A DNA stretch of 64,000 nucleotides from a virus: positions 1 to 64,000 of the IMG/VR virus record IMGVR_UViG_3300030101_003058; one strand, given 5' to 3'. The notes under the pieces are model-generated. The model was not told where the DNA came from and ran no database searches. It was given only the letters and a program-made list of their open reading frames with translations. Numbering within the stretch: position 1 is the stretch's first letter; each line of letters starts with the position of its first letter. Positions 1 to 64,000 of this stretch are shown here, in pieces. The translations under genes were made by a program, and so were the position numbers.

Positions 1-525
1 CTGGCTTCGACTACGGGCAGGCTTTTAGATTTTGCCGCACTAGGCGATAAATTTGAGCTGGTATTTACACGGTCCGGGTCAGATATATCCCTAGATCTTT
101 ACGATGTGGTGGGTGATTTTGCGGCTGGAAATCCTCCATCTGTAACTGTCACAGCAACAGACTCATCCAAATCATCTAAGCCGATAGGGCTGGCTCAGTT
201 TTGGGCTGGGCAAACGAACGTATACAAAGTGGGAGTGGGCACAGGGGCAGATTCTGCACCAACGGCGCCTACCGGCCCAACTCTCACCGTCACTCAAACC
301 GAACTCACCCCCGGCGGCACAATCTCAGGCAGTTACAGCAATTACGCCACTGTACCCACAACCCTGACCGTCAGCGATGGCACCAACACCATCACGATTC
401 CGACGCCAACGATTTCCGACAACGGCGACGGCACTGGCACGTTTAGCGGAACGATGCCGGGCCTGCCAACATCCGGTACTGCCAATCTGGTGTTGTTCGG
501 TGATGTGACGGTGGAGCTAACCTGA
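1..525 (+). CDS. Tail-associated structural protein, C-terminal part (5' end outside window)
   Basis: The frame is open from the first base and no start with a ribosome binding site is seen, so the gene begins upstream; 174 codons are visible. The C-terminal half is Thr/Pro/Gly-rich with alternating beta-type residues, as in immunoglobulin-like domains of tail fibre or baseplate proteins. It stops one base before the start of the tail-fibre gene, so the two are probably co-translated. It is GC-richer than most of the window, like the first 500 bases of the next gene. A virion role is inferred from composition and neighbour; no specific family is recognised. Confidence 0.6.
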   Translation: MASTTGRLLDFAALGDKFELVFTRSGSDISLDLYDVVGDFAAGNPPSVTVTATDSSKSSKPIGLAQFWAGQTNVYKVGVGTGADSAPTAPTGPTLTVTQTELTPGGTISGSYSNYATVPTTLTVSDGTNTITIPTPTISDNGDGTGTFSGTMPGLPTSGTANLVLFGDVTVELT

Positions 526-526
526 T

Positions 527-2644
527 ATGGCTACTCAAACAATAGCGTATCAACCGGCAGCAGGTCGAGCGTACATTGACCTGACTTCATGGACCGGGGA
601 CATTGGCGCAACCACAACGCCTGTCGCAGGAGACCAGATCGAAGGCCCGGATACGCTGACGCTTAATGCGGATGGCACGGTGACTGGCGCCGATGGCACC
701 TATACGTTGCGGCACATTCAGGCGGCGAACGGGACGACTGAGGGGGTTAGCTACCAGATCGGTACGCCTGCTCAGGTTCCGCAAGGCACTGTAACCCTCG
801 GCACGCCAACCGTCGGCCAGACCACCATTGACCTGCCGTTCACCTACAACGACACGGATCAGACCGGGTTTGAATACCGTGTGGATGGTGGTCCGTGGTC
901 ATCTGTTGCCAGCCCCGTTGAATTGACCGGTCTGACTGAAGATACCCCGTACCTAATCGAGATTCGCGCCGTCAATGCAGAAGGCGGCGGCACGGTCGCC
1001 AGCACCACCATAACGACTGGTGCAGCGTCTACAATATCCAGTGCAACAGCGACAGTGACGTATGATGTACCAGCCGGAACTACTCTAGCAACTCTTGCAG
1101 AAGGTTTTGATGACTATGCCTTCCAAGAATCTGAACCCGGCGAAATCGTTGCGGGTTGGCAGCTTGTCACAACAGTTGGCTACTTCGACAGCAATGGTGA
1201 TTACTGGCTGTATCCGGATGAAGAACCCGGTGTCTCAGATATGTGGTTCATCGACCTAAATGGGGTTGCGTACTACAGACCACTCGACACTTCGGGGCTT
1301 GCTTCGGCGGTAGACACAACACCAGATCCATTCACAGTAACACCTCTGACAGATCAACCGCTAGATTCTTACGTTGAATTTTCACCAATAGAAGTTACTG
1401 GTGTAGATGCCGGTGAGAATATTCCGGTAACTGTCACAGGAACATCTGTAGAATACGCAGTAGATGCGGGTAGTGGCTACGGTGGGTACACAAGCACAAT
1501 CACGAATGTTCAATTAGGCTACTTTGTAAAACCAAGAATAAGAACAGCAACAGAAGGTTCTGCAGAAATCACGGGTAGCGTTGATATAGGTGGTGAGTCC
1601 TCAGGTCTTTCTGCAACAACAGTTGCTGCTGTTCCCCAAAGTGTTCCTGTGATTAATACGCCAACAACCACAAAGAATTCTGTCAGTGCTTCTTTCACAT
1701 ATTCGGGAAGTGATGCTACGGGCTTTGAGGCACGTATCGGTGCTGGTTCTTGGTCATCTGTGACAAGTCCTTTGACAATCTCAAGTTTGTCAGCGAGTTT
1801 CACTGGCACTCTTGAGATTAGGGCTGTAAATGCCACAGGTGCTGGTTCTTCTGATTCTGTGCAGTTTACTACAGACGCTCTTGAGCCTCCTGTTGGTGTT
1901 ATTTCTTTTGGTACTCCTTCTAAAACAAACTCTACAATAACTCAGCCATACACTTATTCTGCTTCTGATCAGACAGGGTTTGAGCAGAGTATTAACAATG
2001 GCAGTTGGGTTAGCTCAACGAGTCCTGTGAGTCTCTCTGGATTACCCGAGAAGACCTTTGTTAATATCTCAGTAAGACCTGTGAATGCTGATGGTGCTGG
2101 GCAGACATACACAACAAGTGTACAAACTAATGCTGCTCCAGATATAACACCACCAACAATCTCAATTGCTGATGTAAACACAAGGGATCTCACACCAACG
2201 ATCACAGGCTTTTGTGGAGATGCCACAAGCATCACTTTGGTTGTCACGGGGGTTGGTACATATAACCCCACAAACAACCAAGGAACCTTCTCTGTACAGC
2301 TTCCTGAGCTTACTGTTGGTACTTACGAGATGACCTTGGATGCTGAGGATTCGCTTGGTAATGCTTCTGAACAACAGACAGCAACCTTGACAATTCTTGA
2401 GCCTCTACCGCCCCGTGGGAATGCCTTTGGTCTTAGGGATATGGACCCAAGCATTGCTGCTGTAACTCTAATGAGCAACGATGATGGTGCTTGTGAGATG
2501 GATGAATTCGGAAGGTTCACAACAACCAATGCTTATTCTGTAGTTGATGTAGATATGGATGGGATTCAAAGGAAGGTGCTTGTGAAAGCAGATGGAAGAC
2601 CAATCAAACCTTTCTACAAAGTCAATTGGCAGATTTTGGATTGA
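527..2644 (+). CDS. Tail fibre-like protein with fibronectin type III repeats
   Basis: A 705-residue protein with at least three Fn3-like repeats. Each carries the signature TGFE...SW or PW...SP...L followed by an (E/V)IR(A/P)VNA strand, at about residues 90-165, 365-450 and 455-540. An Ig-like segment (about 545-625) and a short C-terminal domain ending near KVNWQILD follow. Such repeat arrays decorate phage tail fibres and baseplates and are thought to bind surface carbohydrate. The middle (about 165-365) is a different beta-rich region. The first third of the DNA is GC-rich and the rest AT-rich, suggesting domain-level recombination. Host-recognition is inferred; no chaperone or receptor domain was recognised. 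Confidence 0.75.
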   Translation: MATQTIAYQPAAGRAYIDLTSWTGDIGATTTPVAGDQIEGPDTLTLNADGTVTGADGTYTLRHIQAANGTTEGVSYQIGTPAQVPQGTVTLGTPTVGQTTIDLPFTYNDTDQTGFEYRVDGGPWSSVASPVELTGLTEDTPYLIEIRAVNAEGGGTVASTTITTGAASTISSATATVTYDVPAGTTLATLAEGFDDYAFQESEPGEIVAGWQLVTTVGYFDSNGDYWLYPDEEPGVSDMWFIDLNGVAYYRPLDTSGLASAVDTTPDPFTVTPLTDQPLDSYVEFSPIEVTGVDAGENIPVTVTGTSVEYAVDAGSGYGGYTSTITNVQLGYFVKPRIRTATEGSAEITGSVDIGGESSGLSATTVAAVPQSVPVINTPTTTKNSVSASFTYSGSDATGFEARIGAGSWSSVTSPLTISSLSASFTGTLEIRAVNATGAGSSDSVQFTTDALEPPVGVISFGTPSKTNSTITQPYTYSASDQTGFEQSINNGSWVSSTSPVSLSGLPEKTFVNISVRPVNADGAGQTYTTSVQTNAAPDITPPTISIADVNTRDLTPTITGFCGDATSITLVVTGVGTYNPTNNQGTFSVQLPELTVGTYEMTLDAEDSLGNASEQQTATLTILEPLPPRGNAFGLRDMDPSIAAVTLMSNDDGACEMDEFGRFTTTNAYSVVDVDMDGIQRKVLVKADGRPIKPFYKVNWQILD

Positions 2645-2842
2645 CAAAAGAATATGCTTGTGTATCTAAGGCACACACAGACAAATCTTTGATTTGGACG
2701 TGCTGAGGATGCGTAGAAACAGCACTGAGAACCGAAGGTTCGATGTGTGTCTTGAGCGAAGCGAAAGCACACCTTAGGACTGTTGTGTTATGCAACAGAT
2801 AATTATAAGAACACCTCTTGTCGTGAGACATACCGAAATAAA
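2645..2842 (+). other. Non-coding 3' region with several hairpins
   Basis: No convincing gene lies here. Three clean stem-loops are visible: GAACC-GAA-GGTTC at 2729-2741, GTGTG...CACAC at 2745-2772, and CTGTTG...CAACAG at 2780-2798. They are followed at once by an intrinsic terminator. It could be the 3' UTR of the tail-fibre transcript or a separate small RNA. I see no clear promoter inside it. Confidence 0.4.
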
Positions 2843-2880
2843 ACCCCAGTTTCCTTGTGCCGGATTCTGGGGTATTTTTG
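2843..2880. terminator. Bidirectional intrinsic terminator
   Basis: Perfect inverted repeat ACCCCAG (2843-2849) and CTGGGGT (2867-2873), flanked by ATTTTT on the right and, on the other strand, TTTTATTTC on the left. It lies between the converging tail-fibre gene and the - strand replication block, so it can serve both. Confidence 0.8.
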
Positions 2881-2883
2881 TGC

Positions 2884-3297
2884 TCAAATTTCAGTAAACG
2901 TATATTCAATCCTTGGATTGTGCTTGTCTACTTCGGTTTCTTCAAATGTCTCAACCTTAATGAAGCTATCGTTGTCATCTTCAAGAACTCCGAGGTTCAC
3001 CAGCGCATCATAAAGAAACTTTGTGTTAGCACCAATAAAATTGTGTTTGTCACTCCTACGATTGCTTTGCTTGTACAACTTAGCAGTAACAGTCACAGGC
3101 TTATCAAAGGTAATCTCTCGTTGGCCCGAGTCAATCAGAAGCTGCTCTACGATTTCCATGAACATTACCTTAGCCTTATTCATCTCTTGATAATGAGCAT
3201 TGCGAGTATAGTTCAAGTTGATTCGGAATACTTTAGGTGCTTTGGTTTTTCTAGGGATTTCTATGGTTAGTGGTGTGGAGATTTTTAGTTGTTTCAT
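2884..3297 (-). CDS. RusA-like Holliday junction resolvase
   Basis: A 137-residue protein. Residues about 80-110 read RRSDKHNFIGANTKFLYDAL then a short loop and EDDNDSFI. This resembles the RusA pattern in which an Asp-containing segment precedes the D-x-L helix and a DD-x3-(I/V) catalytic turn. RusA-type enzymes cleave four-way junctions made by recombination and replication, clearing DNA before packaging. It starts 4 bases inside the upstream exonuclease gene (ATGA-type overlap) and is last in the - strand replication operon, just before the shared terminator. Confidence 0.65.
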   Translation of the reverse strand: MKQLKISTPLTIEIPRKTKAPKVFRINLNYTRNAHYQEMNKAKVMFMEIVEQLLIDSGQREITFDKPVTVTAKLYKQSNRRSDKHNFIGANTKFLYDALVNLGVLEDDNDSFIKVETFEETEVDKHNPRIEYTFTEI

Positions 3298-4325
3298 TTA
3301 GGTTCCTTATAAGTATCAATGAACCTACCAATGAACTCTGCTTTATCGTTCTTGTCTCTCAGCATCCACAGCAACCTCAAGTTCTCCCTCATGACATCCT
3401 TCCAAGTTACCTCTGCGGCTTTCTCTGAGACTGCACAAGTGTATTTAAAGGAATCTCCATAGGTTTCCCTGTACTTCTCACAAACAACGTGTATAACGCT
3501 CTCTAGAGATTCTATAGGTGCTCCAGAGAATTCCTCTAGAATCTCGTATGCTGTTACGGCACCAACACGCTTACATCCTTCGATGTTGTCCACCTGCTTA
3601 TCGCCAGCAAGCAATTGCCACGCTAGAAATAAGTGACCATACCCGACGATCTTCTTACCGGAACGCTCAAGGACACCAACGATGTTCTTTGGTGAGTACA
3701 CAGGTTCTTCCATTTGATCCACCAGAAGTACCCATGTGCCTGAGCATTGGCAACTGTCCTTGTCACGGCTAATACATACGGCAGACTGACCTTTGCGTTC
3801 CGCCATTAGAACGACATAATCATCAACCTCAACCGATGCAACAGCTTTGGTAATTTCTGGATATGTCAAAGCATATTTGCGGACAGCTTCTAGGTGATGA
3901 GGCTTTCGCATATCTGAACGGTTTTTCTTGTAACCGTGGATTGTCGCAATCTTCGAGCGGAATGTCTTACCACCAGACTTGGGAGACACATAACCTTTCC
4001 ATTGAGAAACACCAGCAGTCTTGAGCCAACGCTTTAGTTCGCTGTCGAATACTTTATAGCAATCTTCAGCATCTTTGATCTCGTGTTCGACTTCTCTTGT
4101 GACTTTCTCTAGGTCATCATCCGACAAACCGAAGAGTGCATCTCCGAAATCACGAGAATCTTCCAACCAAGTCTTATGCGCTTTAGCACTATCAAAGCGT
4201 CCTACCTCTGTATCCCCAAGCATCACCTTATACCACACTTGTTCACCAGCAGAAGCAGCAGCAAACAATAGCGCATCTAAGTCAAGGTAGCCTATTGTGG
4301 GTTTCTTTGGATTTTCTTCTGTCAT
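3294..4325 (-). CDS. 5'-3' exonuclease (T7 gp6 / FEN-like)
   Basis: A 343-residue protein. The N-terminus IGYLDLDALLFAAA holds the first metal-binding Asp of the FEN/PIN nuclease fold. Residues about 140-155 (IHGYKKNRSDMRKPHH) match the substrate-binding helix of T7-type exonucleases, and later acidic segments (VEVDDYVV, ISRDKDSCQ, LAGDKQVDNIEG) supply the remaining ligands and the helix-hairpin region. The enzyme removes RNA primers and resects ends. The ATG at 4325 is preferred because AGAGGAAC precedes it; an upstream TTG at 4346 lacks that context. A terminator separates it from the preceding gene. Confidence 0.8.
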   Translation of the reverse strand: MTEENPKKPTIGYLDLDALLFAAASAGEQVWYKVMLGDTEVGRFDSAKAHKTWLEDSRDFGDALFGLSDDDLEKVTREVEHEIKDAEDCYKVFDSELKRWLKTAGVSQWKGYVSPKSGGKTFRSKIATIHGYKKNRSDMRKPHHLEAVRKYALTYPEITKAVASVEVDDYVVLMAERKGQSAVCISRDKDSCQCSGTWVLLVDQMEEPVYSPKNIVGVLERSGKKIVGYGHLFLAWQLLAGDKQVDNIEGCKRVGAVTAYEILEEFSGAPIESLESVIHVVCEKYRETYGDSFKYTCAVSEKAAEVTWKDVMRENLRLLWMLRDKNDKAEFIGRFIDTYKEPK

Positions 4326-4345
4326 ACTTTTGTTCCTCTGAAACA

Positions 4346-4369
4346 AAAAAGGAGGACCGTAGCCCTCCT
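4346..4369 (-). terminator. Intrinsic terminator, - strand
   Basis: On the - strand AGGAGG, an 8-base loop, CCTCCT, then TTTTTT. It lies immediately before the exonuclease gene and after the 84-residue gene, so it may attenuate rather than end the operon. Confidence 0.65.
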
Positions 4370-4376
4370 GTGAATA

Positions 4377-4631
4377 TCAGTACGTATTCTCTCGAAGTTC
4401 TCCTGAACCCGTGTACTTGGACGTATAACCGTTATGTTTGGCAATTCTCTTCATGGCGGTACGCACGATGGCTTCCATATTCAGCTTGGGTTCATGATCT
4501 TCTCGCGAAGAATTTACGGCTGTCACAAAATCAATAATGGATTTCCTCACGTATTTCACATCTGAAAAATTGTAGGTGGGAATGACACCTTCGGTTTCCG
4601 AAATTCGCCTTGCTGGTTTTGTCACAAACAT
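4377..4631 (-). CDS. Hypothetical protein
   Basis: An 84-residue basic protein beginning MFVTKPARRISETEG. The start is set by AGAAGGAG 10 bases upstream, and it overlaps the end of the homing endonuclease gene by 10 bases. A longer frame upstream is a shadow within that gene. It sits in the replication operon, but no family is recognised. Confidence 0.6.
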   Translation of the reverse strand: MFVTKPARRISETEGVIPTYNFSDVKYVRKSIIDFVTAVNSSREDHEPKLNMEAIVRTAMKRIAKHNGYTSKYTGSGELRENTY

Positions 4632-5629
4632 ATTTCTTGTACTCCTTCTGTTGTCGCTACGAATTCGTCTAGCATTTGCATTAGTCTTGGGAGTTCTTTC
4701 GGCCAATAACATTCTGTGTAGCCTCCGAAATCCCCCGCTCCCCAGAAATGATCTAAGGTTTTGTCGTTGTGTATTCTACTCTCTGCTTCACAAGCTGGTC
4801 GGGATGGTGATTCAATCCAACGGAGAATTTGAATATCTGCCGTAGGTAACTGCAATCCCAAATGACGGACTCTTTTGCGGGGATCACATGATATTCCTAG
4901 TTTGAGAAAATCCCACTCTGCCAACTCACTCTGGATTCTCATCAGATACAAGACTGTTTCTTCTGTGTTTCTATAATACTCAAGTTCACGAACGCACCGT
5001 AGACACTTCATACCTCGCAGGTGATTGTTCGGGAGTTGCCAAAAGTCTCCGTGGATGTCACATGTTATGCATACCTTGTTTCCAGTTTTGTTGTATTCTG
5101 TTTTCCCGTAAGAATAAAGATTCTGGTGAACAACATTGGCTTTTGCTATAAATTGCTCAGTTGTGATATTAACTGCACCGTTGTTCTTATTGGCTAGATA
5201 GTCACAAAACCCACATCCAACTCCTTTTAAGTGGCCTGCAAGCCTCACTTGAAATTCACCGTGATCAGGACATTTGACGATTATCTTTGAGTCTCTGTTG
5301 TTGTACTCTACTTTAGAGTAGTCGTATCTATCCCCATGAACTTCAGTTGCCTTTTCCATAAATTCACTAAAAGATAGTCGCCTTCGGTTTGCCCTTTGGT
5401 CAACGCAGCAGCCCATGCAACCAAACCCATGAAGGTGATTAGAAGGCGTTTGCCAGAAAGATCCGTGTATTGGGCAAACTATTTCAACCTTCTCTTTGCT
5501 AGACTTATATTCACATTTACTATAATCGTAGAAGTTCCCGTGCTTGCTTTCCGCTTTTATCAGGAACCCTTCTTGGTTTGTAATTCTCTTTCCCATTAGA
5601 ATAAGAGGGGCCGAAGCCCCTCGCCTCAT
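4622..5629 (-). CDS. Putative homing endonuclease with three zinc-finger-like repeats and a GIY-YIG-like C-terminus
   Basis: A 335-residue protein (324 if it starts at the ATG at 5596). Three tandem repeats of about 65 residues share F-x-x-KA...HG..Y.Y....Y, a CP-x-HG-x-F step, HL-x-G, and a final C-x-x-C (about residues 15-75, 88-148, 155-215). The C-terminal part (YLMRI..., FLKLGIS, DPRKR) resembles the GIY-YIG/T5orf172 nuclease core. Such proteins are selfish DNA-cutting genes in phages. It sits between ssb and a small gene and follows a strong terminator, which supports late insertion. The ATG at 5629 abuts the ssb stop but has no Shine-Dalgarno site. Confidence 0.65.
   Translation of the reverse strand: MRRGASAPLILMGKRITNQEGFLIKAESKHGNFYDYSKCEYKSSKEKVEIVCPIHGSFWQTPSNHLHGFGCMGCCVDQRANRRRLSFSEFMEKATEVHGDRYDYSKVEYNNRDSKIIVKCPDHGEFQVRLAGHLKGVGCGFCDYLANKNNGAVNITTEQFIAKANVVHQNLYSYGKTEYNKTGNKVCITCDIHGDFWQLPNNHLRGMKCLRCVRELEYYRNTEETVLYLMRIQSELAEWDFLKLGISCDPRKRVRHLGLQLPTADIQILRWIESPSRPACEAESRIHNDKTLDHFWGAGDFGGYTECYWPKELPRLMQMLDEFVATTEGVQEICL
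5596..5622 (-). terminator. Intrinsic terminator after ssb, - strand
   Basis: On the - strand GAGGGGC-TTCG-GCCCCTC, a UUCG-loop hairpin with 7 GC-rich pairs, then TTATTCT. It follows the ssb stop directly and overlaps the first codons of the longer reading of the homing endonuclease gene. Confidence 0.65.
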
Positions 5630-6298
5630 TTAGTAGATATCGCCGTCATCGTCGTCGTCAGAATTGTCTGGCTCAAACGGGGTATCGTCATCCTCGTCGT
5701 CTCCAAAGTCAGGCTCTGTTCCAGAATCTTTGAAGGAACTGGAGTCTACCTCACCGAGTTCGCTAAGATCGTCGTCAGATCCATAAGAAACCAAGTCATC
5801 AATTCGGAGGGCTGAGAGCTTGGCGCTTACGGTCCCCCACTTCTTATTTTCGTACTCTTTGAACAATGCAGTTACTTTACTTTGGTTCCCGATTAGAGTT
5901 TCTGTATCTTCAACCAAGACAGTTTTTCCATCCTTAACTTCTGGAAACAGAACTTTGGGTTTAGGCATCAGCTTGGTTTTACCGTCCTTGTAATCCGAGT
6001 ACGCATTGTTGGTCTTCAGATTGATAATGCAGATTTCACCATCTTCGTTTGTCTCGACACCTTCTGGTACATCAACCTTGTACTTCTTCTTAAACTCCTC
6101 TGGTGTCAGGGGATCAACCTTTTGCTTCTTAAAACGCTTTGCAAATTCCTTGTATTGCTTGGGATCAACAACTACAGTGACTTTGTACTCAAAATCTAGG
6201 GGATCTTTCGAACCCTCTTTCTGAAATTTAGTGGTTGGTGATTGGACGCAGCAGTAGAATCCGATACCACTGACAACATTACTTTGCTTCTTAGCCAT
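5630..6298 (-). CDS. Single-stranded DNA-binding protein (T7 gp2.5-like)
   Basis: A 222-residue protein. The N-terminal two thirds are a mixed beta protein typical of OB-fold phage SSBs. The last 45 residues are almost all acidic and end DDDDDGDIY, the acidic tail with terminal aromatic residue that gp2.5-type proteins use to contact polymerase and helicase. It coats ssDNA and coordinates the replisome. It lies just downstream of the polymerase gene; a 147-base leader with an imperfect inverted repeat (about 6389-6428) separates them. Confidence 0.8.
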   Translation of the reverse strand: MAKKQSNVVSGIGFYCCVQSPTTKFQKEGSKDPLDFEYKVTVVVDPKQYKEFAKRFKKQKVDPLTPEEFKKKYKVDVPEGVETNEDGEICIINLKTNNAYSDYKDGKTKLMPKPKVLFPEVKDGKTVLVEDTETLIGNQSKVTALFKEYENKKWGTVSAKLSALRIDDLVSYGSDDDLSELGEVDSSSFKDSGTEPDFGDDEDDDTPFEPDNSDDDDDGDIY

Positions 6299-6445
6299 AT
6301 TTACATTACCTCTTGATCAAGTTTTAATTACTTCGATTTCTTCTGTGAGAACACACTACTTATCTTGTGAGCCCTCTTAGAAGTCTTTTGTGGCTATGCC
6401 CCATACTTTTACATTCTAAGGCATAGTCCCTGTTTCGTCAATGGG

Positions 6446-8755
6446 TCAGTGACAGTCTTTCCATGAAAATCCTATCTGATAGTCTCCATCGAAAGGAATA
6501 CGCATACCGTAGTGCTCTGCTGCTTTAACAATAGCTTCTGACATAAGTTCTCCAGCCTTACTGTACCCTGCCAAATACCCACCATCTACATGTGAAATAT
6601 CAGCAATACGTTTACCTTTGACAGAAAACTCCTTGGCTTCATCCTCGGTTTCAAACACATGCGCTTCTACAAGAGATTCACACACCTGCAACTGATATTC
6701 GTCGTGGTAGTGGATCATCTCGGCAGCCTTTCCTTCAATACTAGCATCTTTAAATGGATTGAACAACAGATTCTCTTGTTCTAACCAACGATCTAACATA
6801 ACAGCAGCTTGCTTCATAATGATAACACCACAGGATTGAAACAGAAGGTTTACAAGGCTGTGTTTTGAACGGGCCATGAGTTTCCTTCCGTCAATCCCTA
6901 CGATAAACTTACGCCCTCCTTTCTTTTCCCAGAACTTCTCTACCTTTTCCTTGAGTTGCTTAAGCGGTAAAGCAGCAGACCAGAAATCCTCAAACACTTT
7001 CTTGGCTTTTCCTATGGGCCAATCCATTGACTTTGCAACTTTTGGTGGTTGTGCCCCATAAGAAATTGAGTAGCGAAGAGTTTTTGCTACGTCCCGTGCG
7101 ATCCCCATCTTCTTTGCTGTGACACTATGGATGTCGTTGGGTTTCTCGCCAAGCAATGCCTCAGCATACTCCTGCCCTCCCTCGTAAGGCATAGTGTAGT
7201 GTGCTTCTACCCTAGCTTCAAGTCCAGCAGCATCACAGCCAATCTGATAGAAGCGCTCAGGTACACAGAACATTTCTCGCATAGGTGCTCCATAGACACT
7301 CGTAGGCCGTGGAATATTCGCCACAGTCTTGTGTTGCATCCTTGAAGTGGCAGCACCACAAGTGATTGCAGGGGTCTGTATGCGCCCGTCAATTTCAATC
7401 CTCGGTTGTGCCAAGAACCCTGTTCCTTTGGGACTCAGAATACTGTTCCTACGATGCCTGTAGGTTAACCAAAGAACAACGTCTTTGACAAAACTTACAC
7501 GTTCACCTAGCTTCTCAAGGCTCGGACAAATATCTTTATCCTGATTCACCGTATACTTTGGTGAACTCAAGACTCTCACAGGTCTGTCTCGATCTGCTGT
7601 CATCAACTTCTTATATAGCTCTTTGACATTCCTGCACTGCTGTTGCTCAAGCCTGAACTTTCTGAACGAACTCTCTTTTGTCTCCATACAATAACGATAG
7701 ACAGACTCTTTATACTTTTCGTAAGGGATCTTCTGCTTCTTCGCATTAACCGTAAGATCGTTCTCTGACCAAACCGTAGGCTTCCACCCGAGATCCACGA
7801 GATGTTGCTTAAGATCACTTTGGTTTGCTAGGGTCATCGGCTCTGTATCTTCCAGAGGCTCTTGCGGCAATGGAAGCTCTAAAGTTCTCCCTTTGTACTC
7901 CATGTACCAAGTGTCCCCTTTCTTACCTAAAATACCACCAAGGCGCTCTGCAAACTTCTCTGTATTAGCAGAAGGCTCCCCGTTTTTCTTAAACTGTAGC
8001 TTAGGAGGAACAAACTTCTTCGCTGCTGTCTTGCTAATTTTCTTCTCTGGCAACAAAGGCTCTACACGCTTCTCAATTACCTCCATTTTCTCGTTAAGAT
8101 CATCAAGAGCTTCTTGAGCTTTCTGTTTGTTAAAGCCAAATCCAAAGTGTTCCTGTCTAAAAATAACCTCAGCAATTGCTTGCTCCATACAGATTGCTTT
8201 AGACCAATCCCACTTACCTTGTTCTTCCAGCAAAGCGTTATACACAGCTAAAGTCACTTCTACGTCTTGCTGGCAATATTCCAACATATCCTCGGAGAAC
8301 TCATCCCAAGCATCTTGTTCTTGTCCGTAACTCCCTTTGAGAATCCCTAGTTTCTTACCCCACTCCTTCAAGGAATGCCCTTGTGGACGATCAGGCCAGA
8401 GTGTTCTTGAGATTACAGCCGTGTCTGTGATCCTACAAGGTCTTCCGTCAAGGTAGTCTGTCTCCTCTGGCTTAGACTTTAGCTTGTAATTAACTCCAAA
8501 GTACAACATAAGCACAGGCAGATCATAACCAATGCCGTTGTGGAAAATAACCTCAGTTGCTTCTGAAAATAGTTGCTTTACTTTTTCTTCCGTTAGCGAA
8601 TTTTGATATAGCTTGAACACTTTCCCGCTATCAATATCTTTTGCTACGAGGCAGTGAACCTTGAAACTATCTTTGAGTTTGAACGGATACTTTGAATAGT
8701 CTAGGCTTGTGTGATCGAGCAAACCTGTTGCTTCAATATCTGCTACTAGTCGCAT
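6446..8755 (-). CDS. Family A DNA polymerase with 3'-5' exonuclease (T7-like)
   Basis: A 769-residue protein. Exonuclease motifs: DIEATG at residues 5-10, FHNGIGYDLPVL near 75, and YCQQDVEVT near 165. Polymerase motif A is GCDAAGLEARVEA (about 507), motif B KTLRYSISYGAQP (about 558) and motif C YHDEYQL (about 683). The length fits T7 gp5-type replicative polymerases, which add a host thioredoxin; the insert between polymerase motifs was not examined for that loop. It copies the phage genome with the primase-helicase just upstream and SSB just downstream. Confidence 0.93.
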   Translation of the reverse strand: MRLVADIEATGLLDHTSLDYSKYPFKLKDSFKVHCLVAKDIDSGKVFKLYQNSLTEEKVKQLFSEATEVIFHNGIGYDLPVLMLYFGVNYKLKSKPEETDYLDGRPCRITDTAVISRTLWPDRPQGHSLKEWGKKLGILKGSYGQEQDAWDEFSEDMLEYCQQDVEVTLAVYNALLEEQGKWDWSKAICMEQAIAEVIFRQEHFGFGFNKQKAQEALDDLNEKMEVIEKRVEPLLPEKKISKTAAKKFVPPKLQFKKNGEPSANTEKFAERLGGILGKKGDTWYMEYKGRTLELPLPQEPLEDTEPMTLANQSDLKQHLVDLGWKPTVWSENDLTVNAKKQKIPYEKYKESVYRYCMETKESSFRKFRLEQQQCRNVKELYKKLMTADRDRPVRVLSSPKYTVNQDKDICPSLEKLGERVSFVKDVVLWLTYRHRRNSILSPKGTGFLAQPRIEIDGRIQTPAITCGAATSRMQHKTVANIPRPTSVYGAPMREMFCVPERFYQIGCDAAGLEARVEAHYTMPYEGGQEYAEALLGEKPNDIHSVTAKKMGIARDVAKTLRYSISYGAQPPKVAKSMDWPIGKAKKVFEDFWSAALPLKQLKEKVEKFWEKKGGRKFIVGIDGRKLMARSKHSLVNLLFQSCGVIIMKQAAVMLDRWLEQENLLFNPFKDASIEGKAAEMIHYHDEYQLQVCESLVEAHVFETEDEAKEFSVKGKRIADISHVDGGYLAGYSKAGELMSEAIVKAAEHYGMRIPFDGDYQIGFSWKDCH

Positions 8756-8803
8756 AAGTTCTCCCCGGCTGTCATCGGACGAATTGGCCGTTTGCAGTGT
8801 GTT

Positions 8804-10516
8804 TTAATAAGTCGGTGTGTCTTCCTCAAGTTCTTTCAAATCATTATCTGTGTTCTCCTCGTGATGTTCTCCTGTTGCTTCATAATACTGACGAAGAATC
8901 TCTTTTGTTGGCTCCAGATACTTCCCTGTGTTGACATCAAAGTATACAGGGAAACGTACAGTGTTACCAAACATTCGATCTTCTAGGATCACAAACCAAG
9001 ACATATTACGAACAACCTGTGGAAGTTCAGGCGACTTGTCTCGCTCGATACCTACCATGTAATAGGTGCTTTCCATCATTGCCCTAGAGCCACGGAACTG
9101 TTCGCTGATCACATGACCACCTTGGCTGTGCGGGGTGCCGTTCTGTGGAGCCTTCAGGTGACAGAAGCAATAGTACGTGAACCCAAGGTCTTTAGACAAC
9201 TTAGAGATCTCGTCAGAGAACCTGCGAAGCTCTACGTCTGTCTCCGATGCTGTCATTCCTGCTGTCAGTCGGGTGATAGGATCAATGAAGATATCTTTTG
9301 CTCCTTGAACTACAACGGCGTATGTGATTGCTTTCTTGAGCTTATCCCAAGATGTAGCGCCGTAGCTATCGTAAGTCAGAACCTTGCCTCTGAGAGACAT
9401 TACACCTTCTTTTAGCTCCTCGTGTGTAAAGTAATTCTCAAGTTCTTCGTCTGGAATCTTGTCGCCTTTGTAGTCAAGCCCTTCTAAATTCACCTTGTCT
9501 GGCTTATGGAACAACTTACCATGACGTTTACCGGCAACTTTCCTGAACGTCATTGCTGGCTTTTCTTCCAGTTTAAATACGCCCACAGGTGTATCTTCGT
9601 TTTCAATGATATAGTCAATAAGTTCATTTACAGCTTCGGATTTGCCTATTTTCACCCCGGCCCCAAAATAATACCCCTCGCCTTCTCTGCGACCGTAGGT
9701 TGCCTTCGTCATAGAGGGCCAAGGCCAACCCTTACCCATCTTTGGAAGTGCCGTAGCCTCGTCAAAAACATCCTCTACGTCCACGAAACCATCTGGCTTG
9801 AATTCAATAGGTTTCATCAGTTGCCAGTAGAGGTCTTTCTTGCGCTTCTTGATCAGATATTCGTTTGGATCATTCAAATCTTTCAAGTCAACTACTTTAG
9901 ATTTTGACAGGAAGATTGCTGTCAGATCTTCAGTGGCTTCTTTGCCTTTCTTTATGCCTTTCTTACGTTCCTCCGGTGTTGCCTCATCGTTATCCATAAC
10001 GAACACAACTTCGCTGTAATTATCCAGAGCTTTCTTGTTGTCAGGATATCCTACGCACTTAGCAGCATTACCTGTGCCTAGTGACAGAGATACCACTTGT
10101 GGATCAAACCCCTTCATATCCGAACCAGAAATAAGCGTCCAGTAGACAGCCATTTGATCAAACTCACCTTCGGCTACATACACACGCTTTCCGGTGACAT
10201 TCTCACGAAACCCAAATAGACGACTCTCTGCACCTACTTTGCCAATCACTGTGAAGTGGTACTTGTCACTCTTGGGCTTAGTAAAGTCTCGCTTCTTATA
10301 GCCTGTAATCTCTCCTTTTTGATTGTGGTACGGGAAATACACAGCTTCAATAGTCTTCCCGTCTTCCTGAGACAGACCTACCTTCACTCCAAACTTCTCA
10401 AGAACTTCTTTAGGAATCCTACGGTCTGGTAGGTTAGCCGAAGGATATTCATTAATCTCTTCCACCGTCTCTTTTGTTTTCGCCACTACAAACTCCTCGT
10501 TAAAGTTATAACCCAT
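8804..10516 (-). CDS. Primase-helicase (T7 gp4-like, no zinc domain)
   Basis: A 570-residue protein. The TOPRIM domain shows VYVAEGEFDQM (about residue 112) and VVFVMDNDEA (about 172). The RecA-like helicase domain has Walker A GAGVKIGKSE (about 285) and a Walker B segment IFIDPIT (about 408). The N-terminus lacks the Cys4 zinc finger that T7 gp4A uses to read primer sites, so it resembles the short gp4B form; priming may need another protein or a host enzyme. The start ATG is preceded by AAGGAACTGCA. The gene is next to the polymerase in the same operon. Confidence 0.88.
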   Translation of the reverse strand: MGYNFNEEFVVAKTKETVEEINEYPSANLPDRRIPKEVLEKFGVKVGLSQEDGKTIEAVYFPYHNQKGEITGYKKRDFTKPKSDKYHFTVIGKVGAESRLFGFRENVTGKRVYVAEGEFDQMAVYWTLISGSDMKGFDPQVVSLSLGTGNAAKCVGYPDNKKALDNYSEVVFVMDNDEATPEERKKGIKKGKEATEDLTAIFLSKSKVVDLKDLNDPNEYLIKKRKKDLYWQLMKPIEFKPDGFVDVEDVFDEATALPKMGKGWPWPSMTKATYGRREGEGYYFGAGVKIGKSEAVNELIDYIIENEDTPVGVFKLEEKPAMTFRKVAGKRHGKLFHKPDKVNLEGLDYKGDKIPDEELENYFTHEELKEGVMSLRGKVLTYDSYGATSWDKLKKAITYAVVVQGAKDIFIDPITRLTAGMTASETDVELRRFSDEISKLSKDLGFTYYCFCHLKAPQNGTPHSQGGHVISEQFRGSRAMMESTYYMVGIERDKSPELPQVVRNMSWFVILEDRMFGNTVRFPVYFDVNTGKYLEPTKEILRQYYEATGEHHEENTDNDLKELEEDTPTY

Positions 10517-10531
10517 TGCAGTTCCTTGTGT

Positions 10532-10741
10532 TTAATTAACAACCAAAAGTTCCCTAACAACACCCTCAAGCATCTTCTCAGCAGCCTCAAGATAATCATT
10601 AGCTGGACAAATAAGTTGTGCTCCAGATCGCATAACCAACACAGGATGTGCATATTCGTTCCCATCAGATCCCTCAGCCACTCTAAAGTCAATCGCAGAG
10701 ACATCTTCAGGGTTCACATAAATTCCAGCAACTTTCTTCAT
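10532..10741 (-). CDS. Small hypothetical protein
   Basis: 69 residues beginning MKKVAGIYVNPEDVSAIDF, with GAGGAGG upstream. The sequence reads like a small beta-alpha domain (VLVMRSGAQLICP...). It lies between primase-helicase and another small gene in the operon. No family recognised. Confidence 0.65.
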   Translation of the reverse strand: MKKVAGIYVNPEDVSAIDFRVAEGSDGNEYAHPVLVMRSGAQLICPANDYLEAAEKMLEGVVRELLVVN

Positions 10742-10746
10742 ATACT

Positions 10747-10992
10747 TTAGTCCTCCTCAACAAAATAAACCAAAGAATTCTCAAGCAACGCCCAAGTCAT
10801 AACAAGAACAGTCTTTTGCTCAGTCTCAAGATACTCCGGCCTGCCTGTCTTGAAAACCTTGTCGATTTTCTTCTGCAAATACTCTTGCTCCCCTCGGATT
10901 GTCACTGTGTAACTCACCTGAGTTCCCTTGGGATTATCCTCAGGATCTCTCAAGGTGCTTTGGTGTGTTATTACTAAAGTTTTCTTTGTCAT
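10747..10992 (-). CDS. Small hypothetical protein
   Basis: 81 residues with a good GGAGG ribosome binding site. Charged, with a Lys-rich middle (QEYLQKKIDKVFKTGR) and a hydrophobic C-terminus. It overlaps the upstream gene by 4 bases, implying translational coupling. Function unknown. Confidence 0.65.
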   Translation of the reverse strand: MTKKTLVITHQSTLRDPEDNPKGTQVSYTVTIRGEQEYLQKKIDKVFKTGRPEYLETEQKTVLVMTWALLENSLVYFVEED

Positions 10993-11195
10993 ACCTCAAG
11001 TTCCTCCAAAACATCGACAAGTGCTCTTGCACAATCTCGTGCATCAATAGCAATTCCTGTGCGCCACTCGGGATCAAACCCATATTCTCTAGCGTACTCC
11101 GTGTAATTCTGATAACACACAGGAAGCATTTGTTTTGCTATTGATTTAATCTCCCGCCTACGCTTTTGGTAATTCTTGCGTGCAACCTCGTCCAT
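10989..11195 (-). CDS. Small hypothetical protein
   Basis: 68 residues starting MDEVARKNYQKRRREIKS. The ATG at 11195 has GGAGG 6 bases upstream; a TTG 18 bases earlier is less likely. The N-terminus is strongly basic and helical, the C-terminus acidic (ALVDVLEELEV). Function unknown. Confidence 0.65.
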   Translation of the reverse strand: MDEVARKNYQKRRREIKSIAKQMLPVCYQNYTEYAREYGFDPEWRTGIAIDARDCARALVDVLEELEV

Positions 11196-11310
11196 AACAG
11201 CCTCCGTCAGCAAATTTTAGGCAAGTCCCAAGCAATTCTCAAGAACGCTCTGGCTACAAGCCCCGTTACAAGTTTTCAGTATACACTGGATTAGTTCTTG
11301 GTGTCAATCT

Positions 11311-12285
11311 TTAGCCAACACCAGTAACCTTCTCAATCTGCATAAGAATCTTATCCTCAGCACCATCACGAGCACTAGCAATCTCATAGATATCCGCTGT
11401 GTAGTACCCCATGTGATCCCCTCCCCAACTCAAGCGCATCTCACAAAACTCTGTCACATAATCATCAAGCATACGTGTGAGAGTGATGAGTGTGCTCAAG
11501 TCCATTTGTGAGACAGTGAATTGAGAATGTCCGTTAAAAGTCTCAGCACGACTAATGATATGCCAGAGAATGTCTTTGCTGTTAACCATAGGTTCTCCAT
11601 GTTTGTACATACGAACTTCCTCAGAACTATCCACAGAACTCCTAGAAACACCAACACATGTGTGTGCAGCATCTAGAATCTCTTGTGGGCTTCCTGTGCT
11701 CTCTTGTGAGACGCTTTCGACTCCTTCTGGTACGCTAGTAGCCCATGCTTCTGAAACGTGATCAGAGGCTTCTGTAGGCCGTCCTACAAGATGTTTGTGT
11801 GTTTCTACAGTTCCAATATACTTCAGAGCATTATTAAGGTCATAGTTGTAAATAATGATACCATCTTGATCTTGCGCGTGATTGTACCCGCGCCAACCGT
11901 CGGACGTACCTTTATCAGATCTTGTGATCTCAATGATATCACCCTCAGATGATCTATAAGGGCAGGCAAACCCTTCAGAAGAATCGTCATAGACATACCA
12001 AAGCTGCCCTACAGCAAATTCTGTCGGCAAATCTTCAGCTTCTTCTGTAGACTCCTCAGAAAGCACAATACATCCCTCAGCAATATCACTAGAACAAGCC
12101 AAAGTTACAGCAGCACTATTGACTATTCGCATCTTCCAATGGTCATCATCGTGATCTTCCATCTCAATAGCAATCAAAAGATCACCATCACGAACACGAG
12201 CGTATTCATCTGGCAAAAAAACATTAAACTCTTCAGCATCAATCACACGCCACCGTTGACCTGCTTTAAATTCTATTGTGTTCAT
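11311..12285 (-). CDS. Hypothetical protein with two similar N-terminal beta modules
   Basis: A 324-residue acidic protein. Residues 1-75 (FKAGQRWRVIDAEEFN...GDLLIAIEMED) and about 85-160 (FAVGQLWYVYDDS...GDIIEITRSDK) look like two copies of one small beta domain: an x-F-x-x-GQ-x-W start and a GD-(L/I)-I-x-I strand. The C-terminal part is helical. Repeated SH3-like barrels of this kind are common in phage accessory proteins, but no function is recognised. GGAGA precedes the ATG. Confidence 0.65.
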   Translation of the reverse strand: MNTIEFKAGQRWRVIDAEEFNVFLPDEYARVRDGDLLIAIEMEDHDDDHWKMRIVNSAAVTLACSSDIAEGCIVLSEESTEEAEDLPTEFAVGQLWYVYDDSSEGFACPYRSSEGDIIEITRSDKGTSDGWRGYNHAQDQDGIIIYNYDLNNALKYIGTVETHKHLVGRPTEASDHVSEAWATSVPEGVESVSQESTGSPQEILDAAHTCVGVSRSSVDSSEEVRMYKHGEPMVNSKDILWHIISRAETFNGHSQFTVSQMDLSTLITLTRMLDDYVTEFCEMRLSWGGDHMGYYTADIYEIASARDGAEDKILMQIEKVTGVG

Positions 12286-12296
12286 TTGTATTCTCC

Positions 12297-12515
12297 TTAA
12301 TCAATGATGAACTTATACTTACTTTTGTTAATCTCTAGATATTCTCTGAACATCTTCTCTTGGTCAGCAGATGGTGAAACACTGCAAGAAATACCATTAA
12401 AACTGTAGGTAACGTAAGCAGCACTTGTGTTCTTTGCGAGTTCTCTTGCATCCACCGCTGCTGTTTTGAAAGATGTTCCCGGCATTATCTCTACGGGTAT
12501 TTTAAGACTGCTCAT
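12297..12515 (-). CDS. Small hypothetical protein
   Basis: 72 residues, beginning MSSLKIPVEIMPGTSFKTAA, with AGGAGAG upstream and a 4-base overlap with the preceding gene. Mixed alpha/beta sequence with no recognisable motif. Confidence 0.6.
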   Translation of the reverse strand: MSSLKIPVEIMPGTSFKTAAVDARELAKNTSAAYVTYSFNGISCSVSPSADQEKMFREYLEINKSKYKFIID

Positions 12516-12805
12516 TTGCTCTCTCCTGTCTTGCCAAACTTACCAGAGCTATCATACACCTCATTCATCCGAAAAAGCAACAGTGCTTGCAAAGAATTCC
12601 AAGCAGAATGTGCAGCTTTATTCTCGATAGCCCATGTGAGCCACCAGAACCCTTTGAATTTATAACGATGTTTCCTGTGAAAATCATTGATCATCTGTTG
12701 AATCACACGAAACTCTGTGTCTGTCTGTGCGATACAGATCTTGTCGTAGATCTCATAGTAGTCATTGATGTATGGCTCACGATCTATCAGGTAATCTTTA
12801 GGCAT
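12512..12805 (-). CDS. Hypothetical protein, first gene of the - strand replication block
   Basis: 97 residues from ATG 12805, which has AAGGAGACACAAG directly upstream. Rich in Tyr, Asp and Lys, with a tryptophan-rich centre (FKGFWWLTWAIENKAAHSAW). As the first gene after the control region it should be expressed early. Function unknown. Confidence 0.65.
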   Translation of the reverse strand: MPKDYLIDREPYINDYYEIYDKICIAQTDTEFRVIQQMINDFHRKHRYKFKGFWWLTWAIENKAAHSAWNSLQALLLFRMNEVYDSSGKFGKTGESK

Positions 12806-12838
12806 CTTGTGTCTCCTTTGCATATGCTTCAGTTTCCA

Positions 12839-12867
12839 ACTCTACACCCAAGCACCACCCCTGTCAA
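12839..12867 (-). promoter_or_regulatory. Sigma-70-like promoter for the replication block
   Basis: On the - strand TTGACA (12867-12862), 17-base spacer, TAGAGT (12844-12839), about 35 bases upstream of the first - strand gene at 12805. Confidence 0.65.
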
Positions 12868-12955
12868 CACCCTTGAGAGAATCTTTTGTACACACTTGCA
12901 TCTTGTTCATTATTAATGTACAAAGAACTTTCTTGAACAATCTTAGGAAATACCC

Positions 12956-12984
12956 TTGACGGTTATCAGAAATTCCATTAGACT
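12956..12984 (+). promoter_or_regulatory. Sigma-70-like promoter, copy of the one at 51.8 kb
   Basis: TTGACG (12956-12961), 17-base spacer, TAGACT (12979-12984). The whole 29 bases match the inverted element at 51791-51819 except for one spacer base. It fires toward the + block that begins at 13290. Confidence 0.7.
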
Positions 12985-13181
12985 TAATCAATAGAAGTGT
13001 AGAGAAATGCAGAAAGACACACAAGCAGTACACAAGAATTCAAAAGAGTGTTCTAAAGAGTTCCTTAGAATTCTCCTAAGAAGGGGTGATGAAGGAGGAA
13101 AAGAATCACCCAATCACAGGAATCTTCTAAGGAATACTAAAGAAGGTTCTTGAGGGTGAGAGATTAATTTCCTTTCTCTCC

Positions 13182-13210
13182 TTGACAAGAGAAACCTTTA
13201 GAACTACCTT
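13182..13210 (+). promoter_or_regulatory. Possible second + strand promoter
   Basis: TTGACA (13182-13187), 17-base spacer, TACCTT (13205-13210). The -35 is perfect, the -10 weak. About 80 bases upstream of the first + gene. Confidence 0.45.
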
Positions 13211-13289
13211 AGAATCAACAGAAACGATTAGAGTTGCTTAAGAATGATTAAGAACACTAGAATTTTCTAAAGAATACTTAGGAGGAACT

Positions 13290-13493
13290 ATGGAAGATGA
13301 TGGTCTTGGTTTGATCGTGCTAGGAATCTTTGCTGTGTTGATGTTCATCAGCATTGTGTTCCTACCTCTGGGAATTCTCTTGTGGTGGCTTGCCTTCGGC
13401 AAGGAGTTTCACAAGCAACACCAGAAAGATCAACAGGAAGCCAGAGAACGATTGATTGCTAGGGGTGTTGTCAAAGCAGATAAGTTCGTGTAG
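13290..13493 (+). CDS. Small membrane protein
   Basis: 67 residues, preceded by AGGAGG. A long hydrophobic stretch (about residues 6-35, two short helices or one long one) is followed by a basic/acidic tail (KQHQKDQQEARERL). First gene of the + early block, so probably expressed at once after infection; an inner-membrane location is inferred from the sequence only. Confidence 0.7.
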   Translation: MEDDGLGLIVLGIFAVLMFISIVFLPLGILLWWLAFGKEFHKQHQKDQQEARERLIARGVVKADKFV

Positions 13494-13548
13494 AGTGTAA
13501 CCTCAGAGATTACCTTGTGGTGGTCGTAAACTGAACAGGAGAATTATT

Positions 13549-13809
13549 ATGTACACAATAGCTAAACTTCTGCAAGAGTACCACAGCAAGCAAAGCAACG
13601 TAGAGCATCTAAGGCTTGGGCAGTGGTTTCTCAATGAGTATGGTTGGAAACTTGGGATCTGTCCTTGGTCCCAATTGTACCACGAAGAGAACCCCGCAGA
13701 ATGTGTCAAGATTATTGATATGTGGCTTAGGGATAATGGGTATCAATTCAAAGGTCTTCCTAATAAGGCTGTACAGAAGCGTACAAGCGATTCTGAAGAG
13801 AGGCAGTAG
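13549..13809 (+). CDS. Hypothetical protein
   Basis: 86 residues, with AGGAG 9 bases upstream. Tryptophan-rich (GQWFLNEYGWKLGICPWSQL) with a charged C-terminus. Function unknown; it is followed by a dispersed repeat element. Confidence 0.6.
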   Translation: MYTIAKLLQEYHSKQSNVEHLRLGQWFLNEYGWKLGICPWSQLYHEENPAECVKIIDMWLRDNGYQFKGLPNKAVQKRTSDSEERQ

Positions 13810-13850
13810 GGTAGCTTAGGTTAACCCCAGAAAAGCCCTTGTAGGCTTCG
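13806..13850 (+). repeat. Dispersed repeat, copy A
   Basis: Two blocks: GTAGGGTAGCTTAGG (13806-13820) and GCCCTTGTAGGCTTC (13835-13849). The second block recurs at 34394 exactly and at 50523 with one change, each next to a GGGTAGC/GCTTAGGG block. Confidence 0.5.
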
Positions 13851-13894
13851 TATGGAAGTCTCAGAGGTATTCAGATGATATGTGGGAGAGTTTT

Positions 13895-14116
13895 ATGAAA
13901 GTTCTCAAGATGGCTCTAGACAAGCAAGACAATGTAACACTGTCGCTATACCAAGTGGATGATCAAGTGTGCCTGAGAAAGTCTCGTGATTCTCAACAAG
14001 AACTTTACAGGCAATACAAAAGTTTGTCAGAGGCTACAAAGGCGTTTGACAGGCAAATCCAAGAGGACTATCGTGTACGTGGGATTTACTACAATGATTT
14101 CTTTGACGAGACATAA
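13895..14116 (+). CDS. Small hypothetical protein
   Basis: 73 residues from ATG 13895 (GGGAGAG upstream), starting MKVLKMALDKQ. An ATG 15 bases earlier lacks a good binding site. The sequence is polar, with a KSLSEATKAFDRQIQED helix. Function unknown. Confidence 0.6.
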   Translation: MKVLKMALDKQDNVTLSLYQVDDQVCLRKSRDSQQELYRQYKSLSEATKAFDRQIQEDYRVRGIYYNDFFDET

Positions 14117-14125
14117 GGAGAACGC

Positions 14126-14407
14126 ATGAGCCACACAGAAGAACTGCGTAAGATTGTCATGGAAGAGATCTTTGATCAGAGGAAAGCACTCCAGATGCTT
14201 GCACACCTAGACAGCATCAAGACAGAAATTGAGCTATCCAAAGTACGTGTGACAGATCGTGAGGACAGGCTACAGGATTCTTTGGTGAAACTTGGGAATG
14301 AATACGAGCAAGCTTTGGATCTGTTGCTTGAGATGTCTAAGGCGATTCATGAAAGCAATCCAGATCATCCAATGATTTCAAAATATCTTCAGTGGATGCA
14401 CAAGTAG
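14126..14407 (+). CDS. Coiled-coil hypothetical protein
   Basis: 93 residues, AAGGAGAA upstream. Nearly all helix-forming with heptad spacing of Leu/Ile (about 10-75), so probably a dimeric coiled coil. Nine bases separate it from the preceding stop. Function unknown. Confidence 0.65.
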   Translation: MSHTEELRKIVMEEIFDQRKALQMLAHLDSIKTEIELSKVRVTDREDRLQDSLVKLGNEYEQALDLLLEMSKAIHESNPDHPMISKYLQWMHK

Positions 14408-14410
14408 GTG

Positions 14411-14439
14411 TTGACACGCACAAGGATGTGCTCTAGTAT
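14411..14439 (+). promoter_or_regulatory. Sigma-70 promoter with palindromic spacer
   Basis: TTGACA (14411-14416), 17-base spacer, TAGTAT (14434-14439). The spacer contains the dyad GCACA-AGGA-TGTGC (14418-14431), which recurs at 15.82 kb. A protein bound there would sit between the -35 and -10 boxes. Confidence 0.75.
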
Positions 14440-14472
14440 ATTCAGAGATTCATTACAGACAGGAGAAATAAC

Positions 14473-14739
14473 ATGAGCGATGCAAACGTAGTAGCACGGT
14501 TGATTGATGAAGCTGGTACACGTATGATTTACCTTGAATATGTCAAGAAATCAGGTGAGAAGAGTTCTGGTGTGTTTCATCCGAAGGTTTCTAAGAATCT
14601 TCGTGGGGGTGAAGACTCAACAAAACACATCCCCTACTACCGGAATCTTTTTAACCAATCTAAGGGTAGGTACGCTAAGATTGATATGCGCAAGATTACC
14701 AAAGCACGTATCAATGGTAAAACTTACAAATTTTCGTAG
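14473..14739 (+). CDS. Hypothetical protein
   Basis: 88 residues, with CAGGAGA upstream, directly behind the 14.41 kb promoter. Basic, with a C-terminal strand pattern KARINGKTYKF. No family recognised. Confidence 0.6.
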   Translation: MSDANVVARLIDEAGTRMIYLEYVKKSGEKSSGVFHPKVSKNLRGGEDSTKHIPYYRNLFNQSKGRYAKIDMRKITKARINGKTYKFS

Positions 14740-14748
14740 GAGATCGTT

Positions 14749-15189
14749 ATGAGTAATACGGAAGCATTATTCAAACTTGCATATCTAGTGGACGGTTTTT
14801 TGAGTAGCGAAGCTGAAGGTAACAATGGTGACGCTAAAGAGTGGAAACGGCACATAAACAACTGGATGGAAGAAAACGACTGGCTTCAGTGGCAACAAGC
14901 AGCCCGCGCACCAAAGGCGCAGGGAGTGCCGGAGTCTTTTGGTGACATAGAGTCGGCAGTTGACATGCTTGAGGATTACGCCTCCGCGCTTGCAAACGGG
15001 GATTTAGATGGTGCGGGCCACAGCAGTTATCAGGATATTCACGCAATTGCCGACAATCTCAAGGGGCTAGTGACCGCGCCACCATCCGATAATCCGGGGT
15101 TGGATTGCTGTTGTGGTGAAACCGAAGAGGCGTGGCGGCTGGGCCGTGTTGGGGGCATAGGCGCGCCAGATATGGGATATGGGAGGTGA
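14749..15189 (+). CDS. Hypothetical protein, GC-rich cassette
   Basis: 146 residues, TAGGAG upstream. Residues about 60-110 (FGDIESAVDMLEDYASALAN then DLDGAGHSSYQDIHAIAD) form a helical acidic domain; a CCC motif lies near residue 123. From about 14880 the DNA becomes GC-rich with different codon choice from the neighbours, suggesting horizontal transfer. Function unknown. Confidence 0.65.
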   Translation: MSNTEALFKLAYLVDGFLSSEAEGNNGDAKEWKRHINNWMEENDWLQWQQAARAPKAQGVPESFGDIESAVDMLEDYASALANGDLDGAGHSSYQDIHAIADNLKGLVTAPPSDNPGLDCCCGETEEAWRLGRVGGIGAPDMGYGR

Positions 15190-15192
15190 GAA

Positions 15193-15636
15193 GTGAGCAG
15201 GGCCTACAGAAACAGCAGCGATGTGCCGCTTGATGCAATCATTAAAAGGCTTCATGAGCTATCCGATGCGGTAGTCGGAGGGCGGAAAACCCAAGCGCAA
15301 GAGTTCGTGATGCGCGTTCCGGCTGAGTGCGATCATGACGCAGACCTTATTCTTGCCGAGGCTGCCGTGAGGCTGGATGCGCTCAGGAAATATAACGCGG
15401 AGTTGCAGGCTGAGTCCGTTCAGGCGATCGCCAACAAAGTCTGTGGTGATCTGCCGGATGGCTGGGAGATTAACTTGTGCATGGAGAATGGCTCCGGTTG
15501 GGTGGAAGCCATCAAGCCCAGCGGGTACACAATCGAGATTGATGGCGGGGATTTGTCGTTGGTAGAGCAGATCAATGAAGCCATGAGGCAGGCCCTTGAA
15601 AGCCAATCTGACCAACCGGAGAACACCCATGACTAA
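15193..15636 (+). CDS. Hypothetical protein, GC-rich cassette
   Basis: 147 residues from a GTG start with GGGAGGTGA just upstream. N-terminal helices are followed by a beta segment (DLPDGWEINLCMENGSGWVE). GC-rich like its two neighbours. Function unknown. Confidence 0.6.
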   Translation: MSRAYRNSSDVPLDAIIKRLHELSDAVVGGRKTQAQEFVMRVPAECDHDADLILAEAAVRLDALRKYNAELQAESVQAIANKVCGDLPDGWEINLCMENGSGWVEAIKPSGYTIEIDGGDLSLVEQINEAMRQALESQSDQPENTHD

Positions 15637-15805
15637 CCGATACATCACCGTAAAACTGATTGACCACGACTGCGCAGGCCGCACACCGACTCATGTACTG
15701 GCCTGCTCACATACACGGATGCCTGCTTTCGGAAAGGTGGAGACGTACCGGGTTAGGCGGCGGAGGTATAACGATATTAAAGCCGGTGGTCTGCTGAAAA
15801 ACTAA
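15629..15805 (+). CDS. Small hypothetical protein, GC-rich cassette
   Basis: 58 residues starting MTNRYITVKLIDHDCAGR; the ATG overlaps the upstream stop (ATGACTAA) and GGAGAA precedes it. The C-terminus is Arg-rich (YRVRRRRYN). Last gene of the GC-rich cassette, ending 10 bases before a promoter. Function unknown. Confidence 0.55.
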   Translation: MTNRYITVKLIDHDCAGRTPTHVLACSHTRMPAFGKVETYRVRRRRYNDIKAGGLLKN

Positions 15806-15814
15806 AGCAATCAC

Positions 15815-15843
15815 TAGACAAGCACAAGGATGTGCTGTAGTAT
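15815..15843 (+). promoter_or_regulatory. Sigma-70-like promoter with palindromic spacer
   Basis: TAGACA (15815-15820), 17-base spacer, TAGTAT (15838-15843). The spacer is the dyad AGCACA-AGGA-TGTGCT, the same core as at 14.42 kb. Confidence 0.7.
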
Positions 15844-15879
15844 TCATAGAAATCCTCAGAGATACACAGGAGCAATCAA

Positions 15880-16305
15880 ATGAAATACGAAATTCTTAGC
15901 TCAGAAAGTCCAAAGCACAATCCTCTGAAACTTTCTGTAGAATTCACACGTAACGATTGGGATACATTTGATGATCCTGATCTTGTGCCTGTGTATACAG
16001 CAGAAATCTATGGATCAGCCTTTGTTGAGCACCAAGAACCACTATCGTTTGCTGATAATCCTGATGATTTCTATGGGTACACAGATGTAGGTGTTGTGCT
16101 GTATCTCATGGAAGTGTTTGACAGCCGAGGTGTTCTTCTGTCATCCTTTGATCTTGAGACATCTTGTGTTGCTGAAGAAGTGCAAGAGATGTTTGAGGAT
16201 CTTGATCTTGAGCATCTTCGTAAGGATATGCAATTGGCTCTAGAAGTCTACGGAAGAACCTACGGATTGTTTGGAGGGAACTATGATGGTGAAACTGGGC
16301 TATAA
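15880..16305 (+). CDS. Hypothetical acidic protein
   Basis: 141 residues with CAGGAG upstream. Very acidic, particularly in the last third (EEVQEMFEDLDLEHL). The base composition returns to AT-rich after the cassette. Function unknown. Confidence 0.6.
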   Translation: MKYEILSSESPKHNPLKLSVEFTRNDWDTFDDPDLVPVYTAEIYGSAFVEHQEPLSFADNPDDFYGYTDVGVVLYLMEVFDSRGVLLSSFDLETSCVAEEVQEMFEDLDLEHLRKDMQLALEVYGRTYGLFGGNYDGETGL

Positions 16306-16732
16306 TCTTTTGTGTGCTGTTGTATTGCTGATGACATCTTGTGCGCCTGTTATGGCAGATGATAGCTTTATCCTGCATGTGGGAGGTTGGAGTAAGCACT
16401 GGGGTTTTGACACGAGTAATATCACCAATGAGAATCATAAGGTGCTTGCTGGTGAGTATAGGGGTTATCTTGCTGGATACTTTGAGAACTCTTATGGTAA
16501 CGATTCTTTCATGGTTCTCAAGACTTGGCGTTGGAATATCACAGAGAATATTCACACCTCTGTTGGTGTTGGTGCTAACTATGGCTACACCACCTGTTAT
16601 GGCGAGAATAATTCCAGCAAAAACATTTGCCCCGATGCTGTAGCTGGTGTAGGATACAAAGTAGGTCGAGTTTCTCTCGGAATTAAAGTCAAACCGGGGG
16701 TTGCTATATTTACACCAGAGATTCACTTTTAA
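16283..16732 (+). CDS. Exported outer-membrane beta-barrel-like lipoprotein (PagP-like?)
   Basis: 149 residues starting at the ATG after GGAGGGAACT and overlapping the upstream gene. The N-terminus is a signal peptide (about residues 1-25) with a possible lipobox LMTSC; cleavage after PVMA is the alternative. The mature part alternates polar and hydrophobic residues in about eight strands and ends TPEIHF, like an outer-membrane barrel ending in Phe. The segments GYFENSYGNDSFMVLKTWRW and VAGVGYKVG recall the lipid A palmitoyltransferase PagP, but this is a weak resemblance. A role in altering the host surface is inferred. Confidence 0.55.
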   Translation: MMVKLGYNLLCAVVLLMTSCAPVMADDSFILHVGGWSKHWGFDTSNITNENHKVLAGEYRGYLAGYFENSYGNDSFMVLKTWRWNITENIHTSVGVGANYGYTTCYGENNSSKNICPDAVAGVGYKVGRVSLGIKVKPGVAIFTPEIHF

Positions 16733-16747
16733 GATAGGAGATTTATT

Positions 16748-16918
16748 ATGAGAATCAATTGGGTGAGTTTATTTATTGGTATTGCTCTGGCTTTATTGGT
16801 ATCATCAGGGCTTGCCGTAGTTACAAGTATGCTTTTTGGGGACAGGGCTGGTGATTTTGTTGGGTTTGTTATAGGATTTATTGGCGGAAGTCTTGCTGTA
16901 CAACTCTCTCGGAGATAA
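16748..16918 (+). CDS. Small membrane protein
   Basis: 56 residues with GGAG upstream. Two hydrophobic helices (about 5-28 and 33-50) joined by GDRAGDF; the short C-terminus is basic. Function unknown. Confidence 0.65.
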   Translation: MRINWVSLFIGIALALLVSSGLAVVTSMLFGDRAGDFVGFVIGFIGGSLAVQLSRR

Positions 16919-16929
16919 GGAGAACACTT

Positions 16930-17175
16930 ATGAGCCCAGAAAAGGTTTGTTACGTCAGCATTACTAGTTTTATCTTGGGGATGATTGGTATGGGGTTTGT
17001 AATGGACAATTCTAACAGAGACTTTGGGATTCTACAGAAAAGTTTCAATAAGGCTGAAGAAATCTGTGAGTCTCTTAACAGCACACCGGCTTGGATTGAT
17101 CTTAATGATGAAATCAAGTGTGCTAATGGCGTTGAGGTGAATTATGAAAAATTTGATCTTGGAGAAACCAAATGA
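16930..17175 (+). CDS. Membrane-anchored small protein
   Basis: 81 residues, AAGGAGAA upstream. One hydrophobic helix (about 7-26) then a soluble tail with two Cys residues (about 46 and 64). Probably periplasmic tail, but topology is uncertain. Function unknown. Confidence 0.6.
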   Translation: MSPEKVCYVSITSFILGMIGMGFVMDNSNRDFGILQKSFNKAEEICESLNSTPAWIDLNDEIKCANGVEVNYEKFDLGETK

Positions 17176-17351
17176 GACTCTTCAGAATGTACCTAAAAGG
17201 TGAATGCCTGTGTGAGATGACGACACACAACGCAAGCATCACCATTGAAGATTGCCTTGGGAAAGATAAAGTGGATGAGGTGTTGCACAAGCTATCCAAA
17301 GGTGATACTGTGGATCTCATGAGTAACTGGACGATTAAGGAGAAATTGTGA
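17172..17351 (+). CDS. Small hypothetical protein
   Basis: 59 residues, starting MRLFRMYLKGECLCEMTTHN. The ATG overlaps the upstream stop (ATGA) and the GGAG lies inside the upstream gene. Function unknown. Confidence 0.55.
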   Translation: MRLFRMYLKGECLCEMTTHNASITIEDCLGKDKVDEVLHKLSKGDTVDLMSNWTIKEKL

Positions 17352-17539
17352 TGCAAGCACTTAAGTGTACATCTGTAGACGATCTTGTGTTCTACCTCAC
17401 CGAAGGTAAGTTCTACAGAATCGTCAGGAGATACAGCGATAACACTTGTGACATTCTGGATGATAACGGTGAACGTACATACGTACACATTCCGAATTCT
17501 TGTCATGGAACTTTTGAGATTGTGGAGGCAGACGAATGA
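17351..17539 (+). CDS. Small protein, MKLKC-type family member
   Basis: 62 residues starting MQALKCTSVDDLVFYLTEGK. The pattern KC...LTEGK-x-Y, an acidic centre (DDNGERTY) and a GTFEIVE end is shared with proteins at 18.24, 20.03 and 32.9 kb. It reads as a small beta barrel. It overlaps the upstream stop (TGATG). Function unknown. Confidence 0.65.
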   Translation: MQALKCTSVDDLVFYLTEGKFYRIVRRYSDNTCDILDDNGERTYVHIPNSCHGTFEIVEADE

Positions 17540-17724
17540 CAATCGCATTTGGAATTCTTGTGATGGTTGTAGTGTCTCTTATGATTATCTTTGTACTTGT
17601 TGTTGACCACAACACACAAAGAAATCTTGAGAATCTTCAAATTGCTGTTGACAGCTTGAGAGAAGATGTGCAGAATCTAAAGGGTGATGAGGAAACTTAC
17701 GACGGAGAACAGGAGCATATCTAA
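17536..17724 (+). CDS. Membrane-anchored coiled-coil protein
   Basis: 62 residues: a hydrophobic helix (about 4-24) followed by a heptad-patterned acidic helix (NLENLQIAVDSLREDVQNL). The architecture resembles small phage spanin- or o-protein-like membrane anchors, but nothing specific supports such a role. ATGA overlap with the upstream gene. Confidence 0.6.
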   Translation: MTIAFGILVMVVVSLMIIFVLVVDHNTQRNLENLQIAVDSLREDVQNLKGDEETYDGEQEHI

Positions 17725-17725
17725 T

Positions 17726-18067
17726 ATGAGTAAACAAGAGTTCTACACAAGCATTCTCAAGAACATGAACCAATGCTATCACACAGGTGTTGAGAATCCT
17801 GTGCTCACTGAGATGATTGGTGAGTATGCTATTGTGGTGTATAAGGATTCTGTGGGTAATCACAGGGCTGTTCTTATGCACAACGGAGAGAATGTCTCTG
17901 GTTGCCTCTTCAATCACTTTGGAGAAGCTAGGGTTCGCTACACAATTCCTGAGTATCGTGGTCGTAGGCTTTCTAGAGAGCTGTTCGCTTGGCTATCTTG
18001 GAAGATGCCGAAGTGTAACTTTCGACATTCTCAAAATATGACAGAAGCAGGACTAAAGAGCATCTAA
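17726..18067 (+). CDS. GNAT-like N-acetyltransferase
   Basis: 113 residues, with AGGAG 10 bases upstream. The segment RYTIPEYRGRRLSRELFAWL matches the acetyl-CoA pyrophosphate loop and helix of GNAT enzymes (R/Q-x-x-G-x-G/A-type, here YRGRRL). Upstream strands (EYAIVVYKDSVGNHRAV) fit the beta core. The protein is short for the family, so the N-terminal part is minimal. The substrate cannot be told; phage GNATs are known that modify host proteins. Confidence 0.5.
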   Translation: MSKQEFYTSILKNMNQCYHTGVENPVLTEMIGEYAIVVYKDSVGNHRAVLMHNGENVSGCLFNHFGEARVRYTIPEYRGRRLSRELFAWLSWKMPKCNFRHSQNMTEAGLKSI

Positions 18068-18168
18068 TGGCAACTAAAGAACATTTAACTAAGCAAGACA
18101 GAAAGAAAGCTAAAGAGTTTCGTAAGAATCGTAGGAATAAACGTGATAGGTGGAATACAGAAAAATAG
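18067..18168 (+). CDS. Tiny basic protein
   Basis: 33 residues with about half Lys/Arg: ...KKAKEFRKNRRNKRDRWN. The start overlaps the upstream stop (TAATG). A related 27-residue protein (KQFRKNRRNARGKRW) lies at 24.0 kb. Possibly a nucleic-acid-binding peptide; inferred from charge only. Confidence 0.5.
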   Translation: MATKEHLTKQDRKKAKEFRKNRRNKRDRWNTEK

Positions 18169-18178
18169 GAGTTGACAC

Positions 18179-18235
18179 ATGAGTACAGCAGGGGTTGTTA
18201 TTGCAATTGTTATTTTGATTGTTTCGGGAGGATAA
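18179..18235 (+). CDS. Possible 18-residue membrane peptide
   Basis: ATG with AGGAG 8 bases upstream, encoding MSTAGVVIAIVILIVSGG, a single hydrophobic helix. It fills the short gap between two genes and has a good binding site, but its length makes it uncertain. Confidence 0.35.
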   Translation: MSTAGVVIAIVILIVSGG

Positions 18236-18238
18236 GTT

Positions 18239-18973
18239 ATGAAACTTAAGTGTGTTGAAAGTTTGTCTAGTTATCTTACAGAAGGTAAGTTGTATGAATT
18301 TGATGGAAATACGGATGATGGTTTCTGGTTTCATACTGACGAGTCTGAAAGAGCGTATCAGTGGAAACTCAGTGGTTGCCACGGTGTATTTGAAATTGTT
18401 GAAGAACAATCAGAGACTTCACCAGCACTAACACCACGTTCCCTCGGATGCTTCCGAGAAGTTGCTGATGTTATTGGTGAGGAAGCAGCAGAAATTGAAC
18501 TACAGAGGGTTATTGATTATCCTGAGAATGACATTGGTAACGATGCTGACAAATGTTTGATTGATTGTTTTGCTTGGGATTACACACCACAAGACTTCAA
18601 TTTTTGGTCTGATATATATGACCGTAAGATCCCAGAGAGTTACGATGTGAACCAAAAGTCAACTCAAGATTCACCAGTATTCGGAGATGTGCTGCATTAC
18701 AATGGTGGACAAGTGGTTTACTTGAGCAATCTCCATAGCGGTTGTCATCTGGTGTCTTTTGAAAATGGTATTACTCTTGAGGTTACTCTGGATGAGCTTG
18801 ACGAATACAAGCCCAACGAAACACAAGAGCTTCACAACAGGATTCTTGAGCGCTACCAAAGGAAATCCTTAGACAATGCGTGGGATACACTTGTGTGTCG
18901 TGTGGATATGTCTGTGAGTGATCTGATTGATTTTGTTGTTGATAATTTGAATGCTGAGTATTCTGGAGAATAA
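18239..18973 (+). CDS. MKLKC-family protein with long C-terminal extension
   Basis: 244 residues. The first 60 (MKLKCVESLSSYLTEGKLYE ... GCHGVFEIVEE) are a copy of the small family also found at 17.35, 20.03 and 32.9 kb. The rest is acidic and of unknown fold, with a beta segment near residues 145-180. GGGAGGATA precedes the ATG. Function unknown. Confidence 0.65.
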   Translation: MKLKCVESLSSYLTEGKLYEFDGNTDDGFWFHTDESERAYQWKLSGCHGVFEIVEEQSETSPALTPRSLGCFREVADVIGEEAAEIELQRVIDYPENDIGNDADKCLIDCFAWDYTPQDFNFWSDIYDRKIPESYDVNQKSTQDSPVFGDVLHYNGGQVVYLSNLHSGCHLVSFENGITLEVTLDELDEYKPNETQELHNRILERYQRKSLDNAWDTLVCRVDMSVSDLIDFVVDNLNAEYSGE

Positions 18974-18976
18974 CTG

Positions 18977-19005
18977 TTGACACAAGACCAAGGAAGGTCT
19001 ATAGT
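18977..19005 (+). promoter_or_regulatory. Sigma-70 promoter with palindromic spacer
   Basis: TTGACA (18977-18982), 17-base spacer, TATAGT (19000-19005). The spacer carries AGACC-AAGGAA-GGTCT (18985-19000), a dyad placed as in the 14.4 and 15.8 kb promoters but with different arms. Confidence 0.75.
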
Positions 19006-19041
19006 TCTCTCAACGTATCAGAGTAAGCAAAGGAGACTCTT

Positions 19042-19383
19042 ATGAACCTGTCACAACAAACAATCCGAAATATGACAACAGAAGAACTTCTGAACACTGC
19101 TGAGACAGTTGAGAGCATCGACAGACTCACTTTCAGCTATATCTCAGAGAAGATTCAGGCAGACTTTGAGGATACTCAGGATGAGCTAAAGCAAGCTGTA
19201 AAGAGTCTTGAGGAAGTTGAGGAGAATCTTTCAGATGCTACTAAGGCTTTTCGTGAGATTGAAGAGATGCTCACAGAAGCTATTGAAGATTGTGAAGGGG
19301 ATTATCAGACAATTGAAAAGATCATGAAGAAAGTTCGTCTGATTGCTGAGAGAAATGCTGATGAGATTGGAGATTGGTTATGA
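19042..19383 (+). CDS. Coiled-coil hypothetical protein
   Basis: 113 residues, AAGGAGAC upstream. Almost wholly helical and acidic with heptad repeats (about 35-85; DELKQAVKSLEEVEENLSDA). First gene behind the 18.98 kb promoter. Function unknown. Confidence 0.65.
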   Translation: MNLSQQTIRNMTTEELLNTAETVESIDRLTFSYISEKIQADFEDTQDELKQAVKSLEEVEENLSDATKAFREIEEMLTEAIEDCEGDYQTIEKIMKKVRLIAERNADEIGDWL

Positions 19384-19592
19384 CAAAACCTTTGAATGGC
19401 TACTACACAGCCAAAGAACGCATTCGTGTACGTTGTGGTGTTTCTACATTCCAGTTACCAGAAGGTGCTAAGGTATTTGCAGAGCAATTCGATTGGGATA
19501 ACAAGAAAGTTCTGGTGCGTTTTGGTGGACGTGATATTGATTGGATGTCTATGAGAACTTTTGAGGAATGTTTTAAGCAAGGTGGAGAATAA
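19380..19592 (+). CDS. Small hypothetical protein
   Basis: 70 residues, starting MTKPLNGYYTAKERIRVRCG; ATGA overlap with the upstream stop. Reads as a small beta barrel (VFAEQFDWDNKKVLVRFGG). Function unknown. Confidence 0.6.
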   Translation: MTKPLNGYYTAKERIRVRCGVSTFQLPEGAKVFAEQFDWDNKKVLVRFGGRDIDWMSMRTFEECFKQGGE

Positions 19593-19593
19593 T

Positions 19594-19908
19594 ATGAGCA
19601 ACTACCAAAGCAAAGCCCTGAATCCTCGCAACGGAACTGTGGAAGTCGTTAGTATGCTTGACGATTACTTCGGCAAACACCAGTATGCTGTAGCATTCCA
19701 AGATGGTTCCAAGTATCCTGAGAATCAAGTTGTGTGTATTCATCCGAATGACTTAGATGCTGAGGATGTTCGTGTGTATTATCAGGGTGAGTCTGCTGTT
19801 ATCTGGACTTACCACGGGAAATACTTGGTAGAAGGGGTTAAGCACAGACGATTCTCAGATGCTTGTATGGCTTTTAAGATTGCTGTTGATCAGTATAGGA
19901 AGAACTAG
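19594..19908 (+). CDS. Hypothetical protein
   Basis: 104 residues from the ATG behind GGTGGAGAA, starting MSNYQSKALNPRNGTVEVV. Mixed beta sequence with a C-terminal helix (SDACMAFKIAVDQYRKN). Followed directly by a terminator, so it ends a transcription unit. Function unknown. Confidence 0.65.
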   Translation: MSNYQSKALNPRNGTVEVVSMLDDYFGKHQYAVAFQDGSKYPENQVVCIHPNDLDAEDVRVYYQGESAVIWTYHGKYLVEGVKHRRFSDACMAFKIAVDQYRKN

Positions 19909-19922
19909 GAAATATCTACAAA

Positions 19923-19965
19923 CACCTCAGGAGGCTTTACAGGCTTTCTGGGGTGATTTTGTATT
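19923..19965 (+). terminator. Intrinsic terminator
   Basis: Left arm CACCTCAGGAGGC (19923-19935) pairs with GGCTTTCTGGGGTG (19942-19955) using several G-U pairs, then ATTTTG. It ends the unit begun at the 18.98 kb promoter. Confidence 0.65.
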
Positions 19966-19971
19966 CTGGTG

Positions 19972-20000
19972 TTGACACAGGAATTATGCTGGTGTATCTT
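19972..20000 (+). promoter_or_regulatory. Sigma-70 promoter
   Basis: TTGACA (19972-19977), 17-base spacer, TATCTT (19995-20000), immediately behind the terminator and 34 bases before the next gene. No palindrome in the spacer. Confidence 0.7.
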
Positions 20001-20033
20001 TAGCACATACATTGAATGAACGGAGGGATTCAC

Positions 20034-20216
20034 ATGAAACTGAAGTGTATTAACACAAACTCTAATGATCATAGGTTCACAGTGGGCAGGAGCTATAGTG
20101 TTGTTGGTAGTGAACACAAGTTTGGTAAGATGTTCTATACAGTGATTGATAACACACAAGTTAAGTTTAATGTTCCTTTGAACAGTAAAGTTTATCATTT
20201 TGAGGTTATTGAATGA
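20034..20216 (+). CDS. Small protein, MKLKC-type family member
   Basis: 60 residues starting MKLKCINTNSNDHRFTVGRS, with GGAGGG 7 bases upstream. The KC...FTVG-x-x-Y start and the FEVIE end match the family at 17.35, 18.24 and 32.9 kb. Function unknown. Confidence 0.65.
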   Translation: MKLKCINTNSNDHRFTVGRSYSVVGSEHKFGKMFYTVIDNTQVKFNVPLNSKVYHFEVIE

Positions 20217-20482
20217 ATCATCGTAGAGAAATGACAGAAAAAGAGATTTACATAATTAATCAATTGCAATTAGCAGGCTATGGGTGACGAAAGTATGCCA
20301 CATCCGTATTGTCACAGGGTTACATTTCAGACAAGCAATCTCAGACACTGCGCACTATGCTTCACAAATTGCGTTCGCAACAAGCTGACGCACAATACAG
20401 GAAAGCAAGAGCACTCTCTAGTGAATCTTATGAACCTGATATATCAGACTTGGAAGCAATGCAATCAGGAGATTACTTTTAA
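20213..20482 (+). pseudogene. Small gene interrupted by an in-frame TGA
   Basis: The ATG overlaps the upstream stop (ATGA). The frame gives 24 residues (MNHRREMTEKEIYIINQLQL then AGYG), a TGA at 20285-20287, and then 64 further codons in the same frame ending at the TAA at 20480. The second part (VLSQGYISDKQSQTLRTMLH...) looks like a genuine helical protein and continues the first smoothly. The TGA is followed by C, a leaky context. Either a recent nonsense mutation, read-through, or a restart at a TTG (about codon 33). Function unknown. Confidence 0.5.
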
Positions 20483-20670
20483 TGTTAGCTACTGAATCAA
20501 GAGACTTGTGGAAAGAACAGTTTGAACTAGGCTACACACCATCGGATATTGTATTAGATGACTACAGGAGACATCGGGATAATCCATATTGGCGAGTATC
20601 ATCACAAGTAGAACAGCTATGTGAGTACATATTGTATTTAGAAAAAGAGCTTGGGAGAAATCAGCAATAA
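20482..20670 (+). CDS. Small hypothetical protein
   Basis: 62 residues, starting MLATESRDLWKEQFELGYTP. The ATG overlaps the preceding TAA (TAATG) and AGGAG lies 12 bases upstream. Helical and polar. A terminator follows. Function unknown. Confidence 0.6.
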   Translation: MLATESRDLWKEQFELGYTPSDIVLDDYRRHRDNPYWRVSSQVEQLCEYILYLEKELGRNQQ

Positions 20671-20677
20671 TCTACAG

Positions 20678-20716
20678 ACACCTTGGGACGCTACAGAAGC
20701 TCTCAGGGTGTTTTTG
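20678..20716 (+). terminator. Intrinsic terminator
   Basis: ACACCTTGGGACGCT (20678-20692) pairs with AGCTCTCAGGGTGT (20698-20711) with one bulge and some G-U pairs, followed by TTTTTG. Confidence 0.7.
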
Positions 20717-20857
20717 TATCTAGCCTATGCTGACCTAGAGGGTATGTTGATAAAAGCTGTTGTAGACGCTCAGAGGAAGCGAGACAGTGATCTTGACACG
20801 GTTGTTGAGTTGATTTAGAGTGTGTGAGTGTAGACTTAAATAAATTTGGAGGTAAGT

Positions 20858-21622
20858 GTGAAGTTAAAGCAAGACGGGACACCTAACAAATCAACTGTGG
20901 GTGAGCTGAAGTATAAGTTTGATTCTGGTGATGTTGTCACTAATAACGCAGGCAACAGGTATAAATTTATTAAAAGAACACACAACAGGGTATGGGTTGA
21001 ATTTTTAGATCATAGAAAATATTGTTCGGCATACCCTATTTCTTCTTCATGCGCGTTATCTGGAAAAGTAAAAGATTGGTATGCACCAAGTGTGTATGGG
21101 GTAGGTGTCACAGGCATATTATATGAAGAAGACAGTCCAATATATTATAAATGGAAGTCGATGTTAAATAGGGTTCTATACAGATGTAAGAGTCAATATG
21201 TGGGCTGTGACGTTTCAGAAGAGTTCAGATGTTTTGAAAATTTTTATTGGTGGTATAAAAAGAATGAGCAGGTGGAAGGTTATAACTATGAGCTTGACAA
21301 AGACCTGTTTTGTATGGACTCTAAACTGTATTCTCCAGAGACTTGTTGTTTGCTACCGAAAGAACTGCACAATAAGCTATATAGGAGTCAGAACGTAAAC
21401 AAGGCTGTTAAAGAGACGTCAATGGGGTTTACGCTAGGGAGTGTATTTGGTGATTTCATTGACCGAGAATCAGGAAGATTTTTTGACACACAAAAGCAGG
21501 CTCTAGATTTTTATTGGGATTGCAGGGAGGATAGATTAAGAGAGTGCGCCTATAAATGGAAAGACTATATAAAACCACACGTTTATCGTAGAATTTGCGA
21601 TTTCTCTTTCCGTGACAACTAG
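20858..21622 (+). CDS. HNH-type homing endonuclease-like protein
   Basis: 254 residues from a GTG with GGAGGTAAGT upstream. Residues about 100-180 contain WKSMLNRVLYRCKS, V-x-x-EF-x-x-FENFYWWY, ELDKDLF and YSPETCCLLPKELHNKL. This is the order seen in phage HNH-family proteins (W-x-x-M-x-x-R..., LDKD, YSPE-x-C) also visible in the 45.8 kb gene. These are usually selfish nucleases. Here it stands alone at the end of a gene cluster, before a long gene-free stretch. Activity is inferred. Confidence 0.65.
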   Translation: MKLKQDGTPNKSTVGELKYKFDSGDVVTNNAGNRYKFIKRTHNRVWVEFLDHRKYCSAYPISSSCALSGKVKDWYAPSVYGVGVTGILYEEDSPIYYKWKSMLNRVLYRCKSQYVGCDVSEEFRCFENFYWWYKKNEQVEGYNYELDKDLFCMDSKLYSPETCCLLPKELHNKLYRSQNVNKAVKETSMGFTLGSVFGDFIDRESGRFFDTQKQALDFYWDCREDRLRECAYKWKDYIKPHVYRRICDFSFRDN

Positions 21623-22379
21623 AATTTCACCCGTCAGAGGAATCGACTGAGCGTTCAATGGAATTTCGGTGGGGGAATCAACTGCTGGCAGAGGTTTTCA
21701 TTTGTGTGCTGGCGAATTTTCAACTCCGGCAGACACTTCTGTTTTCTTCCGGATCGAATTTTGACTTTAAAATCAATGAATTACGACTTCCGGCACTTGT
21801 TTTCATCCGAGCCAGCTTTATGTATCGCTCAAAAAATTTCTAGAGAATCTACTTTTCATTTTTCATAGCTCAGATTTTAGTTAGCAAAACTATTAATTAG
21901 CATAAACAACTATTACATAAGCAACCTAACTATCTCGCTAGTTGGCAAAAGTTAGCTAAAGCAATTGTTTGAATTACTATTGATTGCCAGAATGTAGGGA
22001 CAGAATCGCAAGAATGATAAAAGAAATGTCTAATACTTTTTAGGACTAACAGGCGGGACTCTATAGATCAAAAGGTAATACGGAATTTTTTCCAGCGAGG
22101 GTGATTATCTCCTGCCTTATATTGCGCAGCCTGTACCTGAAAGAATAGTTGAACGGATACCAGAAAGCAAGCGAGTAGTTGAAAATAATTTATTGCTACT
22201 TTCTAATCCCGCGCATGCGTGACTAACACAAAAGAAAATCAAAAGTCAACAACGCTAAAATCATGCCATTAATTGCCTGTCGTGCTACTCAAACATTACA
22301 ATTTTTGCTATATTCCAGGATGCTAGGGAAACCCATGTTTTCGAGAACAAAACGTTGTAAGCATTTTTGCCTGTTACAC
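21623..22379 (+). other. Gene-free AT-rich stretch
   Basis: No gene is convincing; a 61-codon frame at 21658 lacks a binding site and a protein-like composition. Between 21870 and 21965 TAGTT(A/G)GCAAAA occurs twice among other AACTA/TTAGC repeats. Between 21690 and 21830 TTTTC with CCGG or CCGA occurs repeatedly. A promoter begins at its right end. Confidence 0.45.
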
Positions 22380-22408
22380 TTGCGCTGGCTTTCTGGTTTT
22401 ACTATAGT
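22380..22408 (+). promoter_or_regulatory. Sigma-70 promoter
   Basis: TTGCGC (22380-22385), 17-base spacer, TATAGT (22403-22408), 38 bases before the next ATG. The first promoter of the 22.4-25.5 kb module. Confidence 0.65.
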
Positions 22409-22445
22409 AGACCCAACGTCAAACGATAGAGCCAAGGGGTTTACT

Positions 22446-22805
22446 ATGATTATCAACGTTTCAGCCTACGGGATTAGCTCACAGTACAAAGTAGACTTTT
22501 CACGCGCCGATAAGGTGGCATTAGAGACTTTCCTTGCTACCAAGGGTGTATATCTGTCAGATCGTCAAGTAAACGCTTTTGTAGACTCTGGCGAAGGTGT
22601 ACAGTTCGATGGGCATGGTCGGAAGTGGATCGCAGCTACTACCGTGCGCGACATTACAAACGAGGTGATGACCGATAAGGCGCGCCAGATTATCCGCAAG
22701 TTTTTGCGGAGCATTACCGCGAACGCTACTAGTAAAACACTAGTGTCGCGTGCTATGAAAGTTAAGAAAGTAGCGCAAGCTTACAACCTTGAACATATGC
22801 TCTAA
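22446..22805 (+). CDS. Hypothetical protein
   Basis: 119 residues from ATG 22446 (AAGGGG upstream), starting MIINVSAYGISSQYKVDFSR. The first half is alpha/beta with an FDGHGRKWIAA turn, the second a long basic helix (SKTLVSRAMKVKKVAQAY). First gene of a module whose style differs from the neighbours. Function unknown. Confidence 0.65.
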   Translation: MIINVSAYGISSQYKVDFSRADKVALETFLATKGVYLSDRQVNAFVDSGEGVQFDGHGRKWIAATTVRDITNEVMTDKARQIIRKFLRSITANATSKTLVSRAMKVKKVAQAYNLEHML

Positions 22806-22816
22806 GGGGGTTTGAC

Positions 22817-22924
22817 ATGAAAATTACTAAAGCAGAATACGATCGTTTAGGCGGTATGAGAAATTCTAAGTTATACCGCAAACAATCCAAAAACGGTCGT
22901 TGGAATTACTACAAGTCTAAATAA
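22817..22924 (+). CDS. Tiny basic protein
   Basis: 35 residues starting MKITKAEYDRLGGMRNSKLY, ending in Lys/Arg/Tyr-rich sequence. AAGGGGG lies just upstream. It sits between two genes and is followed by a terminator-like hairpin. Function unknown. Confidence 0.55.
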   Translation: MKITKAEYDRLGGMRNSKLYRKQSKNGRWNYYKSK

Positions 22925-22933
22925 AAGTTTTTG

Positions 22934-22971
22934 CCCCTGATTGGACTACAAAGCCTTGAAGGGGATTTTTT
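22934..22971 (+). terminator. Probable intrinsic terminator
   Basis: CCCCT (22934-22938) and AGGGG (22960-22964) with a 21-base loop, followed by ATTTTTT. The stem is short, so efficiency is uncertain. Confidence 0.45.
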
Positions 22972-23023
22972 ATCTATGAGATATTAAACCCATCGAAACG
23001 CAAAACCTAAAAGGTACAGACCT

Positions 23024-23179
23024 ATGAAAACATCAGAATATACAGCAAACGAATCCCTAGCAGAATCTAAGCAAGCGCCGGATTTAATGGCGGAGAGAAA
23101 ACCGCTTGTATTTTCTGATAGCACTAGGGATAATCAGACGGGTGATAAAGATAAACCGGAAACGTGGAGTATAGTGTGA
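23024..23179 (+). CDS. Small hypothetical protein
   Basis: 51 residues starting MKTSEYTANESLAESKQAPD, polar and probably disordered. AAGG lies about 10 bases upstream. Its stop overlaps the next start (TGATG). Function unknown. Confidence 0.5.
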   Translation: MKTSEYTANESLAESKQAPDLMAERKPLVFSDSTRDNQTGDKDKPETWSIV

Positions 23180-23352
23180 TGAAAACACAAATATCTAATC
23201 TGACATTACCAACGCAAGATCAATCTTATATGCAATACATGAACGTACAATACAAGCTCGAAAGAATACGCCGGAATTCTCGCTTGTCTTTTAAGTGTAA
23301 ACTGGCGGCAATGATTGCTAGTGATAATCGTACTGGAAAGGTTTGGAGCTAA
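23179..23352 (+). CDS. Small hypothetical protein
   Basis: 57 residues starting MKTQISNLTLPTQDQSYMQY, basic, with a central YKLERIRRNSRLSFKCKL helix. Coupled to the preceding gene by TGATG overlap. Function unknown. Confidence 0.5.
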   Translation: MKTQISNLTLPTQDQSYMQYMNVQYKLERIRRNSRLSFKCKLAAMIASDNRTGKVWS

Positions 23353-23353
23353 T

Positions 23354-23521
23354 ATGAAAGCTACATATAAAGAAGGTAAAGCATTAGATTACATTTTACT
23401 GTACACTGACTGTAGGAATGTTAGTGAGGCTATTGGATACCTCAACGGAATGTATAACGAAGGTATGACAATAGATGAAATCCTAAGTTATTTTGAGGCA
23501 ACAAAACCAAGTTTTATTTGA
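23354..23521 (+). CDS. Small hypothetical protein
   Basis: 55 residues starting MKATYKEGKALDYILLYTDC, with GGAG upstream. A helix-turn segment (NVSEAIGYLNGMYNEGMTID) is visible, but no function is recognised. Confidence 0.55.
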   Translation: MKATYKEGKALDYILLYTDCRNVSEAIGYLNGMYNEGMTIDEILSYFEATKPSFI

Positions 23522-23545
23522 CAAGCGCGTAAGATAGACTAGACT
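23518..23545 (+). promoter_or_regulatory. Sigma-70 promoter
   Basis: TTGACA (23518-23523) overlaps the previous stop; 16-base spacer; TAGACT (23540-23545). About 40 bases before the next gene. Confidence 0.65.
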
Positions 23546-23585
23546 TACTAATGTAAACCAATGATAACTTTTGATAGGTGATTTT

Positions 23586-24005
23586 ATGAAACTTTCTACT
23601 GTAATCAACAATAGCAACATTCCGGCAACTCTGATTCGTTCCGTAGTTCGCCAGTGTGCACCATGGGACGAATTTAGAGAAATAGCGCAAGACGTTACAA
23701 GCCATGGGGCTGATTCAGGATTCAGCGGTTTTATCTATTACCATGAAACTATAGATTTCACAAAACGTAACCGGAAATACATTATTGAACTATTGGAGGA
23801 ACAATCAGCCGATTTTGGTATTGTTAGTATTTATCAGTTTATTTCAGAGTTTAATTGTCTGAGCCGCAACTATACACCGACTGAAATTGCAGAATCATTC
23901 TATCGTGACAATGATGCAAGAATAGCGGTATTCAATGCGCTTGCATGGTATGCACTGGAAGAAGTTTCACGGGCTGTAGTTGATACACTGGAAAGCGAGG
24001 AATAA
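23586..24005 (+). CDS. Conserved phage protein of unknown function
   Basis: 139 residues starting MKLSTVINNSNIPATLIRSV, with AGGTGA upstream. The layout (VRQCAPWDEF, HGADSGFSGFIYY, an aromatic/charged helix, then NALAWYALEEVSRA) is one I recall from conserved hypothetical proteins in many enterobacterial and vibrio phages; that recollection is unverified. It has no recognisable catalytic motif. Acidic C-terminus. Confidence 0.7.
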   Translation: MKLSTVINNSNIPATLIRSVVRQCAPWDEFREIAQDVTSHGADSGFSGFIYYHETIDFTKRNRKYIIELLEEQSADFGIVSIYQFISEFNCLSRNYTPTEIAESFYRDNDARIAVFNALAWYALEEVSRAVVDTLESEE

Positions 24006-24008
24006 ACA

Positions 24009-24092
24009 ATGCGTAACGTCAACAAAAAAGAGCATAAACAATTCCGTAAGAATCGCCGTAATGCTCGCGGGAAGCGTTGGACAGTTATTTAA
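24009..24092 (+). CDS. Tiny basic protein
   Basis: 27 residues, MRNVNKKEHKQFRKNRRNAR then GKRWTVI. Related to the 33-residue protein at 18.07 kb through the FRKNRRN core. It follows the previous stop by 3 bases; the upstream GAGGAATAA includes a binding site. Function unknown. Confidence 0.5.
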   Translation: MRNVNKKEHKQFRKNRRNARGKRWTVI

Positions 24093-24178
24093 ACATTAAT
24101 GTTTATTTGGCGGTATTCTTTCGAGAGTATCGCCCTGTAAACAAACGAAAGAGCAAGGCAACCGACAAGGGCAAGACA

Positions 24179-24532
24179 ATGACAATTTATACAATGAAAC
24201 ACTCAGAAATTAACTTTTCATCTGTTAATGAAAAGCAAGTAGAGTATTATGAGAAATTACTCTCAGGTATCACACAAAAGGATTTAAAGGATAATACTTT
24301 TGAAGGTAGGCACGGCCTATTAATGAATATGTCATTGGCTGGTGATTCTCCATTAACTTTTGATTACTTGCGGGCACGGGGTATCAAAGAAGAATACAAA
24401 AGAAAGTTTGTTAGCTCTTTTGATAAATATACAACCACTGTTGTCTATAACAATTCTACAATGCTTATTTGGGATGCAGCGGAAAAATACGCAATTGATC
24501 AGACAAAAGACTATACGGGGTGGACAGTATGA
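24179..24532 (+). CDS. Hypothetical protein
   Basis: 117 residues starting MTIYTMKHSEINFSSVNEKQ; CAAGGGCAAG is the likely binding site. Mostly helical with a KDLKDNTFEGRHGLLMNMSL segment. Coupled to the next gene by ATGA. Function unknown. Confidence 0.6.
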   Translation: MTIYTMKHSEINFSSVNEKQVEYYEKLLSGITQKDLKDNTFEGRHGLLMNMSLAGDSPLTFDYLRARGIKEEYKRKFVSSFDKYTTTVVYNNSTMLIWDAAEKYAIDQTKDYTGWTV

Positions 24533-24948
24533 TTGATCTACTAAAAAGCCACAGCACACAAAAGAACCACACAACAAAACCACAAACAAAGAAACAAGCA
24601 TTTAAACAAGCTAACGTAAACTCAATACTGCACACGGAAAGGCAAGGGGATACATTGGTAGCATCATTGTATATTGAACCACTGGAAAGCCTAAGCAATA
24701 CTCCAGACAACACAAAAGGGCGCAATAGATTTCTCACAGTGAGACAGGGAAGGCGTATGCGTAGCAGAAGTATTCTAAAGGATTCTCAGGCATTCATTAC
24801 AGCGCTACAGTGGGATTGTACTAGTGTGATTCAAAAGGCTACTAGAGAAGGTCTCAGGGTGGTTCTCAGGTTGCCTATTGTGGATGGCATAGAATGGCCT
24901 GATTATTCTTGTGATTGGATTGCTCAAGAAAGTTTTTTGATGGCTTAG
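24529..24948 (+). CDS. Hypothetical protein
   Basis: 139 residues starting MIDLLKSHSTQKNHTTKPQT. The first 50 residues are Thr/Lys/Gln-rich and probably disordered, the rest basic alpha/beta (FLTVRQGRRMRSRSILKDSQ). The ATG overlaps the previous stop. A nucleic-acid role would fit the charge, but no motif is recognised. Confidence 0.6.
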   Translation: MIDLLKSHSTQKNHTTKPQTKKQAFKQANVNSILHTERQGDTLVASLYIEPLESLSNTPDNTKGRNRFLTVRQGRRMRSRSILKDSQAFITALQWDCTSVIQKATREGLRVVLRLPIVDGIEWPDYSCDWIAQESFLMA

Positions 24949-24962
24949 GGAGAACCAGAGCA

Positions 24963-25208
24963 ATGCTTAAACGTATACACATAAACCAGCATAACATCCG
25001 ATACAATGCTAAGGCGGACAAGGGAACAGAACTAAAACCTGTGGTGTCTGTAAAGACTTCTAAGGGCAATTACAAGGGCATGACGACAGACATACTAGGC
25101 GATTCCAAAGTTGTGTACAGCGAGTCTAAGCCGCTTTCATGCGGGGCTAAGGTTTGGATAGAGACACGGGCCGTAGTTGTGCTAGATGGGATACTAGAAA
25201 TTAATTGA
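24963..25208 (+). CDS. Conserved small phage protein of unknown function
   Basis: 81 residues starting MLKRIHINQHNIRYNAKADK. The pattern HINQH-x-I-x-x-N, VVSVKTSKGNYKG, and a C-terminal PLSCGAKVWIET is one I recall from small phage proteins that are widespread but uncharacterised. It reads as a compact beta domain. GGGAGAA lies upstream. Confidence 0.65.
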   Translation: MLKRIHINQHNIRYNAKADKGTELKPVVSVKTSKGNYKGMTTDILGDSKVVYSESKPLSCGAKVWIETRAVVVLDGILEIN

Positions 25209-25227
25209 ATTCTTTTTGATTGTTCGC

Positions 25228-25256
25228 TTGCATTCTTTGAATAGCTCAACTAAGAT
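25228..25256 (+). promoter_or_regulatory. Possible sigma-70 promoter
   Basis: TTGCAT (25228-25233), 17-base spacer, TAAGAT (25251-25256), 39 bases before the next ATG. Confidence 0.5.
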
Positions 25257-25294
25257 GTTCATAACGTCAAACGAAACACCAAAGGAGAAACACT

Positions 25295-25450
25295 ATGAAC
25301 GGTTATCAATTGCTCACACAAGAACAGCGGGAAGATCTTGATAGGTTAGTTGAAAAGAATACCCATGCAGACATTACCCCACTAGAAGCAGCACACATAA
25401 GAGCCTATGAGGTTTTATGTGCACAATTGGAGATTGAGTACAGCAAGTAA
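25295..25450 (+). CDS. Small hypothetical protein, last gene of the + block
   Basis: 51 residues starting MNGYQLLTQEQREDLDRLVE, with AAGGAGAA upstream. Helical and acidic. A strong terminator follows, closing the 13-25 kb block. Function unknown. Confidence 0.6.
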   Translation: MNGYQLLTQEQREDLDRLVEKNTHADITPLEAAHIRAYEVLCAQLEIEYSK

Positions 25451-25473
25451 AACAAACAAATAACTAAAGCATT

Positions 25474-25510
25474 GCCCCGGATTCTCTAAAGGATTGCCGG
25501 GGCTTTCTTA
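25474..25510 (+). terminator. Intrinsic terminator ending the + block
   Basis: GCCCCGG (25474-25480) and CCGGGGC (25497-25503), a perfect 7-pair GC stem, then TTTCTT. Confidence 0.8.
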
Positions 25511-25736
25511 TGTCTGATCAACACGTGACAAGGGTCATACAGGGCTACACAAAAGACTTTCCACAGGTAGCCTATGGGATAGCATAGGGATAGGCTAAAG
25601 GCTTGTCATAAGCGCTCTCAGGCTGTTCTATTAGATGCTTTAGATTGTCATTGTTTAGCTGCAATTCTCTTATGTGTTATTGGACTAAGTATCTACTTTA
25701 TTATCTCTTTGGCCTACTTCGGTTAAACCACCCAAG

Positions 25737-25831
25737 TTATCCACAGAACACTCTGACTTATCCACAGGCAACAATAGCAATCTAAAGTTATCCACAAGTA
25801 TGATCTAAAGTTATCCACAGACTTATCCACA
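25737..25831 (+). promoter_or_regulatory. Cluster of five DnaA boxes
   Basis: TTATCCACA occurs exactly at 25737, 25758, 25788, 25811 and 25823, all in the same orientation, at spacings of 21, 30, 23 and 12 bases. TTATCCACA is the high-affinity box for bacterial DnaA. A DnaA-dependent start of replication, or titration of host DnaA, is inferred. Confidence 0.85.
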
Positions 25832-25981
25832 GGATGATCTGAAGGTATACACCTGTATACAATAGTATCATTGGCACAACTATTGCTTATCAATAGCAAC
25901 CTAATATTATCTTAAGCAAGCTATCTAAATTATTCCGAAGGTATGCCGGGGGGGATCTTATGTAGTTCTATTGTGTGCTAG

Positions 25982-25997
25982 TGTTTCACGTGGAACG
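25982..25997. promoter_or_regulatory. parS-like site
   Basis: TGTTTCACGTGGAACG around a CACGTG centre; 14 of 16 bases match the chromosomal parS consensus TGTTTCACGTGAAACA. ParB binds such sites next to oriC in many bacteria. It lies 150 bases from the DnaA boxes. Confidence 0.6.
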
Positions 25998-26744
25998 TTC
26001 TAGGGGATAGTTTTGGTTAGCTATGGTTGCCAGTGTATAGCCAAGGGATTTAATAGAGTTATCCTTTCAGGGATTACTATTGATATTTTGGGATTTCATT
26101 AGGATGCTATATAGGCGGCTCCGGACTGTCTTAACAGGTCTTGACCAAATCTGAGGAAATACCAGTACAACCCTTGGTACACAAGGGATTAGCACAAGAA
26201 TGCTGTTGATATTTACCAGAAAGAAAATCTAGTGGAATTTTTAGCGCCTATAGTAATCTGTAGAAGAGTAGGGAATTCTAACAAAATCAACAGTTTATAC
26301 TTATATAGCACAAGTATATAAATCAAAATAAATCAAAAATTAACTGTTGACTTTCCTTTGACAACCATAAGTTGACACAGAGAACACACATGAGTGTTGT
26401 TGGTGTATACTTAAGAGGATCTGTTGAGTAGCACAGGTAGGTACACCCCTGCTCTCCTTGCAGTCGATCAGGTAGGATATTTTTCAGATGTGCTTTAGGT
26501 AGGACTTTTGAAATGCAGGTGATATTTCTGGAGAAAATTTAGGAAGGTTCTAAAATATCAAAGGTATCCTTAAGAAGGGAGAATTTATTATTCTTATTTC
26601 TCCCTTTCTAAAGCTACACTTTAGCAACCTAAGTTTCTATATAAAATACCTCTGTATTCTAGGGCACTAAAATAAAGTACCTTAGAAATCAATAGTTTAC
26701 AGAGGAAATTTGCTGATTTTAGACGTTTTGAATCGTAGAAACGT

Positions 26745-28061
26745 CTAAGTGTATTTTCCAGACATCCAATCGTACATTCCATCACGTACTCTTGAGCTTG
26801 GAATATAGATATTCACAGGTTCATCATTACGTACTCTACTTCGATAGATCATCTGTAGAGCTTCAGCAAGCATGTACCTAGTAGGATCTGGTGCAAACTC
26901 ATCACCCTTACGTTTGAGGTGTTTGTATATCTCAGGACTCATGTAAGGATTATACACATAAGCAATCTTGGATACGCCAGCATAACTGTTGACAGCTTTG
27001 ATGTTGTGTGGAACAAACCTTCGTGTATACCCCTTACCTTTAAGCAACCCTGAACCACCTTTGAGACAAGTCCACATACGTTCTTCCATTGGTGCATAAC
27101 CATATGTATTATTGTTGAAGAAGTTGATCAGGTTTTGCTTGGTGGTGTCTACAACAGCATGTGATCTCTGGAAGGCTTTCTGGTGAGTTGCTGAGAAGGC
27201 TTCTAAACGTTCTCCCACTCGATTCATCCTTTCGTTCTCTACGATTCTAATGAGATCAAAAGGATTCTCAGGAATCATAATACCTTTCTTGTGTTCGTAG
27301 GGTATACCATAGCACATAAGGTATTTCTGGAACACACTACCTTCAAACATATAGGTCATAACTTCAACACGATCAAAAGCAGTGATGAACTCTATTGGAT
27401 ATTCCCACATAAACAACTTTCGATCCCCTGTGTCGTCATCAACAAGTAGAAGAGAACCGTTCTTGCACATTCTCTTGATACGTTGTTCCCAAGATAACCC
27501 TGTGCCATCTATGTCAGATTCTTCATCATCAGAACTTGCATCATCTGGTGCTACCCACCTGAGTAGTCCAAAGTCATCTTCCTCAACAAACCCACTGTTC
27601 AAAAGCATCATCCTACGTTCCTTGCGAAGACGTAGTTGCTCAATACACTCAAGTTCCTCATCAACAATAAGAGTGTAGCCGTTGTCCTTGATTGCTTGTC
27701 GTGTTTCTGGTGTGAACATCTTGAGGGCAGCATGTGTGGTTACGATGTCTCTGCCCTCTTGTACCAGCCTTTCGATGTCTTGTACCTTGTTTCTATAGCC
27801 AGCAATGGGGTGGTGGAACTCCCTACCAGAAGCATTACAGCCTGTACCGTTGTAGATCACACGCCCGCGTTCGTCTGTGGCAGGTTTTTTCTTATCACCA
27901 GATTTCTCACAAGGGATTGTACCAGCATACCTGTGACACTCATCTAGAAAGGGTGCTACAACAATATATCTGTTTTCTTCTGGCGCGTTGTTAATGGTTT
28001 CTATCATTCTTGTGGACTTTCCGGTGCCCATCAAGTGGTCGTGTACGATTACATTAGTCAT
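26745..28061 (-). CDS. P-loop helicase-like ATPase
   Basis: 438 residues from ATG 28061 (GAGGGAAGGT upstream). Walker A is HLMGTGKSTRMI at about residues 9-20 and a DExx-type Walker B IVDEELE at about 135. A Cys-containing loop lies near 50-75, and an acidic low-complexity patch (DDASSDDEESDID) near 178-190. The rest fits a superfamily 2 helicase-like protein but no C-terminal motif set was confirmed. It is the last gene of the - block, next to the origin-like region, so a role in origin opening or recombination is possible. Confidence 0.6.
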   Translation of the reverse strand: MTNVIVHDHLMGTGKSTRMIETINNAPEENRYIVVAPFLDECHRYAGTIPCEKSGDKKKPATDERGRVIYNGTGCNASGREFHHPIAGYRNKVQDIERLVQEGRDIVTTHAALKMFTPETRQAIKDNGYTLIVDEELECIEQLRLRKERRMMLLNSGFVEEDDFGLLRWVAPDDASSDDEESDIDGTGLSWEQRIKRMCKNGSLLLVDDDTGDRKLFMWEYPIEFITAFDRVEVMTYMFEGSVFQKYLMCYGIPYEHKKGIMIPENPFDLIRIVENERMNRVGERLEAFSATHQKAFQRSHAVVDTTKQNLINFFNNNTYGYAPMEERMWTCLKGGSGLLKGKGYTRRFVPHNIKAVNSYAGVSKIAYVYNPYMSPEIYKHLKRKGDEFAPDPTRYMLAEALQMIYRSRVRNDEPVNIYIPSSRVRDGMYDWMSGKYT

Positions 28062-28383
28062 ACCTTCCCTCAATCAAAATGCCTTCATTGTGTACTTTAC
28101 CTGTGCCACCACAACATTCACAAGTAGATTCACCGTCGTCTGTGTAGATATCAAAGCAATTCCACAGAAGCATACTGTTGAATTTGTCTTCTGTAATTTT
28201 ATTACCATCATATCCGTAGTGCTTTTCAGCAAGTTCATCAATCGGCTTGTGAATAATTCGGTTTCTCCCGCCGTTCATGTGAAACCTATAGGTGCCATAG
28301 ATACCATGTGAAGCAACCAATGTCTCACCGTCATCCAACCTGTCGTGAATTCTTTTGAACTTCTCAATATTCATTGAACTCAT
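28054..28383 (-). CDS. Hypothetical protein with a DnaJ-type CxxC-x-GxG motif
   Basis: 109 residues with AGGAGG upstream. Near residue 88 it carries CECCGGTGKVHNEG, a single knuckle resembling the CxxCxGxG zinc motif of DnaJ; one knuckle alone may need a partner to bind zinc. Overlaps the next gene by 8 bases. Function unknown. Confidence 0.6.
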   Translation of the reverse strand: MSSMNIEKFKRIHDRLDDGETLVASHGIYGTYRFHMNGGRNRIIHKPIDELAEKHYGYDGNKITEDKFNSMLLWNCFDIYTDDGESTCECCGGTGKVHNEGILIEGRYD

Positions 28384-28397
28384 TTAAAATCCTCCTG

Positions 28398-28745
28398 TCA
28401 ATAATAAACCACCCGAACATTTAAACCCTTCTTCTTGGCTGTCTCAATCATATTCAAAGTCCCACGAGATCTTTTATCCCAAAAAGCCACCAGATGCGTT
28501 CCATAGTTTGCCATCTCAGCGTTCCTGATATGTCCTGCTGCCCGTCCATGCTCACTCCAGTTTGCCGGAAATAACTTTAGATCAATACTGTGTTCCTTAG
28601 CGTATCTCTCACCAAGAGCATCCGCACCACGAGCATTCCCAGAAACAATCTCATCAGGCATTCTCTTGCTGAACAAATGATCCAGCTTACGTTTCATCAG
28701 AGCATAGTCATTAAAGTCTCTACCGCCTGCTATGATTACTTTCAC
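28398..28745 (-). CDS. SLOG/DprA-like Rossmann-fold protein (DUF2493 type)
   Basis: 115 residues from the GTG with GGAGGAAGT upstream. VKVIIAGGRDFNDYALM opens the fold; IVSGNARGADALGERYA is the nucleotide-binding loop typical of DUF2493/SLOG proteins, followed by FPANWSEHGRAAGHIRNAEM. These proteins are thought to sense or process nucleotide-type ligands; the actual ligand is unknown. GTGTGA overlap with the upstream gene. Confidence 0.8.
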   Translation of the reverse strand: MKVIIAGGRDFNDYALMKRKLDHLFSKRMPDEIVSGNARGADALGERYAKEHSIDLKLFPANWSEHGRAAGHIRNAEMANYGTHLVAFWDKRSRGTLNMIETAKKKGLNVRVVYY

Positions 28746-29128
28746 ACTTCCTCCCAACCATCTTCTGTAATCCTAATCTGCATTTCTTGTGGTTTACCAG
28801 AGATAGTAAAGAATTCTCTGCTACACCTATTATCCCGAAGCCAGTTACCAACAATCTGCTTGAGATTTTTCTGCAACTCTGCGGTGTCCAAGTTGTTCAC
28901 CTGATCACACCAATCTATTGCAGTTTCTTCCCCAAGATCATCAAAAGCATTCTCCAACATTAAATCAACCAAGACGTTTGCAAACGCCATATTAGTAACA
29001 TCATAGTGTTCTGTTGGTGCCTCCCAGATTGTAATTGTTTCCCCAACTATATCTTCGAGATCCAAGCAGTCAATAGCATCATCAACTGTTGGCCAATAAA
29101 GTTCATCGTTTGCACTATAACTTTTCAT
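28742..29128 (-). CDS. Acidic hypothetical protein, paralog of 33.4 kb gene
   Basis: 128 residues from the ATG at 29128 (GGAGGAGC upstream). Residues about 55-115 follow the pattern NAF-x-x-x-GE..A-x-x-W...V....L...L..IV-x-x-WL-x-x-N-x-C....F and then E-x-Q-x-R. The protein at 33376-33786 follows the same pattern. Strongly acidic. Function unknown; DNA mimicry is only a guess from charge. Confidence 0.6.
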   Translation of the reverse strand: MKSYSANDELYWPTVDDAIDCLDLEDIVGETITIWEAPTEHYDVTNMAFANVLVDLMLENAFDDLGEETAIDWCDQVNNLDTAELQKNLKQIVGNWLRDNRCSREFFTISGKPQEMQIRITEDGWEEV

Positions 29129-29405
29129 ACCCAAGCTCCTCCTTCACCATCTCCCAAACACCTTCAAGCACTCTCATAGAAACAGCATCGGGATGTTCCT
29201 CAGAAATATCAACACCACTTTCGTCAATCACAGGTGTCCAAGGCTTCTCCCACAATTCAAAAGCATTCCTGATGCTTCTCCCAACTGTGCTGTGGTAGAT
29301 CACAAGATCTTCTTTGGGTGTGTCTAGGAATTTCTTGATCTCATCCACGGGTGACTCTTTGAGCCAACCTCTGACTTGTCTGATCATGTAGTCTTGGTTA
29401 CTCAT
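29115..29405 (-). CDS. Hypothetical protein
   Basis: 96 residues starting MSNQDYMIRQVRGWLKESPV. A conserved-looking block (NAFELWEKPWTPVIDESGVD, then EEHPDAVSMRVLEGVWEM) is of a kind I associate with small uncharacterised phage and bacterial proteins. It overlaps both neighbours. Function unknown. Confidence 0.6.
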   Translation of the reverse strand: MSNQDYMIRQVRGWLKESPVDEIKKFLDTPKEDLVIYHSTVGRSIRNAFELWEKPWTPVIDESGVDISEEHPDAVSMRVLEGVWEMVKEELGYEKL

Positions 29406-29637
29406 CGAGATACTCCTGCAACCTCTCAGGTAGAATCACCACACGCTTGTTAACACCGTTGTCCACATGATGATGACACCTTATTTCACCGGGCTTACTG
29501 TTGCCATCCCCAAGAACCGTAAGAGTATCTTCTGTCACCTCTTGCACAACCCCAACGTTCAACGGTTTGTGTCGGCTGCTCTTGCCATATACAATAAAAT
29601 CACCTACGCTAATCTCTCGTTTAAAATAATCTTTCAT
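29398..29637 (-). CDS. Small beta-barrel-like hypothetical protein
   Basis: 79 residues starting MKDYFKREISVGDFIVYGKS. The pattern VGDFIVYGK...NVGVVQEVTEDTLTVLG suggests an SH3/KOW-like barrel. Overlaps the preceding gene by 4 bases. Function unknown. Confidence 0.6.
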   Translation of the reverse strand: MKDYFKREISVGDFIVYGKSSRHKPLNVGVVQEVTEDTLTVLGDGNSKPGEIRCHHHVDNGVNKRVVILPERLQEYLDE

Positions 29638-29858
29638 GTACGGCCCCTCCTATAAAACTCTCTAGCAATCTTAGCGTTAAAGTCCACACACTCTCCTGTG
29701 GCAAACTCAGAACCACAAGTGTCGCACAAGTAGCCCCAGCAATCAACAGTTTCTTTTAGTCCGTAAGCTTCTAATGTGTTCTCGTGGGCGTAGAGATAAC
29801 CAACACCTTCTCCGCAGATGCAGGATGCCTCCCAGGGTAATTCATCTGTACCGTTCAT
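29634..29858 (-). CDS. Zinc-ribbon small protein
   Basis: 74 residues. C-x-C (ASCICGEG) near residue 14 and C-x-x-C (LCDTCGSEF) near 46 form a likely zinc ribbon, similar in spacing to YgiT/MqsA-type N-terminal domains. No helix-turn-helix follows, so it is not a full MqsA. ATGA overlap. Function unknown. Confidence 0.55.
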   Translation of the reverse strand: MNGTDELPWEASCICGEGVGYLYAHENTLEAYGLKETVDCWGYLCDTCGSEFATGECVDFNAKIAREFYRRGRT

Positions 29859-30031
29859 TTGTATCTCTCCAAAAGTTCTTCTTGGATCTTGCGAATCTGA
29901 TATACAACATCTACAAAATCCTCTGGCTTATCTGCAACACGCACCCGTGTATCCTCAAAATGAAGGAACACACCTTCTTCTTCAATATCTCCGCCACTGT
30001 CGTACGTGTTTACACTAAACAAAATATCCAT
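29855..30031 (-). CDS. Small hypothetical protein
   Basis: 58 residues (MDILFSVNTYDSGGDIEEEG...) with GGAGAG upstream and an ATGA overlap with the next gene. A beta N-terminus is followed by a helix (VVYQIRKIQEELLERYK). Function unknown. Confidence 0.55.
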   Translation of the reverse strand: MDILFSVNTYDSGGDIEEEGVFLHFEDTRVRVADKPEDFVDVVYQIRKIQEELLERYK

Positions 30032-30055
30032 AAGTCTCTCCTAATATTACCAACA

Positions 30056-30089
30056 AAAACGCACGATACCACATCCAGAGATACCGTGC
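30056..30089 (-). terminator. Intrinsic terminator, - strand
   Basis: On the - strand GCACGGTATC (30089-30080) and GGTATCGTGC (30070-30061) form a 10-position stem with one mismatch, followed by GTTTTTG. It splits the - strand small-gene cluster. Confidence 0.7.
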
Positions 30090-30099
30090 AATGCTTGTG

Positions 30100-30381
30100 T
30101 TACCATTCGGTTATAACGTAAACTGGATAATCTACAAAAGCATATTCTTTGATATACTCGTAAACATAAGATGCAAACTCCCAAGCATCCGGCGACACTT
30201 CATCAATAATCACATCGTAATGACAATCACCATCAATACTTTGACAAAAGCAAACATCACATACGTTCAAAGACCCCCAGTTAACACCTGTGTACTCATT
30301 ACTGCCGAAGATCTTTGGGTTTTCCAAAGCAGCCTTTGCGTATCGTTGGATTTGTTCAAGTTGTTCTTGTATATGTTCCAT
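30100..30381 (-). CDS. Hypothetical protein
   Basis: 93 residues starting MEHIQEQLEQIQRYAKAALE from the ATG behind AGGAGGTAGT. A Cys-rich centre (LNVCDVCFCQSIDGDC) may bind metal. Ends just before a terminator. Function unknown. Confidence 0.6.
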   Translation of the reverse strand: MEHIQEQLEQIQRYAKAALENPKIFGSNEYTGVNWGSLNVCDVCFCQSIDGDCHYDVIIDEVSPDAWEFASYVYEYIKEYAFVDYPVYVITEW

Positions 30382-30389
30382 ACTACCTC

Positions 30390-30803
30390 CTAAACCCAAA
30401 GCGACCTAAAGTATTCACCAAACAACATAAGCCCCTCTTCAACTTTCTGTTGATGTTCAAGGGACTCTTCCCTATACCTCTCCCAAGCATCCTGATCACT
30501 CACTTCTGTTGTCAAGCGCCTATACCCAGAGTTCTCTATGCGGTCTGTGTGTATCGTGATCTCACCAGAATACTCAGGCTCTATATCTGCAAAAGCATAT
30601 ATCATCTTGTCAATAATCTCAAGCCATTTCTCACTAGAGTTCTCTGGATGCGCCTCAGCAATGTCCACAGGAACGCTGTAGATACCGAGCTTGTCATAAT
30701 CATCGCGGAACTTCACAAGCCACGCTAAGATAATTTCTGACAGTGTTCTGAAGTCTACAGTATCTTTCCTCCCAAACACAGGCTTTCCTTTGGATATTCT
30801 CAT
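30390..30803 (-). CDS. Conserved phage protein of unknown function
   Basis: 137 residues. The block EKWLEIIDKMIYAFADIEPE and the C-terminal HQQKVEEGLMLFGEYFRSLW form a pattern I recall from a very common uncharacterised phage family. AGGAGG precedes the ATG. Mostly helical. Function unknown. Confidence 0.65.
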   Translation of the reverse strand: MRISKGKPVFGRKDTVDFRTLSEIILAWLVKFRDDYDKLGIYSVPVDIAEAHPENSSEKWLEIIDKMIYAFADIEPEYSGEITIHTDRIENSGYRRLTTEVSDQDAWERYREESLEHQQKVEEGLMLFGEYFRSLWV

Positions 30804-30804
30804 A

Positions 30805-31023
30805 CTACCTCCTCAAATAATCCGATTGATCAAGTGCACCATAGATTCTTTGGTATTCTGCAAGTTCATTCTTGAGATTCTCAAGGTCTGTGTAGAGTCT
30901 ATCGTTGCGCTCTACTTCAATCAAGCGTTTCTCATCACATTGCAACCATGCTTTTGCTAGAGTGTAACCAGAGTGTGTATCAGCGATATAACAAGCACTC
31001 TCGTGTAATTCAAAACTATTCAT
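30805..31023 (-). CDS. Small hypothetical protein
   Basis: 72 residues starting MNSFELHESACYIADTHSGY; AAAGGAGG is 6 bases upstream. The C-terminal half is a coiled-coil-like helix (DLENLKNELAEYQRIYG). Function unknown. Confidence 0.55.
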   Translation of the reverse strand: MNSFELHESACYIADTHSGYTLAKAWLQCDEKRLIEVERNDRLYTDLENLKNELAEYQRIYGALDQSDYLRR

Positions 31024-31216
31024 TAGAACCTCCTTTACGACTCTTCCACCACTGCCCAAGTTTATTTGCAAATGTCTGAGAAGGAATCTCATAAAACATC
31101 AATGAACGAATCCTATAGTCCTCAAGAGCATCCTCAGTTTTCACAAGCATCTCTGCAAGTTCATAGGGTGTGTATGTATTCACAAGATCTTCCACTTGTT
31201 GTTGTAGGCTTTTCAA
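31016..31216 (-). CDS. Small hypothetical protein
   Basis: 66 residues starting MKSLQQQVEDLVNTYTPYEL. Helical N-terminus, basic C-terminus (WWKSRKGG). Overlaps both neighbours by 4-8 bases. Function unknown. Confidence 0.55.
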   Translation of the reverse strand: MKSLQQQVEDLVNTYTPYELAEMLVKTEDALEDYRIRSLMFYEIPSQTFANKLGQWWKSRKGGSNE

Positions 31217-31602
31217 AACGTAGCCTCCCGTTTCACAAGATCATATCCAAGATAATCAGCATCACGCTCAAGCTGTTCCTTGGCATTCTCTATCTCCATC
31301 CTCTGTCGCATCTCATATTCTGCATTAAAGAGCGTCTCAAGCTCTTCATCAGACATCTCAAGACACTCCACAGGGATGCTGTAGCTTTCCCATTGGTCAC
31401 CAAAGGGATCGTAAGAATCCTTATACTCCTTCTCAGCCATCACACAAGATCGCTCAGGAGCATACCGCCAACGGCTAATGAGATCTGTTGGGACAAAATC
31501 AGCAACACCGCAGTCCACCATAATATCAATGATGTGCCCAAGGTGTTCTTCAACAGCAACATTACGCTGTGCTGTTTCTTGCAAATACTCTATTGTTACC
31601 AT
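31213..31602 (-). CDS. Hypothetical protein
   Basis: 129 residues starting MVTIEYLQETAQRNVAVEEH; the ATG behind AGAGGAGAAGGAA is chosen over a GTG 18 bases earlier. Acidic and helical at the C-terminus (EYEMRQRMEIENAKEQLERD). Function unknown. Confidence 0.6.
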   Translation of the reverse strand: MVTIEYLQETAQRNVAVEEHLGHIIDIMVDCGVADFVPTDLISRWRYAPERSCVMAEKEYKDSYDPFGDQWESYSIPVECLEMSDEELETLFNAEYEMRQRMEIENAKEQLERDADYLGYDLVKREATF

Positions 31603-31715
31603 TTCCTTCTCCTCTGACACGTTTTATAACTGTTATATCTGATTCTGGCAATTTCCACAAGATACACAAGAATCCCTGCTGCGCAAATCAAAAGAGCAAT
31701 CGAAAGGTTTGTCAT
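31596..31715 (-). CDS. Small membrane peptide
   Basis: 39 residues, MTNLSIALLICAAGILVYLV then a basic tail (TCQRRRKW). AAGGAG lies 7 bases upstream. A single transmembrane helix with positive C-terminus. It overlaps both neighbours. Function unknown. Confidence 0.55.
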   Translation of the reverse strand: MTNLSIALLICAAGILVYLVEIARIRYNSYKTCQRRRKW

Positions 31716-31870
31716 CTGTGCTCCTTCAGTTTCCTGTAAAACTCTTGCTTGTGTTGCCCAAGATACCACTTACGCAACTCAGCAGAACTCTTGAAATGAT
31801 TGTGTGTTTGAGATTGCTCTGGTTGTTTGTTGGATTCTTGTAAAGACATTAGGTAGTTTTTGAGTTTCAT
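31712..31870 (-). CDS. Small hypothetical protein
   Basis: 52 residues starting MKLKNYLMSLQESNKQPEQS, with AAGGAGG upstream. A polar Gln-rich N-terminus and a C-terminal helix (KWYLGQHKQEFYRKLKEHR) reminiscent of a DNA-binding or capsid-packing helix. ATGA overlap with the next gene. Function unknown. Confidence 0.55.
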   Translation of the reverse strand: MKLKNYLMSLQESNKQPEQSQTHNHFKSSAELRKWYLGQHKQEFYRKLKEHR

Positions 31871-32034
31871 TCCTGTGCCTCCTTAAAACTCTTATGATAA
31901 GCACGGAGACACATATAAGCATCTGCGAGTGTCCCAAACTCATCTCGTGTCAGTACAGCAGTGCTTCTCGTGGAGAATCTGTTGTTAATCAGATCCAGCA
32001 CACGCTCAAACTCTTGTAACTCTTCATCGAACAT
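31867..32034 (-). CDS. Small hypothetical protein, tandem paralog
   Basis: 55 residues starting MFDEELQEFERVLDLINNRF; GAGGAGGATAGGA upstream. The segment STAVLTRDEFGTLADAY parallels SAVITRDEFKAVSDY in the adjacent upstream gene, so the two arose by duplication. Function unknown. Confidence 0.55.
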   Translation of the reverse strand: MFDEELQEFERVLDLINNRFSTRSTAVLTRDEFGTLADAYMCLRAYHKSFKEAQE

Positions 32035-32254
32035 TCCTATCCTCCTCAAAATCCACCCGATAATGCTCTGGTTGAATCATCTGTGACAACAGCGAGTGGT
32101 TCTCACAAGCAAGCATCTGAATATCGTGCTCAAGTGTTTCTATGTAATCGCTGACAGCCTTGAATTCATCCCGTGTAATCACAGCAGATCGTCTTTGGCC
32201 AAGCCTAGCTTCAATAGCAGCCATAGCTTTTGTGCACCCTCTGTTCTCACTCAT
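32024..32254 (-). CDS. Small hypothetical protein, tandem paralog
   Basis: 76 residues starting MSENRGCTKAMAAIEARLGQ from the ATG behind CTGGAGATAAAC. It shares the (S/T)AV(L/I)TRDEF block with its downstream neighbour. The C-terminus is a helix then an acidic tail. Function unknown. Confidence 0.55.
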   Translation of the reverse strand: MSENRGCTKAMAAIEARLGQRRSAVITRDEFKAVSDYIETLEHDIQMLACENHSLLSQMIQPEHYRVDFEEDRNVR

Positions 32255-32498
32255 GTTTATCTCCAGAATCTCCCTTATGAACAAATGGAATCGCAATAGC
32301 TCCCAAGAGCATCCCAATCACCCACACAGTTCCTCCGATAATCCAAGCAACAGGCCAACAGAATCCAAAGAACCATGCCATTGCTGTGTCCATTGTTGGA
32401 TCATCACCTGTCACCAAATGCTTCTTGATGAAATTTGCTGTGATGATTGTAAAGAATATCCACAGAGTTAATCCGGGCAGTGCTGCAATTACATCCAT
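32247..32498 (-). CDS. Small membrane protein
   Basis: 83 residues with two hydrophobic helices (about 6-24 and 41-72) and a polar C-terminus. Inner-membrane location is likely. Overlaps both neighbours. Function unknown. Confidence 0.65.
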   Translation of the reverse strand: MDVIAALPGLTLWIFFTIITANFIKKHLVTGDDPTMDTAMAWFFGFCWPVAWIIGGTVWVIGMLLGAIAIPFVHKGDSGDKHE

Positions 32499-32926
32499 TG
32501 GTATTTCTCCATATCGCTTTTGAATTTCAACTTGCTCTCAAGAATTTCAAGAACATCTGCTACAGAGTGTACCATAACTTGCATATCGGTGTCACAATCG
32601 AAGATGTTGAATCCTTCGGGATCAATTGAGATGCTTAAGTTTGCTCTGGAGCATTGTTCTTGGATGCTTCGGATTGCTGCTACTTGCACGGGCTCTGTTT
32701 GATCTTTCCACAAGGGACCGGTCACCTCTATTGATGTAGAATCTGCTACAATCTCAAACAAATTTATCTCGTCTGTATTTCTTTCAACAAGACTGTCTTT
32801 GTTTATCACACCTGAGTCACAATCATCATCCATGATCACATAAGCATCTTCCCACTCTTCATCAATGTTGTAAACTTTTCCTTCTGTGAACCAACTGTTT
32901 CCTGCTCGTAAACATTTAAGTTTCAT
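32489..32926 (-). CDS. MKLKC-family protein with C-terminal extension
   Basis: 145 residues. MKLKCLRAGNSWFTEGKVYN ... DDDC ... LFEIV is the same domain as in the + strand genes at 17.35, 18.24 and 20.03 kb. The C-terminal 75 residues form another alpha/beta domain (EPVQVAAIRSIQEQCSRANL). AGGAGG precedes the ATG. Function unknown. Confidence 0.65.
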   Translation of the reverse strand: MKLKCLRAGNSWFTEGKVYNIDEEWEDAYVIMDDDCDSGVINKDSLVERNTDEINLFEIVADSTSIEVTGPLWKDQTEPVQVAAIRSIQEQCSRANLSISIDPEGFNIFDCDTDMQVMVHSVADVLEILESKLKFKSDMEKYQWM

Positions 32927-32935
32927 AAGTTCCTC

Positions 32936-33376
32936 CTAATAGCTCCAGTCACAATCAAATCTTCCCCGGTATAAAGGAAAGATAACATCAACCATTTTCC
33001 GTTGCAAGCGATTTACGGTGGTTCTAAGTAAATCTACAGAGCACACAGATTCTTCCCAATGAATTCTGTCGATAAACTCATTGATCTCATAATCGTTCAC
33101 ACGTAGGTTCACAAGGTATCCTCCGAGCTTCTCTTGTGCCCACCACTGGCGCTTGTAGGGATCATCTTTAGATTCATCAAAAAGAAACTCAGCACCACAA
33201 GGTGTCCGCAAGAGTTCTTCGATTTGCTCACTTGTGGTTAACTCAAAATAATCCTCAGAAACCTCATCAAACCAACAAGAGGAGCATGTGTAACTCTCAA
33301 GAACAGTCAAGATCTGGTCAAGAGATTCTGAGGATAGCTCAAAACCCTCTGAGGACATTTTGATTAGTCTGTACAT
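32936..33376 (-). CDS. Hypothetical protein
   Basis: 146 residues starting MYRLIKMSSEGFELSSESLD; start overlaps the upstream stop (TGATG). Acidic, Cys-containing, with a Trp-rich centre (YKRQWWAQEKLGGYL). Function unknown. Confidence 0.6.
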   Translation of the reverse strand: MYRLIKMSSEGFELSSESLDQILTVLESYTCSSCWFDEVSEDYFELTTSEQIEELLRTPCGAEFLFDESKDDPYKRQWWAQEKLGGYLVNLRVNDYEINEFIDRIHWEESVCSVDLLRTTVNRLQRKMVDVIFPLYRGRFDCDWSY

Positions 33377-33786
33377 CAATTAAACCTTTCGTATTCGTGG
33401 TTATCCGCGTTAATTACTCTGTATTGTATCTCCTGAATATCCCGCACATCGTAAAAATTAATTTCACAGTCATTTTCTGTGAGCCACTTTTTTACTACTC
33501 TGGATAGTTCTGATTCAAGTTTATCGTATTGCTCTTTTGAAACATCTTCTACAGCACAGATCCACGCATCAGCATGTTCCCCACGATTTTCAAAAACATT
33601 CTCGCAGATATTTTCCATTATCCAGTCGGCATGGATGAATTCTGAAATAAACGGTTTGATAGCAACACCCTCTTGTATAATGATCACATCTCCGTTGTTT
33701 GAATCCTCGCTGGCGACTTCTAGAGTGTAATCGAGGTCGTCACTAAATTCGTCGCCGCTGCTACTCCAGCATTTTTCAATACTCAT
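33376..33786 (-). CDS. Acidic hypothetical protein, paralog of 28.7 kb gene
   Basis: 136 residues starting MSIEKCWSSSGDEFSDDLDY, with GGAGGAGC upstream. Residues about 60-125 match the 28742-29128 protein: GE-x-A-x-x-W, a VVKKWLTENDCEINFYDV block, and EIQYR. Strongly acidic. Function unknown. Confidence 0.6.
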   Translation of the reverse strand: MSIEKCWSSSGDEFSDDLDYTLEVASEDSNNGDVIIIQEGVAIKPFISEFIHADWIMENICENVFENRGEHADAWICAVEDVSKEQYDKLESELSRVVKKWLTENDCEINFYDVRDIQEIQYRVINADNHEYERFN

Positions 33787-33787
33787 A

Positions 33788-34309
33788 TCAAAGCTCCTCC
33801 ATCTTCTCAAGACACTTATTAGCACCACCTATGTGTCTCATGTATTCAATCAAAGTTCCAACACCACCTTCTTTGGCTTCATACAGTTCTTCAGCACAAG
33901 GGCTAACCCAAATATTCTCTGAGGTGATCTTCAGTTCCATCTCGTCATCACATCCGATGTGCTTGAGCCACTTTTGTAGCTCGTGAATGTGATGAGCTAC
34001 TGCTACAGAACAATCTACAATTTCTTGTTGCTTTCTTTCGATGCGTTGGAATTCTTCGTCTTCCTCGGCTGTGCTTACAGAGTCTTGTGATTCTTTCTCC
34101 GGTTTGCTGTCGTACTTTTGCATTTCGTGGACAATTGTTTCAAGTGCTTCTAGGCAGATGTTGTCGTGCTCTGCTAGATCATGAGTACAGACTGAAACTC
34201 TAATGTTTTTATTGAGTCCGTCTTTTGATGACCAACCGCTATGCCTTGTGATTTCCACATTAAGTTGTGAGTCATCGTTGAATACTTTAAAGTTCTTAAG
34301 TGTTGTCAT
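33788..34309 (-). CDS. Hypothetical protein
   Basis: 173 residues starting MTTLKNFKVFNDDSQLNVEI; GAGGAGATG is the binding site, and an ATG 6 bases earlier sits too close to it. A long polar helix (about 75-110) separates two small domains. First gene after the repeat element at 34.36 kb. Function unknown. Confidence 0.6.
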   Translation of the reverse strand: MTTLKNFKVFNDDSQLNVEITRHSGWSSKDGLNKNIRVSVCTHDLAEHDNICLEALETIVHEMQKYDSKPEKESQDSVSTAEEDEEFQRIERKQQEIVDCSVAVAHHIHELQKWLKHIGCDDEMELKITSENIWVSPCAEELYEAKEGGVGTLIEYMRHIGGANKCLEKMEEL

Positions 34310-34360
34310 AATCATCTCCTCTCGTCTAATCTCAGAGCCTACAGCAGCGTTTCTCATGTT

Positions 34361-34420
34361 ACCCTAAGCTACCCTAGTGGGTATCTTTAAAATGCCCTTG
34401 TAGGCTTCTGTAGGCGCTCC
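34361..34420 (+). repeat. Dispersed repeat, copy B
   Basis: ACCCTAAGCTACCC (34361-34374), a small hairpin TACCC-TAG-TGGGTA, then GCCCTTGTAGGCTTC (34394-34408) and CTGTAGGCGCTC. The 15-base core is identical to copy A at 13.84 kb and lies on the same strand, although the surrounding genes run the other way. Confidence 0.5.
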
Positions 34421-34422
34421 TG

Positions 34423-34665
34423 TCATTGAATTGAATACCGGAAAAACTCTCCAGCATTTACAACAGTAACATCCATACCATTGAATTGCAACTTCTCTGG
34501 ATCTTCTTTGGTGCTTCCATCGTCTAATACAAGCATCTTGTGATCTTCACATTCTTGTTTAAGTTGTCGCCACAGATCATTAGAGATCCGCAAGGTGTCT
34601 GGTGTCTTGCCTGTGGATTTTGCGTGGACGTATGCTTGGTCAATGATTTCTTCTGTAAGTTTCAC
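34423..34665 (-). CDS. Small hypothetical protein
   Basis: 80 residues starting MKLTEEIIDQAYVHAKSTGK; GGAGC upstream. It has a helix-strand layout and a C-terminal FNGMDVTVVNAGEFFRYS strand pair. Function unknown. Confidence 0.6.
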   Translation of the reverse strand: MKLTEEIIDQAYVHAKSTGKTPDTLRISNDLWRQLKQECEDHKMLVLDDGSTKEDPEKLQFNGMDVTVVNAGEFFRYSIQ

Positions 34666-34913
34666 GGTTTCAAGCTCCTCTCACGTTGCTCCTCAGTGTC
34701 TTCCCATGCTTTCGCCAGAATAGCCTTAGCTTCTTCAATGCGTGGCACAGGAACCAACTCACATATAATCGTAACATACGCTTGATGTACTTCTGGGTCA
34801 TCAGCCACTCGCATGTTTGTCCAAGCGTTTGCCAGAAGCCACTCAAATTGTTCACGGTCTTCTTTGTCTGTCACAGAATCTATGAGATCACTCATGCGTT
34901 CTTTTAAGTTCAT
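34662..34913 (-). CDS. Small helical protein
   Basis: 83 residues starting MNLKERMSDLIDSVTDKEDR from the ATG behind AAGGAGATTTTG. Almost all helix, with a basic tail (EEQRERSLKP). ATGA-type overlap with the next gene. Function unknown. Confidence 0.6.
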   Translation of the reverse strand: MNLKERMSDLIDSVTDKEDREQFEWLLANAWTNMRVADDPEVHQAYVTIICELVPVPRIEEAKAILAKAWEDTEEQRERSLKP

Positions 34914-34923
34914 CAAAATCTCC

Positions 34924-35391
34924 TTAGTGAAAAATCGTCAGACGTTTATTGAATGTGTTCACGAATCGCGCTGTCTCATCGTCAATAAAGAACATGCTTC
35001 CGCATCGAATGATATTCCGAAGATTATCATAAGCTCTGTAATGACGAGCCACATCGACTTTCCCGTCGAATGCTACAGATTCCATTGAAATCCACAGAGA
35101 ACGATCTTGGTCTGTCAACGTGTCCCTCTCGATTTTCTTGAATAACCAACGTAGAGCGTAGTAACCATCATCGTTGTACACAAGAACATCTTCCTTGTCC
35201 ATCTCACGGATGTTCCGCTGCCACCACGAGGGTTCTTTGGCTTGTGCTAGTGCTTGTGACCATTTCCTGCATGTGTGTTGTTCAAAGGCAATCAGGATTT
35301 CTTCGAAACACTGGATTGCTGTCAAAATTTTGTTGTATCCTCGGGTTTGCTCACCCTTGTCATCGTATCGTGTAACAATTGCTTGGTTCAT
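34924..35391 (-). CDS. Hypothetical protein
   Basis: 155 residues starting MNQAIVTRYDDKGEQTRGYN. Helical with aromatic residues (SWWQRNI, ALRWLFKKI). It is the first gene behind the - strand promoter at 35.48 kb. Function unknown. Confidence 0.6.
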   Translation of the reverse strand: MNQAIVTRYDDKGEQTRGYNKILTAIQCFEEILIAFEQHTCRKWSQALAQAKEPSWWQRNIREMDKEDVLVYNDDGYYALRWLFKKIERDTLTDQDRSLWISMESVAFDGKVDVARHYRAYDNLRNIIRCGSMFFIDDETARFVNTFNKRLTIFH

Positions 35392-35466
35392 AAAATTTCC
35401 TCTTTAGTATTATCAGTGGTATCATTATGTGCAAAGGTTATTCCTAACCAACCCCTACAATTTTTA

Positions 35467-35495
35467 AGTCTACGCTAAAGTAGCAATGAGGTCAA
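35467..35495 (-). promoter_or_regulatory. Sigma-70 promoter, - strand
   Basis: On the - strand TTGACC (35495-35490), 17-base spacer, TAGACT (35472-35467). It lies in the gap before the endolysin and points to the 26.7-35.4 kb block. The TAGACT -10 is shared with the two mirrored promoters. Confidence 0.65.
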
Positions 35496-35517
35496 CACTT
35501 TTCTTTGGAGAAAATAC

Positions 35518-35991
35518 ATGCCTAGAATTTCGGACAATTTCTATTTATCGGAATTTACCAAAAGTGCCACAGCAGATCAACACGGTATTACTAATGATCC
35601 TGACGATGTTGCTCTGATGGCTATCACAGCACTTGTTCATAATGTTCTACAGAAGATTCGGGATGAACACGGGAGGGTCAATATATCTAGCGGGTATCGT
35701 AGTCCAGCTTTGAATGCTCAGGTGGGAGGTTCCAGTAATTCTCAACACGCTAGGGGAAGCGCCGTAGACTTTACTGTAGAAGGTAAGAGTTGTAAAGAGA
35801 TTTGCGAATGGTTGATGCAGAGTGATCTGCCTGTGGATCAGGTTATTTTTGAAACGGAGTATGACAAGGATGGTCGTGAGCTAACCCAATGGGTTCATTG
35901 TTCGCACGAGAGGTTTGGAGAGAATCGTAAGCAATTCTTGACAGCTTACGTGCGCCCAAGTGGCACAGAGTATGTTGCGGGAATTCGGTAG
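35518..35991 (+). CDS. Endolysin, peptidase M15 (L,D/D,D-carboxypeptidase type)
   Basis: 157 residues, TTTGGAG upstream. The zinc site pattern SQHARGSAVDFT (His and Asp about residues 77-84) and WVHCS (His about 126) is that of M15A peptidases; SSGYRSPALNAQVGG precedes it. These enzymes cut peptidoglycan peptide bridges to release progeny. No signal peptide is seen, so a holin is needed; none was identified nearby. It is the only + strand gene in a long - strand block, with a terminator behind it. Confidence 0.88.
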   Translation: MPRISDNFYLSEFTKSATADQHGITNDPDDVALMAITALVHNVLQKIRDEHGRVNISSGYRSPALNAQVGGSSNSQHARGSAVDFTVEGKSCKEICEWLMQSDLPVDQVIFETEYDKDGRELTQWVHCSHERFGENRKQFLTAYVRPSGTEYVAGIR

Positions 35992-36008
35992 GATGTTCTG
36001 GAGGGATA

Positions 36009-36043
36009 CCTCTGGTTGCTTGTGCAGAGCCAGAGGGTTTCTT
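36009..36043 (+). terminator. Intrinsic terminator of the endolysin
   Basis: CCTCTGG (36009-36015) and CCAGAGG (36030-36036), then GTTTCTTT. Confidence 0.75.
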
Positions 36044-36051
36044 TGGGATTC

Positions 36052-36249
36052 TTAGGGGCTATTTAGGTAGGCTTGGACCGCTTGGAGATACAGGCAGTCA
36101 AATGAGAAACCATTAATTTCATCATATCCTATGTGCAGGAGTCCAGAAGCAATTTCTAGGTCTTCTCGGATCACAATGCCGAGTCCAAATGTCCAGTGTT
36201 TGAAATCTAGGGACAGTTCTAGTACGAATGGTATGATTGTTGTGTTCAT
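36052..36249 (-). CDS. Small hypothetical protein
   Basis: 65 residues starting MNTTIIPFVLELSLDFKHWT. Hydrophobic beta-type sequence. ATGA overlap with the PhoH-like gene upstream. Function unknown. Confidence 0.55.
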   Translation of the reverse strand: MNTTIIPFVLELSLDFKHWTFGLGIVIREDLEIASGLLHIGYDEINGFSFDCLYLQAVQAYLNSP

Positions 36250-36959
36250 TTAATCCTCCCGTGATCTTTCTCATATTCTTCAAAGGCCATACCCCACATT
36301 TTAGCTTCGTCTGAGCGTACACAATAATCCCAAGAATCAAAGTCAATCATTGCAATGTTCAGGTTTGTATATCCAGCTACATCAATCAGCATTTGTAGAC
36401 CGCTGTATGACTTGAGGTCTTGCTGGTTGACATCACCAGTTAGTACAAGTTTTGAGTTAATCCCTTGGCGACTCACAAGACTCTTTGCAACAGGTCCAGA
36501 CATATCTTCGATTTCATCCACCAGAATGAATGTGTCATCCCAAGACCTACCCTTAACCTGCTCAAGTGCCAGAAGCTCTACACGCCCGTTTTCAAGAAAT
36601 GCTTCTAGGTGCCCTCTGCCCAGCCGCTGTTCAAAAATGTCAATGATAGGCGCACACCAGCCAGATAACTTCTCGTTTTTGTCGCCTTTGAAATAACCCA
36701 GTGATTTACCAACACCCTCAGCAGGGCGGGCTATAATCACTTTTTCTATCTTCTTGGCAAGCAGGAGATCACACGCCATTACTGAGGGAATATACGTTTT
36801 AGAGCTTCCCCATACTCCTGTGCAGATTACAATAGACTCGTTTTTGATAGCATCAATGTATTCTTTCTGGCGATCATTCAAAGGACGCAGAAGAGATGTG
36901 TCCCGGTGTTCATCTGACTTCACTTTCTTGGTCACAGGGGTATTGTTACGCCCTTTCAT
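36246..36959 (-). CDS. PhoH-like P-loop ATPase
   Basis: 237 residues. After LNDRQKEYIDAI comes Walker A VICTGVWGSSKTYIPS (about 48-63), then IARPAEGVGKSLGYFKGD, the Walker B ILVDEIEDM (about 147) and SKLVLTGDVNQQDL. This is the PhoH order (P-loop, R-P..G-x-x-LG, DE, TGD). The P-loop is unusual, GVWGSSKT rather than GPAGTGKT, but keeps the Lys-Thr. PhoH-like proteins are common in phages and linked to RNA or nucleotide metabolism; the exact role is unsettled. Confidence 0.85.
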   Translation of the reverse strand: MKGRNNTPVTKKVKSDEHRDTSLLRPLNDRQKEYIDAIKNESIVICTGVWGSSKTYIPSVMACDLLLAKKIEKVIIARPAEGVGKSLGYFKGDKNEKLSGWCAPIIDIFEQRLGRGHLEAFLENGRVELLALEQVKGRSWDDTFILVDEIEDMSGPVAKSLVSRQGINSKLVLTGDVNQQDLKSYSGLQMLIDVAGYTNLNIAMIDFDSWDYCVRSDEAKMWGMAFEEYEKDHGRIK

Positions 36960-36973
36960 AAGTTCTCCTTTTG

Positions 36974-37384
36974 TTACTGCACACGTTCAACAGGAATCCC
37001 AACAGAAATCAAGTAATCAATACCTTTGTCACATCTGTAAGGATGTCTGTAGTATACCTTAGAAATCTTCGCCGTTGCAATCTTTATCGAACACGCAAGA
37101 CACGGTTGATGGCTTATGAATATCTCAGCACCTGTCGACGTTTCTGCTGAATTCCACAGTTTCTCAAAAGCTGCTATTTCCGCGTGTCTGACGGTTGGTT
37201 CAGTATCGCCGTTGATGTCTTCACACCTCTCATAATCCCAACCCGGAGGTTGTCCGTTTACACCAAGGGATATGATGGATTCATTCTTGTAAATCAGGCA
37301 ACCAACCTTTAATCTCTCGGCGGCAGAAGTCTGACCAAATCTCTCAGACATATCCATGAGTGCTTGCTTGTACTTGTGTTTCAC
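36974..37384 (-). CDS. dCMP deaminase
   Basis: 136 residues from a GTG that overlaps the upstream stop (GTGA). Zinc ligands: RHAEIAAF (His, Glu) and PCLACSIKI (two Cys). RLKVGCLIYKNE and GVNGQPPGWDYERCED match the fold and the substrate loop of deoxycytidylate deaminases. It converts dCMP to dUMP for ThyX to make dTMP. Confidence 0.88.
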   Translation of the reverse strand: MKHKYKQALMDMSERFGQTSAAERLKVGCLIYKNESIISLGVNGQPPGWDYERCEDINGDTEPTVRHAEIAAFEKLWNSAETSTGAEIFISHQPCLACSIKIATAKISKVYYRHPYRCDKGIDYLISVGIPVERVQ

Positions 37385-38121
37385 TTCCCACACCCCACAG
37401 CAGAATAAGCCCCACAAGTATACGAGAAAGCAATACTCTCGCATTCCTCACGCAAACTATCGAGACTCCCGTAATTCATAATGACATCATCAGCAAGTCT
37501 TGAGAATTCTCCAAACTGTTTTTCAGAATCGTGATCAGATGCTACATTGAATTCTGTTGTGTCTCTTTGGATTCCAATAAGGATTCCATTGTCTTTCACC
37601 CAAACAGCTTCGTGAGCAAATCTTACATCAGGCACCAACAGCACTCTATCAAGATTCTGTTTCATTACAGTTTCAACAAAAGAAACCCAAATGTTTTTCC
37701 CGAAATACCCTTGCGCCCATTCAGTGCCTAGTTTTTGCAAGCAAAGTCTCGGGGACGCTTGGAATCGAATCACAGGACTCAACCAATTACCAGAGACACA
37801 GAAGGATTCGTTCAGAACTTCCTTCAAAGCCGCTACGGCATTCTTGAGATCACTTCGGCTGTCTAGGTGTTGTGCAAACATATCCGCAATAACACACTCA
37901 ACGATGTCCAAGTGCAATTCACAGTCAATCACACGATCCTTTCGCTTTCCATAGAGTTCCTCATGAGACCACCCAAAGATGCGTCCGAGGAATTCTTTTA
38001 AAGGTGTGGCAAAGGCGTACTCTAGTGTTTTGTACCCGTGACCGTTCAGGTAGTCTGCGATATACTTTGCACTCTGCCCTTTCCCCGCACGAGCCTTACC
38101 TGAGATACCTATGACGTTCAT
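37381..38121 (-). CDS. Deoxynucleoside monophosphate kinase
   Basis: 246 residues. P-loop VIGISGKARAGKGQSAKYIA at 3-22 and a later LLVPDVRFAHEA motif fit phage dNMP kinases of the T4 gp1 / T5 type. It phosphorylates dNMPs toward dNTPs. Flanked by dCMP deaminase and followed upstream by NrdAB and ThyX, so it is part of the nucleotide module. Start overlaps the preceding stop (TAATG). Confidence 0.82.
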   Translation of the reverse strand: MNVIGISGKARAGKGQSAKYIADYLNGHGYKTLEYAFATPLKEFLGRIFGWSHEELYGKRKDRVIDCELHLDIVECVIADMFAQHLDSRSDLKNAVAALKEVLNESFCVSGNWLSPVIRFQASPRLCLQKLGTEWAQGYFGKNIWVSFVETVMKQNLDRVLLVPDVRFAHEAVWVKDNGILIGIQRDTTEFNVASDHDSEKQFGEFSRLADDVIMNYGSLDSLREECESIAFSYTCGAYSAVGCGK

Positions 38122-38369
38122 TAGAAACCCTCCAATGTCATTTGCCCGTCTTCAGAAAACACTTCAAAAGTAACACCGTGGCAAATGTCACCCCCAATAA
38201 ACTCTGCCTGTAACTCTCGTATTCCTGTCATTTGCTTGAGCCTCTCGTATTCTTCGAGATTCATCATCTCAAGATGCACCTTGCAATAACTCGTTGGAAA
38301 AGTCACCGATGATCCCGCGTGGGGCAACTTAGATTGCGATAGAATTGTCAATAGCCTGTTGAGTTGCAT
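38121..38369 (-). CDS. Small hypothetical protein
   Basis: 82 residues starting MQLNRLLTILSQSKLPHAGS. The second half is beta-type (ICHGVTFEVFSEDGQMTLEG). The N-terminus could instead start at a Met near residue 35 (MMNLEEYERL). Function unknown. Confidence 0.5.
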   Translation of the reverse strand: MQLNRLLTILSQSKLPHAGSSVTFPTSYCKVHLEMMNLEEYERLKQMTGIRELQAEFIGGDICHGVTFEVFSEDGQMTLEGF

Positions 38370-38416
38370 CGGTGACTCCTTTTGGTTAGTTTAGATTACT
38401 TTTGGGCCTACCATTG

Positions 38417-38503
38417 TCAGATCCCCGGTTTCTTGTCAAAGCCTTCGTAGTCGTCTTTGAGATCTACAGTGTCTCCGGGACGTTTGCAAGTTGTTACTTT
38501 CAT
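38417..38503 (-). CDS. Tiny hypothetical protein
   Basis: 28 residues, MKVTTCKRPGDTVDLKDDYE then GFDKKPGI. The ATG overlaps the upstream stop (TAATG); GAGAGG lies 8-13 bases upstream. Good context but short. Confidence 0.45.
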   Translation of the reverse strand: MKVTTCKRPGDTVDLKDDYEGFDKKPGI

Positions 38504-38760
38504 TATTTTGGACCTCTCGGGTTGTACCTAAAGATATCAACTGTTTTACCCTGCTCGTTAATCAGATACACACGCTCTGCCGTAGGAAAATCTGGAATAT
38601 TACTATCGTCAGATTCGCTAGGGTGAATTATGATGGTTTTATTCTCGTTCTCCGCAAAGAAGCTGAGGTATTCAAAGCCACATTCCACAACCTGATGATC
38701 AACTGCTGTAGTTGTGAAATACGTGGTGTGTCCGGGATTACATACTTTTACTGTAAACAT
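38503..38760 (-). CDS. Small hypothetical protein
   Basis: 85 residues starting MFTVKVCNPGHTTYFTTTAV, a beta-rich sequence. AGAAGGAATGAAAG is upstream. Function unknown. Confidence 0.6.
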   Translation of the reverse strand: MFTVKVCNPGHTTYFTTTAVDHQVVECGFEYLSFFAENENKTIIIHPSESDDSNIPDFPTAERVYLINEQGKTVDIFRYNPRGPK

Positions 38761-38790
38761 ACTTTCATTCCTTCTCTCGTTCTACTTTGG

Positions 38791-39297
38791 TTATGCTCCG
38801 ATATACTCTCGAAGCTGTTTGGCGACATCTGCCTTACTGCGACCTGAGATGCCAACAGGTTCTGCAAGTTCATTCAGCTTGGCCATCGAACCTTTTGCTT
38901 GCTCAATATCCTCTAGTGTAAACGGCTGTTCGTTACCTTGAAATACCGGCTTAGCGTCTGTTGGTACTGCCTCTACTTCTCCACCGGATTCTCCTTCGGA
39001 GTCACTCGCGTTCTCTTGGTAAAAACCCTTTGCTCGCTCGTCAGAAGATTCTTCTGCTGTTGCCTCCGGTTGCGCTGGAGATTCTGGTGCTTCTTCTTGA
39101 GCAGGCGCTTGGGTTTCAACAGAAGTCTCCTCTTGGGTTTGTGCAAATGATGCAGAAAAACTCATGCCAATACGCCGAGCAGAATTGTAGTCAATACTTT
39201 GGCCTGCTTTGGTTGCTTCTACGATTGCCTCAACAAATGCGTTGATTGTGTAGGCTGAGATGCCTGAGTCTTTGATGAAGTAGTCTTTAGTCTGCAA
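38791..39297 (-). CDS. Hypothetical protein with SAP-like C-terminus
   Basis: 168 residues. N-terminal 50 helical; about 50-110 is a Glu/Ala/Pro/Gln/Ser-rich linker; the last 35 (LNELAEPVGISGRSKADVAK...LREYIG) resemble a SAP-type DNA-binding helix-turn-helix. It starts 11 bases inside the glutaredoxin gene. Possibly a DNA-tethered factor; inferred only. Confidence 0.5.
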   Translation of the reverse strand: MQTKDYFIKDSGISAYTINAFVEAIVEATKAGQSIDYNSARRIGMSFSASFAQTQEETSVETQAPAQEEAPESPAQPEATAEESSDERAKGFYQENASDSEGESGGEVEAVPTDAKPVFQGNEQPFTLEDIEQAKGSMAKLNELAEPVGISGRSKADVAKQLREYIGA

Positions 39298-39514
39298 TTT
39301 TGTTCTCCTTTAGGAATTTATTGGTTGCTTCGTATCCACCAATGTGTTCACCGTAGCGGTACACTTGGGGAACTGTTTTGTGACCTTGCGATCTGATGTA
39401 TTCCAATGCCTGATCATCTTTAGATAGATCAATATAAGTGTGTGCTTGACCATGCAGAATATCTTTCACTCGATCACACCAAGGGCACTCTGGTTTACCG
39501 TATACTACAAACAC
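39287..39514 (-). CDS. Glutaredoxin
   Basis: 75 residues. FVVYGKPECPWCDRVKDIL holds the CPWC active site; TVPQVYRYGEHIGGYEA is the cis-Pro and glutathione-binding region. It supplies electrons to the ribonucleotide reductase encoded next to it. Length is normal for phage glutaredoxins. Confidence 0.92.
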   Translation of the reverse strand: MFVVYGKPECPWCDRVKDILHGQAHTYIDLSKDDQALEYIRSQGHKTVPQVYRYGEHIGGYEATNKFLKENKIAD

Positions 39515-39531
39515 CTTCTCTCCTTATGTTA

Positions 39532-40629
39532 TCAGAAATCAATATCAAACTCATGCCCTGCGTCATCTCTTCGCATTACATTTACCTTGTATTGGGCAAT
39601 GTCTTCTTCCTGAGGACTCCCTTGACTTTTACCGATGTTCAACCAGTTTTCCATAAACTTCAACGGATTGTTCCTTGGAAACTTGAATTCGCTATCAACA
39701 CCCAAGAAGTTTACCACATCTTTTGCACAGAACAAAGTCCATTGTTTAAGAATCTCTGCATTCATGCCAACGAGTTCTCTGCCCTCGGAGAATAGGTAAT
39801 CGACCCATTCGAACTCCGACCGAATAACCTCGTCAATCAAATCTTGAATATCTTGCCTACATTGTTCCAGAGCAATCTTACCACGTTCGGTCTTTAGCTC
39901 AGACCTAAGGACAGCTTTATCAAGTTCTACGTGAACCTCAAGTTCATCTTGAGCAATCTTCTGGACAGCCTTACCTATTGGTTGGAATAAGCCTGTGTCA
40001 CAAACACTAAAGGTGATTGCAAAGCTACTCATAAACTGAATCCGTTCGAGCACCAGCATTCCTACAGTAAACATAAAGATGTCGTTATAGGTTTCTTGGT
40101 TTGCCTCTACTTGACCCAAAGCATACTTGTGTGCTGTGCGGTATCCGCTACCCATAACCTCAGAAACTGTGCTCATTCTACTCATTGCTTCTTCAACTCT
40201 GAGAACTTCATCGAGAACAACCGAGGGGTCTTCAAAGCTGTTTCTTACGATTTCAGAGTATGCCGCAGCATGTACCACCTCATTGTCGCTAATACGTTGC
40301 CAAGCTGCCCATAGTTCACTAGATGTAACAACTGATCCAACAATGGGACTTATTCTAGATGCGGCTGAATCCAATTCCCACTGAAAAGCAAGTGTCTTAA
40401 TCATCATATCATAGGTTGCGCGATCACATGATTTAAAATCGTTTACACAAGATGAGTAATTAAATTCGTCCTCAGACCAGTCCAAGGATTTCATTGTCTT
40501 GTAGAGTTCCCAAATCTCGGGAAACTTCTTGTTGACTGTATCAAATAATCCGTTGCCTCCTTCTCCGAAGAAAAGACTTGGCTTCTCATAATCTTCTTTT
40601 GTTACGTTAAAAATTGTATTATCTACCAT
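39532..40629 (-). CDS. nrdB: Ribonucleotide reductase class Ia, beta subunit
   Basis: 365 residues. Iron ligands fit the family: FQWELDSAAS, DNEVVHAAAYSEI (Glu, His and the radical Tyr), LERIQF, and IAQDELEVHVE (Glu, His). It houses the tyrosyl radical needed by NrdA to make deoxynucleotides. It lies between nrdA and glutaredoxin in one operon; a stretch of 9 bases separates it from nrdA. Confidence 0.93.
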   Translation of the reverse strand: MVDNTIFNVTKEDYEKPSLFFGEGGNGLFDTVNKKFPEIWELYKTMKSLDWSEDEFNYSSCVNDFKSCDRATYDMMIKTLAFQWELDSAASRISPIVGSVVTSSELWAAWQRISDNEVVHAAAYSEIVRNSFEDPSVVLDEVLRVEEAMSRMSTVSEVMGSGYRTAHKYALGQVEANQETYNDIFMFTVGMLVLERIQFMSSFAITFSVCDTGLFQPIGKAVQKIAQDELEVHVELDKAVLRSELKTERGKIALEQCRQDIQDLIDEVIRSEFEWVDYLFSEGRELVGMNAEILKQWTLFCAKDVVNFLGVDSEFKFPRNNPLKFMENWLNIGKSQGSPQEEDIAQYKVNVMRRDDAGHEFDIDF

Positions 40630-40638
40630 TGGTTCTCC

Positions 40639-42888
40639 TTAAAGTTTACAGGATTCACAGTCTTCTTCATCCTCTTGCTCTTGCACTTTCCCATTGATCG
40701 AGGTGTAGCTGTTGATATAGTAACGAGTCTTCATGCCCATTTTGGTCATGTATAGATAATCCGAAATCATCTCTTTAGTTGTTACAGCATCAGAACCAAT
40801 GATCTTTCTGTAGAGGTCCGCAGAAATCGCTTGGTCTGTCCATTTTTGAACAATAGCATATACGTCTACAAGATCTTTCGTTGGTATCTCCCAAGAGCTT
40901 TCGTACCACTTCTGCAATCTTTCACCTTCAGGAGCAGCCCAGTAGACAACATTACTAAGATCAGTCTTCATCATAGTCAACTCGCGGATCGGATAGATAC
41001 CGTTGGTTGTACCAGACGCTTTTGAGCTACTTTCCCCCGGCATGTGATTGATCAAAGAACTGTTCCGAATACCACCGTTGTCAATAATGTCTCGCCTAAG
41101 ACTTTCCCAGTCAAATGTCAGATCAGAAGAAGCAACATTATCCACATTACGGTTATACGTGTCAATAGGCAACCAGCCTTCGGGCCACTTTGTTCGATCC
41201 ATCCAAGGCGCTACACCGAGTTCTTTGGAAAGCCTCAGGGATGCCTTGATTACGCTGTAGGCGTGTTGCTCACCAAGTTTATTGATTAACTCTTTACCTT
41301 CTGGAGAACTATAGTTTACTTTGTTTTTTGCAAGGTAGTGTGCCATACCCATCAGACCAATGCCAGCATTTAGACGAGACTTTGCTGTTACCCCAACATG
41401 CGGCAACGGATAGTCTGCCTTGTGTATACATTTGTCCACCATTAGTAAAGCATAGTAGGCAGCATCTTCGTATTGCTTTTGATCTTTGATATTAGCTGCA
41501 TTGATAGCACCTAAGCTACACATCGCCACCTCACCAACGCGCTCTGGATTGTCAGAGTACAGATCAGACATGGACTCGTATGCTTTTGTCGGCAATGATG
41601 TCTCTGTGCACAAGTTTGAGGTATACACAGGATCTTTGTGTGGAGTATGCCGATTCATCTCATCAGCCCACATCATGTAGGCTTTACCTGTCTCGTAAGC
41701 CTCGTTTAATTGAGACAGAAGAATCTCACGAGCACTTACCCAAGTTTTCTTAAACTTATTATTGCTTTCGTATTTATTGTAGACTTTTTCGAACTCTTCC
41801 GCATCCCCCGAGAACATTGCCGCTGTCAAATCTGGTGCAGTGAAGACATTAAACAAGAATATATCTTCGTTCTTGGCAACCTTCTTGGCAAAAAACTTGT
41901 TCTGAAGCATTGCATAGTCAAGACCACGGATTTGTTTGTCCTTGGTGGTCATGGGATTCTTCAGTTTGCTAATGTCAACAGCTTCTGGATCAAATGCGCT
42001 AAAGTAGGTTGTGCAGGCACCTCCACGTCCAGCTTGTAGGTTCGCATGTACCGCCCCATCAAGCGACCTGTAGTACGGGAGCTTACCTTGGTGTTTGATT
42101 GCACCGTTGCGGACAGGATCACCAACAGAGCGTGACTCGATGTACGATCCAATACCTGCGCTCATGTACGTCATTGTGTACGCAATATGATCACCTACTG
42201 CCAAGGACGTAGCAGAATCACCAGATTTATAAATACAGCAACTCGCAAGCCCATTGAAAGGCGTACCGAGGTTGATGTAGTTAGGTGTCGGCGCATTGAT
42301 ACGTTTACACGAGAAATTATCATACCATGCTTTTACATCATCTAACTTACGTTCTTTCGCCTGATCTTCGGCAAGAGCCATTGCCATTCTCATGTATACA
42401 AACTGCTGTGACTCGTATTCTTCACCGGTGACACGGTTGCGTAGCGAGTATTTCTTCCGAACCTGTTCAAGCTCAAAATGAGCAGCTTTAAAATCTCTCT
42501 TGTGGTCAATGAACTTATCAACTTGCTCGTATTCTTCCTCAGAGTAGTTGAGAGTTTTCATCAGACCCTTGCTTTGGAGTTTCTCATGCAGTTCTTTAAT
42601 AGTTGGTGGTGTACCGTTGTACAGCTTCTTGTTCAAAAGCGCAGCATAAAGTCTACCTGCCATTCTGTTATAAGACCAACTATTGTTATCCAAACAAGTC
42701 TTGATAAGACGCTCCTGTAAAAGTTCTGAGGGGCAGGTTTCGGGGCAAGTGCTTACTGTGTGGATTACAACGCTACTCCAGTCTACGTAGCGACCTAAAG
42801 TCTTACTTGCCCACTCACCCCATTTGTTTACTTTAGCGGGTTGAAACTCCTCAGTACTACCGTCCCGCTTCTTAATGTATTTTATCAC
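40639..42888 (-). CDS. nrdA: Ribonucleotide reductase class Ia, alpha subunit
   Basis: 749 residues from a GTG with GGAGGATTTGA upstream. An N-terminal ATP-cone (IKKRDGSTEEF...) is followed by the catalytic barrel: LASCCIYKSGDS (first redox Cys), SNLCTETSLPT (catalytic Cys and Glu, about residue 428) and the C-terminal CESCKL shuttle pair. It reduces NDPs to dNDPs with NrdB. The GTG start and tight spacing suggest co-regulation with thyX upstream and nrdB downstream. No intron is seen. Confidence 0.95.
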   Translation of the reverse strand: MIKYIKKRDGSTEEFQPAKVNKWGEWASKTLGRYVDWSSVVIHTVSTCPETCPSELLQERLIKTCLDNNSWSYNRMAGRLYAALLNKKLYNGTPPTIKELHEKLQSKGLMKTLNYSEEEYEQVDKFIDHKRDFKAAHFELEQVRKKYSLRNRVTGEEYESQQFVYMRMAMALAEDQAKERKLDDVKAWYDNFSCKRINAPTPNYINLGTPFNGLASCCIYKSGDSATSLAVGDHIAYTMTYMSAGIGSYIESRSVGDPVRNGAIKHQGKLPYYRSLDGAVHANLQAGRGGACTTYFSAFDPEAVDISKLKNPMTTKDKQIRGLDYAMLQNKFFAKKVAKNEDIFLFNVFTAPDLTAAMFSGDAEEFEKVYNKYESNNKFKKTWVSAREILLSQLNEAYETGKAYMMWADEMNRHTPHKDPVYTSNLCTETSLPTKAYESMSDLYSDNPERVGEVAMCSLGAINAANIKDQKQYEDAAYYALLMVDKCIHKADYPLPHVGVTAKSRLNAGIGLMGMAHYLAKNKVNYSSPEGKELINKLGEQHAYSVIKASLRLSKELGVAPWMDRTKWPEGWLPIDTYNRNVDNVASSDLTFDWESLRRDIIDNGGIRNSSLINHMPGESSSKASGTTNGIYPIRELTMMKTDLSNVVYWAAPEGERLQKWYESSWEIPTKDLVDVYAIVQKWTDQAISADLYRKIIGSDAVTTKEMISDYLYMTKMGMKTRYYINSYTSINGKVQEQEDEEDCESCKL

Positions 42889-42902
42889 TCAAATCCTCCA
42901 AG

Positions 42903-42986
42903 TTAGTTTGTTAATCCCACCAGAGCCTCCAAAAGAAACCCCAGCAGTGCCCATAATGATAGCAGGAAACCGCTGAAGTAATCCAA
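42903..42986 (-). CDS. Possible 27-residue membrane peptide
   Basis: From a TTG (AGG 10 bases upstream) the frame reads LDYFSGFLLSLWALLGFLLE then ALVGLTN, one clear transmembrane helix. It fills the gap between thyX and nrdA. The start codon and binding site are weak. Confidence 0.3.
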   Translation of the reverse strand: MDYFSGFLLSLWALLGFLLEALVGLTN

Positions 42987-43007
42987 TCGTATTTGCCTAT
43001 ATATGCT

Positions 43008-43700
43008 TTAGACTTTCAAATGCTTCATCAGAGCTTTCCAAGATACAGGATAAAGTGGTGCTACAGTGTCCTCAATCATCTGTGCAAGTTCCTGAGCTTC
43101 AACCTGAGCATGGCTGTCGAGACGCAGTTTACACACACGAGCAAACGCCATGATGCTCCCTGTCCAAATCCAATTTGTCATAGTATTCTGTGGAAGAACC
43201 ATACGTGCTTGTTCTGGTGCAATACCGGACTCCAACATATTGTTGTACAAGTACAAGCAGGCGTCTACAACATTTTCAGTGCAATTTCTTGGGTCTTGAT
43301 CTCCAGCAGCATCGTTCCACCGCAGATATTCTACTGAGGCATCCCCGCTCCCTTGTTTAACATTCTGCGGGCGACTCCTCCAAACTTCAGGTAAGTAGAA
43401 CTCAGGAGTATCATCAATGTAGCGCCGACTCTCTTCGTTCCACACAAGACCAACCTGATGTTTCACGAACTGCCTTGCCATAAATATTGGTGCTTTTACA
43501 CGAATGCTTACGCTGGTGTGTGCCAGCGGACTCCAGTGGTTATGCTTGCACAGATAGTTGATCAAACCGGTGTCTTTCTTTGGATCAAACTCTGAGACTT
43601 CTTTAGCGAAGGAGCACCTCGCGGCATTTACTACGTTTACATCTGATCCCATGTGGTCTAAGTATTGCACTTGCATTCCAACAAACTTAGGTTTTAGCAT
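43008..43700 (-). CDS. thyX: Flavin-dependent thymidylate synthase ThyX
   Basis: 230 residues from the ATG behind GGAGAATATT; an ATG 12 bases earlier is less likely. The ThyX signature appears as RQFVKHQVGLVWNEESRRY (about 78-96), preceded by HNHWSPLAHTS and followed by QARMVLPQNTMTNWIWTGS. It makes dTMP from dUMP with FAD and methylene-tetrahydrofolate. Its start lies inside the end of an HNH gene, upstream of which a 40-codon copy of the ThyX N-terminus remains. Confidence 0.93.
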   Translation of the reverse strand: MLKPKFVGMQVQYLDHMGSDVNVVNAARCSFAKEVSEFDPKKDTGLINYLCKHNHWSPLAHTSVSIRVKAPIFMARQFVKHQVGLVWNEESRRYIDDTPEFYLPEVWRSRPQNVKQGSGDASVEYLRWNDAAGDQDPRNCTENVVDACLYLYNNMLESGIAPEQARMVLPQNTMTNWIWTGSIMAFARVCKLRLDSHAQVEAQELAQMIEDTVAPLYPVSWKALMKHLKV

Positions 43701-44226
43701 AATATTCTCCATTTTTAATTTTGATTAAAACTGTCCGCGTGACACCTAGTCTATCGCAAAGCTCTTTGACTGCTCCATTTGGAGCTTTCTTACCATCTAG
43801 CTTTTTGTAGAATTCCCTCACCACATCCACTTGTTCTTTATCTAACTTGGCGTTCACTGGGGTGTACCCCTGACTCTTCCTTGCGGCTTTGGCCGACTCT
43901 ACCCTGCTATCTCCCGGCTTATCCAAATTATTTTCAGAGTGTGTGCCGAGGATAATATTTTCTTTTGAGAAATTTAACGTATTTGCATCTAGATGCCTAA
44001 CCACAAGTGAGGGATTAAAAGCATCTTCTCCGTAGAAACAGTAGGCAGCGAATCTATGCACTGGTATCCCAAAGACGTAGCCCCAGTTTGTACTAAATGT
44101 TGGATACCGTTGTTTACCCGACAATCTTACATTAATCACGCCTTTTGGCCCAAACAGAACACCTTCTTCAGTTACTCGATATCCCCGCTCAACAGCCTCT
44201 AGTATCCTCTGCTGTGTTTTCGTCAC
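43687..44226 (-). CDS. HNH homing endonuclease
   Basis: 179 residues from a GTG overlapping the ThyX-fragment stop (GTGA). VHRFAAYCFYGED, VVRHLDANTLNFSKENIILG (H-x-D...N-x-x-x-N-I) and ENNLDK form the HNH core. The C-terminal part is a helix-turn-helix (GAVKELCDRLGVTRTVLIKI). It sits between the ThyX N-terminal remnant and the intact thyX gene, as expected for a mobile nuclease gene that entered thyX. Confidence 0.8.
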   Translation of the reverse strand: MTKTQQRILEAVERGYRVTEEGVLFGPKGVINVRLSGKQRYPTFSTNWGYVFGIPVHRFAAYCFYGEDAFNPSLVVRHLDANTLNFSKENIILGTHSENNLDKPGDSRVESAKAARKSQGYTPVNAKLDKEQVDVVREFYKKLDGKKAPNGAVKELCDRLGVTRTVLIKIKNGEYYAKT

Positions 44227-44345
44227 TTCTTACCCTTAGTCTTGTTAGCGTTATAAACTACTCGTGCAGCATTGATCACATTTACGTCACCACCCATGTG
44301 ACCGACATAGGATACTTCCATAGGTGCAAATTTAACATCAGTCAT
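44223..44345 (-). pseudogene. ThyX N-terminal fragment (duplicate)
   Basis: 40 codons, MTDVKFAPMEVSYVGHMGGD then VNVINAARVVYNANKTKGKK. The intact ThyX starts LKPKFVGMQVQYLDHMGSD then VNVVNAARCSF: 17 or more identical positions in 30, in the same order, diverging after NAAR. It precedes the HNH gene. It is either a leftover 5' end after insertion or a small protein kept for another reason. The start has a GGAG about 14 bases upstream. Confidence 0.8.
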
Positions 44346-44529
44346 CGTCGCTATCAATCTCCTGTTCAATCTTCTGCAAACTTTCAATGATCACATTGGC
44401 AACACTAGAGTCTTGCTTCAGTCCTGCTAGAAGGCTCACACAAGAAAGCATACTGACATTCCCAAGAATATCTTCAATCTCTCGTACAGCGAAGTCTAGT
44501 CGCTGGAATTCTTCTTTTGTAAGGCTCAT
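44338..44529 (-). CDS. Small helical protein
   Basis: 63 residues starting MSLTKEEFQRLDFAVREIED, ending in a run of acidic residues. AGGAG lies 7 bases upstream of the ATG. Overlaps the ThyX fragment by 8 bases. Function unknown. Confidence 0.6.
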   Translation of the reverse strand: MSLTKEEFQRLDFAVREIEDILGNVSMLSCVSLLAGLKQDSSVANVIIESLQKIEQEIDSDDD

Positions 44530-44537
44530 GTATGCTC

Positions 44538-44690
44538 CTAATTAATCTTAAAACGTGTTGGGCAGATCAGCGCAGCTACTAACAAAAACCAACCCCAACC
44601 ACCGAGGGAATTCATTGCCAATAAAACGGCACCTGTTGTCAGAATGATTGCTGGCGAATATCCAACCAGCAACCCCAGAATATCTTTCAT
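44538..44690 (-). CDS. Small membrane protein
   Basis: 50 residues (MKDILGLLVGYSPAIILTTG...) with two hydrophobic helices and a basic end (CPTRFKIN). It begins one base after the upstream stop. Holin-like in size and topology, but nothing else supports that. Function unknown. Confidence 0.55.
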   Translation of the reverse strand: MKDILGLLVGYSPAIILTTGAVLLAMNSLGGWGWFLLVAALICPTRFKIN

Positions 44691-44691
44691 A

Positions 44692-44943
44692 TCACAAACC
44701 CTTAATCACATCAACCTTCTCAGCCATACCTTCAACTTTAGAGAAGGCATCAGGTTTGTAATTCTTCTTATAGAATAGATCAGCATACTGACGAAACTCC
44801 GCTTTATCCATATCGAGTTTCTCTGCTGCTGTCTCTACAATGCTTTTCTGAAGATCTGCCTGAGATTCCTTCTCCAATTGTGAGTCGCTCCATTCCTGTG
44901 CGTACTTCTTGAGTTCTTTTGTGTTAATAGCGTTCTCGGTCAT
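44692..44943 (-). CDS. Small helical protein
   Basis: 83 residues starting MTENAINTKELKKYAQEWSD; mostly helix, rich in Lys and Glu (ETAAEKLDMDKAEFRQYADL). ATGA overlap with the upstream gene. Function unknown. Confidence 0.6.
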   Translation of the reverse strand: MTENAINTKELKKYAQEWSDSQLEKESQADLQKSIVETAAEKLDMDKAEFRQYADLFYKKNYKPDAFSKVEGMAEKVDVIKGL

Positions 44944-45296
44944 TCTTTAGTCTCCTCCCGTTTAATTTCAGAAATTTCAGTGTAATCTTCACCAGTCGCA
45001 AAGTCAATCCCAAATAACCTCTGAACAACTTCTTTGTCACTCTCAGAAAGTTCTTCAAGATCAATGATTGCTTCTGGCATATCTCCAGCTTCTTCGGTGT
45101 CAATCTGTCCTGACATCACTTTTCTCTCGAAGTCCTCGAAATCCAAAGCATACTGGAATTTAGAATATAACACACCAGAGCCAATGAATGCAAGACACGC
45201 TAGAGTGAATGCTACAGATCCTCCGATGATAATCAACAGAATTGCTCCGATGATTAGTGCTAGGGATGACAGGAGGAATGTTTTTGAGTTATTCAT
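44940..45296 (-). CDS. Membrane protein with acidic cytoplasmic tail
   Basis: 118 residues starting MNNSKTFLLSSLALIIGAIL; two transmembrane helices in the first 45 residues, then an acidic helical tail (EAIIDLEELSESDKEVVQRL). GGAGAACCC precedes the ATG. Function unknown. Confidence 0.65.
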   Translation of the reverse strand: MNNSKTFLLSSLALIIGAILLIIIGGSVAFTLACLAFIGSGVLYSKFQYALDFEDFERKVMSGQIDTEEAGDMPEAIIDLEELSESDKEVVQRLFGIDFATGEDYTEISEIKREETKE

Positions 45297-45789
45297 TGGG
45301 TTCTCCAGATTGTTCAAATAGAAGCTCTAAAAATGGCTCCACGAATTTCAAGGGCTTCCTCACCTTGCTATCTTTGTCGATGATAGAACCAGTAGGTACG
45401 GCATCTTCAAAACCTGTGTAATCAGCACGAACTACACGCAAACCTTCGTAACCTTTTTGTGCAAGAGCATCAAGTGAATCTTGACAGTTCTCTAGTTCAT
45501 CACCTATAAGAGTTTTTGTGCTGTTACTCGCGTTCACTAGAGCAAGCCCATCTTCAATCGGAAGATCGTTGCGATATGCGAAATCTAGCGTAATGATGAG
45601 AATATCCGCACAAGCGTCTAGCATGGCTACACGATCATTTGTATCTACAGCTTCTTGTAACTCCTTGAGTTCTTCTTTGATAAATTTGATTGAATTCTTT
45701 TGTGCTTTCTTTGTTTGCTTACCTCGGGGAATGCCCCATGAATAGAAAATGTCCAACGTGTCGGACAGTGGGTTTTCAAAGTTATCCAT
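45289..45789 (-). CDS. MazG-like nucleotide pyrophosphohydrolase
   Basis: 166 residues. EELKELQEAVDTNDRVAMLD then ACADILIIT (about 38-66) fits the all-alpha NTP-PPase pattern E-E-x-x-E ... E/D-x-x-x-D. These enzymes hydrolyse noncanonical NTPs or dUTP, or lower ppGpp in some phages. Here the nucleotide-gene neighbourhood favours dNTP sanitation. It begins at the stop of an HNH gene. Confidence 0.75.
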   Translation of the reverse strand: MDNFENPLSDTLDIFYSWGIPRGKQTKKAQKNSIKFIKEELKELQEAVDTNDRVAMLDACADILIITLDFAYRNDLPIEDGLALVNASNSTKTLIGDELENCQDSLDALAQKGYEGLRVVRADYTGFEDAVPTGSIIDKDSKVRKPLKFVEPFLELLFEQSGEPNE

Positions 45790-46628
45790 TAAAGCTCCCT
45801 TATAATTGATTCGTAATTTTCGTTCGGGATGATGTAGTCTTCTACGCAGTCTCCAAGAACAGATCTGATGTCTTCACCTAGCGTTTTTATACGGTAGTGT
45901 GCGTGTTTGTAACCAATCCCAACGCGCTCAGAAGCACTTCTCAGTGACATCCATTCACCAGAAATCTTAATTTTCCAAGTGACTCTTTTATTAAGACTTT
46001 GCTCTATGCCGTTAGACCACTTACAGTTCTCCGGAGAGTAGTCTTTATTCACATCTACGCGGTCTAAACTACAATCATTTGGGCACTCGCCCATATCGGA
46101 CAGAAAAGTATCAAACGATTCTCTCCATCTTTCACAGACTCCGATTCCTCTTGCGCCGTATAAATAATACCTATTGTTGTTTGGCTCGTAACACCTGCGG
46201 CGCATGTTCAACCAACTGGAATAGGTTCTGTCACCACCACAAGACTTTCCGTGTCTCTTGTTCCACGGAACTTTTGTTTTAATCCAACAGTCTCTGCATT
46301 TACTAGAAGATTTCCTGCCTCTTATTTGGTTCGGGGGATAGATGCCGCTGTGACCGCACTCCGTGTGTATAAATTTGTACTCGCCAGATCCCACATACCC
46401 AAGAGCAATAGCCCCGTTTATAATCTTACCAGTATAATCCTTCGTTGGTTTATACTTAGAGATACAACCGCAAGACTGCACTGCTCCACTTCTCAAATGA
46501 TTTTGAAAAACGTCTTTGGTGCTGTTACATATCAGACATTTACACGTAATTGTTCTTGGTTCCCTGTCAGGATTTTGCATATCTTCAGGCAACACACGTA
46601 AGTAATCTGAGTTATTCTCAATATCCAC
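45789..46628 (-). CDS. HNH homing endonuclease with zinc-knuckle N-terminus
   Basis: 279 residues from a GTG with AAGGAGATTGGGCGG upstream. The N-terminus holds C-x-C-x-x-C and further Cys pairs (CKCLICN, SCGCIS, KCRDCW). The nuclease part is YSSWLNMRRRCYEP, ARGIGVCERW, SFDTFLSDMGECP, SLDRVDVNKDYSPENCKWS, the same family as the 20.86 kb gene. The C-terminus is a helix-turn-helix-like segment. It lies between the MazG-like and metallophosphoesterase genes without visible damage to either. Confidence 0.8.
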   Translation of the reverse strand: MDIENNSDYLRVLPEDMQNPDREPRTITCKCLICNSTKDVFQNHLRSGAVQSCGCISKYKPTKDYTGKIINGAIALGYVGSGEYKFIHTECGHSGIYPPNQIRGRKSSSKCRDCWIKTKVPWNKRHGKSCGGDRTYSSWLNMRRRCYEPNNNRYYLYGARGIGVCERWRESFDTFLSDMGECPNDCSLDRVDVNKDYSPENCKWSNGIEQSLNKRVTWKIKISGEWMSLRSASERVGIGYKHAHYRIKTLGEDIRSVLGDCVEDYIIPNENYESIIREL

Positions 46629-47526
46629 CCGCCCAATCTCCTTGTGAATCTAACACCATCGGTTCAAGAACAGGCATACCATCAATAATCAAGCCCGTTC
46701 CAATAATGGGACGTTTAATATTGACATTGTTATAGCTAAAGGCATAGCTAGAGTCGTCAATCAAACAACCAACTTGGAAGCCCCAGAATAACCCGTTTGG
46801 ATTGCCCCAATAGTCAATCTTGAACCTCTCGTGGAAGTGACCTTGGACAGCGCACATACCCATTTGCTGACTGAGCTTTGTAACATCAGCACTCTTGCCA
46901 TGATGGAAGTAACACTTATTACCTGTGGGTAATTCAATAGTCAAATCAAAATGCCATTGCCAGTTATCATCAACACCAAGCACTTCATTGTAACTTTTTA
47001 GATAATGCCTTGGTACACCGTGCGTCTTTGCTTTACGCCACACAAGACTACCGTGATTGCTCTCAAGAATATCCATAACAGGAAACATTTTCTTGACTTC
47101 CTGAATCACTGGAATGCTCTTTCGAAGTTCATCACCCGCAGAAGGAAGATCTGGGTCAGAATCGTGATAGCTTAGTGCGTGTTTGTCAAGCTCATCCCCC
47201 ATGCAAATCACACGAGTGGGTTTATACTTCTCTTTTAGATATTGCAAAAACGCCAACGTGTCCTTGTGGTGGTACGGGATGTGCATGTCTGAAATAATTA
47301 ACACACGATCATTACACACATTGCGGTGTACTTTTGTATAACGGTGTTCATCTTGGTTCCAACCAAGTTTGTTTTGCTCAGCAATGAACTCACGCTTGCG
47401 ATCAAGGCACCATTCAGACAATGTGCTCCTTGGCATATCAAGAATAGCTGCAACGGCTCTTTGTGAGAGTCCCTCTTCCAGAAGGTCAAATGCGTTTTGT
47501 TTATATTCTTCGGTGTACCTCGTCAT
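46618..47526 (-). CDS. Metallophosphoesterase with N-terminal HTH
   Basis: 302 residues. Residues 1-45 look like a resolvase- or transposase-type helix-turn-helix (SQRAVAAILDMPRSTLSEWC). The phosphoesterase core has ISDMHIPYHHKD, CMGDELDKHALS, ILESNHGSLVW and VQGHFHERF, the D-x-H, GD, NH and GH-x-H motifs of calcineurin-like enzymes. Phage homologues often sit among DNA metabolism genes; the substrate (DNA ends, RNA or nucleotides) is unknown. It overlaps the upstream gene by one base. Confidence 0.82.
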   Translation of the reverse strand: MTRYTEEYKQNAFDLLEEGLSQRAVAAILDMPRSTLSEWCLDRKREFIAEQNKLGWNQDEHRYTKVHRNVCNDRVLIISDMHIPYHHKDTLAFLQYLKEKYKPTRVICMGDELDKHALSYHDSDPDLPSAGDELRKSIPVIQEVKKMFPVMDILESNHGSLVWRKAKTHGVPRHYLKSYNEVLGVDDNWQWHFDLTIELPTGNKCYFHHGKSADVTKLSQQMGMCAVQGHFHERFKIDYWGNPNGLFWGFQVGCLIDDSSYAFSYNNVNIKRPIIGTGLIIDGMPVLEPMVLDSQGDWAGGY

Positions 47527-47966
47527 TAATCATCTCCACCATTTGAAAGTTTGTCTGCTTGGTCTTGCATATCAGAAACGTTAGAGGTCCAAAGTTGAAT
47601 GTCAAGTGAGGCTCTACCGCTTTGAAGATAAGATTTGTCGGATCTTTCGTATGACATTATCCGGTAATCATACACTGGCTCTTTTTGAGATAGACACCGG
47701 TGTCTCTTCTTCGGACACACCCACCAACGCTTACCTTCGCCTAGTGTGTCAAGCCCAAGAACGTGAAGAAATTCTGCTGTATAGTTCTTAGGAAAAGGCT
47801 TGCCATCTTTTTTCACACTTAAGATTTTGACCGCAGTGACAACCTCCCCGCTATCTTTGGTCTTTTCTAGCTCTTGGAAAACAAATTCGAACCCGAGAGC
47901 TTCCATATCTACCACAGAAACCCAAGCAACAGGTTTAGACTTTCTACCACCTCTATCATCAATCAC
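47526..47966 (-). CDS. Hypothetical protein
   Basis: 146 residues if it starts at the GTG behind GGAGGTGTGCTA (VIDDRGGRKSKPVAWVS). An upstream TTG and a GTG too close to the binding site are alternatives. It has a Cys/Trp segment (RWWVCPKKRHRCLSQKE). It lies between RNA ligase and phosphoesterase, so a role in nucleic acid repair is possible. Function unknown. Confidence 0.55.
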   Translation of the reverse strand: MIDDRGGRKSKPVAWVSVVDMEALGFEFVFQELEKTKDSGEVVTAVKILSVKKDGKPFPKNYTAEFLHVLGLDTLGEGKRWWVCPKKRHRCLSQKEPVYDYRIMSYERSDKSYLQSGRASLDIQLWTSNVSDMQDQADKLSNGGDD

Positions 47967-47983
47967 TAGCACACCTCCGCTTA

Positions 47984-48916
47984 TCAATAATTATTATCCA
48001 GAATATTCAACCAATCCTCACGCACAACACCAGCGGCTTCCTTATTAACACTCTTAGCAATCAGCTTCCAATCATCCGAAGAAATCTCATATTCATCACG
48101 CTCAAATTCTTCTTTGGCATCTTTCACAAGCAACCCTTGGAGTTTACCAAAGTCTTTCTGAGAAACTTCCCCGATCTCGCTGATGACGTTATTAAAACGA
48201 TTCTTGTTGAGATACTGTAGAAAGTCTTCAAAGATTCCTTTGACTTCTTCGGGCATCTTAAACGGCTTTTTCGGTGCTTTCTGTTTCTTCTCAGAAAAGC
48301 TCTTGGACTTGTTCTTGATGATAGCACGGGAGCCTGTCCGAAGAAATGCTTCATCTTGCAACTGCTTAATCACCAAACCTTCTGCTTTGCTGTCGTACCC
48401 ATTACGTTTAGATACAATAGAATCAAACTCAGGAGAAACCTTAAGAAGCTGCTCAAGAGTGTCACGGCCAATTTCCGGTGCAGTTGGAATACTGTAGTCT
48501 GCACAAACTTTCACAACAACATCCCAATCAACAAACACTTCGTCATCCATCAGGTAAATGTCGAAAGCAATAAAATCCTTTGGTCCGTACTGAATTTCTT
48601 TCTGGACACCTTCGCCATACAACTCACCATAGATTTGTACAGGTTGATCAAACACAAGCTCGATGTTCTTCACTAGATTCTTATAAATGTCCACTACAGG
48701 ATTACACCCGTAGAATTCGTAAGAACCTGTTTCGGGGTTTGCTCCGATTGTGCTTGAGCGTTTGAATGGTGTGACCTCACCACCCTCTACAATAAAACCA
48801 AAGTTCGCTCCGTGGATCTTCTCAAGAGCTACCCACTCACTTGCTCCAAGTTCTCTGCAATCGTTTACAAACTTCTCTCTGTAAGCATTCTCAAGACTGT
48901 TGAATTTCTTAAACAC
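47984..48916 (-). CDS. RNA ligase, Rnl2 type
   Basis: 310 residues from the GTG behind AAAGGAGACGATG. The start VFKKFNSLENAYREKF parallels T4 Rnl2. The nucleotidyltransferase motif I is EKIHGANF (Lys about residue 31), with FKRSSTIG, IYGELYGEG (motif III) and EGLVIKQL (motif IV). Rnl2 enzymes seal nicks in RNA or RNA/DNA duplexes, and in phages repair tRNA or mRNA breaks made by host defences. Confidence 0.87.
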   Translation of the reverse strand: MFKKFNSLENAYREKFVNDCRELGASEWVALEKIHGANFGFIVEGGEVTPFKRSSTIGANPETGSYEFYGCNPVVDIYKNLVKNIELVFDQPVQIYGELYGEGVQKEIQYGPKDFIAFDIYLMDDEVFVDWDVVVKVCADYSIPTAPEIGRDTLEQLLKVSPEFDSIVSKRNGYDSKAEGLVIKQLQDEAFLRTGSRAIIKNKSKSFSEKKQKAPKKPFKMPEEVKGIFEDFLQYLNKNRFNNVISEIGEVSQKDFGKLQGLLVKDAKEEFERDEYEISSDDWKLIAKSVNKEAAGVVREDWLNILDNNY

Positions 48917-48954
48917 ACCATCGTCTCCTTTAAATACCAATGTTAAACTTTAGT

Positions 48955-49128
48955 TTAAACCACAACCACACTCAAGATCACCCCCTGCACTTCCTCAGCA
49001 ACCATCTGACGACTCTCATAATCAAACCTTTGAATATACTTATGCTCATCGTCAACACAAAGCTGCTCAATGCAATCTAGGGTATATCGCTGAGAATCTG
49101 TTGTTACTATTACGCTTTCTGGGGTCAT
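48955..49128 (-). CDS. Small hypothetical protein
   Basis: 57 residues starting MTPESVIVTTDSQRYTLDCI; GGAGAATCC precedes the ATG. Ends in a hydrophobic strand (GVILSVVVV). ATGA overlap with the upstream gene. Function unknown. Confidence 0.55.
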   Translation of the reverse strand: MTPESVIVTTDSQRYTLDCIEQLCVDDEHKYIQRFDYESRQMVAEEVQGVILSVVVV

Positions 49129-49367
49129 TCTGGATTCTCCAGTTGGTACTCTAGTTTACTTCTTTCGCCCTTATAGAGAATCTTCCGTGACAAACCATCT
49201 CTATACTGCTGCTTCTCGAACTCAGCAATCTTTTCATTGGCTTTAGCTAATTCTCGAACTGTTCTCCAGTGTTCTTTCTGTAATCGTTCGGCGGATTGAC
49301 TTGTGAATAGGTTAATGCATATAAGTTCGTTGACTTCTTTCTCGTGTGTTTTCTTTAGCATAAACAT
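49125..49367 (-). CDS. Small helical protein
   Basis: 80 residues, MFMLKKTHEKEVNELICINL..., basic and helical. Its start overlaps the previous stop (TGATG) and GGAGG lies 9 bases upstream. Function unknown. Confidence 0.55.
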   Translation of the reverse strand: MFMLKKTHEKEVNELICINLFTSQSAERLQKEHWRTVRELAKANEKIAEFEKQQYRDGLSRKILYKGERSKLEYQLENPE

Positions 49368-49537
49368 CAGCTTGCCTCCAAGTCATCCAAAGCACTCAAC
49401 ATATTCTCAAGATCTTCTCTTGTGAGTTCTACTAACGCCATATAACCTATAGAGTCTTCTATATCAAGATCTATTGTTGGTTCTGGCCCCATGTTAATAC
49501 AAGGTTCCCACTCGTGATCTTCTCTTTTTAATTTCAT
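49367..49537 (-). CDS. Small acidic protein
   Basis: 56 residues starting MKLKREDHEWEPCINMGPEP, AGAGG upstream. Strongly acidic; C-terminal helix (LTREDLENMLSALDDLE). Function unknown. Confidence 0.55.
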   Translation of the reverse strand: MKLKREDHEWEPCINMGPEPTIDLDIEDSIGYMALVELTREDLENMLSALDDLEAS

Positions 49538-49615
49538 AAGTTACCTCTTCTAGTGTCCATACTTATACATTCTAAGTCTAATCCTCAGAGATGTCAACGC
49601 TTTCACAAGCATTCT

Positions 49616-49783
49616 CTAGAATTCATCGTCAATATCATCGTTGATATGATTAATCAGCACAACAACGATACACAAGATAGCAACAGCCCCGTAAAGCATT
49701 GCCAGAATTCCCGTCAAAGGAATCGCAAGCACTACGAAGATAATCGCCAGAAGGCACATGATTTCTGTGTTTAGTAAGTTCAT
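49616..49783 (-). CDS. Small membrane protein
   Basis: 55 residues (MNLLNTEIMCLLAIIFVVLA...), two hydrophobic helices and an acidic end (NDDIDDEF). GGGGG lies upstream of the ATG. Function unknown. Confidence 0.6.
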   Translation of the reverse strand: MNLLNTEIMCLLAIIFVVLAIPLTGILAMLYGAVAILCIVVVLINHINDDIDDEF

Positions 49784-49795
49784 ATCTAAGTCCCC

Positions 49796-50011
49796 CTAAA
49801 GTAAAACTTTGATTTCCACAACAGTGCCCATACTAGGCAAAGCTGCGTTAAGTTGCAAGGTCCACTTGCGAAACTCTCTGAGAGCTTCTGAGAAGACTCT
49901 TGAGCGATACATCTCTACGTTATCAGCGTAAACGACATACACGCAATTGATAGCACCAAAGAAGTCCAGAGTGCTTCCAAAGTCTGTGTCTAAGTTATTC
50001 TGTTTGTCCAT
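49796..50011 (-). CDS. Small hypothetical protein
   Basis: 71 residues starting MDKQNNLDTDFGSTLDFFGA from the ATG behind GGAGAACACAA. Alpha/beta sequence (VYVVYADNVEMYRSRVFSEA). Function unknown. Confidence 0.6.
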   Translation of the reverse strand: MDKQNNLDTDFGSTLDFFGAINCVYVVYADNVEMYRSRVFSEALREFRKWTLQLNAALPSMGTVVEIKVLL

Positions 50012-50429
50012 TTGTGTTCTCCAGTTCGCTATAGATTTTAGACCAACGCTTCCTCTTGCGTTCTTGCACACGAGCCTTCTTCATGTACAGCCATTTTCTT
50101 CCTTCAAAAATCAAAAGTTTGTTCTCGGCTTCTGATAGTGCAAAGGGTGCATCGACGAATTCACCAAATGTATCTCTTGTAAGCCTGAATACAGCTTTTG
50201 TTTTCCTGTCCACAGCCTCATAACTGTAAAACCCCAAACCAAACTCTTTAGATCTAATGTAAAAGCTCTTGGGACGTTCCTGTAATGCCTTTACAATCAT
50301 CAGAACAGGCTCTGAAATATCTTTGGCTTTTTCTTCTGCTTGCTCTGTTGCAGCATCAATAGCCTTCCCGCATTCTTCAATGTCCTCCTCAATCTGTTTT
50401 TCGTGCTTACTTTTCCAAAACTGCCACAT
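49995..50429 (-). CDS. Hypothetical protein
   Basis: 144 residues starting MWQFWKSKHEKQIEEDIEEC. N-terminal helix, beta core (SFYIRSKEFGLGFYSYEAVD), and a very basic C-terminal helix (KKARVQERKRKRWSKIYSEL). AGGAGG upstream. Function unknown. Confidence 0.6.
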   Translation of the reverse strand: MWQFWKSKHEKQIEEDIEECGKAIDAATEQAEEKAKDISEPVLMIVKALQERPKSFYIRSKEFGLGFYSYEAVDRKTKAVFRLTRDTFGEFVDAPFALSEAENKLLIFEGRKWLYMKKARVQERKRKRWSKIYSELENTNGQTE

Positions 50430-50490
50430 AACAATTCCTCCTATACTCTCTCGTCTCGCACAGGCGTCTCTAAGGCTATTCCAACATACC

Positions 50491-50545
50491 CCGCTGGGGT
50501 TGCTTAGGGTAGCTCACGAAACGCTCTTGTAGGCTTCTGTGTGCG
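50491..50545 (+). repeat. Dispersed repeat, copy C
   Basis: A hairpin ACCCC-GCT-GGGGT, GCTTAGGGTAGCT (50502-50514), then GCTCTTGTAGGCTTC (50523-50537) and CTGTGTGCGCTT. Core matches copies A (13.84 kb) and B (34.39 kb) with one change. It sits between genes on the - strand block but on the same strand as the other copies. Confidence 0.5.
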
Positions 50546-50554
50546 CTTGTGTTG

Positions 50555-50785
50555 CTATTGTAAATCTATCCCAAGCATCTCCACCACATCACCACCAATA
50601 TTATCAAGATCATTGAAGTAGCGATACATAGAATACTCATGAACATTCTCAAAATGCTTCAGTTCACACCTTCCGTGTTTCTTTGCGTGTTCACTGAAGG
50701 CTCCTGAGATGTTGTTGCTGGCACCTGCTCTCCAGAGATCAAATTCTGTTTCAATGTAAAAACTTGGGACTGTTGGTTGTTTCAT
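50555..50785 (-). CDS. Small hypothetical protein
   Basis: 76 residues starting MKQPTVPSFYIETEFDLWRA; AAGGAGAAC upstream. ATGA overlap with the HNH gene upstream. Function unknown. Confidence 0.6.
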   Translation of the reverse strand: MKQPTVPSFYIETEFDLWRAGASNNISGAFSEHAKKHGRCELKHFENVHEYSMYRYFNDLDNIGGDVVEMLGIDLQ

Positions 50786-51402
50786 GTGTTCTCCTTTTGT
50801 TTGTCTTTGGTGCTTATGCTTGGTTTTCCATGGCGTTTTGTGTAACCTAGTTGTGGATTTTTGGCGAAAAACTCTTCACGGGCTTTAGCGGCCTCCTCTA
50901 TAGTGTTGTAATAACCAAGACCTTTGCGACTACCATCAACACTAATCTGAGCCTTCCACTTTTCCAGTTTTTTGCACCAACATACGCCCGTAACACCGGA
51001 TGTGTTGTCCTTTCTAATTCTTTGGTTCCTGACATTGATTTTTTGAGGTACATCCCTTAGATTCTCAATTTTGTTATTTTCAGGGTTTCCGTCAATGTGG
51101 TCAATATGATGTTCTGGCATATTACCATAAGTCAACACCCAAACAATTTGATGTGCAGTTATTCCCTTTATTCCACCAGCACCTACTACCAAGTACCCAT
51201 GCCCTTGTCTGCCGAATTTCACAATTTTCCCTGCACGCTCCCGAAGAAAATTTCGATATCTGCCTTTATACTTGTTCCACCTCGGGTCAATCCAAGATTT
51301 CCAGCAGATTGCTCCTGTATCAGCATCATAGTCAAAAAATGCTTTAATCACACCTTCTTTTGATCTATCAAGTAATTCTCCGGTGTTTTCTACGTCTTGC
51401 AT
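50782..51402 (-). CDS. HNH homing endonuclease with AP2-like domain
   Basis: 206 residues, AAGGAGATATTC upstream. The nuclease core is ITAHQIVWVLTYGNMP, HHIDHIDGNPENNKIENLRD (H-x-D-H ... N) at about 95-120. The AP2-type DNA-binding domain follows: NTSGVTGVCWCKKLEKWKAQ then GYYNTIEEAAKARE. It is the first gene of the long - strand block after the 51.4-52 kb control region. Confidence 0.85.
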   Translation of the reverse strand: MQDVENTGELLDRSKEGVIKAFFDYDADTGAICWKSWIDPRWNKYKGRYRNFLRERAGKIVKFGRQGHGYLVVGAGGIKGITAHQIVWVLTYGNMPEHHIDHIDGNPENNKIENLRDVPQKINVRNQRIRKDNTSGVTGVCWCKKLEKWKAQISVDGSRKGLGYYNTIEEAAKAREEFFAKNPQLGYTKRHGKPSISTKDKQKENT

Positions 51403-51444
51403 AGAATATCTCCTTAGTTCGTTCTTGTGTTCAATCTGATGCGT

Positions 51445-51474
51445 AGCATATCAGCACACAACACATCTTGTCAA
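51445..51474 (-). promoter_or_regulatory. Sigma-70 promoter, - strand
   Basis: On the - strand TTGACA (51474-51469), 18-base spacer, TATGCT (51450-51445), about 40 bases before the HNH-AP2 gene. Confidence 0.65.
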
Positions 51475-51790
51475 CAGAATTCTTTAGGCTGCTTCGCTCT
51501 GGCACACGAAACTATGCTTTCGCTTATGAATACTTTAACGTATCTATAGTTACTCTTAAGAGTATCCTCAGATGATTCTTGAGTTTGGAAGGTTCTCATT
51601 TCCACCTTCCCTTGTCAAGAGGTTACTGAGGTGTTCTTAAGGTATCCTTAGATTATCCTTAAGAGGGAAGGTAATGTGATTACCATTCCTTCCTTACCTA
51701 AGTTCTTTCTAAGAATGTTCTAGGGAATTCTTTAGATCATTCTTGTGTGATCTGTGTGTATCCCTGCGTTCCTTTGTTTTCTATTGTTTG

Positions 51791-51819
51791 AGTCTAACGG
51801 AATTTCTGATAACCGTCAA
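51791..51819 (-). promoter_or_regulatory. Sigma-70-like promoter, inverted copy of the one at 12.96 kb
   Basis: On the - strand TTGACG (51819-51814), 17-base spacer, TAGACT (51796-51791). It matches 12956-12984 at 28 of 29 positions and drives the opposite arm. Confidence 0.7.
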
Positions 51820-51855
51820 CACCTAAGGTTTTCTGAGAATTTCTTTAGTTTGCTA

Positions 51856-51884
51856 TTGACAATAAGCTGAAAATCGTCAAAGAT
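51856..51884 (+). promoter_or_regulatory. Possible + strand promoter
   Basis: TTGACA (51856-51861), 17-base spacer, AAAGAT (51879-51884). The -10 is weak. It would serve the small genes from 52026. Confidence 0.35.
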
Positions 51885-52025
51885 AGTAACTATGGAGTTA
51901 TAATGAATTACTTAAGTATTCTAAAGAACTATCTTAAGATTCTCTTTATTATATTCTTTACTATTCAATACTATTACTTACTAGAGTATTCTAAAGAGAT
52001 TCTTGAGTATATACAGGAGAAACGT

Positions 52026-52334
52026 ATGACTGAAATCATAGATCTCAATTCTAAACGAAAGCAATCCCAACAATCCCCACAGAACACATCAATCGACACA
52101 ATGCTGATGTTGCTTGAGAAATACCACAGTATGCTTAGGCAGATGAAAGATTCTGGTGTAGAACATTTGGATGTCACAGTTGGTGACAGTACACTTGAGT
52201 TTGTCCCTAAGAGCTTGTGTGTGATCGTTGGAGACGGATCTGTGGTATTGTCCGAGGGGTTGCATGGGTTAAATTCAATAGAAGCTCTAGGGCTTCAGAG
52301 CAAGCTCAAAGAGATTGTTTTTGAACAGACGTAA
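52026..52334 (+). CDS. Hypothetical protein
   Basis: 102 residues starting MTEIIDLNSKRKQSQQSPQN from the ATG behind AGGAGAAACGT. A longer in-frame start at 51903 would add 41 hydrophobic codons made of the repeated regulatory motif and is less likely. Polar N-terminus, then a helix and a beta domain (LDVTVGDSTLEFVPKSLC). Function unknown. Confidence 0.6.
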   Translation: MTEIIDLNSKRKQSQQSPQNTSIDTMLMLLEKYHSMLRQMKDSGVEHLDVTVGDSTLEFVPKSLCVIVGDGSVVLSEGLHGLNSIEALGLQSKLKEIVFEQT

Positions 52335-52352
52335 GTAAACAATGGAGGGTAT

Positions 52353-52616
52353 ATGAGTAACAGAAAAACACCAGAAGAAATTCTACAGATTAATGGCTTT
52401 GAAAAACACCTAAACCACAGATGGTTTTTTAAGAACGACTTTGGAATTATTCGGGTAGATCTAGACAAGGAAGAAATTGCTTTTAGGAAGCCAACAGATC
52501 CTTCTCAAGATTTTTACCAAATGTACGATCAAGAAACATTTGATGCAGCCCTTGTGCAAACCTATGTGCGCTCTGGGATGTATGATTATCTTCGGCAGAA
52601 ACAGGAGAGTACATGA
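52353..52616 (+). CDS. Small hypothetical protein
   Basis: 87 residues, MSNRKTPEEILQINGFEKHL..., TGGAGGG upstream. Alpha/beta with an FGIIRVDLDKEEIAF strand. ATGA overlap with the next gene. Function unknown. Confidence 0.6.
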   Translation: MSNRKTPEEILQINGFEKHLNHRWFFKNDFGIIRVDLDKEEIAFRKPTDPSQDFYQMYDQETFDAALVQTYVRSGMYDYLRQKQEST

Positions 52617-52813
52617 GCGTCCGTTGTAAGTGTTGCGATGTGCAGCTACTCACCATTCATCGCAAGAAAAACTCAAGCGAACTTGAGGATCTCTGCTCAA
52701 CCTGTCGATCAGCAGCATGGTATCAATACAATTACTTGAATGATCATCGGTATGTCCATCAGGAAGCTGAAGATGGCGATGTTAGTTATCCGCATGACTG
52801 TTCGAACTACTAG
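52613..52813 (+). CDS. Zinc-ribbon small protein
   Basis: 66 residues. CKCC near residue 5 and C-x-x-C (LCSTCRSA) near 28 form a likely zinc ribbon; a late Cys is also present. The size and spacing resemble phage zinc-ribbon proteins of unknown role. ATGA overlap with the upstream gene. Confidence 0.6.
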   Translation: MSVRCKCCDVQLLTIHRKKNSSELEDLCSTCRSAAWYQYNYLNDHRYVHQEAEDGDVSYPHDCSNY

Positions 52814-52826
52814 CTAAAGGGGTATT

Positions 52827-53102
52827 ATGAATAAGGCGATCATTAAAGATATAAGGATAGATGGTGGAGACACCTACGGTTTCATAGATACGTTTGAATC
52901 GGAGGGTGTATTGTATTCCGATTGTGCTATCGTGAACACTACAGTTTTTATCAGAATGAACTCAGTCCCGTTTCAAAGATGTTACTTTGAGAATTGTGAA
53001 ATAAAAACTGAGGCAGGATCAATACACGGCTTAGGTGGTCAGAACTTTATCTCCAATAGTAAAATCAATGGTGAATTCAAAGAAGACTTCCGTACATATT
53101 GA
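52827..53102 (+). CDS. Small beta-rich protein
   Basis: 91 residues. Repeated F/Y-x-D/N-C segments about 20 residues apart (YSDCAIVNTTVF, CYFENCEIKT, FISNSKINGEF) look like a short beta-helix of the pentapeptide or right-handed type. GGGG precedes the ATG. Function unknown; a protein mimicking DNA is possible for pentapeptide helices but is not shown. Confidence 0.55.
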   Translation: MNKAIIKDIRIDGGDTYGFIDTFESEGVLYSDCAIVNTTVFIRMNSVPFQRCYFENCEIKTEAGSIHGLGGQNFISNSKINGEFKEDFRTY

Positions 53103-53133
53103 AATCTGTGAATTGTACCAGAATATCATTTGC

Positions 53134-53162
53134 TTGACAAGAGATAATTTTATGTTCATACT
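53134..53162 (+). promoter_or_regulatory. Sigma-70 promoter for the packaging genes
   Basis: TTGACA (53134-53139), 17-base spacer, CATACT (53157-53162), 73 bases before the small terminase gene. Confidence 0.7.
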
Positions 53163-53234
53163 TAAGTACGTACAGGAGATTCTATGAATTTCTTTTGAAA
53201 CACTAATTTAACACAACTATAGCTGGAGAAATTT

Positions 53235-53573
53235 ATGGCTACTAAGAAAACTAAAGGTGTCGGCGGAAGAAAGCCGGGGATGACTAAAGAGATCGTCTCA
53301 GCGAGAAAACACCTGAGAACATGGGCAGAACTTGAGCATGAGGTTTCTGAGGATGTCTTGGAAGCATATAATGTTGTCCGAAGCGTTATGAAGGATTCTT
53401 CTGCTCCTCCTGCATCTCGTCGGGCTGCTGCTAATGATATCATCGCGTTCTTCAAAGAATTGCAACAGAAGTCTGAGAAGACTGTTGAGGATTTTGAAGG
53501 GAGTTTTGAGAATGACGGGGGGGATTCTGAAGATGGTTCTAATGTACAGCCTTTGTTTAAATGGAGTGAATGA
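53235..53573 (+). CDS. Terminase small subunit-like protein
   Basis: 112 residues, GGAGAAATTT upstream. A basic N-terminus (ATKKTKGVGGRKPGMTKEI), a helical core (LRTWAELEHEVSEDVLEAYN) and an acidic C-terminus. This is the layout of small terminases, which recognise pac/cos DNA and feed it to the large subunit. It directly precedes the large terminase gene. Called mainly from context. Confidence 0.65.
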   Translation: MATKKTKGVGGRKPGMTKEIVSARKHLRTWAELEHEVSEDVLEAYNVVRSVMKDSSAPPASRRAAANDIIAFFKELQQKSEKTVEDFEGSFENDGGDSEDGSNVQPLFKWSE

Positions 53574-53594
53574 TAGTAATACGGGAGGTGTTGT

Positions 53595-56500
53595 TTGAGT
53601 AACGAGAGACACGTACTGAAGCCGCAACCGGGACCACAAACAGATTTCCTTAAAGCCGATGAAACTTATGTTTTCTACGGCGGTGGTGCTAAGTAACACT
53701 GGTTCCACCTTAAAAACACCTGTCTAATCGGGGAAACCTACGGTTGATTTATCAACTAGGGCAATCCTGAGCGAATATCGTAATCAATATAAACTCTAAG
53801 ATTTATCTAAGGAGAAACAGAAATGCCAGACATTAAGCCGATATACGGTTACCCAAACTATTCAGTATCTTCGGATGGTGTTGTTTGGAGCAACATTACG
53901 GGGAAGCCTGTAACTGAGTATATTACCGAATCTAGCCCCACTGTCAAAAGGGGTTCCGGTTACCATAGGGTACAGCTTTACAAGAACGGTAAAGGTAAAA
54001 AGTTCTTTGTTCATCGTCTTGTAGCGTTAGCCTTTATATCAAACGATGACCCAGAGGCCAACTGCGTTAACCACAAAAACGGTAATAAAGCAGATAATTC
54101 TGTGGAAAATCTTGAGTGGGTTACACACCGCCAGAATGTAGATCACGCAGTTGAAACAGGTCTGCAACTCAAAGGCGAGGCAGTAGGCACTTCCATCTAC
54201 GAGGAACAAATGGTTCACAAGGCTTGTCAGATGATTGCTCGGGGTGATTTATCACTTCAAGACATCTCTGATGAGACGGGACTTGGTTACCACACAGTGT
54301 CTGATCTGAAGAATCGGCGCTCATGGAACCATATCACCGAACAATATGATTACGATAAGGCCAAGAGACTACCGAGGTCGCGCAGAACTGCGTAAGATAG
54401 TAGGGTAGGCTGCAAGTGCAGCCGAAACGGCAGGAACGTGTTTACACGTTAAGATATAGTCCGATACTCGGGGAAACCCGAGAGTGACCTCACGAGTCAC
54501 ATAACAGCCACGGGTGGTGGCAAGAGTTGGGCCATACTTGCAGATAATCTCAAGTACATACATGACCCAAATTATTTCTCAGTGTTCTTCAGGGAAACCA
54601 CGACCCAGATAGAATCTGGACTCTGGCCCGAGGCCCTGAAGATGTATGAACCGTTCTTGAAATATCAGAGCGGCCCAAAGAAAGGTAAACTTCTTCCCGG
54701 TGTCAAAATCCGAGATAAAGACAAAACAATAATCTGGCCCTCGGGTGCCAAGACACGTTTCAGTTACCTTCAGAATGACCGTGATGCTAACCAGTGGTAC
54801 GGTACGGAGCTTTCTCGGGTGTATATGGACGAGTTCCAGCATTTCTCCGAAGTGCAGTTTACCGTACTTCGTTCGCGTCTGCGTTCTAAAGCTAAGTTCC
54901 CATCTGCAATGCGCTGTACAATGAACCCAGACAGCGGACACTTTGTTCTTGAGTTTATCCGAAGATATCTTGACGAAGATGGTTATCCTATCAGGGATTA
55001 CTCAGGTAAACGCGCATGGTTCATTATGCAAGGCGGGGATATCTATACGGATTGGGATTTTGATGCTCTGCAAGAAAAGTTCCCAGATCAGACACCACAG
55101 AGCTATACGTATGTCCCGTCGGTGCTCTCTGATAACCAAGAGTTGTTAAAACTTGAGCCGGGATATGCAGATATCCTTAAGTCTTTGCCTGATGTAAAAC
55201 GCAGGCAGCTTCTGGAAGGTTGTTGGTTCGTGAGCGACAACAATGCGATGTACTTTGATCGCACTTGGTTACACAGGATAAACTCTGTCCCTCCAAATTG
55301 TAAAGCAGTCCGCGCATGGGATAAAGCATCTGAGGAACCGAACCCTTCCCTCCGACATCCTGACTACACTGCATCTGTTAAGATGTACAAGGATAAGCAC
55401 GGGAATTACTATTTGTGTGAGGGCACAAGGTTCCGCAAGCAGTCTGGTGAACGGGATATGATGATTCTGAATCAAGCAGAGCATGATGGTAGGGATTGCT
55501 ACATTGTGTTTCCGATAGATCCGGGATCTTCTGGAAAATCTGAGTTCCGACACTCAACTAAAACATTTCTGGAAGAAGGCTTTGTAGTAAAGCGTGACCC
55601 TATGGCCCCGACAAAACCGAAGGTACTGAAGTTTGAGCCATTTGCAACAGCGGCTCAGAACGGTCAAGTATATTTGGTTGAGAAGGAATGGGATTCTGAT
55701 AATCTCAAGGCTTATTTGGATGAGCTTGAGTCATTTACAGGGGAACGTTCGAATGCTTCAAGAAAAGACGATTAACAACTTTGTTACCACAGCAAACCCA
55801 GTCGTCTATAAACTCCTTTAATTGCTGGAAACTCCAGTCAGACTTTGAGTAGGATATTGCACGGTAACGTAGCAACGAACCCTGAAAACCTCAAAGGTAT
55901 GGACAATCAGCAGACAATAGTGTAGACTCTGTAAGTAGAGATATAAATTTATTTACGGAGGAATTATTTTGGAAATTAAAAAAGTAAGAGGTTTTGAAAA
56001 CTATTATGTGAGTAAAAACGGCGATGTGTTTTCTACATGGCACGGGACCATGAAGAAAATGACCTTACAACTTCATAAGAGCGGTTACTACAGCATTCGA
56101 CTGTCTAGAGGGTTGCGGGATTACCAAGGTTTTATGGTGCACAGGCTTGTAGCAGAAGCCTTTATCGAAAACCCGGAAGATTTACCTACCGTAAACCACA
56201 AAAATGGTATTAAAACTGACAACCGTGTTGAGAACCTTGAGTGGATGACATATAAAGAAAACAACCGCCACGCATGGGATATTGGCTTGTGCGATGGTCG
56301 CCGGGGTGTCAACAACCATTTCTCTAAAATATCAGAGGGTGATGTTCGAACTATTTGTGAGCTTTTGCAAGAAGGTAAGCAGAGTAGACAAGAGATTGCC
56401 GATTGTGTTGGTGTCAAATACAACATAGTCAGCTCTATTGTGGAACGTAGGGATTGGGCACACATAAGTCAGGACTACGACATCCCAAAGCCGCGTAAGA

Positions 56501-56979
56501 TTGCTAAGAAAACTTCTGACGATGTTGCAATAGAAGTCTGTAAACTTCTCAATCAAGGTGTTCGTAATAAAGACATTTGCAAGAAGCTGCAAGTTAATGC
56601 AGGTTTTGTTACGTCTATAAAAATCGGTAGACGTTATAAACATATTTCCAAAATATATTTACACTAAGTTTCAACGACCATCGAAAGCACACGAAAGTGT
56701 AGTTAGTAGAGTAGGCTTAAGCAAGCCGAAACTAGGAGAGGAGTCTTGAAAGACTCCTAAGATATGGTCTGATCTGCATAGAGATATGCAGCAGCACTTA
56801 GAGTGCGGGGAGAGCGTAGCGAACTCTCCTGAACATCAATGTGGGTAGATGCAACAGCATCAGCATTCAACAGCCTAAGCCGAGAAAAAGTAATCCCCCA
56901 ATTCTCCTTAGGCGAATTTTCCAGTAACAGTCCCACAGCTTTCAAAACACACAAGGATTCCGTAGATTACTACGAATAA
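53595..56979 (+). CDS. Terminase large subunit, split by two group I introns
   Basis: Three exons: 53595-53690 (32 codons, TTG start with GGGAGG upstream), 54513-55772 (420) and 56842-56979 (45), giving 497 residues. Exon 1 ends FYGGGA and exon 2 opens GGGKSWAIL, so splicing rebuilds Walker A. Walker B is SRVYMDEFQHF. The nuclease domain shows IVFPIDPGSSGKS. Exon 2 ends SRKDD and exon 3 begins WVDATASAFN, rebuilding the third nuclease Asp motif. The ATPase drives DNA into the prohead and the nuclease cuts it. Frame is kept at both junctions. An unspliced RNA gives no functional protein. Confidence 0.87.
53691..54512 (+). ncRNA. Group I intron 1 in the large terminase gene
   Basis: 822 bases. 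The 5' exon ends GGTGGTGCT (53682-53690), which pairs with GGTTCCACC (53701-53709), placing the splice-site U opposite G. Core strings GGGGAAACCTACGG (about 53738) and GGCAATCCTGAGC (about 53780) look like P4 and P6-side conserved elements; AAGATATAGTCCG (about 54450) resembles the R/S region. The intron ends in G at 54512. It interrupts the P-loop between codons A and G. It carries an HNH gene. Confidence 0.85.
53823..54395 (+). CDS. HNH homing endonuclease in intron 1
   Basis: 190 residues, AAGGAGAAACAGAA upstream. N-terminal NUMOD4-like segment (IYGYPNYSVSSDGVVWS), HNH core FFVHRLVALAFI and CVNHKNGNKADNSVENLEWV (about 60-102), and a C-terminal helix-turn-helix (SLQDISDETGLGYHTVSDLK) for DNA recognition. 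It would cut an intron-less terminase gene so that the intron is copied in. Confidence 0.88.
   Translation: MPDIKPIYGYPNYSVSSDGVVWSNITGKPVTEYITESSPTVKRGSGYHRVQLYKNGKGKKFFVHRLVALAFISNDDPEANCVNHKNGNKADNSVENLEWVTHRQNVDHAVETGLQLKGEAVGTSIYEEQMVHKACQMIARGDLSLQDISDETGLGYHTVSDLKNRRSWNHITEQYDYDKAKRLPRSRRTA
55773..56841 (+). ncRNA. Group I intron 2 in the large terminase gene
   Basis: 1069 bases. The 5' exon ends AGACGAT (55766-55772), which pairs perfectly with GTCGTCT (55801-55807), again with a U-G at the splice site. GGACAATCAGCAGACAAT (about 55900) matches the Q-region style and AAGATATGGTCTGATC (about 56758) the R/S region. The last base is G at 56841, and TGG opens exon 3. It lies in codons for the terminase nuclease active site and carries an HNH gene. 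Confidence 0.87.
55969..56667 (+). CDS. HNH homing endonuclease in intron 2
   Basis: 232 residues from a TTG with GGAGGAATTAT upstream. NUMOD4-like N-terminus (VRGFENYYVSKNGDVFST), HNH core MVHRLVAEAFI and TVNHKNGIKTDNRVENLEWM, then two helix-turn-helix repeats (SRQEIADCVGVKYNIVSSIV; NKDICKKLQVNAGFVTSIKI). It differs enough from the intron 1 enzyme to suggest independent arrival. Target: the exon 2/exon 3 junction, inferred. Confidence 0.87.
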   Translation: MEIKKVRGFENYYVSKNGDVFSTWHGTMKKMTLQLHKSGYYSIRLSRGLRDYQGFMVHRLVAEAFIENPEDLPTVNHKNGIKTDNRVENLEWMTYKENNRHAWDIGLCDGRRGVNNHFSKISEGDVRTICELLQEGKQSRQEIADCVGVKYNIVSSIVERRDWAHISQDYDIPKPRKIAKKTSDDVAIEVCKLLNQGVRNKDICKKLQVNAGFVTSIKIGRRYKHISKIYLH

Positions 56980-57031
56980 CAACAATTATACCAGAATCTC
57001 AAACAAATGTGTAGTTTGCTACTAATAAGTA

Positions 57032-57060
57032 TTGACAACCAAGAGGTTATCCCCCATAAT
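57032..57060 (+). promoter_or_regulatory. Sigma-70 promoter for head genes
   Basis: TTGACA (57032-57037), 17-base spacer, CATAAT (57055-57060), 134 bases upstream of the portal gene. One of the best -35/-10 matches in the window. Confidence 0.75.
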
Positions 57061-57126
57061 GTAAGTGTAAGGGGAGAGGAAATAGAACATTATAACATAG
57101 CGTTCTTTAGCCCCCTTAGCAGAATT

Positions 57127-57155
57127 CCAAAGGATAGCCTCTGGTTGTCTTTTTG
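57127..57155 (+). terminator. Possible attenuator hairpin
   Basis: CCAAAGG (57127-57133) and CCTCTGG (57138-57144) with one mismatch, then TTGTCTTTTTG. It lies between the promoter and the portal gene, so it could lower or time head gene expression. Confidence 0.4.
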
Positions 57156-57193
57156 TATTTTCACCAAATACACCAAGAGGATATTAAAATTAT

Positions 57194-58654
57194 ATGAGTG
57201 ATGACGACATCGTTGTAAAGCCAACAGGTGTCGCCAGCGAAGAATCCGCAACCAGTCGCATGAACCTATCCCAAGTAGGTTACACTGGTCTGAAGGAAGT
57301 CTCAGGCTACATCTTTGAAGATGCAAAGGTGGAGCTTAGATATCCTTACGCTGGTGAAACCTACCGCAAGATGATGCTCGATCCTACCATTGCTTCTGTG
57401 ACAAACTTCATCAAACTGATGATTACCAAAGCAGAATGGGCTGCATCATATCCAGAGGACGCTTCTGAAGAAGTTAAGGAAGCAGCAGAATTCCTCGGGT
57501 ACTGCATGAGCAATATGGTGGATCAGACTTGGCGAGAGTTCATAAGTCAAGTTGTTGATTACATCTTCTACGGTTTTCAGATTAACGAGAAAGTCTACAC
57601 CCGAGTGACATCAGGTGAATGGGCTGGAAAGATTAAGTGGAAGCATCTTCCAAGCAGACCTCAAGATACTCTGACAGGCTGGGGTATTTCCAAAGACGGT
57701 CTTGTGCAATATGTCAAGCAAAACCCCTCCCGCCTTGGTGTTTCGGCTCCAGAAGGCGAAGTCAAGATCCCCCGCAAGAAGTTCCTTCATTTCAAGCATC
57801 ATCCAAGGAGTAGTAACCCCGAGGGTACTGCTGGTCTTCGTGGATGTTATTTGCCATGGAAGGAAAAGACTCTCGCAAACGAACTTGAGCTTGTAGGTCT
57901 TACAAAAGACTTGGCTGGGATTGTTAATATAGGCGTAGACGCAGAGTATCTTGCAAAAGCTGCTTTGAATCCGGCTGGTCCTGAAGCACGTAATATTGAG
58001 CAGATGAAAAAAGATGCTGCTAATCTTTCCGCAGGATCTCAATCTTTCGTAATAACGCCCATTGCTTATTCTGAGTCAGGTAAAGACCTGTTCAACTTTG
58101 AATTAACTGGGGTCCAAGGTTCAGGAAAACAATTTTCGACTGACACTGTTATTCGAAGAAAGCAGAACGAGATGTTGACCGTATTTCTGGCAGATGTCCT
58201 AAAAATAGGTCAGGACTCAGCAGGCTCCTACGCTCTCAGCGATTCCAAGAACAACATCCTTGCCCTTGCCCTAGAGGGTTATCTAAAGACAATCTCCGAT
58301 GTAATCAACCGCGATCTTGTTCCCCAGACTCTAGCCATGAATGGTTGGAAGTTTTCTGCTGAGGAAATGCCCAAGATTACCTTTGGTGATATTGAAGATC
58401 GTGACTTGGATGTTCTTTCTAAGTATCTACAAAGGGTTGCCGCCACGGGCTTGATTTTCAAAGATAAGAAGCTAGATGCTGCTATCCGTAAAGCTGCAAA
58501 TCTTCCAGAAGCTGATTACGATGATCCAATGCCTGAGCAAGACTCAGGTGACTCAAGGTCTGGATCGGGGTTATCCGAAGGAATGCCCAACGGCACTGGA
58601 GATAGCGATGGAGACTCAGGAGACGATTCAATTGATAATGCTGAAAACGCCTAA
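57194..58654 (+). CDS. Portal protein (Mu gp29-like, DUF935 type)
   Basis: 486 residues. RMNLSQVGYTGLKEVSGYIF, ELRYPYAGETYRKMMLDPTI and TQVVDYIF-style helices match portal proteins; the central VPGKEK-like PWKEKTLANELELVG helix and the C-terminal DIEDRDLDVLSKYLQRVAAT fit DUF935-type portals. The last 60 residues are Asp/Ser/Gly-rich and disordered. It forms the dodecamer ring through which DNA enters the head; position after terminase is canonical. Confidence 0.85.
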   Translation: MSDDDIVVKPTGVASEESATSRMNLSQVGYTGLKEVSGYIFEDAKVELRYPYAGETYRKMMLDPTIASVTNFIKLMITKAEWAASYPEDASEEVKEAAEFLGYCMSNMVDQTWREFISQVVDYIFYGFQINEKVYTRVTSGEWAGKIKWKHLPSRPQDTLTGWGISKDGLVQYVKQNPSRLGVSAPEGEVKIPRKKFLHFKHHPRSSNPEGTAGLRGCYLPWKEKTLANELELVGLTKDLAGIVNIGVDAEYLAKAALNPAGPEARNIEQMKKDAANLSAGSQSFVITPIAYSESGKDLFNFELTGVQGSGKQFSTDTVIRRKQNEMLTVFLADVLKIGQDSAGSYALSDSKNNILALALEGYLKTISDVINRDLVPQTLAMNGWKFSAEEMPKITFGDIEDRDLDVLSKYLQRVAATGLIFKDKKLDAAIRKAANLPEADYDDPMPEQDSGDSRSGSGLSEGMPNGTGDSDGDSGDDSIDNAENA

Positions 58655-58663
58655 GGAGGTTAA

Positions 58664-60115
58664 ATGGCACATTCACTAAATAGGCTCCTTGGGTCTATCA
58701 CTCAAACGCCTATGCTTACTACTCAAGAGAACTTACTGAGTGTTCTTGAGTATATTAATTCTAGGAATGCTCAAGAAGATTTTGCAATCGTATCTCAGGC
58801 AGAGGCTAGAGCGTTCTCTAAAGAATCCCCGCCGACTGTTGAGAACGGCATTGGCCTTCTGACCATTGAAGGTAGTCTGACATACAAATGGAATTGGTTG
58901 TCCGCAATGTGTGGATTGGCCAGCTACCAACAGATCACTGCTGATTTCGAGAACATGATTGAGCAAGGTGCTCATACCGTGGTGCTTGACATTGATTCCC
59001 CAGGCGGGATGGCACATGGAAATTTCGAAGCCGCAATGGCTATGCGGGATATGGCTGATGCAAACGGTGTCAGAATTGTTACCTACGTGGACGGCATTTG
59101 CGCCTCAGCCGCACTAGCATTGGCAAGTGTCTCGGACGAAATTATTATGAACCCCCTTTCAAAAATAGGGTCGATTGGTGTTGTCGTAAGTCTATACAAC
59201 GAACTTCCGATGAAGATCAAAGAGGGTGCTGAAGCAATCTTTGTTTACTCTGGTGATTCCAAAGTCCCCTATGATGCTGAAGGTAAGATTCGACAGGATT
59301 TCATTGATGAGATTCAAAAAGACACTGACGCTCTCTATACACAGTTCATCCGACACGTAGCACAGTTTAGGCCAATGTCCGAAGGTGAGATTAGAGACAC
59401 CCAAGCAAAAATGTTTAGGGCTGAAGACGCAACCGTAAAAGGTCTTGCTGATCGAGTAATGACTTCTGCTGAATTCATCGAATACCTTGCCCAACTATCA
59501 GAGAAACAACAGGAGAAAGAATCAATGCCTATCTTTGGTTTCGGCAAGAAGAAGCAGCCGAATATGTCCCAAGAAGAACCCGAGGTTTCCCTTGAGGAAC
59601 CATCCCCTTCTAGTGAATTGCTGGAGGGTAACAATCAGGAGGGTGTTCAGGATAACCCAGAATCTCCCTCTATGCAATCCAAAGAAGAAACTAACGAAGA
59701 GGTTAATATGACCCTTGAAGAATTGCTGGCTTCCAACCCGGAAGCGAAAGAGCAGTTTGATACACTGACTTCTGCTAAAGCTGAAGAACTTTCTGGTGAA
59801 CTCAAGAAGCAACTTGAGAAACTTGAGAGTGAGCGTGTTGAAGCTGCCAAAGCTGAATACAAGGAATTGGTCGCTGGCTATTCCTTTGTGGGTGCAGATG
59901 CACAAGAGAAAGTAGCTACCTTCCTGTACAACGCTAATGCCGAGAAGATGGAAGGCGTTGAAGAAGTAATGGAAGCTCTTGAGTCTGCCCGTAATGCTGT
60001 TGAAGCTGTTGTTGATGAAGAAATTGGCGACAGTGGTGAGCAGCTTGAAGTAGACGAACAGGCTCGTGATCAATCACTTGTTCGTGAACAAATTAAAAAG
60101 CGTTACGCAAAATAA
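58664..60115 (+). CDS. S49-family prohead protease with C-terminal scaffold
   Basis: 483 residues, AAGGAGG upstream. The protease domain (about 60-285) shows VVLDIDSPGGMAHGNFEAAM and GICASAALALASVSDEIIMN with the Ser of ICASAAL, and IGSIGVVVS. From about residue 345 the protein is highly charged and helical (KAEELSGELKKQLEKLESER), like a scaffolding domain. As in lambda C/Nu3, an in-frame internal start could make the scaffold alone: ATG 59708 (AGAGGTTAAT) or ATG 59525 (AGGAGAAAGAATCA). Confidence 0.85.
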   Translation: MAHSLNRLLGSITQTPMLTTQENLLSVLEYINSRNAQEDFAIVSQAEARAFSKESPPTVENGIGLLTIEGSLTYKWNWLSAMCGLASYQQITADFENMIEQGAHTVVLDIDSPGGMAHGNFEAAMAMRDMADANGVRIVTYVDGICASAALALASVSDEIIMNPLSKIGSIGVVVSLYNELPMKIKEGAEAIFVYSGDSKVPYDAEGKIRQDFIDEIQKDTDALYTQFIRHVAQFRPMSEGEIRDTQAKMFRAEDATVKGLADRVMTSAEFIEYLAQLSEKQQEKESMPIFGFGKKKQPNMSQEEPEVSLEEPSPSSELLEGNNQEGVQDNPESPSMQSKEETNEEVNMTLEELLASNPEAKEQFDTLTSAKAEELSGELKKQLEKLESERVEAAKAEYKELVAGYSFVGADAQEKVATFLYNANAEKMEGVEEVMEALESARNAVEAVVDEEIGDSGEQLEVDEQARDQSLVREQIKKRYAK

Positions 60116-60139
60116 TTAATCCTCTGGAGGTTTTTACAA

Positions 60140-60517
60140 ATGGCTAAACTTGGTGAGCGCGGTAATAAGCTCGGTAATCTGGTGAAGTACGAAGAAGGTA
60201 CTCACATCGGTTACTGCCGCAAGGTTGTAGTTGCTAATGAAGCGGCTGCTGAAGAATACACTATCGGTACTCTGTTGGGTTTCGATGGTACTGATTGGAA
60301 GATTTCTGATCCTGCTGCTGTAGACGGTTCTGAGACTCCGGCTGCAATCGTTATTGAAGATGTTTCTGTTCCTGCTACGACTAATACTGACGTAGTTGTT
60401 CTGTATCGTGGTCCTGCTGGCGTTGCTGATGAAGCTCTGGTACTTGGTGATCATACCCAAGCAGATGCTAACGCAGCAGTTGAAGCACTCGGTATCAAGG
60501 TAATGGAGCAGGTTTAA
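60140..60517 (+). CDS. Head decoration protein (lambda gpD-like)
   Basis: 125 residues, TGGAGGT upstream. Its size, position before the capsid gene and Thr/Val/Ala-rich beta composition fit gpD-type decoration proteins that trimerise on the expanded capsid. KYEEGTHIGYCRKVVVANEA and LYRGPAGVADEALV are typical. Codon use is strongly biased to few codons, as for abundant virion proteins. Confidence 0.75.
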   Translation: MAKLGERGNKLGNLVKYEEGTHIGYCRKVVVANEAAAEEYTIGTLLGFDGTDWKISDPAAVDGSETPAAIVIEDVSVPATTNTDVVVLYRGPAGVADEALVLGDHTQADANAAVEALGIKVMEQV

Positions 60518-60559
60518 TCCTGCTTCTGCTGAACTAACAAATAGGAGTTATAGATTACA

Positions 60560-61597
60560 ATGGCTATTACCCGCGATGTATCCAATCTTAATCGCATTAT
60601 TGATTGGACTCAAGAAATCAATGAAATCCCGAACCAGTACGGTTGGGTAAAGAATCAGGGCATCTTCAACGTTCGCCCGACTACTCAGACTGCGATCATC
60701 TTCGACAAGAACGAAGCTGAAACTACTCTGCTGCCTCAGGTTCCCCGTGGTAGCCGTGAGACTACTGTAGGTAAAGATCGTAAGGTTGAAACCTTCAGTC
60801 TGCCGCTGGCATATTTCAAGCATACCGACTACATCACTCCTGAGGACATTCAGGGTCAGCGTATGCCGGGTACTCCCGACCAGCCTGAAACTCTTGCGAA
60901 TGTTCGTATGGAGAAGCTGGAAGATATGCGTCGTGCTGTTGACCAAACTCACGAGTATATGCAGATTCAAGCACTGAAGGGTATTTCCTCTACCCCTGAC
61001 GGTACTGTTCTGGCCAATATGTTTACCGAGTTTGGTGTAGCACAGCCTACCGTAGACTTTGATCTGGGTACTGCTGCTACCAACATCGACAGCAAGATTG
61101 CTGAAGTTAAGCGTGGTGTTACTGCTAACCTGAAGTCTGGTGGTACTATTCAGGGCATCGACATCATGTGTGGCGAAACCTTCTTCGATAAACTTATCGA
61201 CCATCCGAAGGTTCGTGAAGCATACCTCAACGCTGCTTCTAACGCACAGTATCAGCGTGACATTTCTCAGTATATGCCTTGGGGCGTATCTGATGTGTTC
61301 GTTTATCGTGGTGTTCGCTTCTTTACCTATCCGGCTGTGTTCTTGCTGCCTGACGGTACTTCTGAGCAGTCTGTAGCTGATGACGAAGCACACGTTATCC
61401 CGCGTGTACGTGATCTGTTCCGTGGCTATGTTGGCCCGAACAACAAATTGGGCGGTGCTAACAACTTCGGTGCTGAGATGTTCGCATTTGAGTACACCGA
61501 TCCAAAAGATGAGTATCACGAGCTTCAAGTGGAAACAGCCCCGCTGTTCTTCGCAACCAAGCCCGGTGTACTTTACAAGCTGACCACTTCTACCTAA
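60560..61597 (+). CDS. Major capsid protein (lambda gpE-like)
   Basis: 345 residues, TAGGAG upstream. FDKNEAETTLLPQVPRGSRE, AYFKHTDYITPEDIQGQRMP, the basic helix LEDMRRAVDQTHEYMQIQAL and the C-terminal ELQVETAPLFFATKPGVLYK match gpE/HK97-fold capsid proteins. Position after decoration protein is typical. Codon use is the most biased in the window. A strong terminator follows. Confidence 0.88.
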   Translation: MAITRDVSNLNRIIDWTQEINEIPNQYGWVKNQGIFNVRPTTQTAIIFDKNEAETTLLPQVPRGSRETTVGKDRKVETFSLPLAYFKHTDYITPEDIQGQRMPGTPDQPETLANVRMEKLEDMRRAVDQTHEYMQIQALKGISSTPDGTVLANMFTEFGVAQPTVDFDLGTAATNIDSKIAEVKRGVTANLKSGGTIQGIDIMCGETFFDKLIDHPKVREAYLNAASNAQYQRDISQYMPWGVSDVFVYRGVRFFTYPAVFLLPDGTSEQSVADDEAHVIPRVRDLFRGYVGPNNKLGGANNFGAEMFAFEYTDPKDEYHELQVETAPLFFATKPGVLYKLTTST

Positions 61598-61610
61598 GAA
61601 TTGGCCAATG

Positions 61611-61637
61611 GGGGAGCTTCGGCTCCCCTAGCTTTCT
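61611..61637 (+). terminator. Intrinsic terminator after the major capsid gene
   Basis: GGGGAGC (61611-61617), TTCG loop, GCTCCCC (61622-61628), then TAGCTTTCTT. It can boost capsid over tail transcripts. Confidence 0.8.
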
Positions 61638-61687
61638 TGAGAGTATTCTGGTGAGTATTCTTTGGAAAGCAATTAGGAGAATAAATA

Positions 61688-62155
61688 ATGCCAGCAGATT
61701 TTACAACAGAAAATGGTAAGGTGAGATTCAACATTGGCGACATCGAAGAACCCTATATTCTTTCCGATGTTGTCATTGATGGTCTTCTTGCCAAATATAC
61801 AGAAGAATCAGAAGAATACCGAATCTGGAAAGCAACAATTGATGCTCTCTATATTCTCAAGGGTATTGCTGCTAAGAACTCAGAAAGACGTAGGGAACGT
61901 GAAGGTTCTGTAGAAGTAGAAGTATACAGCAACCTCACCTACGATTCTATCAGCGATCTTCTCGACTATTACAAAAGCAATCCCCCGATGCCTGCTGCCT
62001 ATGGGTATGATCTTCATATCTTCGGTGGTGTGTCTAAGGATGAGAAGAGTCGTGTTAAGAATGATCCTGATTCTGCAAGACCTTATCCCGAGGTTGATGG
62101 AACTTACGAGCAAGAGCCTCGGTATATCCCTGAGGAATTTGAAGGACTCTACTGA
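61688..62155 (+). CDS. Head-tail connector/adaptor protein
   Basis: 155 residues, AGGAGAATAA upstream. Helical N-terminal part (DGLLAKYTEESEEYRIWKAT) and an acidic C-terminus. Size and place right after the capsid gene match gp6/gp7-type adaptors that bind beneath the portal. Called mostly from synteny. Confidence 0.6.
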   Translation: MPADFTTENGKVRFNIGDIEEPYILSDVVIDGLLAKYTEESEEYRIWKATIDALYILKGIAAKNSERRREREGSVEVEVYSNLTYDSISDLLDYYKSNPPMPAAYGYDLHIFGGVSKDEKSRVKNDPDSARPYPEVDGTYEQEPRYIPEEFEGLY

Positions 62156-62610
62156 TGACTCTTAAGTGTGACACCAGAATCCTTGACAGCCTCATTAGAC
62201 AAATTTCTAAAGGTGACAAGGGGGCTGCTATAGGGTACTTCGATGACTCCGGTAAACACCCCAGAAGTGGTGCTACGGCTTACGAGATTGCTGCTATAAA
62301 CAACTTTGGTGCTCCTGAGAGTAATATCCCCGAACGTCCCTTCGTAACTGATGGTGCTTTCGAGGGTGAGCTTCCGACATCTGCAAGTATGAAACGTGGT
62401 GTTCGAAAGATTCATAAGGGTGCTAGTACGTATCACAAAGAGATCAGAGAAGCAGCAAAGATTCAGAAGAATTACATAAGTGCTCAATTGGTTCTTGCTC
62501 AATTCCAATACGCACGAAATGCTGAGGCAACTGTAGCAAGCAAAGGATTTAACTCACCAATGTTTGAGACAGGTTGGCTTCAGAAACAAATTGACATCAA
62601 ATACGACTAA
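62155..62610 (+). CDS. Head-tail joining protein (gp10/Mu gpG-like)
   Basis: 151 residues starting MTLKCDTRILDSLIRQISKG; the ATG overlaps the upstream stop (TGATG). The block NNFGAPESNIPERPF is the common N-F-G-x....IP-x-RPF motif of neck and tail completion proteins. Ends in a basic helix. It probably closes the connector after packaging. Confidence 0.7.
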   Translation: MTLKCDTRILDSLIRQISKGDKGAAIGYFDDSGKHPRSGATAYEIAAINNFGAPESNIPERPFVTDGAFEGELPTSASMKRGVRKIHKGASTYHKEIREAAKIQKNYISAQLVLAQFQYARNAEATVASKGFNSPMFETGWLQKQIDIKYD

Positions 62611-62620
62611 GGAGGTTTAG

Positions 62621-62986
62621 ATGGGTTCTTGGAATCCCAAGTTGCTACCAAGGCGAACCTTTAATGGTCGTAGAGTAAGTCAGACGCTAGATGAATTTAA
62701 TCTTCCCTCCGAGACTACCGTTGAATTTACAGTCGAACAAGCAAACGCTCAGCCGGTCACAGGCCATCACTTAGAAGTTCTTCCAGAAGGCTACAGAGAT
62801 CGTAAGGTTTATAAGGTGTATACAACTACTCCTGTGTATTCTGCTGAGGAGGGTACAGATCAATTCTCTGATGAGATTGAAGTGTTACCGGGGGAATGGT
62901 TCAAGGTTATTAAAGTTGAAGCGTGGCAAGGATATTCTTTGCAATCTCATTACCTAGCATATACAGCGGAGGTTAATGAGCGATGA
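62621..62986 (+). CDS. Neck/tail completion protein
   Basis: 121 residues, AAGGAGGTTTAG upstream. Mostly beta (TTVEFTVEQANAQPVTGHHL, FKVIKVEAWQGYSLQSHYLA). Between a joining protein and the tail terminator, so a neck role is likely; no diagnostic motif. ATGA overlap with the next gene. Confidence 0.55.
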   Translation: MGSWNPKLLPRRTFNGRRVSQTLDEFNLPSETTVEFTVEQANAQPVTGHHLEVLPEGYRDRKVYKVYTTTPVYSAEEGTDQFSDEIEVLPGEWFKVIKVEAWQGYSLQSHYLAYTAEVNER

Positions 62987-63564
62987 CAATTGTGTATGAT
63001 CCTACAGATGATCTTGAGATTGCTGTTTATAAAATCTTCAATAAGTTCTCAGGTCAGATTCTAGAAGATCCTGTGTATCTCATGGATAGCAACTTTGTCC
63101 CTCCTGCTGGTCCTTATGTTGTTCTCAAGTTGAATGAGATAACTCCGGTATCAACTAAGACTGGTTGGCAGACATCTATCGTTGACGAAACACTTGAGCA
63201 AGTAACTTACAATAACTTTGTTGGAATTGCAAACGTATACACATACGGTTCACGAGCACTCAGCAAAGCACAAAAGATTGCCTTTGCAACCAAGGATAAC
63301 AATCTAAGGAAACTTCTTGTTGACAATGGAATTGGTGTAAGTAACACCAGTGGAGTCCGCAATGCTTCTAGAGCAATCAGCGGAACAGAGATGGAAGAAC
63401 GGGCGCAGTTCTCCATTGCATTCAACTTTGTTCAATCGCTCTCTGGGGTTAACTCAGATGGTATTATTGAGCATATCAATACTGAGGGTGATCTTACGGA
63501 TCACGAGGGAAATATCATTGAAGAGATCTTCCCTTCTGCATCTGACCCGAATCCTCTCCCCTAA
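62983..63564 (+). CDS. Tail terminator / neck protein (LIC_12616-like)
   Basis: 193 residues. PAGPYVVLKLNEITPV, GIANVYTYGSRALSKAQKIA and RAQFSIAFNFVQSLSG match phage neck-terminator proteins of the LIC_12616 type that cap the tail. The acidic C-terminus is unusual. It precedes the sheath gene, as expected for a myovirus. Confidence 0.7.
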   Translation: MTIVYDPTDDLEIAVYKIFNKFSGQILEDPVYLMDSNFVPPAGPYVVLKLNEITPVSTKTGWQTSIVDETLEQVTYNNFVGIANVYTYGSRALSKAQKIAFATKDNNLRKLLVDNGIGVSNTSGVRNASRAISGTEMEERAQFSIAFNFVQSLSGVNSDGIIEHINTEGDLTDHEGNIIEEIFPSASDPNPLP

Positions 63565-63603
63565 GATATTAAAGTTAGCTAACACAAATTTAGGAGAAAC
63601 TTA

Positions 63604-64000
63604 ATGGCTAGTGTTTTCACTATTGAGGACATTGTTGACGTAAATATTACGCTCGGTGATCGTCCCATTGCCCAAAGCAACTTCAGCACTCCACTGATTC
63701 TAACCGCAGATGCTCCATTTGCACCTGATCGTATTCTTACGGTTACTGGTGTAGACGATATGACATCTGCTGGTTTTACAGATGGTGATGCTGCTTATGA
63801 AATGGTTGCTCTAATTTTCGGAGGTGATAATCCGCCTCGTGAAGCAATCATTGGTAACGTGGACGTAACTGGTACAGAGACTTACATTGAAGCTCTTGCA
63901 GCTATTGAAGCTGAAACTACAGATTGGTTCTTCATTCTTGCAGATACTCATACAGAAGCTGAGCAGGAAGCTCTGGCGCAATACGCCGAAGCAGAACGCA
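63604..64000 (+). CDS. Tail sheath protein, N-terminal part (DUF3383 type; runs off window)
   Basis: 132 codons visible, AGGAGAAAC upstream. IVDVNITLGDRPIAQSNFST then TPLILTA, FTDGDAAYEMVALIFGG, NPPREAIIGNVDVTGT and ETYIEALAAIEAETTDWFFI follow the order of DUF3383-type contractile sheaths. Sheath presence defines a myovirus. The stop lies beyond the window. Confidence 0.78.
   Translation, partial: MASVFTIEDIVDVNITLGDRPIAQSNFSTPLILTADAPFAPDRILTVTGVDDMTSAGFTDGDAAYEMVALIFGGDNPPREAIIGNVDVTGTETYIEALAAIEAETTDWFFILADTHTEAEQEALAQYAEAER

Follow-up and report, generated by a model that had tools for sequence, protein, structure and literature searches.

A DnaA-box array and a lone parS site at the putative genome ends of a probably lytic myovirus

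Introduction

In E. coli, datA and other DnaA-box titration loci are non-coding and contain several strong boxes, at a distance from any origin. DnaA boxes and/or centromere sites are also found on phages; for instance, the phage-plasmids P1 and N15 carry such sites and encode their own Rep and/or Par proteins. For ParABS mycobacteriophages, Par proteins of their own have been described (PMC7157519). In lytic T5 and its relatives, DnaA boxes are present in the terminal repeat and the injection-stop region (PMC13250531, which cites Heusterspreute 1987 for the injection stop signal). Lytic phages were already known to carry DnaA-box clusters; the boxes in the end zone of T5 have been on record for decades and their role is unsettled. 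An earlier note on the DNA analysed here had linked DnaA boxes in phages to plasmid-like prophages such as P1; that they are essentially a feature of such prophages is not supported, as lytic T5 and its relatives as well as many viral contigs have them.

The locus described here lies in a window of 64,000 nucleotides, the first part (bases 1-64000) of a viral record of 87,036 bp, and contains five exact DnaA boxes and a parS-like palindrome. It resembles T5 in that exact DnaA boxes are present in non-coding DNA, here, by synteny, a probable end zone, of a phage that is probably lytic. However, in T5 each terminal repeat has three exact boxes, which are spread out amid many repeats and palindromes, and there is no parS, while the phage studied here has five tightly spaced boxes plus a parS. 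With the oriC-parS region and the ParABS systems of bacteria, it shares a DnaA-box array near a perfect chromosomal-type parS, but parB was not found, the only candidate unwinding element is at a distance from the boxes, the array is not conserved, and the arrangement is phage-borne. As in datA, several strong boxes are present in non-coding DNA and, apparently, not at an origin; it differs from datA in having no IHF-like site inside the array and in being part of a multicopy phage genome. Pseudomonas phage phiK7A1, the portal of which is 39% identical, has four exact boxes within 75 bp in a non-coding gap, which lies 3.2 kb from the end of its record, but two of these boxes are direct and two inverted, and there is no parS. 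Finally, the phage differs from the phage-plasmids in that no Rep or Par genes were found among the proteins scanned.

Results and Discussion

Profile matches identify a family A polymerase, a T7-gp4-type primase-helicase, PhoH and a terminase, and the relatives of the portal and capsid are Pseudomonas, Aeromonas and Felix O1-type myoviruses. The phage is probably a lytic myovirus and a marine-type bacterial virus. The polymerase and primase-helicase named in the earlier note are confirmed by these profiles, and its statement that the primase lacks a zinc domain is consistent with a profile match that begins at position 101 of 801; the proposed gp2.5-like SSB has no PHROG or Pfam match. Among the subset of proteins scanned, there are no integrase, repressor, replication initiator or partition genes. 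A helicase query returned no viral relatives and a capsid query no relatives in bacterial genome contigs; among the matches listed, plasmid capsid matches reach only 23-37% identity.

The array and the parS are both located in a gap of ~1.3 kb (25451..26744), the largest non-coding stretch, on which gene blocks converge from either side (+ genes at 13.3-25.45 kb, - genes at 26.75-51.4 kb). The ORFs in this gap are all short and lack a good ribosome-binding site, and there is no Rfam match; a coding or RNA element was rejected on these grounds, and the array does lie in gene-free DNA, as had been claimed. The + block ends with a probable terminator read from the sequence (25467..25510, + strand), in which a GC-rich hairpin (inverted GCCCCGG/CCGGGGC) is followed by a T-rich tract and which was not reported by a consensus scan. 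The first gene to the right of the gap (26745..28061, - strand) belongs, by profile match, to the phrog_2467 family, the function of which is unassigned. The gene order with polymerase-primase (-), divergent switch, small + genes, gap and small - genes is the same around the physical ends of PseuGes_254, which have been mapped and carry direct terminal repeats (PMC11512268); we checked that the 628-bp repeat of this phage is identical at both record ends. The ends of PaP1, which were mapped by run-off and have a 1190-bp terminal repeat (PMC3652863), also fall between convergent small-gene modules. Because it is syntenic with the mapped ends of both phages, the gap is probably the genome-end zone.

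The five boxes are exact matches to TTATCCACA on the + strand (25737..25745, 25758..25766, 25788..25796, 25811..25819 and 25823..25831). Their starts are spaced by 21, 30, 23 and 12 bp, with boxes 4 and 5 forming a tandem pair 12 bp apart, and the sequences separating them differ from one another. The reported five exact boxes in 95 bases and in a single direction are thus borne out, as is the claim that the cluster is not random: shuffled versions of the 64-kb window had a mean of 0.73 exact boxes and a maximum of 3, never reaching six, and in a first-order Markov model the probability of at least four further boxes within 95 bp is ~3e-14. The sole other exact box of the record, at 41138, is inside the ribonucleotide reductase (RNR) gene. 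A chance origin of the array is excluded. With its five exact boxes in 95 bp, the array has the box clustering of an oriC-type DnaA origin, and its obvious ligand is predicted to be host DnaA. A 24-mer across the pair of boxes 4 and 5 is present in 30 bacterial contig stretches, most of which have more exact boxes within 500 bp; these stretches span several phyla and, therefore, give no clue to the host.

Located 152 bp downstream of the array, a parS-like palindrome, GTTTCACGTGGAAC (25983..25996), exactly matches the consensus GTTYCACGTGRAAC of the chromosomal-type core, a signal that is absent from the earlier note. It occurs once in the whole record, with chance expectations of 0.0013 per 87-kb record and 2e-5 in the gap. 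No ParB_N domain was detected in the phage record. Although the palindrome is that of a chromosomal-type parS, here as well as in the sister phage described below, neither replicon has a recognisable cognate ParB, and we assume that the partner is host ParB. The parS is missing from 12 related or comparison isolates, 14 RNR relatives and 8 further phages; within this lineage, it is thus confined to a pair of closely related phages. The unusual part of the find is the parS together with a DnaA array and without a ParB; in the literature searched, we found no published report of a lone phage parS.

The second phage of this pair, the sister phage G001 (IMGVR_UViG_3300025881_000025), is syntenic, with a terminase that is 81% identical at the amino acid level and an RNR that is ~80% identical. 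The corresponding gap carries, at the same position, a fully palindromic parS, GTTCCACGTGGAAC, for which the chance expectation is 2e-5 and which differs from GTTTCACGTGGAAC by a T-to-C change that is still within the consensus. Outside the parS, the two gaps have largely diverged, with aligned blocks of only 54, 34 and 24 bp. In the syntenic gap of G001, there is no DnaA box at up to one mismatch, and no ParB_N was found in this phage. In other words, the parS is common to both phages and the boxes are not, and the array lacks the conservation in close relatives of an essential element of an oriC-type origin.

Clusters of exact boxes are also present in T5, Slocum (terminal repeat), Squash, Forrest and phiK7A1, and at least 120 stretches of viral contigs have three boxes. 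Of the clustered boxes in viral contigs, 73% do not fall in any ORF of at least 80 aa, compared to a background of 20%. A general association of DnaA boxes and parS in viral contigs was rejected; the pair is rare, because a parS is close to an array only in L121, as an exact match, and in L043, where a parS with one mismatch is near a DnaA cluster. In L121 (IMGVR_UViG_3300025617_000871, 3215-3363), of which L335 is a near-copy, five boxes are arranged around the perfect 16-mer parS TGTTTCACGTGAAACA. This array lies between early-type genes and the endolysin and TerL genes, both named by eye from the sequence and TerL with additional search support. L121 is a marine phage unrelated to the main phage and is an independent occurrence of the DnaA-parS pair. 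In the TerL group of L121, three or more boxes precede TerL in 18 of the 50 loci, compared to 0.011 boxes per kb downstream of this gene. On the terminase tree, the presence of an array, defined as two or more boxes, changes at least eight times, a count that recombination could inflate, and does so even between near-identical terminases. Members without boxes have other short repeats at the same place. Among large viral contigs with a parS, some of which may be fragments or include host DNA, 42 of 50 have no ParB_N at E<=0.01. A context-restricted parS pattern has 90 matches in viral contigs compared to ~1 by a rough chance estimate, for which the collection size is approximate and there is no control pattern. 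Lone parS sites across viruses are, at this point, a lead and not a result.

Based on these data, we tentatively suggest that the array and the parS make up an accessory site that would capture host DnaA and ParB at the probable genome ends of this myovirus, which is itself probably lytic. We do not propose that the site is the normal or obligatory origin of phage replication; the presence of sites for DnaA as well as ParB, though there is no recognisable ParB gene, points to capture of both host proteins rather than to a normal origin. In this model, host DnaA would occupy the array cooperatively, and host ParB would load at parS and then spread onto phage DNA. Each new phage copy would bring five more strong sites for DnaA along with another site for the loading of ParB and, as phage copies rise, both proteins would be drawn off the host oriC-parS region. 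As a result, new host initiations would be blocked and/or phage DNA would be attached to the host segregation apparatus; the parS alone cannot tell sequestration from such attachment. The array is dispensable because it is absent in the sister phage and gained or lost at least eight times in an unrelated marine group, and this dispensability, the perfect sites, their non-coding placement and the missing ParB fit with capture. Also, array and parS are far above chance, and the position of the parS is kept in the sister phage despite the diverged gap. The independent pair in L121, the mostly non-coding placement of clustered boxes in viral contigs and the high share of parS-bearing large viral contigs in which ParB_N was not detected also speak for capture. 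Against capture, the parS is restricted to two close relatives in this lineage and other viral clusters are mostly without a nearby parS, while the location in the largest non-coding gap would be expected under any hypothesis.

The synteny of the gap with the ends of PseuGes_254 and PaP1, which are mapped and carry terminal repeats, also speaks for an injection or end element like that of T5, at which DnaA (and ParB) would bind the end zone during DNA entry and pause, hold or anchor the incoming DNA. However, these same ends in PaP1 and PseuGes_254 have neither boxes nor parS, and the ends of the main phage are themselves placed by synteny. In T5 and its relatives, the terminal repeat and the injection-stop region do contain exact boxes (PMC13250531), and Microbacterium phage Squash has three boxes at most 0.7 kb from its left end, but the dense foldable repeats and palindromes of a T5-type injection stop signal are not found here, where DNA folding is ordinary (z-score -0.37) and palindromes are few. 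Together with the turnover of the array in relatives, this leads us to regard an element of this type as unlikely.

We similarly see little reason, and slightly less, to expect a DnaA-dependent origin, in which host DnaA would melt the gap and start the first fork by loading either the DnaB of the host or the helicase of the phage. Besides five perfect boxes and a nearby parS that recalls the chromosomal oriC-parS layout, the gap has an IHF-like site, AATCAACAGTTTA, followed by the AT-richest part of the gap (26285..26350, + strand; up to 82% AT), which is the only candidate unwinding element. This tract is, however, ~460 bp from the boxes, the nearer flanks of which are only moderately AT-rich, and the only IHF-like sites in the gap, at 26285 and 26687, are both outside the array. 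Forks leaving the gap would meet genes head-on on both sides, cumulative GC skew has a local maximum at the gap and, thus, a turn of the terminus type and not of the origin type, and the phage helicase is of the T7 type. An essential DnaA origin is disfavoured because of the distant AT-rich tract, the head-on genes and the skew maximum, and because the boxes are missing in the syntenic gap of G001 and often lost in the L121 group; the same observations count against the suggestion of the earlier note that DnaA loads the first fork, whereas its alternative, that the boxes soak up DnaA and so stop host initiation, may hold. The Ori-Finder origin claimed for PseuGes_254 contains no TTATCCACA at up to one mismatch.

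The rapid turnover of the array among relatives, and the other short repeats that boxless members hold at the same place, would suit a relic or a locally amplified repeat without a present function. This is improbable, as none of the five boxes has a mismatch, the intervening sequences are not alike, and an exact parS is kept in two genomes that have diverged. Least probable of all is plasmid-like (episomal or carrier-state) maintenance, in which the boxes would serve as replicator and partition would rely on host ParB at parS: origin-like boxes and a centromere site do share one gap and host ParABS could act in trans, but we reject a plasmid-prophage on the lack of ParB_N and the results of the capsid query (no relative in bacterial genome contigs; plasmid matches of 23-37% identity among those listed), and no initiator, integrase or repressor was found among the subset of proteins scanned.

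Extending the capture of host DnaA and ParB beyond this phage, we consider it possible, if somewhat doubtful, that some lytic phages carry a miniature of the host oriC-parS layout, i.e. a DnaA array and a lone parS without ParB, at their genome ends, that this arrangement arose independently in at least two lineages, and that it would capture the initiator and the centromere protein of the host, either stopping host replication and segregation or hitching phage DNA to the segregation apparatus. Five perfect boxes beside a perfect host-type centromere in a phage with no ParB of its own, and the presence of this pair in an unrelated phage, suggest that DNA sites alone may let viruses make use of two chromosome-maintenance proteins of the host. 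The sites fit in a compact, testable fragment of ~300 bp, and natural controls are available in the sister phage, which has the parS but not the boxes, and in marine phages with near-identical terminases and the array present or absent.

Additional observations

In the 52.6-kb contig L143 (IMGVR_UViG_3300035498_000798), in which ParB_N is absent, nine boxes are present at 8527-9741 and a parS follows ~800 bp later. In the main phage, a second poorly coding stretch is located in the early + block (21650-23020), with ORFs without good ribosome-binding sites and a 419-bp gap.

Group I intron matches at 53651-54483 (E 9e-4) and 56559-56791 (E 2e-4), both sub-threshold and below the gathering score, surround HNH-type genes near a terminase ORF without its N-terminal part (its profile match begins at position 229 of 642). 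Introns may split the terminase gene; the terminase of G001 seems to hold a further insertion. Four related ORFs (53823-54395, 55969-56667, 64569-65261 and 68151-68897, in record coordinates) all match one place in the sister contig and probably form a family of homing-type endonucleases that is dispersed among the structural genes. In two other ORFs, at 50782-51402 and 45789-46628, HNH domains were confirmed by profile.

Follow-up and report, generated by a model that had tools for sequence, protein, structure and literature searches.

A putative mobile group I intron directly behind a catalytic aspartate codon of a viral large terminase gene

The window, namely, the whole stretch of 64,000 nucleotides that was analyzed, carries a large terminase gene (terL) divided into three exons by two group I introns. 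The features of the locus, together with the helices assigned to intron 2, are as follows.

53595..53690, + strand: terL exon 1, with a TTG start; matches the L005/L006 proteins
53691..54512, + strand: group I intron 1; junction taken from alignment to uninterrupted proteins
53823-54395, + strand: HNH ORF of intron 1
54513..55772, + strand: terL exon 2; Terminase_6N / Terminase_6C, phrog_979 positions 176-587
55766..55772, + strand: P1 exon strand AGACGAU, pairing to the guide
55773..56841, + strand: group I intron 2; 1069 nt, phase 0, in-frame TAA at its start
55796-55800 and 55801-55807, + strand: P10 strand ACCCA and internal guide GUCGUCU
55813..55817, + strand: P3 5' strand, with its partner at 56734-56738
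55823..55912, + strand: P4, P5, P5a, and P5b with a GNRA loop; P4 is 55823-55827/55908-55912
55918..55924, + strand: P6 5' strand UAGUGUA, with its partner UACACUA at 56660-56666, across the ORF
55927..55960, + strand: P6a hairpin over the HNH Shine-Dalgarno sequence (GGAGG, 55957-55961)
55969..56667, + strand: HNH homing endonuclease ORF of intron 2; TTG start, 232 aa
56676..56769, + strand: P7 (56676-56680/56765-56769), P7.2 (56714-56727), P3 3' strand, and P8 (56740-56757)
56774-56791, + strand: P9, with 6/7 pairs compensated
56808-56829, + strand: 3' peripheral hairpin, from sequence inspection
56842..56979, + strand: terL exon 3 (WVDATASA...), 45 sense codons and stop; phrog_979 positions 588-627

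Exon 1 ended with FYGGGA, the first part of Walker A, exon 2 encoded most of the ATPase and the nuclease domain up to the catalytic Asp452 (spliced numbering), and exon 3 encoded the last nuclease helix and the C-terminal tail. On joining 53595-53690, 54513-55772, and 56842-56979, an open 497-residue terminase was obtained, which aligned over its full length with two relatives (67% and 80% identical). Intron 2 started with TAACAAC and ended with CATCAATG, its last base being G (...CAAUG at 56841). Exon 2 ended with AGA AAA GAC GAT (55761-55772), and exon 3 started with TGG GTA GAT GCA from 56842. The RKDD end of exon 2, the WVDATASA start of exon 3, and the restored Asp motif described in the original prediction were thus read directly at the junction, and exon 3 had the predicted 45 sense codons before the stop at 56979. 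Compared with the terminase of L019, exon 3 showed 24 silent and 11 replacement codons, and codon comparison indicates that purifying selection on this exon is continuing.

The exon/guide helix of intron 2 was as had been predicted. All seven of its base pairs (AGACGAU/GUCGUCU) were formed, the one at the splice site being U-G. ACCCA, located directly 5' of the guide, paired 5/5 with UGGGU, the first bases of exon 3. A P1 of at least 7 pairs with an adjacent P10 of at least 5 pairs was found in 5e-5 of shuffled intron starts. Moreover, the intron of the second contig, L005, had the identical guide (GUCGUCU) and a compatible P10 strand (ACCUA). The core was then evaluated on 12 introns with the ORFs removed, consisting of two from L005, two from L101, three from this genome, and single introns from L006, L019, KLEP7, L098, and L100. 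All 15 pairs of P3, P4, and P7 were standard in 12/12 introns, with compensatory changes in P3 (4/5 pairs) and P7. Over the whole alignment, 88% of the cells were paired, and both sides had changed in 39/51 pairs. The covariation score was 0.572 compared with 0.215 for shuffled sets and exceeded all 500 shuffles; slid controls reached ≤0.151, a control somewhat biased in favor of the structure since this was drawn on the window sequence. Of the extra helices between P7 and P3 that characterize subgroup IA, P7.2 was present with 5/5 pairs covarying, and P7.1 differed among the introns. The P5 region had a two-part P5a/P5b extension with GNRA loops, which did not fit a simple subgroup IA assignment.

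At the gathering threshold, Rfam gave zero matches in the whole window. Intron 2 matched the Intron_gpI model (RF00028) with E=1.1e-4 and 28.9 bits, and intron 1 matched the group I model with 26.7 bits (E=5.2e-4). Intron 2 would therefore be missed by the Rfam model alone because its score is under the gathering score of 50, which is a library cut-off and not a biological defining feature of group I introns. The match is probably weakened by the HNH ORF lying in P6. As the core, P1/P10, and the uninterrupted junction of L019 agreed, the predicted group I intron at 55773-56841 was placed with boundaries exact to the base. We infer that intron 2 is precisely excised and its exons ligated, as supported indirectly by the uninterrupted L019 junction.

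The original prediction placed intron 2 in the active-site codons of the nuclease. The intron follows the codon of Asp452, which corresponds to Asp310 of the uninterrupted L006 exon. Solved structures searched with TerL alignment profiles yielded zero terminases at a convincing sequence score; therefore, the fold was predicted. The best Foldseek matches of the predicted L006 exon (mean pLDDT 86) were solved large terminases or terminase nuclease domains (D6E, G20c, and P74-26), the last nuclease helix began at that Asp, and the nuclease domain matched Terminase_6C. The catalytic triad of T4 gp17 is D401/E458/D542 (PMC3012670). In domain-trimmed runs, Asp452 aligned to D542 in three alignment modes, while the mapping of the first and second acidic residues of the triad was unstable. 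In hhalign, the TerL alignment matched T4 gp17 and Sf6 gp2 too weakly for nuclease residues to be mapped. A candidate assignment of the DD motif to T4 584-585, outside the nuclease domain, appeared when the long T4 C-terminus was included in MAFFT; it was rejected, as the trimmed runs gave D542. Considering the Asp452/D542 alignment, the helix start, and the terminase fold matches, the active-site claim was correct, and the last Asp before the intron aligns with a triad member. Since intron 1 lies in Walker A (GGGA|GGGKS), the two introns split two different catalytic centers, and terL, holding 2 of the 4 introns found in the 87-kb record, is indeed its most intron-rich gene.

Intron-less alleles, for which the original prediction had suggested a comparison with related phages, were found. 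L019, whose terminase is 64% identical, was uninterrupted here and read GACGAT|TGGGT, the exact predicted junction, i.e., GACGAT TGGGTGGACGCA. L006 and L007 (81%) were also uninterrupted, with TTC instead of TGG at the site. Within the terL clade of at least 60% identity, the site was thus occupied in the window and in L005, at the same base, and empty in L006, L007, and L019. One distant match was obtained when genome contigs were searched with the TerL alignment. Other terL intron sites were 34|35 (L005, L006, and L019), 59|60 and 142|143 (L006), about 119-127 (L019 and J2-1), and about 222-239 (rV5), and introns at or near the Walker B Asp|Glu were present in L063, L065, L066, L089, rV5, and L041. 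In total, about eight intron positions were seen among the related terL genes examined, and several lie in catalytic motifs. The Walker B Asp|Glu is a recurrent insertion point (L063, L065, L066, L089, and rV5, L126 1528-4373) that is not used in the window. The terL of L006 had three introns (2253-2583, 2659-2906, and 3156-4000), two without an ORF and a third whose ORF is different and looks like endonuclease VII. The terL of Pseudoalteromonas phage J2-1 is annotated without its N-terminal exon, and the gap (L015 856-2078) contained an insert that resembles an intron and has an ORF of LAGLIDADG appearance.

For the exons flanking the site, the window was compared with L005 at the third positions of codons that are conserved. 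Over its first 22 codons, exon 3 had 17/20 of these bases in common, compared with 133/284 in exons 1-2, and the highest identity of the whole gene fell in the 20-codon windows over the junction (starts at codons 450-454). On the 5' side of the junction, 10/16 third bases were common, and the rise was unclear. For the same exon 3 tract, intron-less L006 shared 15/20 third bases with the window and L019 shared 6/20. The 3'-exon tract, a small sample, resembles co-conversion on one side, followed by exchange or loss in the L006 lineage; since intron-less L006 shares it in part, the raised similarity may also reflect general recombination or intron loss in that lineage. The HNH proteins at the intron 2 site of the window and L005 were 37% identical, no nearer to each other than to HNH proteins of other sites, and the L005 ribozyme was 78% identical to the fourth intron of this genome compared with 72% to the window intron. 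From these two patterns, ribozyme and nuclease appear to have separate histories, as in Bastillevirinae (PMC11878797). With HNH proteins only 37% identical at this site, it is not proven that the window and L005 simply share one history of homing.

The intron 2 ORF matched Pfam HNH_3 (2.7e-9, domain positions 2-46 of 46) and phrog_59 (3.3e-49), with a NUMOD4-like N-terminal part. As predicted, this HNH protein was unlike that of intron 1 (38% identity). The HNH ORF of intron 1 (53823-54395) encodes 190 aa compared with 232-243 and is without the C-terminal repeat of the other HNH proteins of the genome. A search of viral contigs for the HNH protein gave two partial relatives only. The ORF sits in the P6 loop, where the P6 strands flank it on both sides and its stop codon falls within or at the edge of the P6 3' strand. 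This pairing across the ORF was kept with different letters in L005 and in the third and fourth introns of this genome. Between P6 and the HNH start, a hairpin of 13 bp covers the Shine-Dalgarno sequence GGAGG. Its folding z-score was -4.65 in the window intron and -3.24, -3.69, and -4.09 in three related introns, compensatory changes occurred in the stem among the four introns, and GGAG was unpaired at 0-0.06. In the T4 td, nrdB, and nrdD introns, the Shine-Dalgarno sequence of the endonuclease is likewise hidden by a hairpin (PMC2988022); unlike intron 2, these encode either GIY-YIG enzymes or other HNH enzymes, and in T4 the Shine-Dalgarno sequence is freed by a late promoter. A conserved late-promoter motif was not visible by eye in the loop of the hairpin. 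Upstream of the HNH gene, a T4-like operator similar to the homing site was rejected, as its 13/20 bases were reached by 62% of shuffles.

Taken as a whole, intron 2 is very probably a mobile group I intron of terL that is self-splicing and spreads by HNH homing; both splicing and nuclease activity are predicted from the sequence. After transcription, the intron RNA would excise itself and join Asp452 to Trp453, restoring DDWVDA, with a predicted protein sequence over the junction of DDWVDATASAFNSLSR. RNA left unspliced would be translated only as far as the TAA that opens the intron (RKDD*), and the resulting terminase would lack the last helix. The HNH enzyme would cut or nick uninterrupted terL alleles near the catalytic-Asp codons, and repair would copy the intron plus some 3' flank. 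On the terL read-through message, the hairpin would limit translation of the HNH gene.

The original prediction also regarded the terL introns as a possible timing control for packaging. In this case, splicing would be delayed until late infection, and full terminase, including its nuclease, would be made only when packaging is due. The in-frame TAA as the first intron codon, from which unspliced RNA would yield a truncated terminase, fits such a switch, and the terL of phiAGATE is spliced in the second half of infection; a published hypothesis for Bastillevirinae already proposes a molecular on-switch for packaging timing (PMC11878797). However, three of the four closest relatives (L006, L007, and L019) lack intron 2, and intron positions vary between relatives. 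A mobile parasite thus fits better than a conserved regulator, and the timing claim, being speculative, was considered quite unlikely. A weapon in co-infection was given a low but somewhat greater probability. Here, the HNH enzyme would break terL in rival phages that lack the intron, at a codon that is not free to change, and the carrier phage would gain an advantage; the site is directly at the invariant catalytic Asp, intron-bearing alleles would be immune, and a precedent exists in the intron nuclease gp210 of PhiPA3, which was shown to act against PhiKZ (PMC11620839). Nevertheless, intron-less relatives persist, and the sequence cannot separate a weapon from plain homing. By extension, and just as doubtfully, the terL introns could be weapons whose HNH enzymes are aimed at codons that rivals are not free to alter, namely those of Walker A and Walker B and of the third nuclease Asp, with the conserved hairpin setting the HNH output; if so, terL intron content would decide the outcome of co-infection.

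Two further readings were weighed. If the intron were dead, terL would be made as two polypeptides, with exon 3 expressed as a separate 46-aa peptide (MWVDATASA...), for which an in-frame ATG at the intron end (56839-56841) and the open exon 3 speak. This is very improbable because the core helices and P1/P10 are intact and covarying, a Shine-Dalgarno sequence was not seen just upstream of the ATG at 56839-56841, and introns of the family at other sites likewise end in ATG. The contig is metagenomic, which would allow for an assembly artefact, and the fold might have arisen by chance; the independent contig L005, which is interrupted at the same base by an intron with another HNH gene, and a covariation above every shuffle leave either of these practically negligible. 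Accordingly, the mobile, self-splicing intron with HNH homing was retained as the preferred reading.

It was already known that terL can harbor group I introns, in some cases two or three of them, and the intron in the window is a clear new example. In Bastillevirinae (SIOphi and phiAGATE) and Bacillus phage Moonbeam, terL has one to three group I introns, homing endonuclease genes are common in them, and splicing in vivo was shown for some (PMC11878797; PMC4299906). Unlike the window, these phages have another terminase family (phrog_675 in PMC11878797) and other endonucleases. In Escherichia phage rV5, terL is divided into three segments, two of which are separated by an HNH ORF (PMC3606486); it is of the same TerL family by alignment, but it is split near 139-143 (Walker B) and 222-239 in window-protein numbering and not at Asp452. 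The earliest report of a terminase gene with a group I intron concerned Lactobacillus phage LL-H (Mikkonen and Alatossava 1995, cited in PMC4299906 and PMC3606486). The closest intron RNAs among named phages were those of Pseudoalteromonas H101, Vibrio 1.084.O, and KLEP7, with 73-85% DNA identity in the 5' core. They lie in tail-gene regions judging by their neighbors, several are without an ORF at the HNH position, and the records viewed had no intron annotation. It is established that homing nucleases aim at functionally critical codons (PMC3984707). Among published terL introns, which were mapped in part, none reported at this catalytic Asp was found.

The locus therefore offers a well-resolved, very probably mobile intron right behind the codon of a catalytic residue of the packaging nuclease. 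Since empty and occupied alleles occur in close relatives, claims on homing, co-conversion, timing, and competition are testable. Moreover, annotation pipelines overlook such introns, as illustrated by the Rfam scores below threshold and by the J2-1 record without the N-terminal terL exon.

Two more introns of the same family, each with an HNH ORF, were observed past the window. The third (G000:C1 about 64400-65430; L014 about 880-1923) is just beyond the window in a tail-sheath-like gene, and the fourth (G000:C1 67955-69028; L014 4456-5528) is in a tape-measure-like gene, with a candidate P1 found by eye of AAAUGGCU with GGUCAUUU. In L099, L101, and L104, several related introns were closely spaced, mostly without an ORF.
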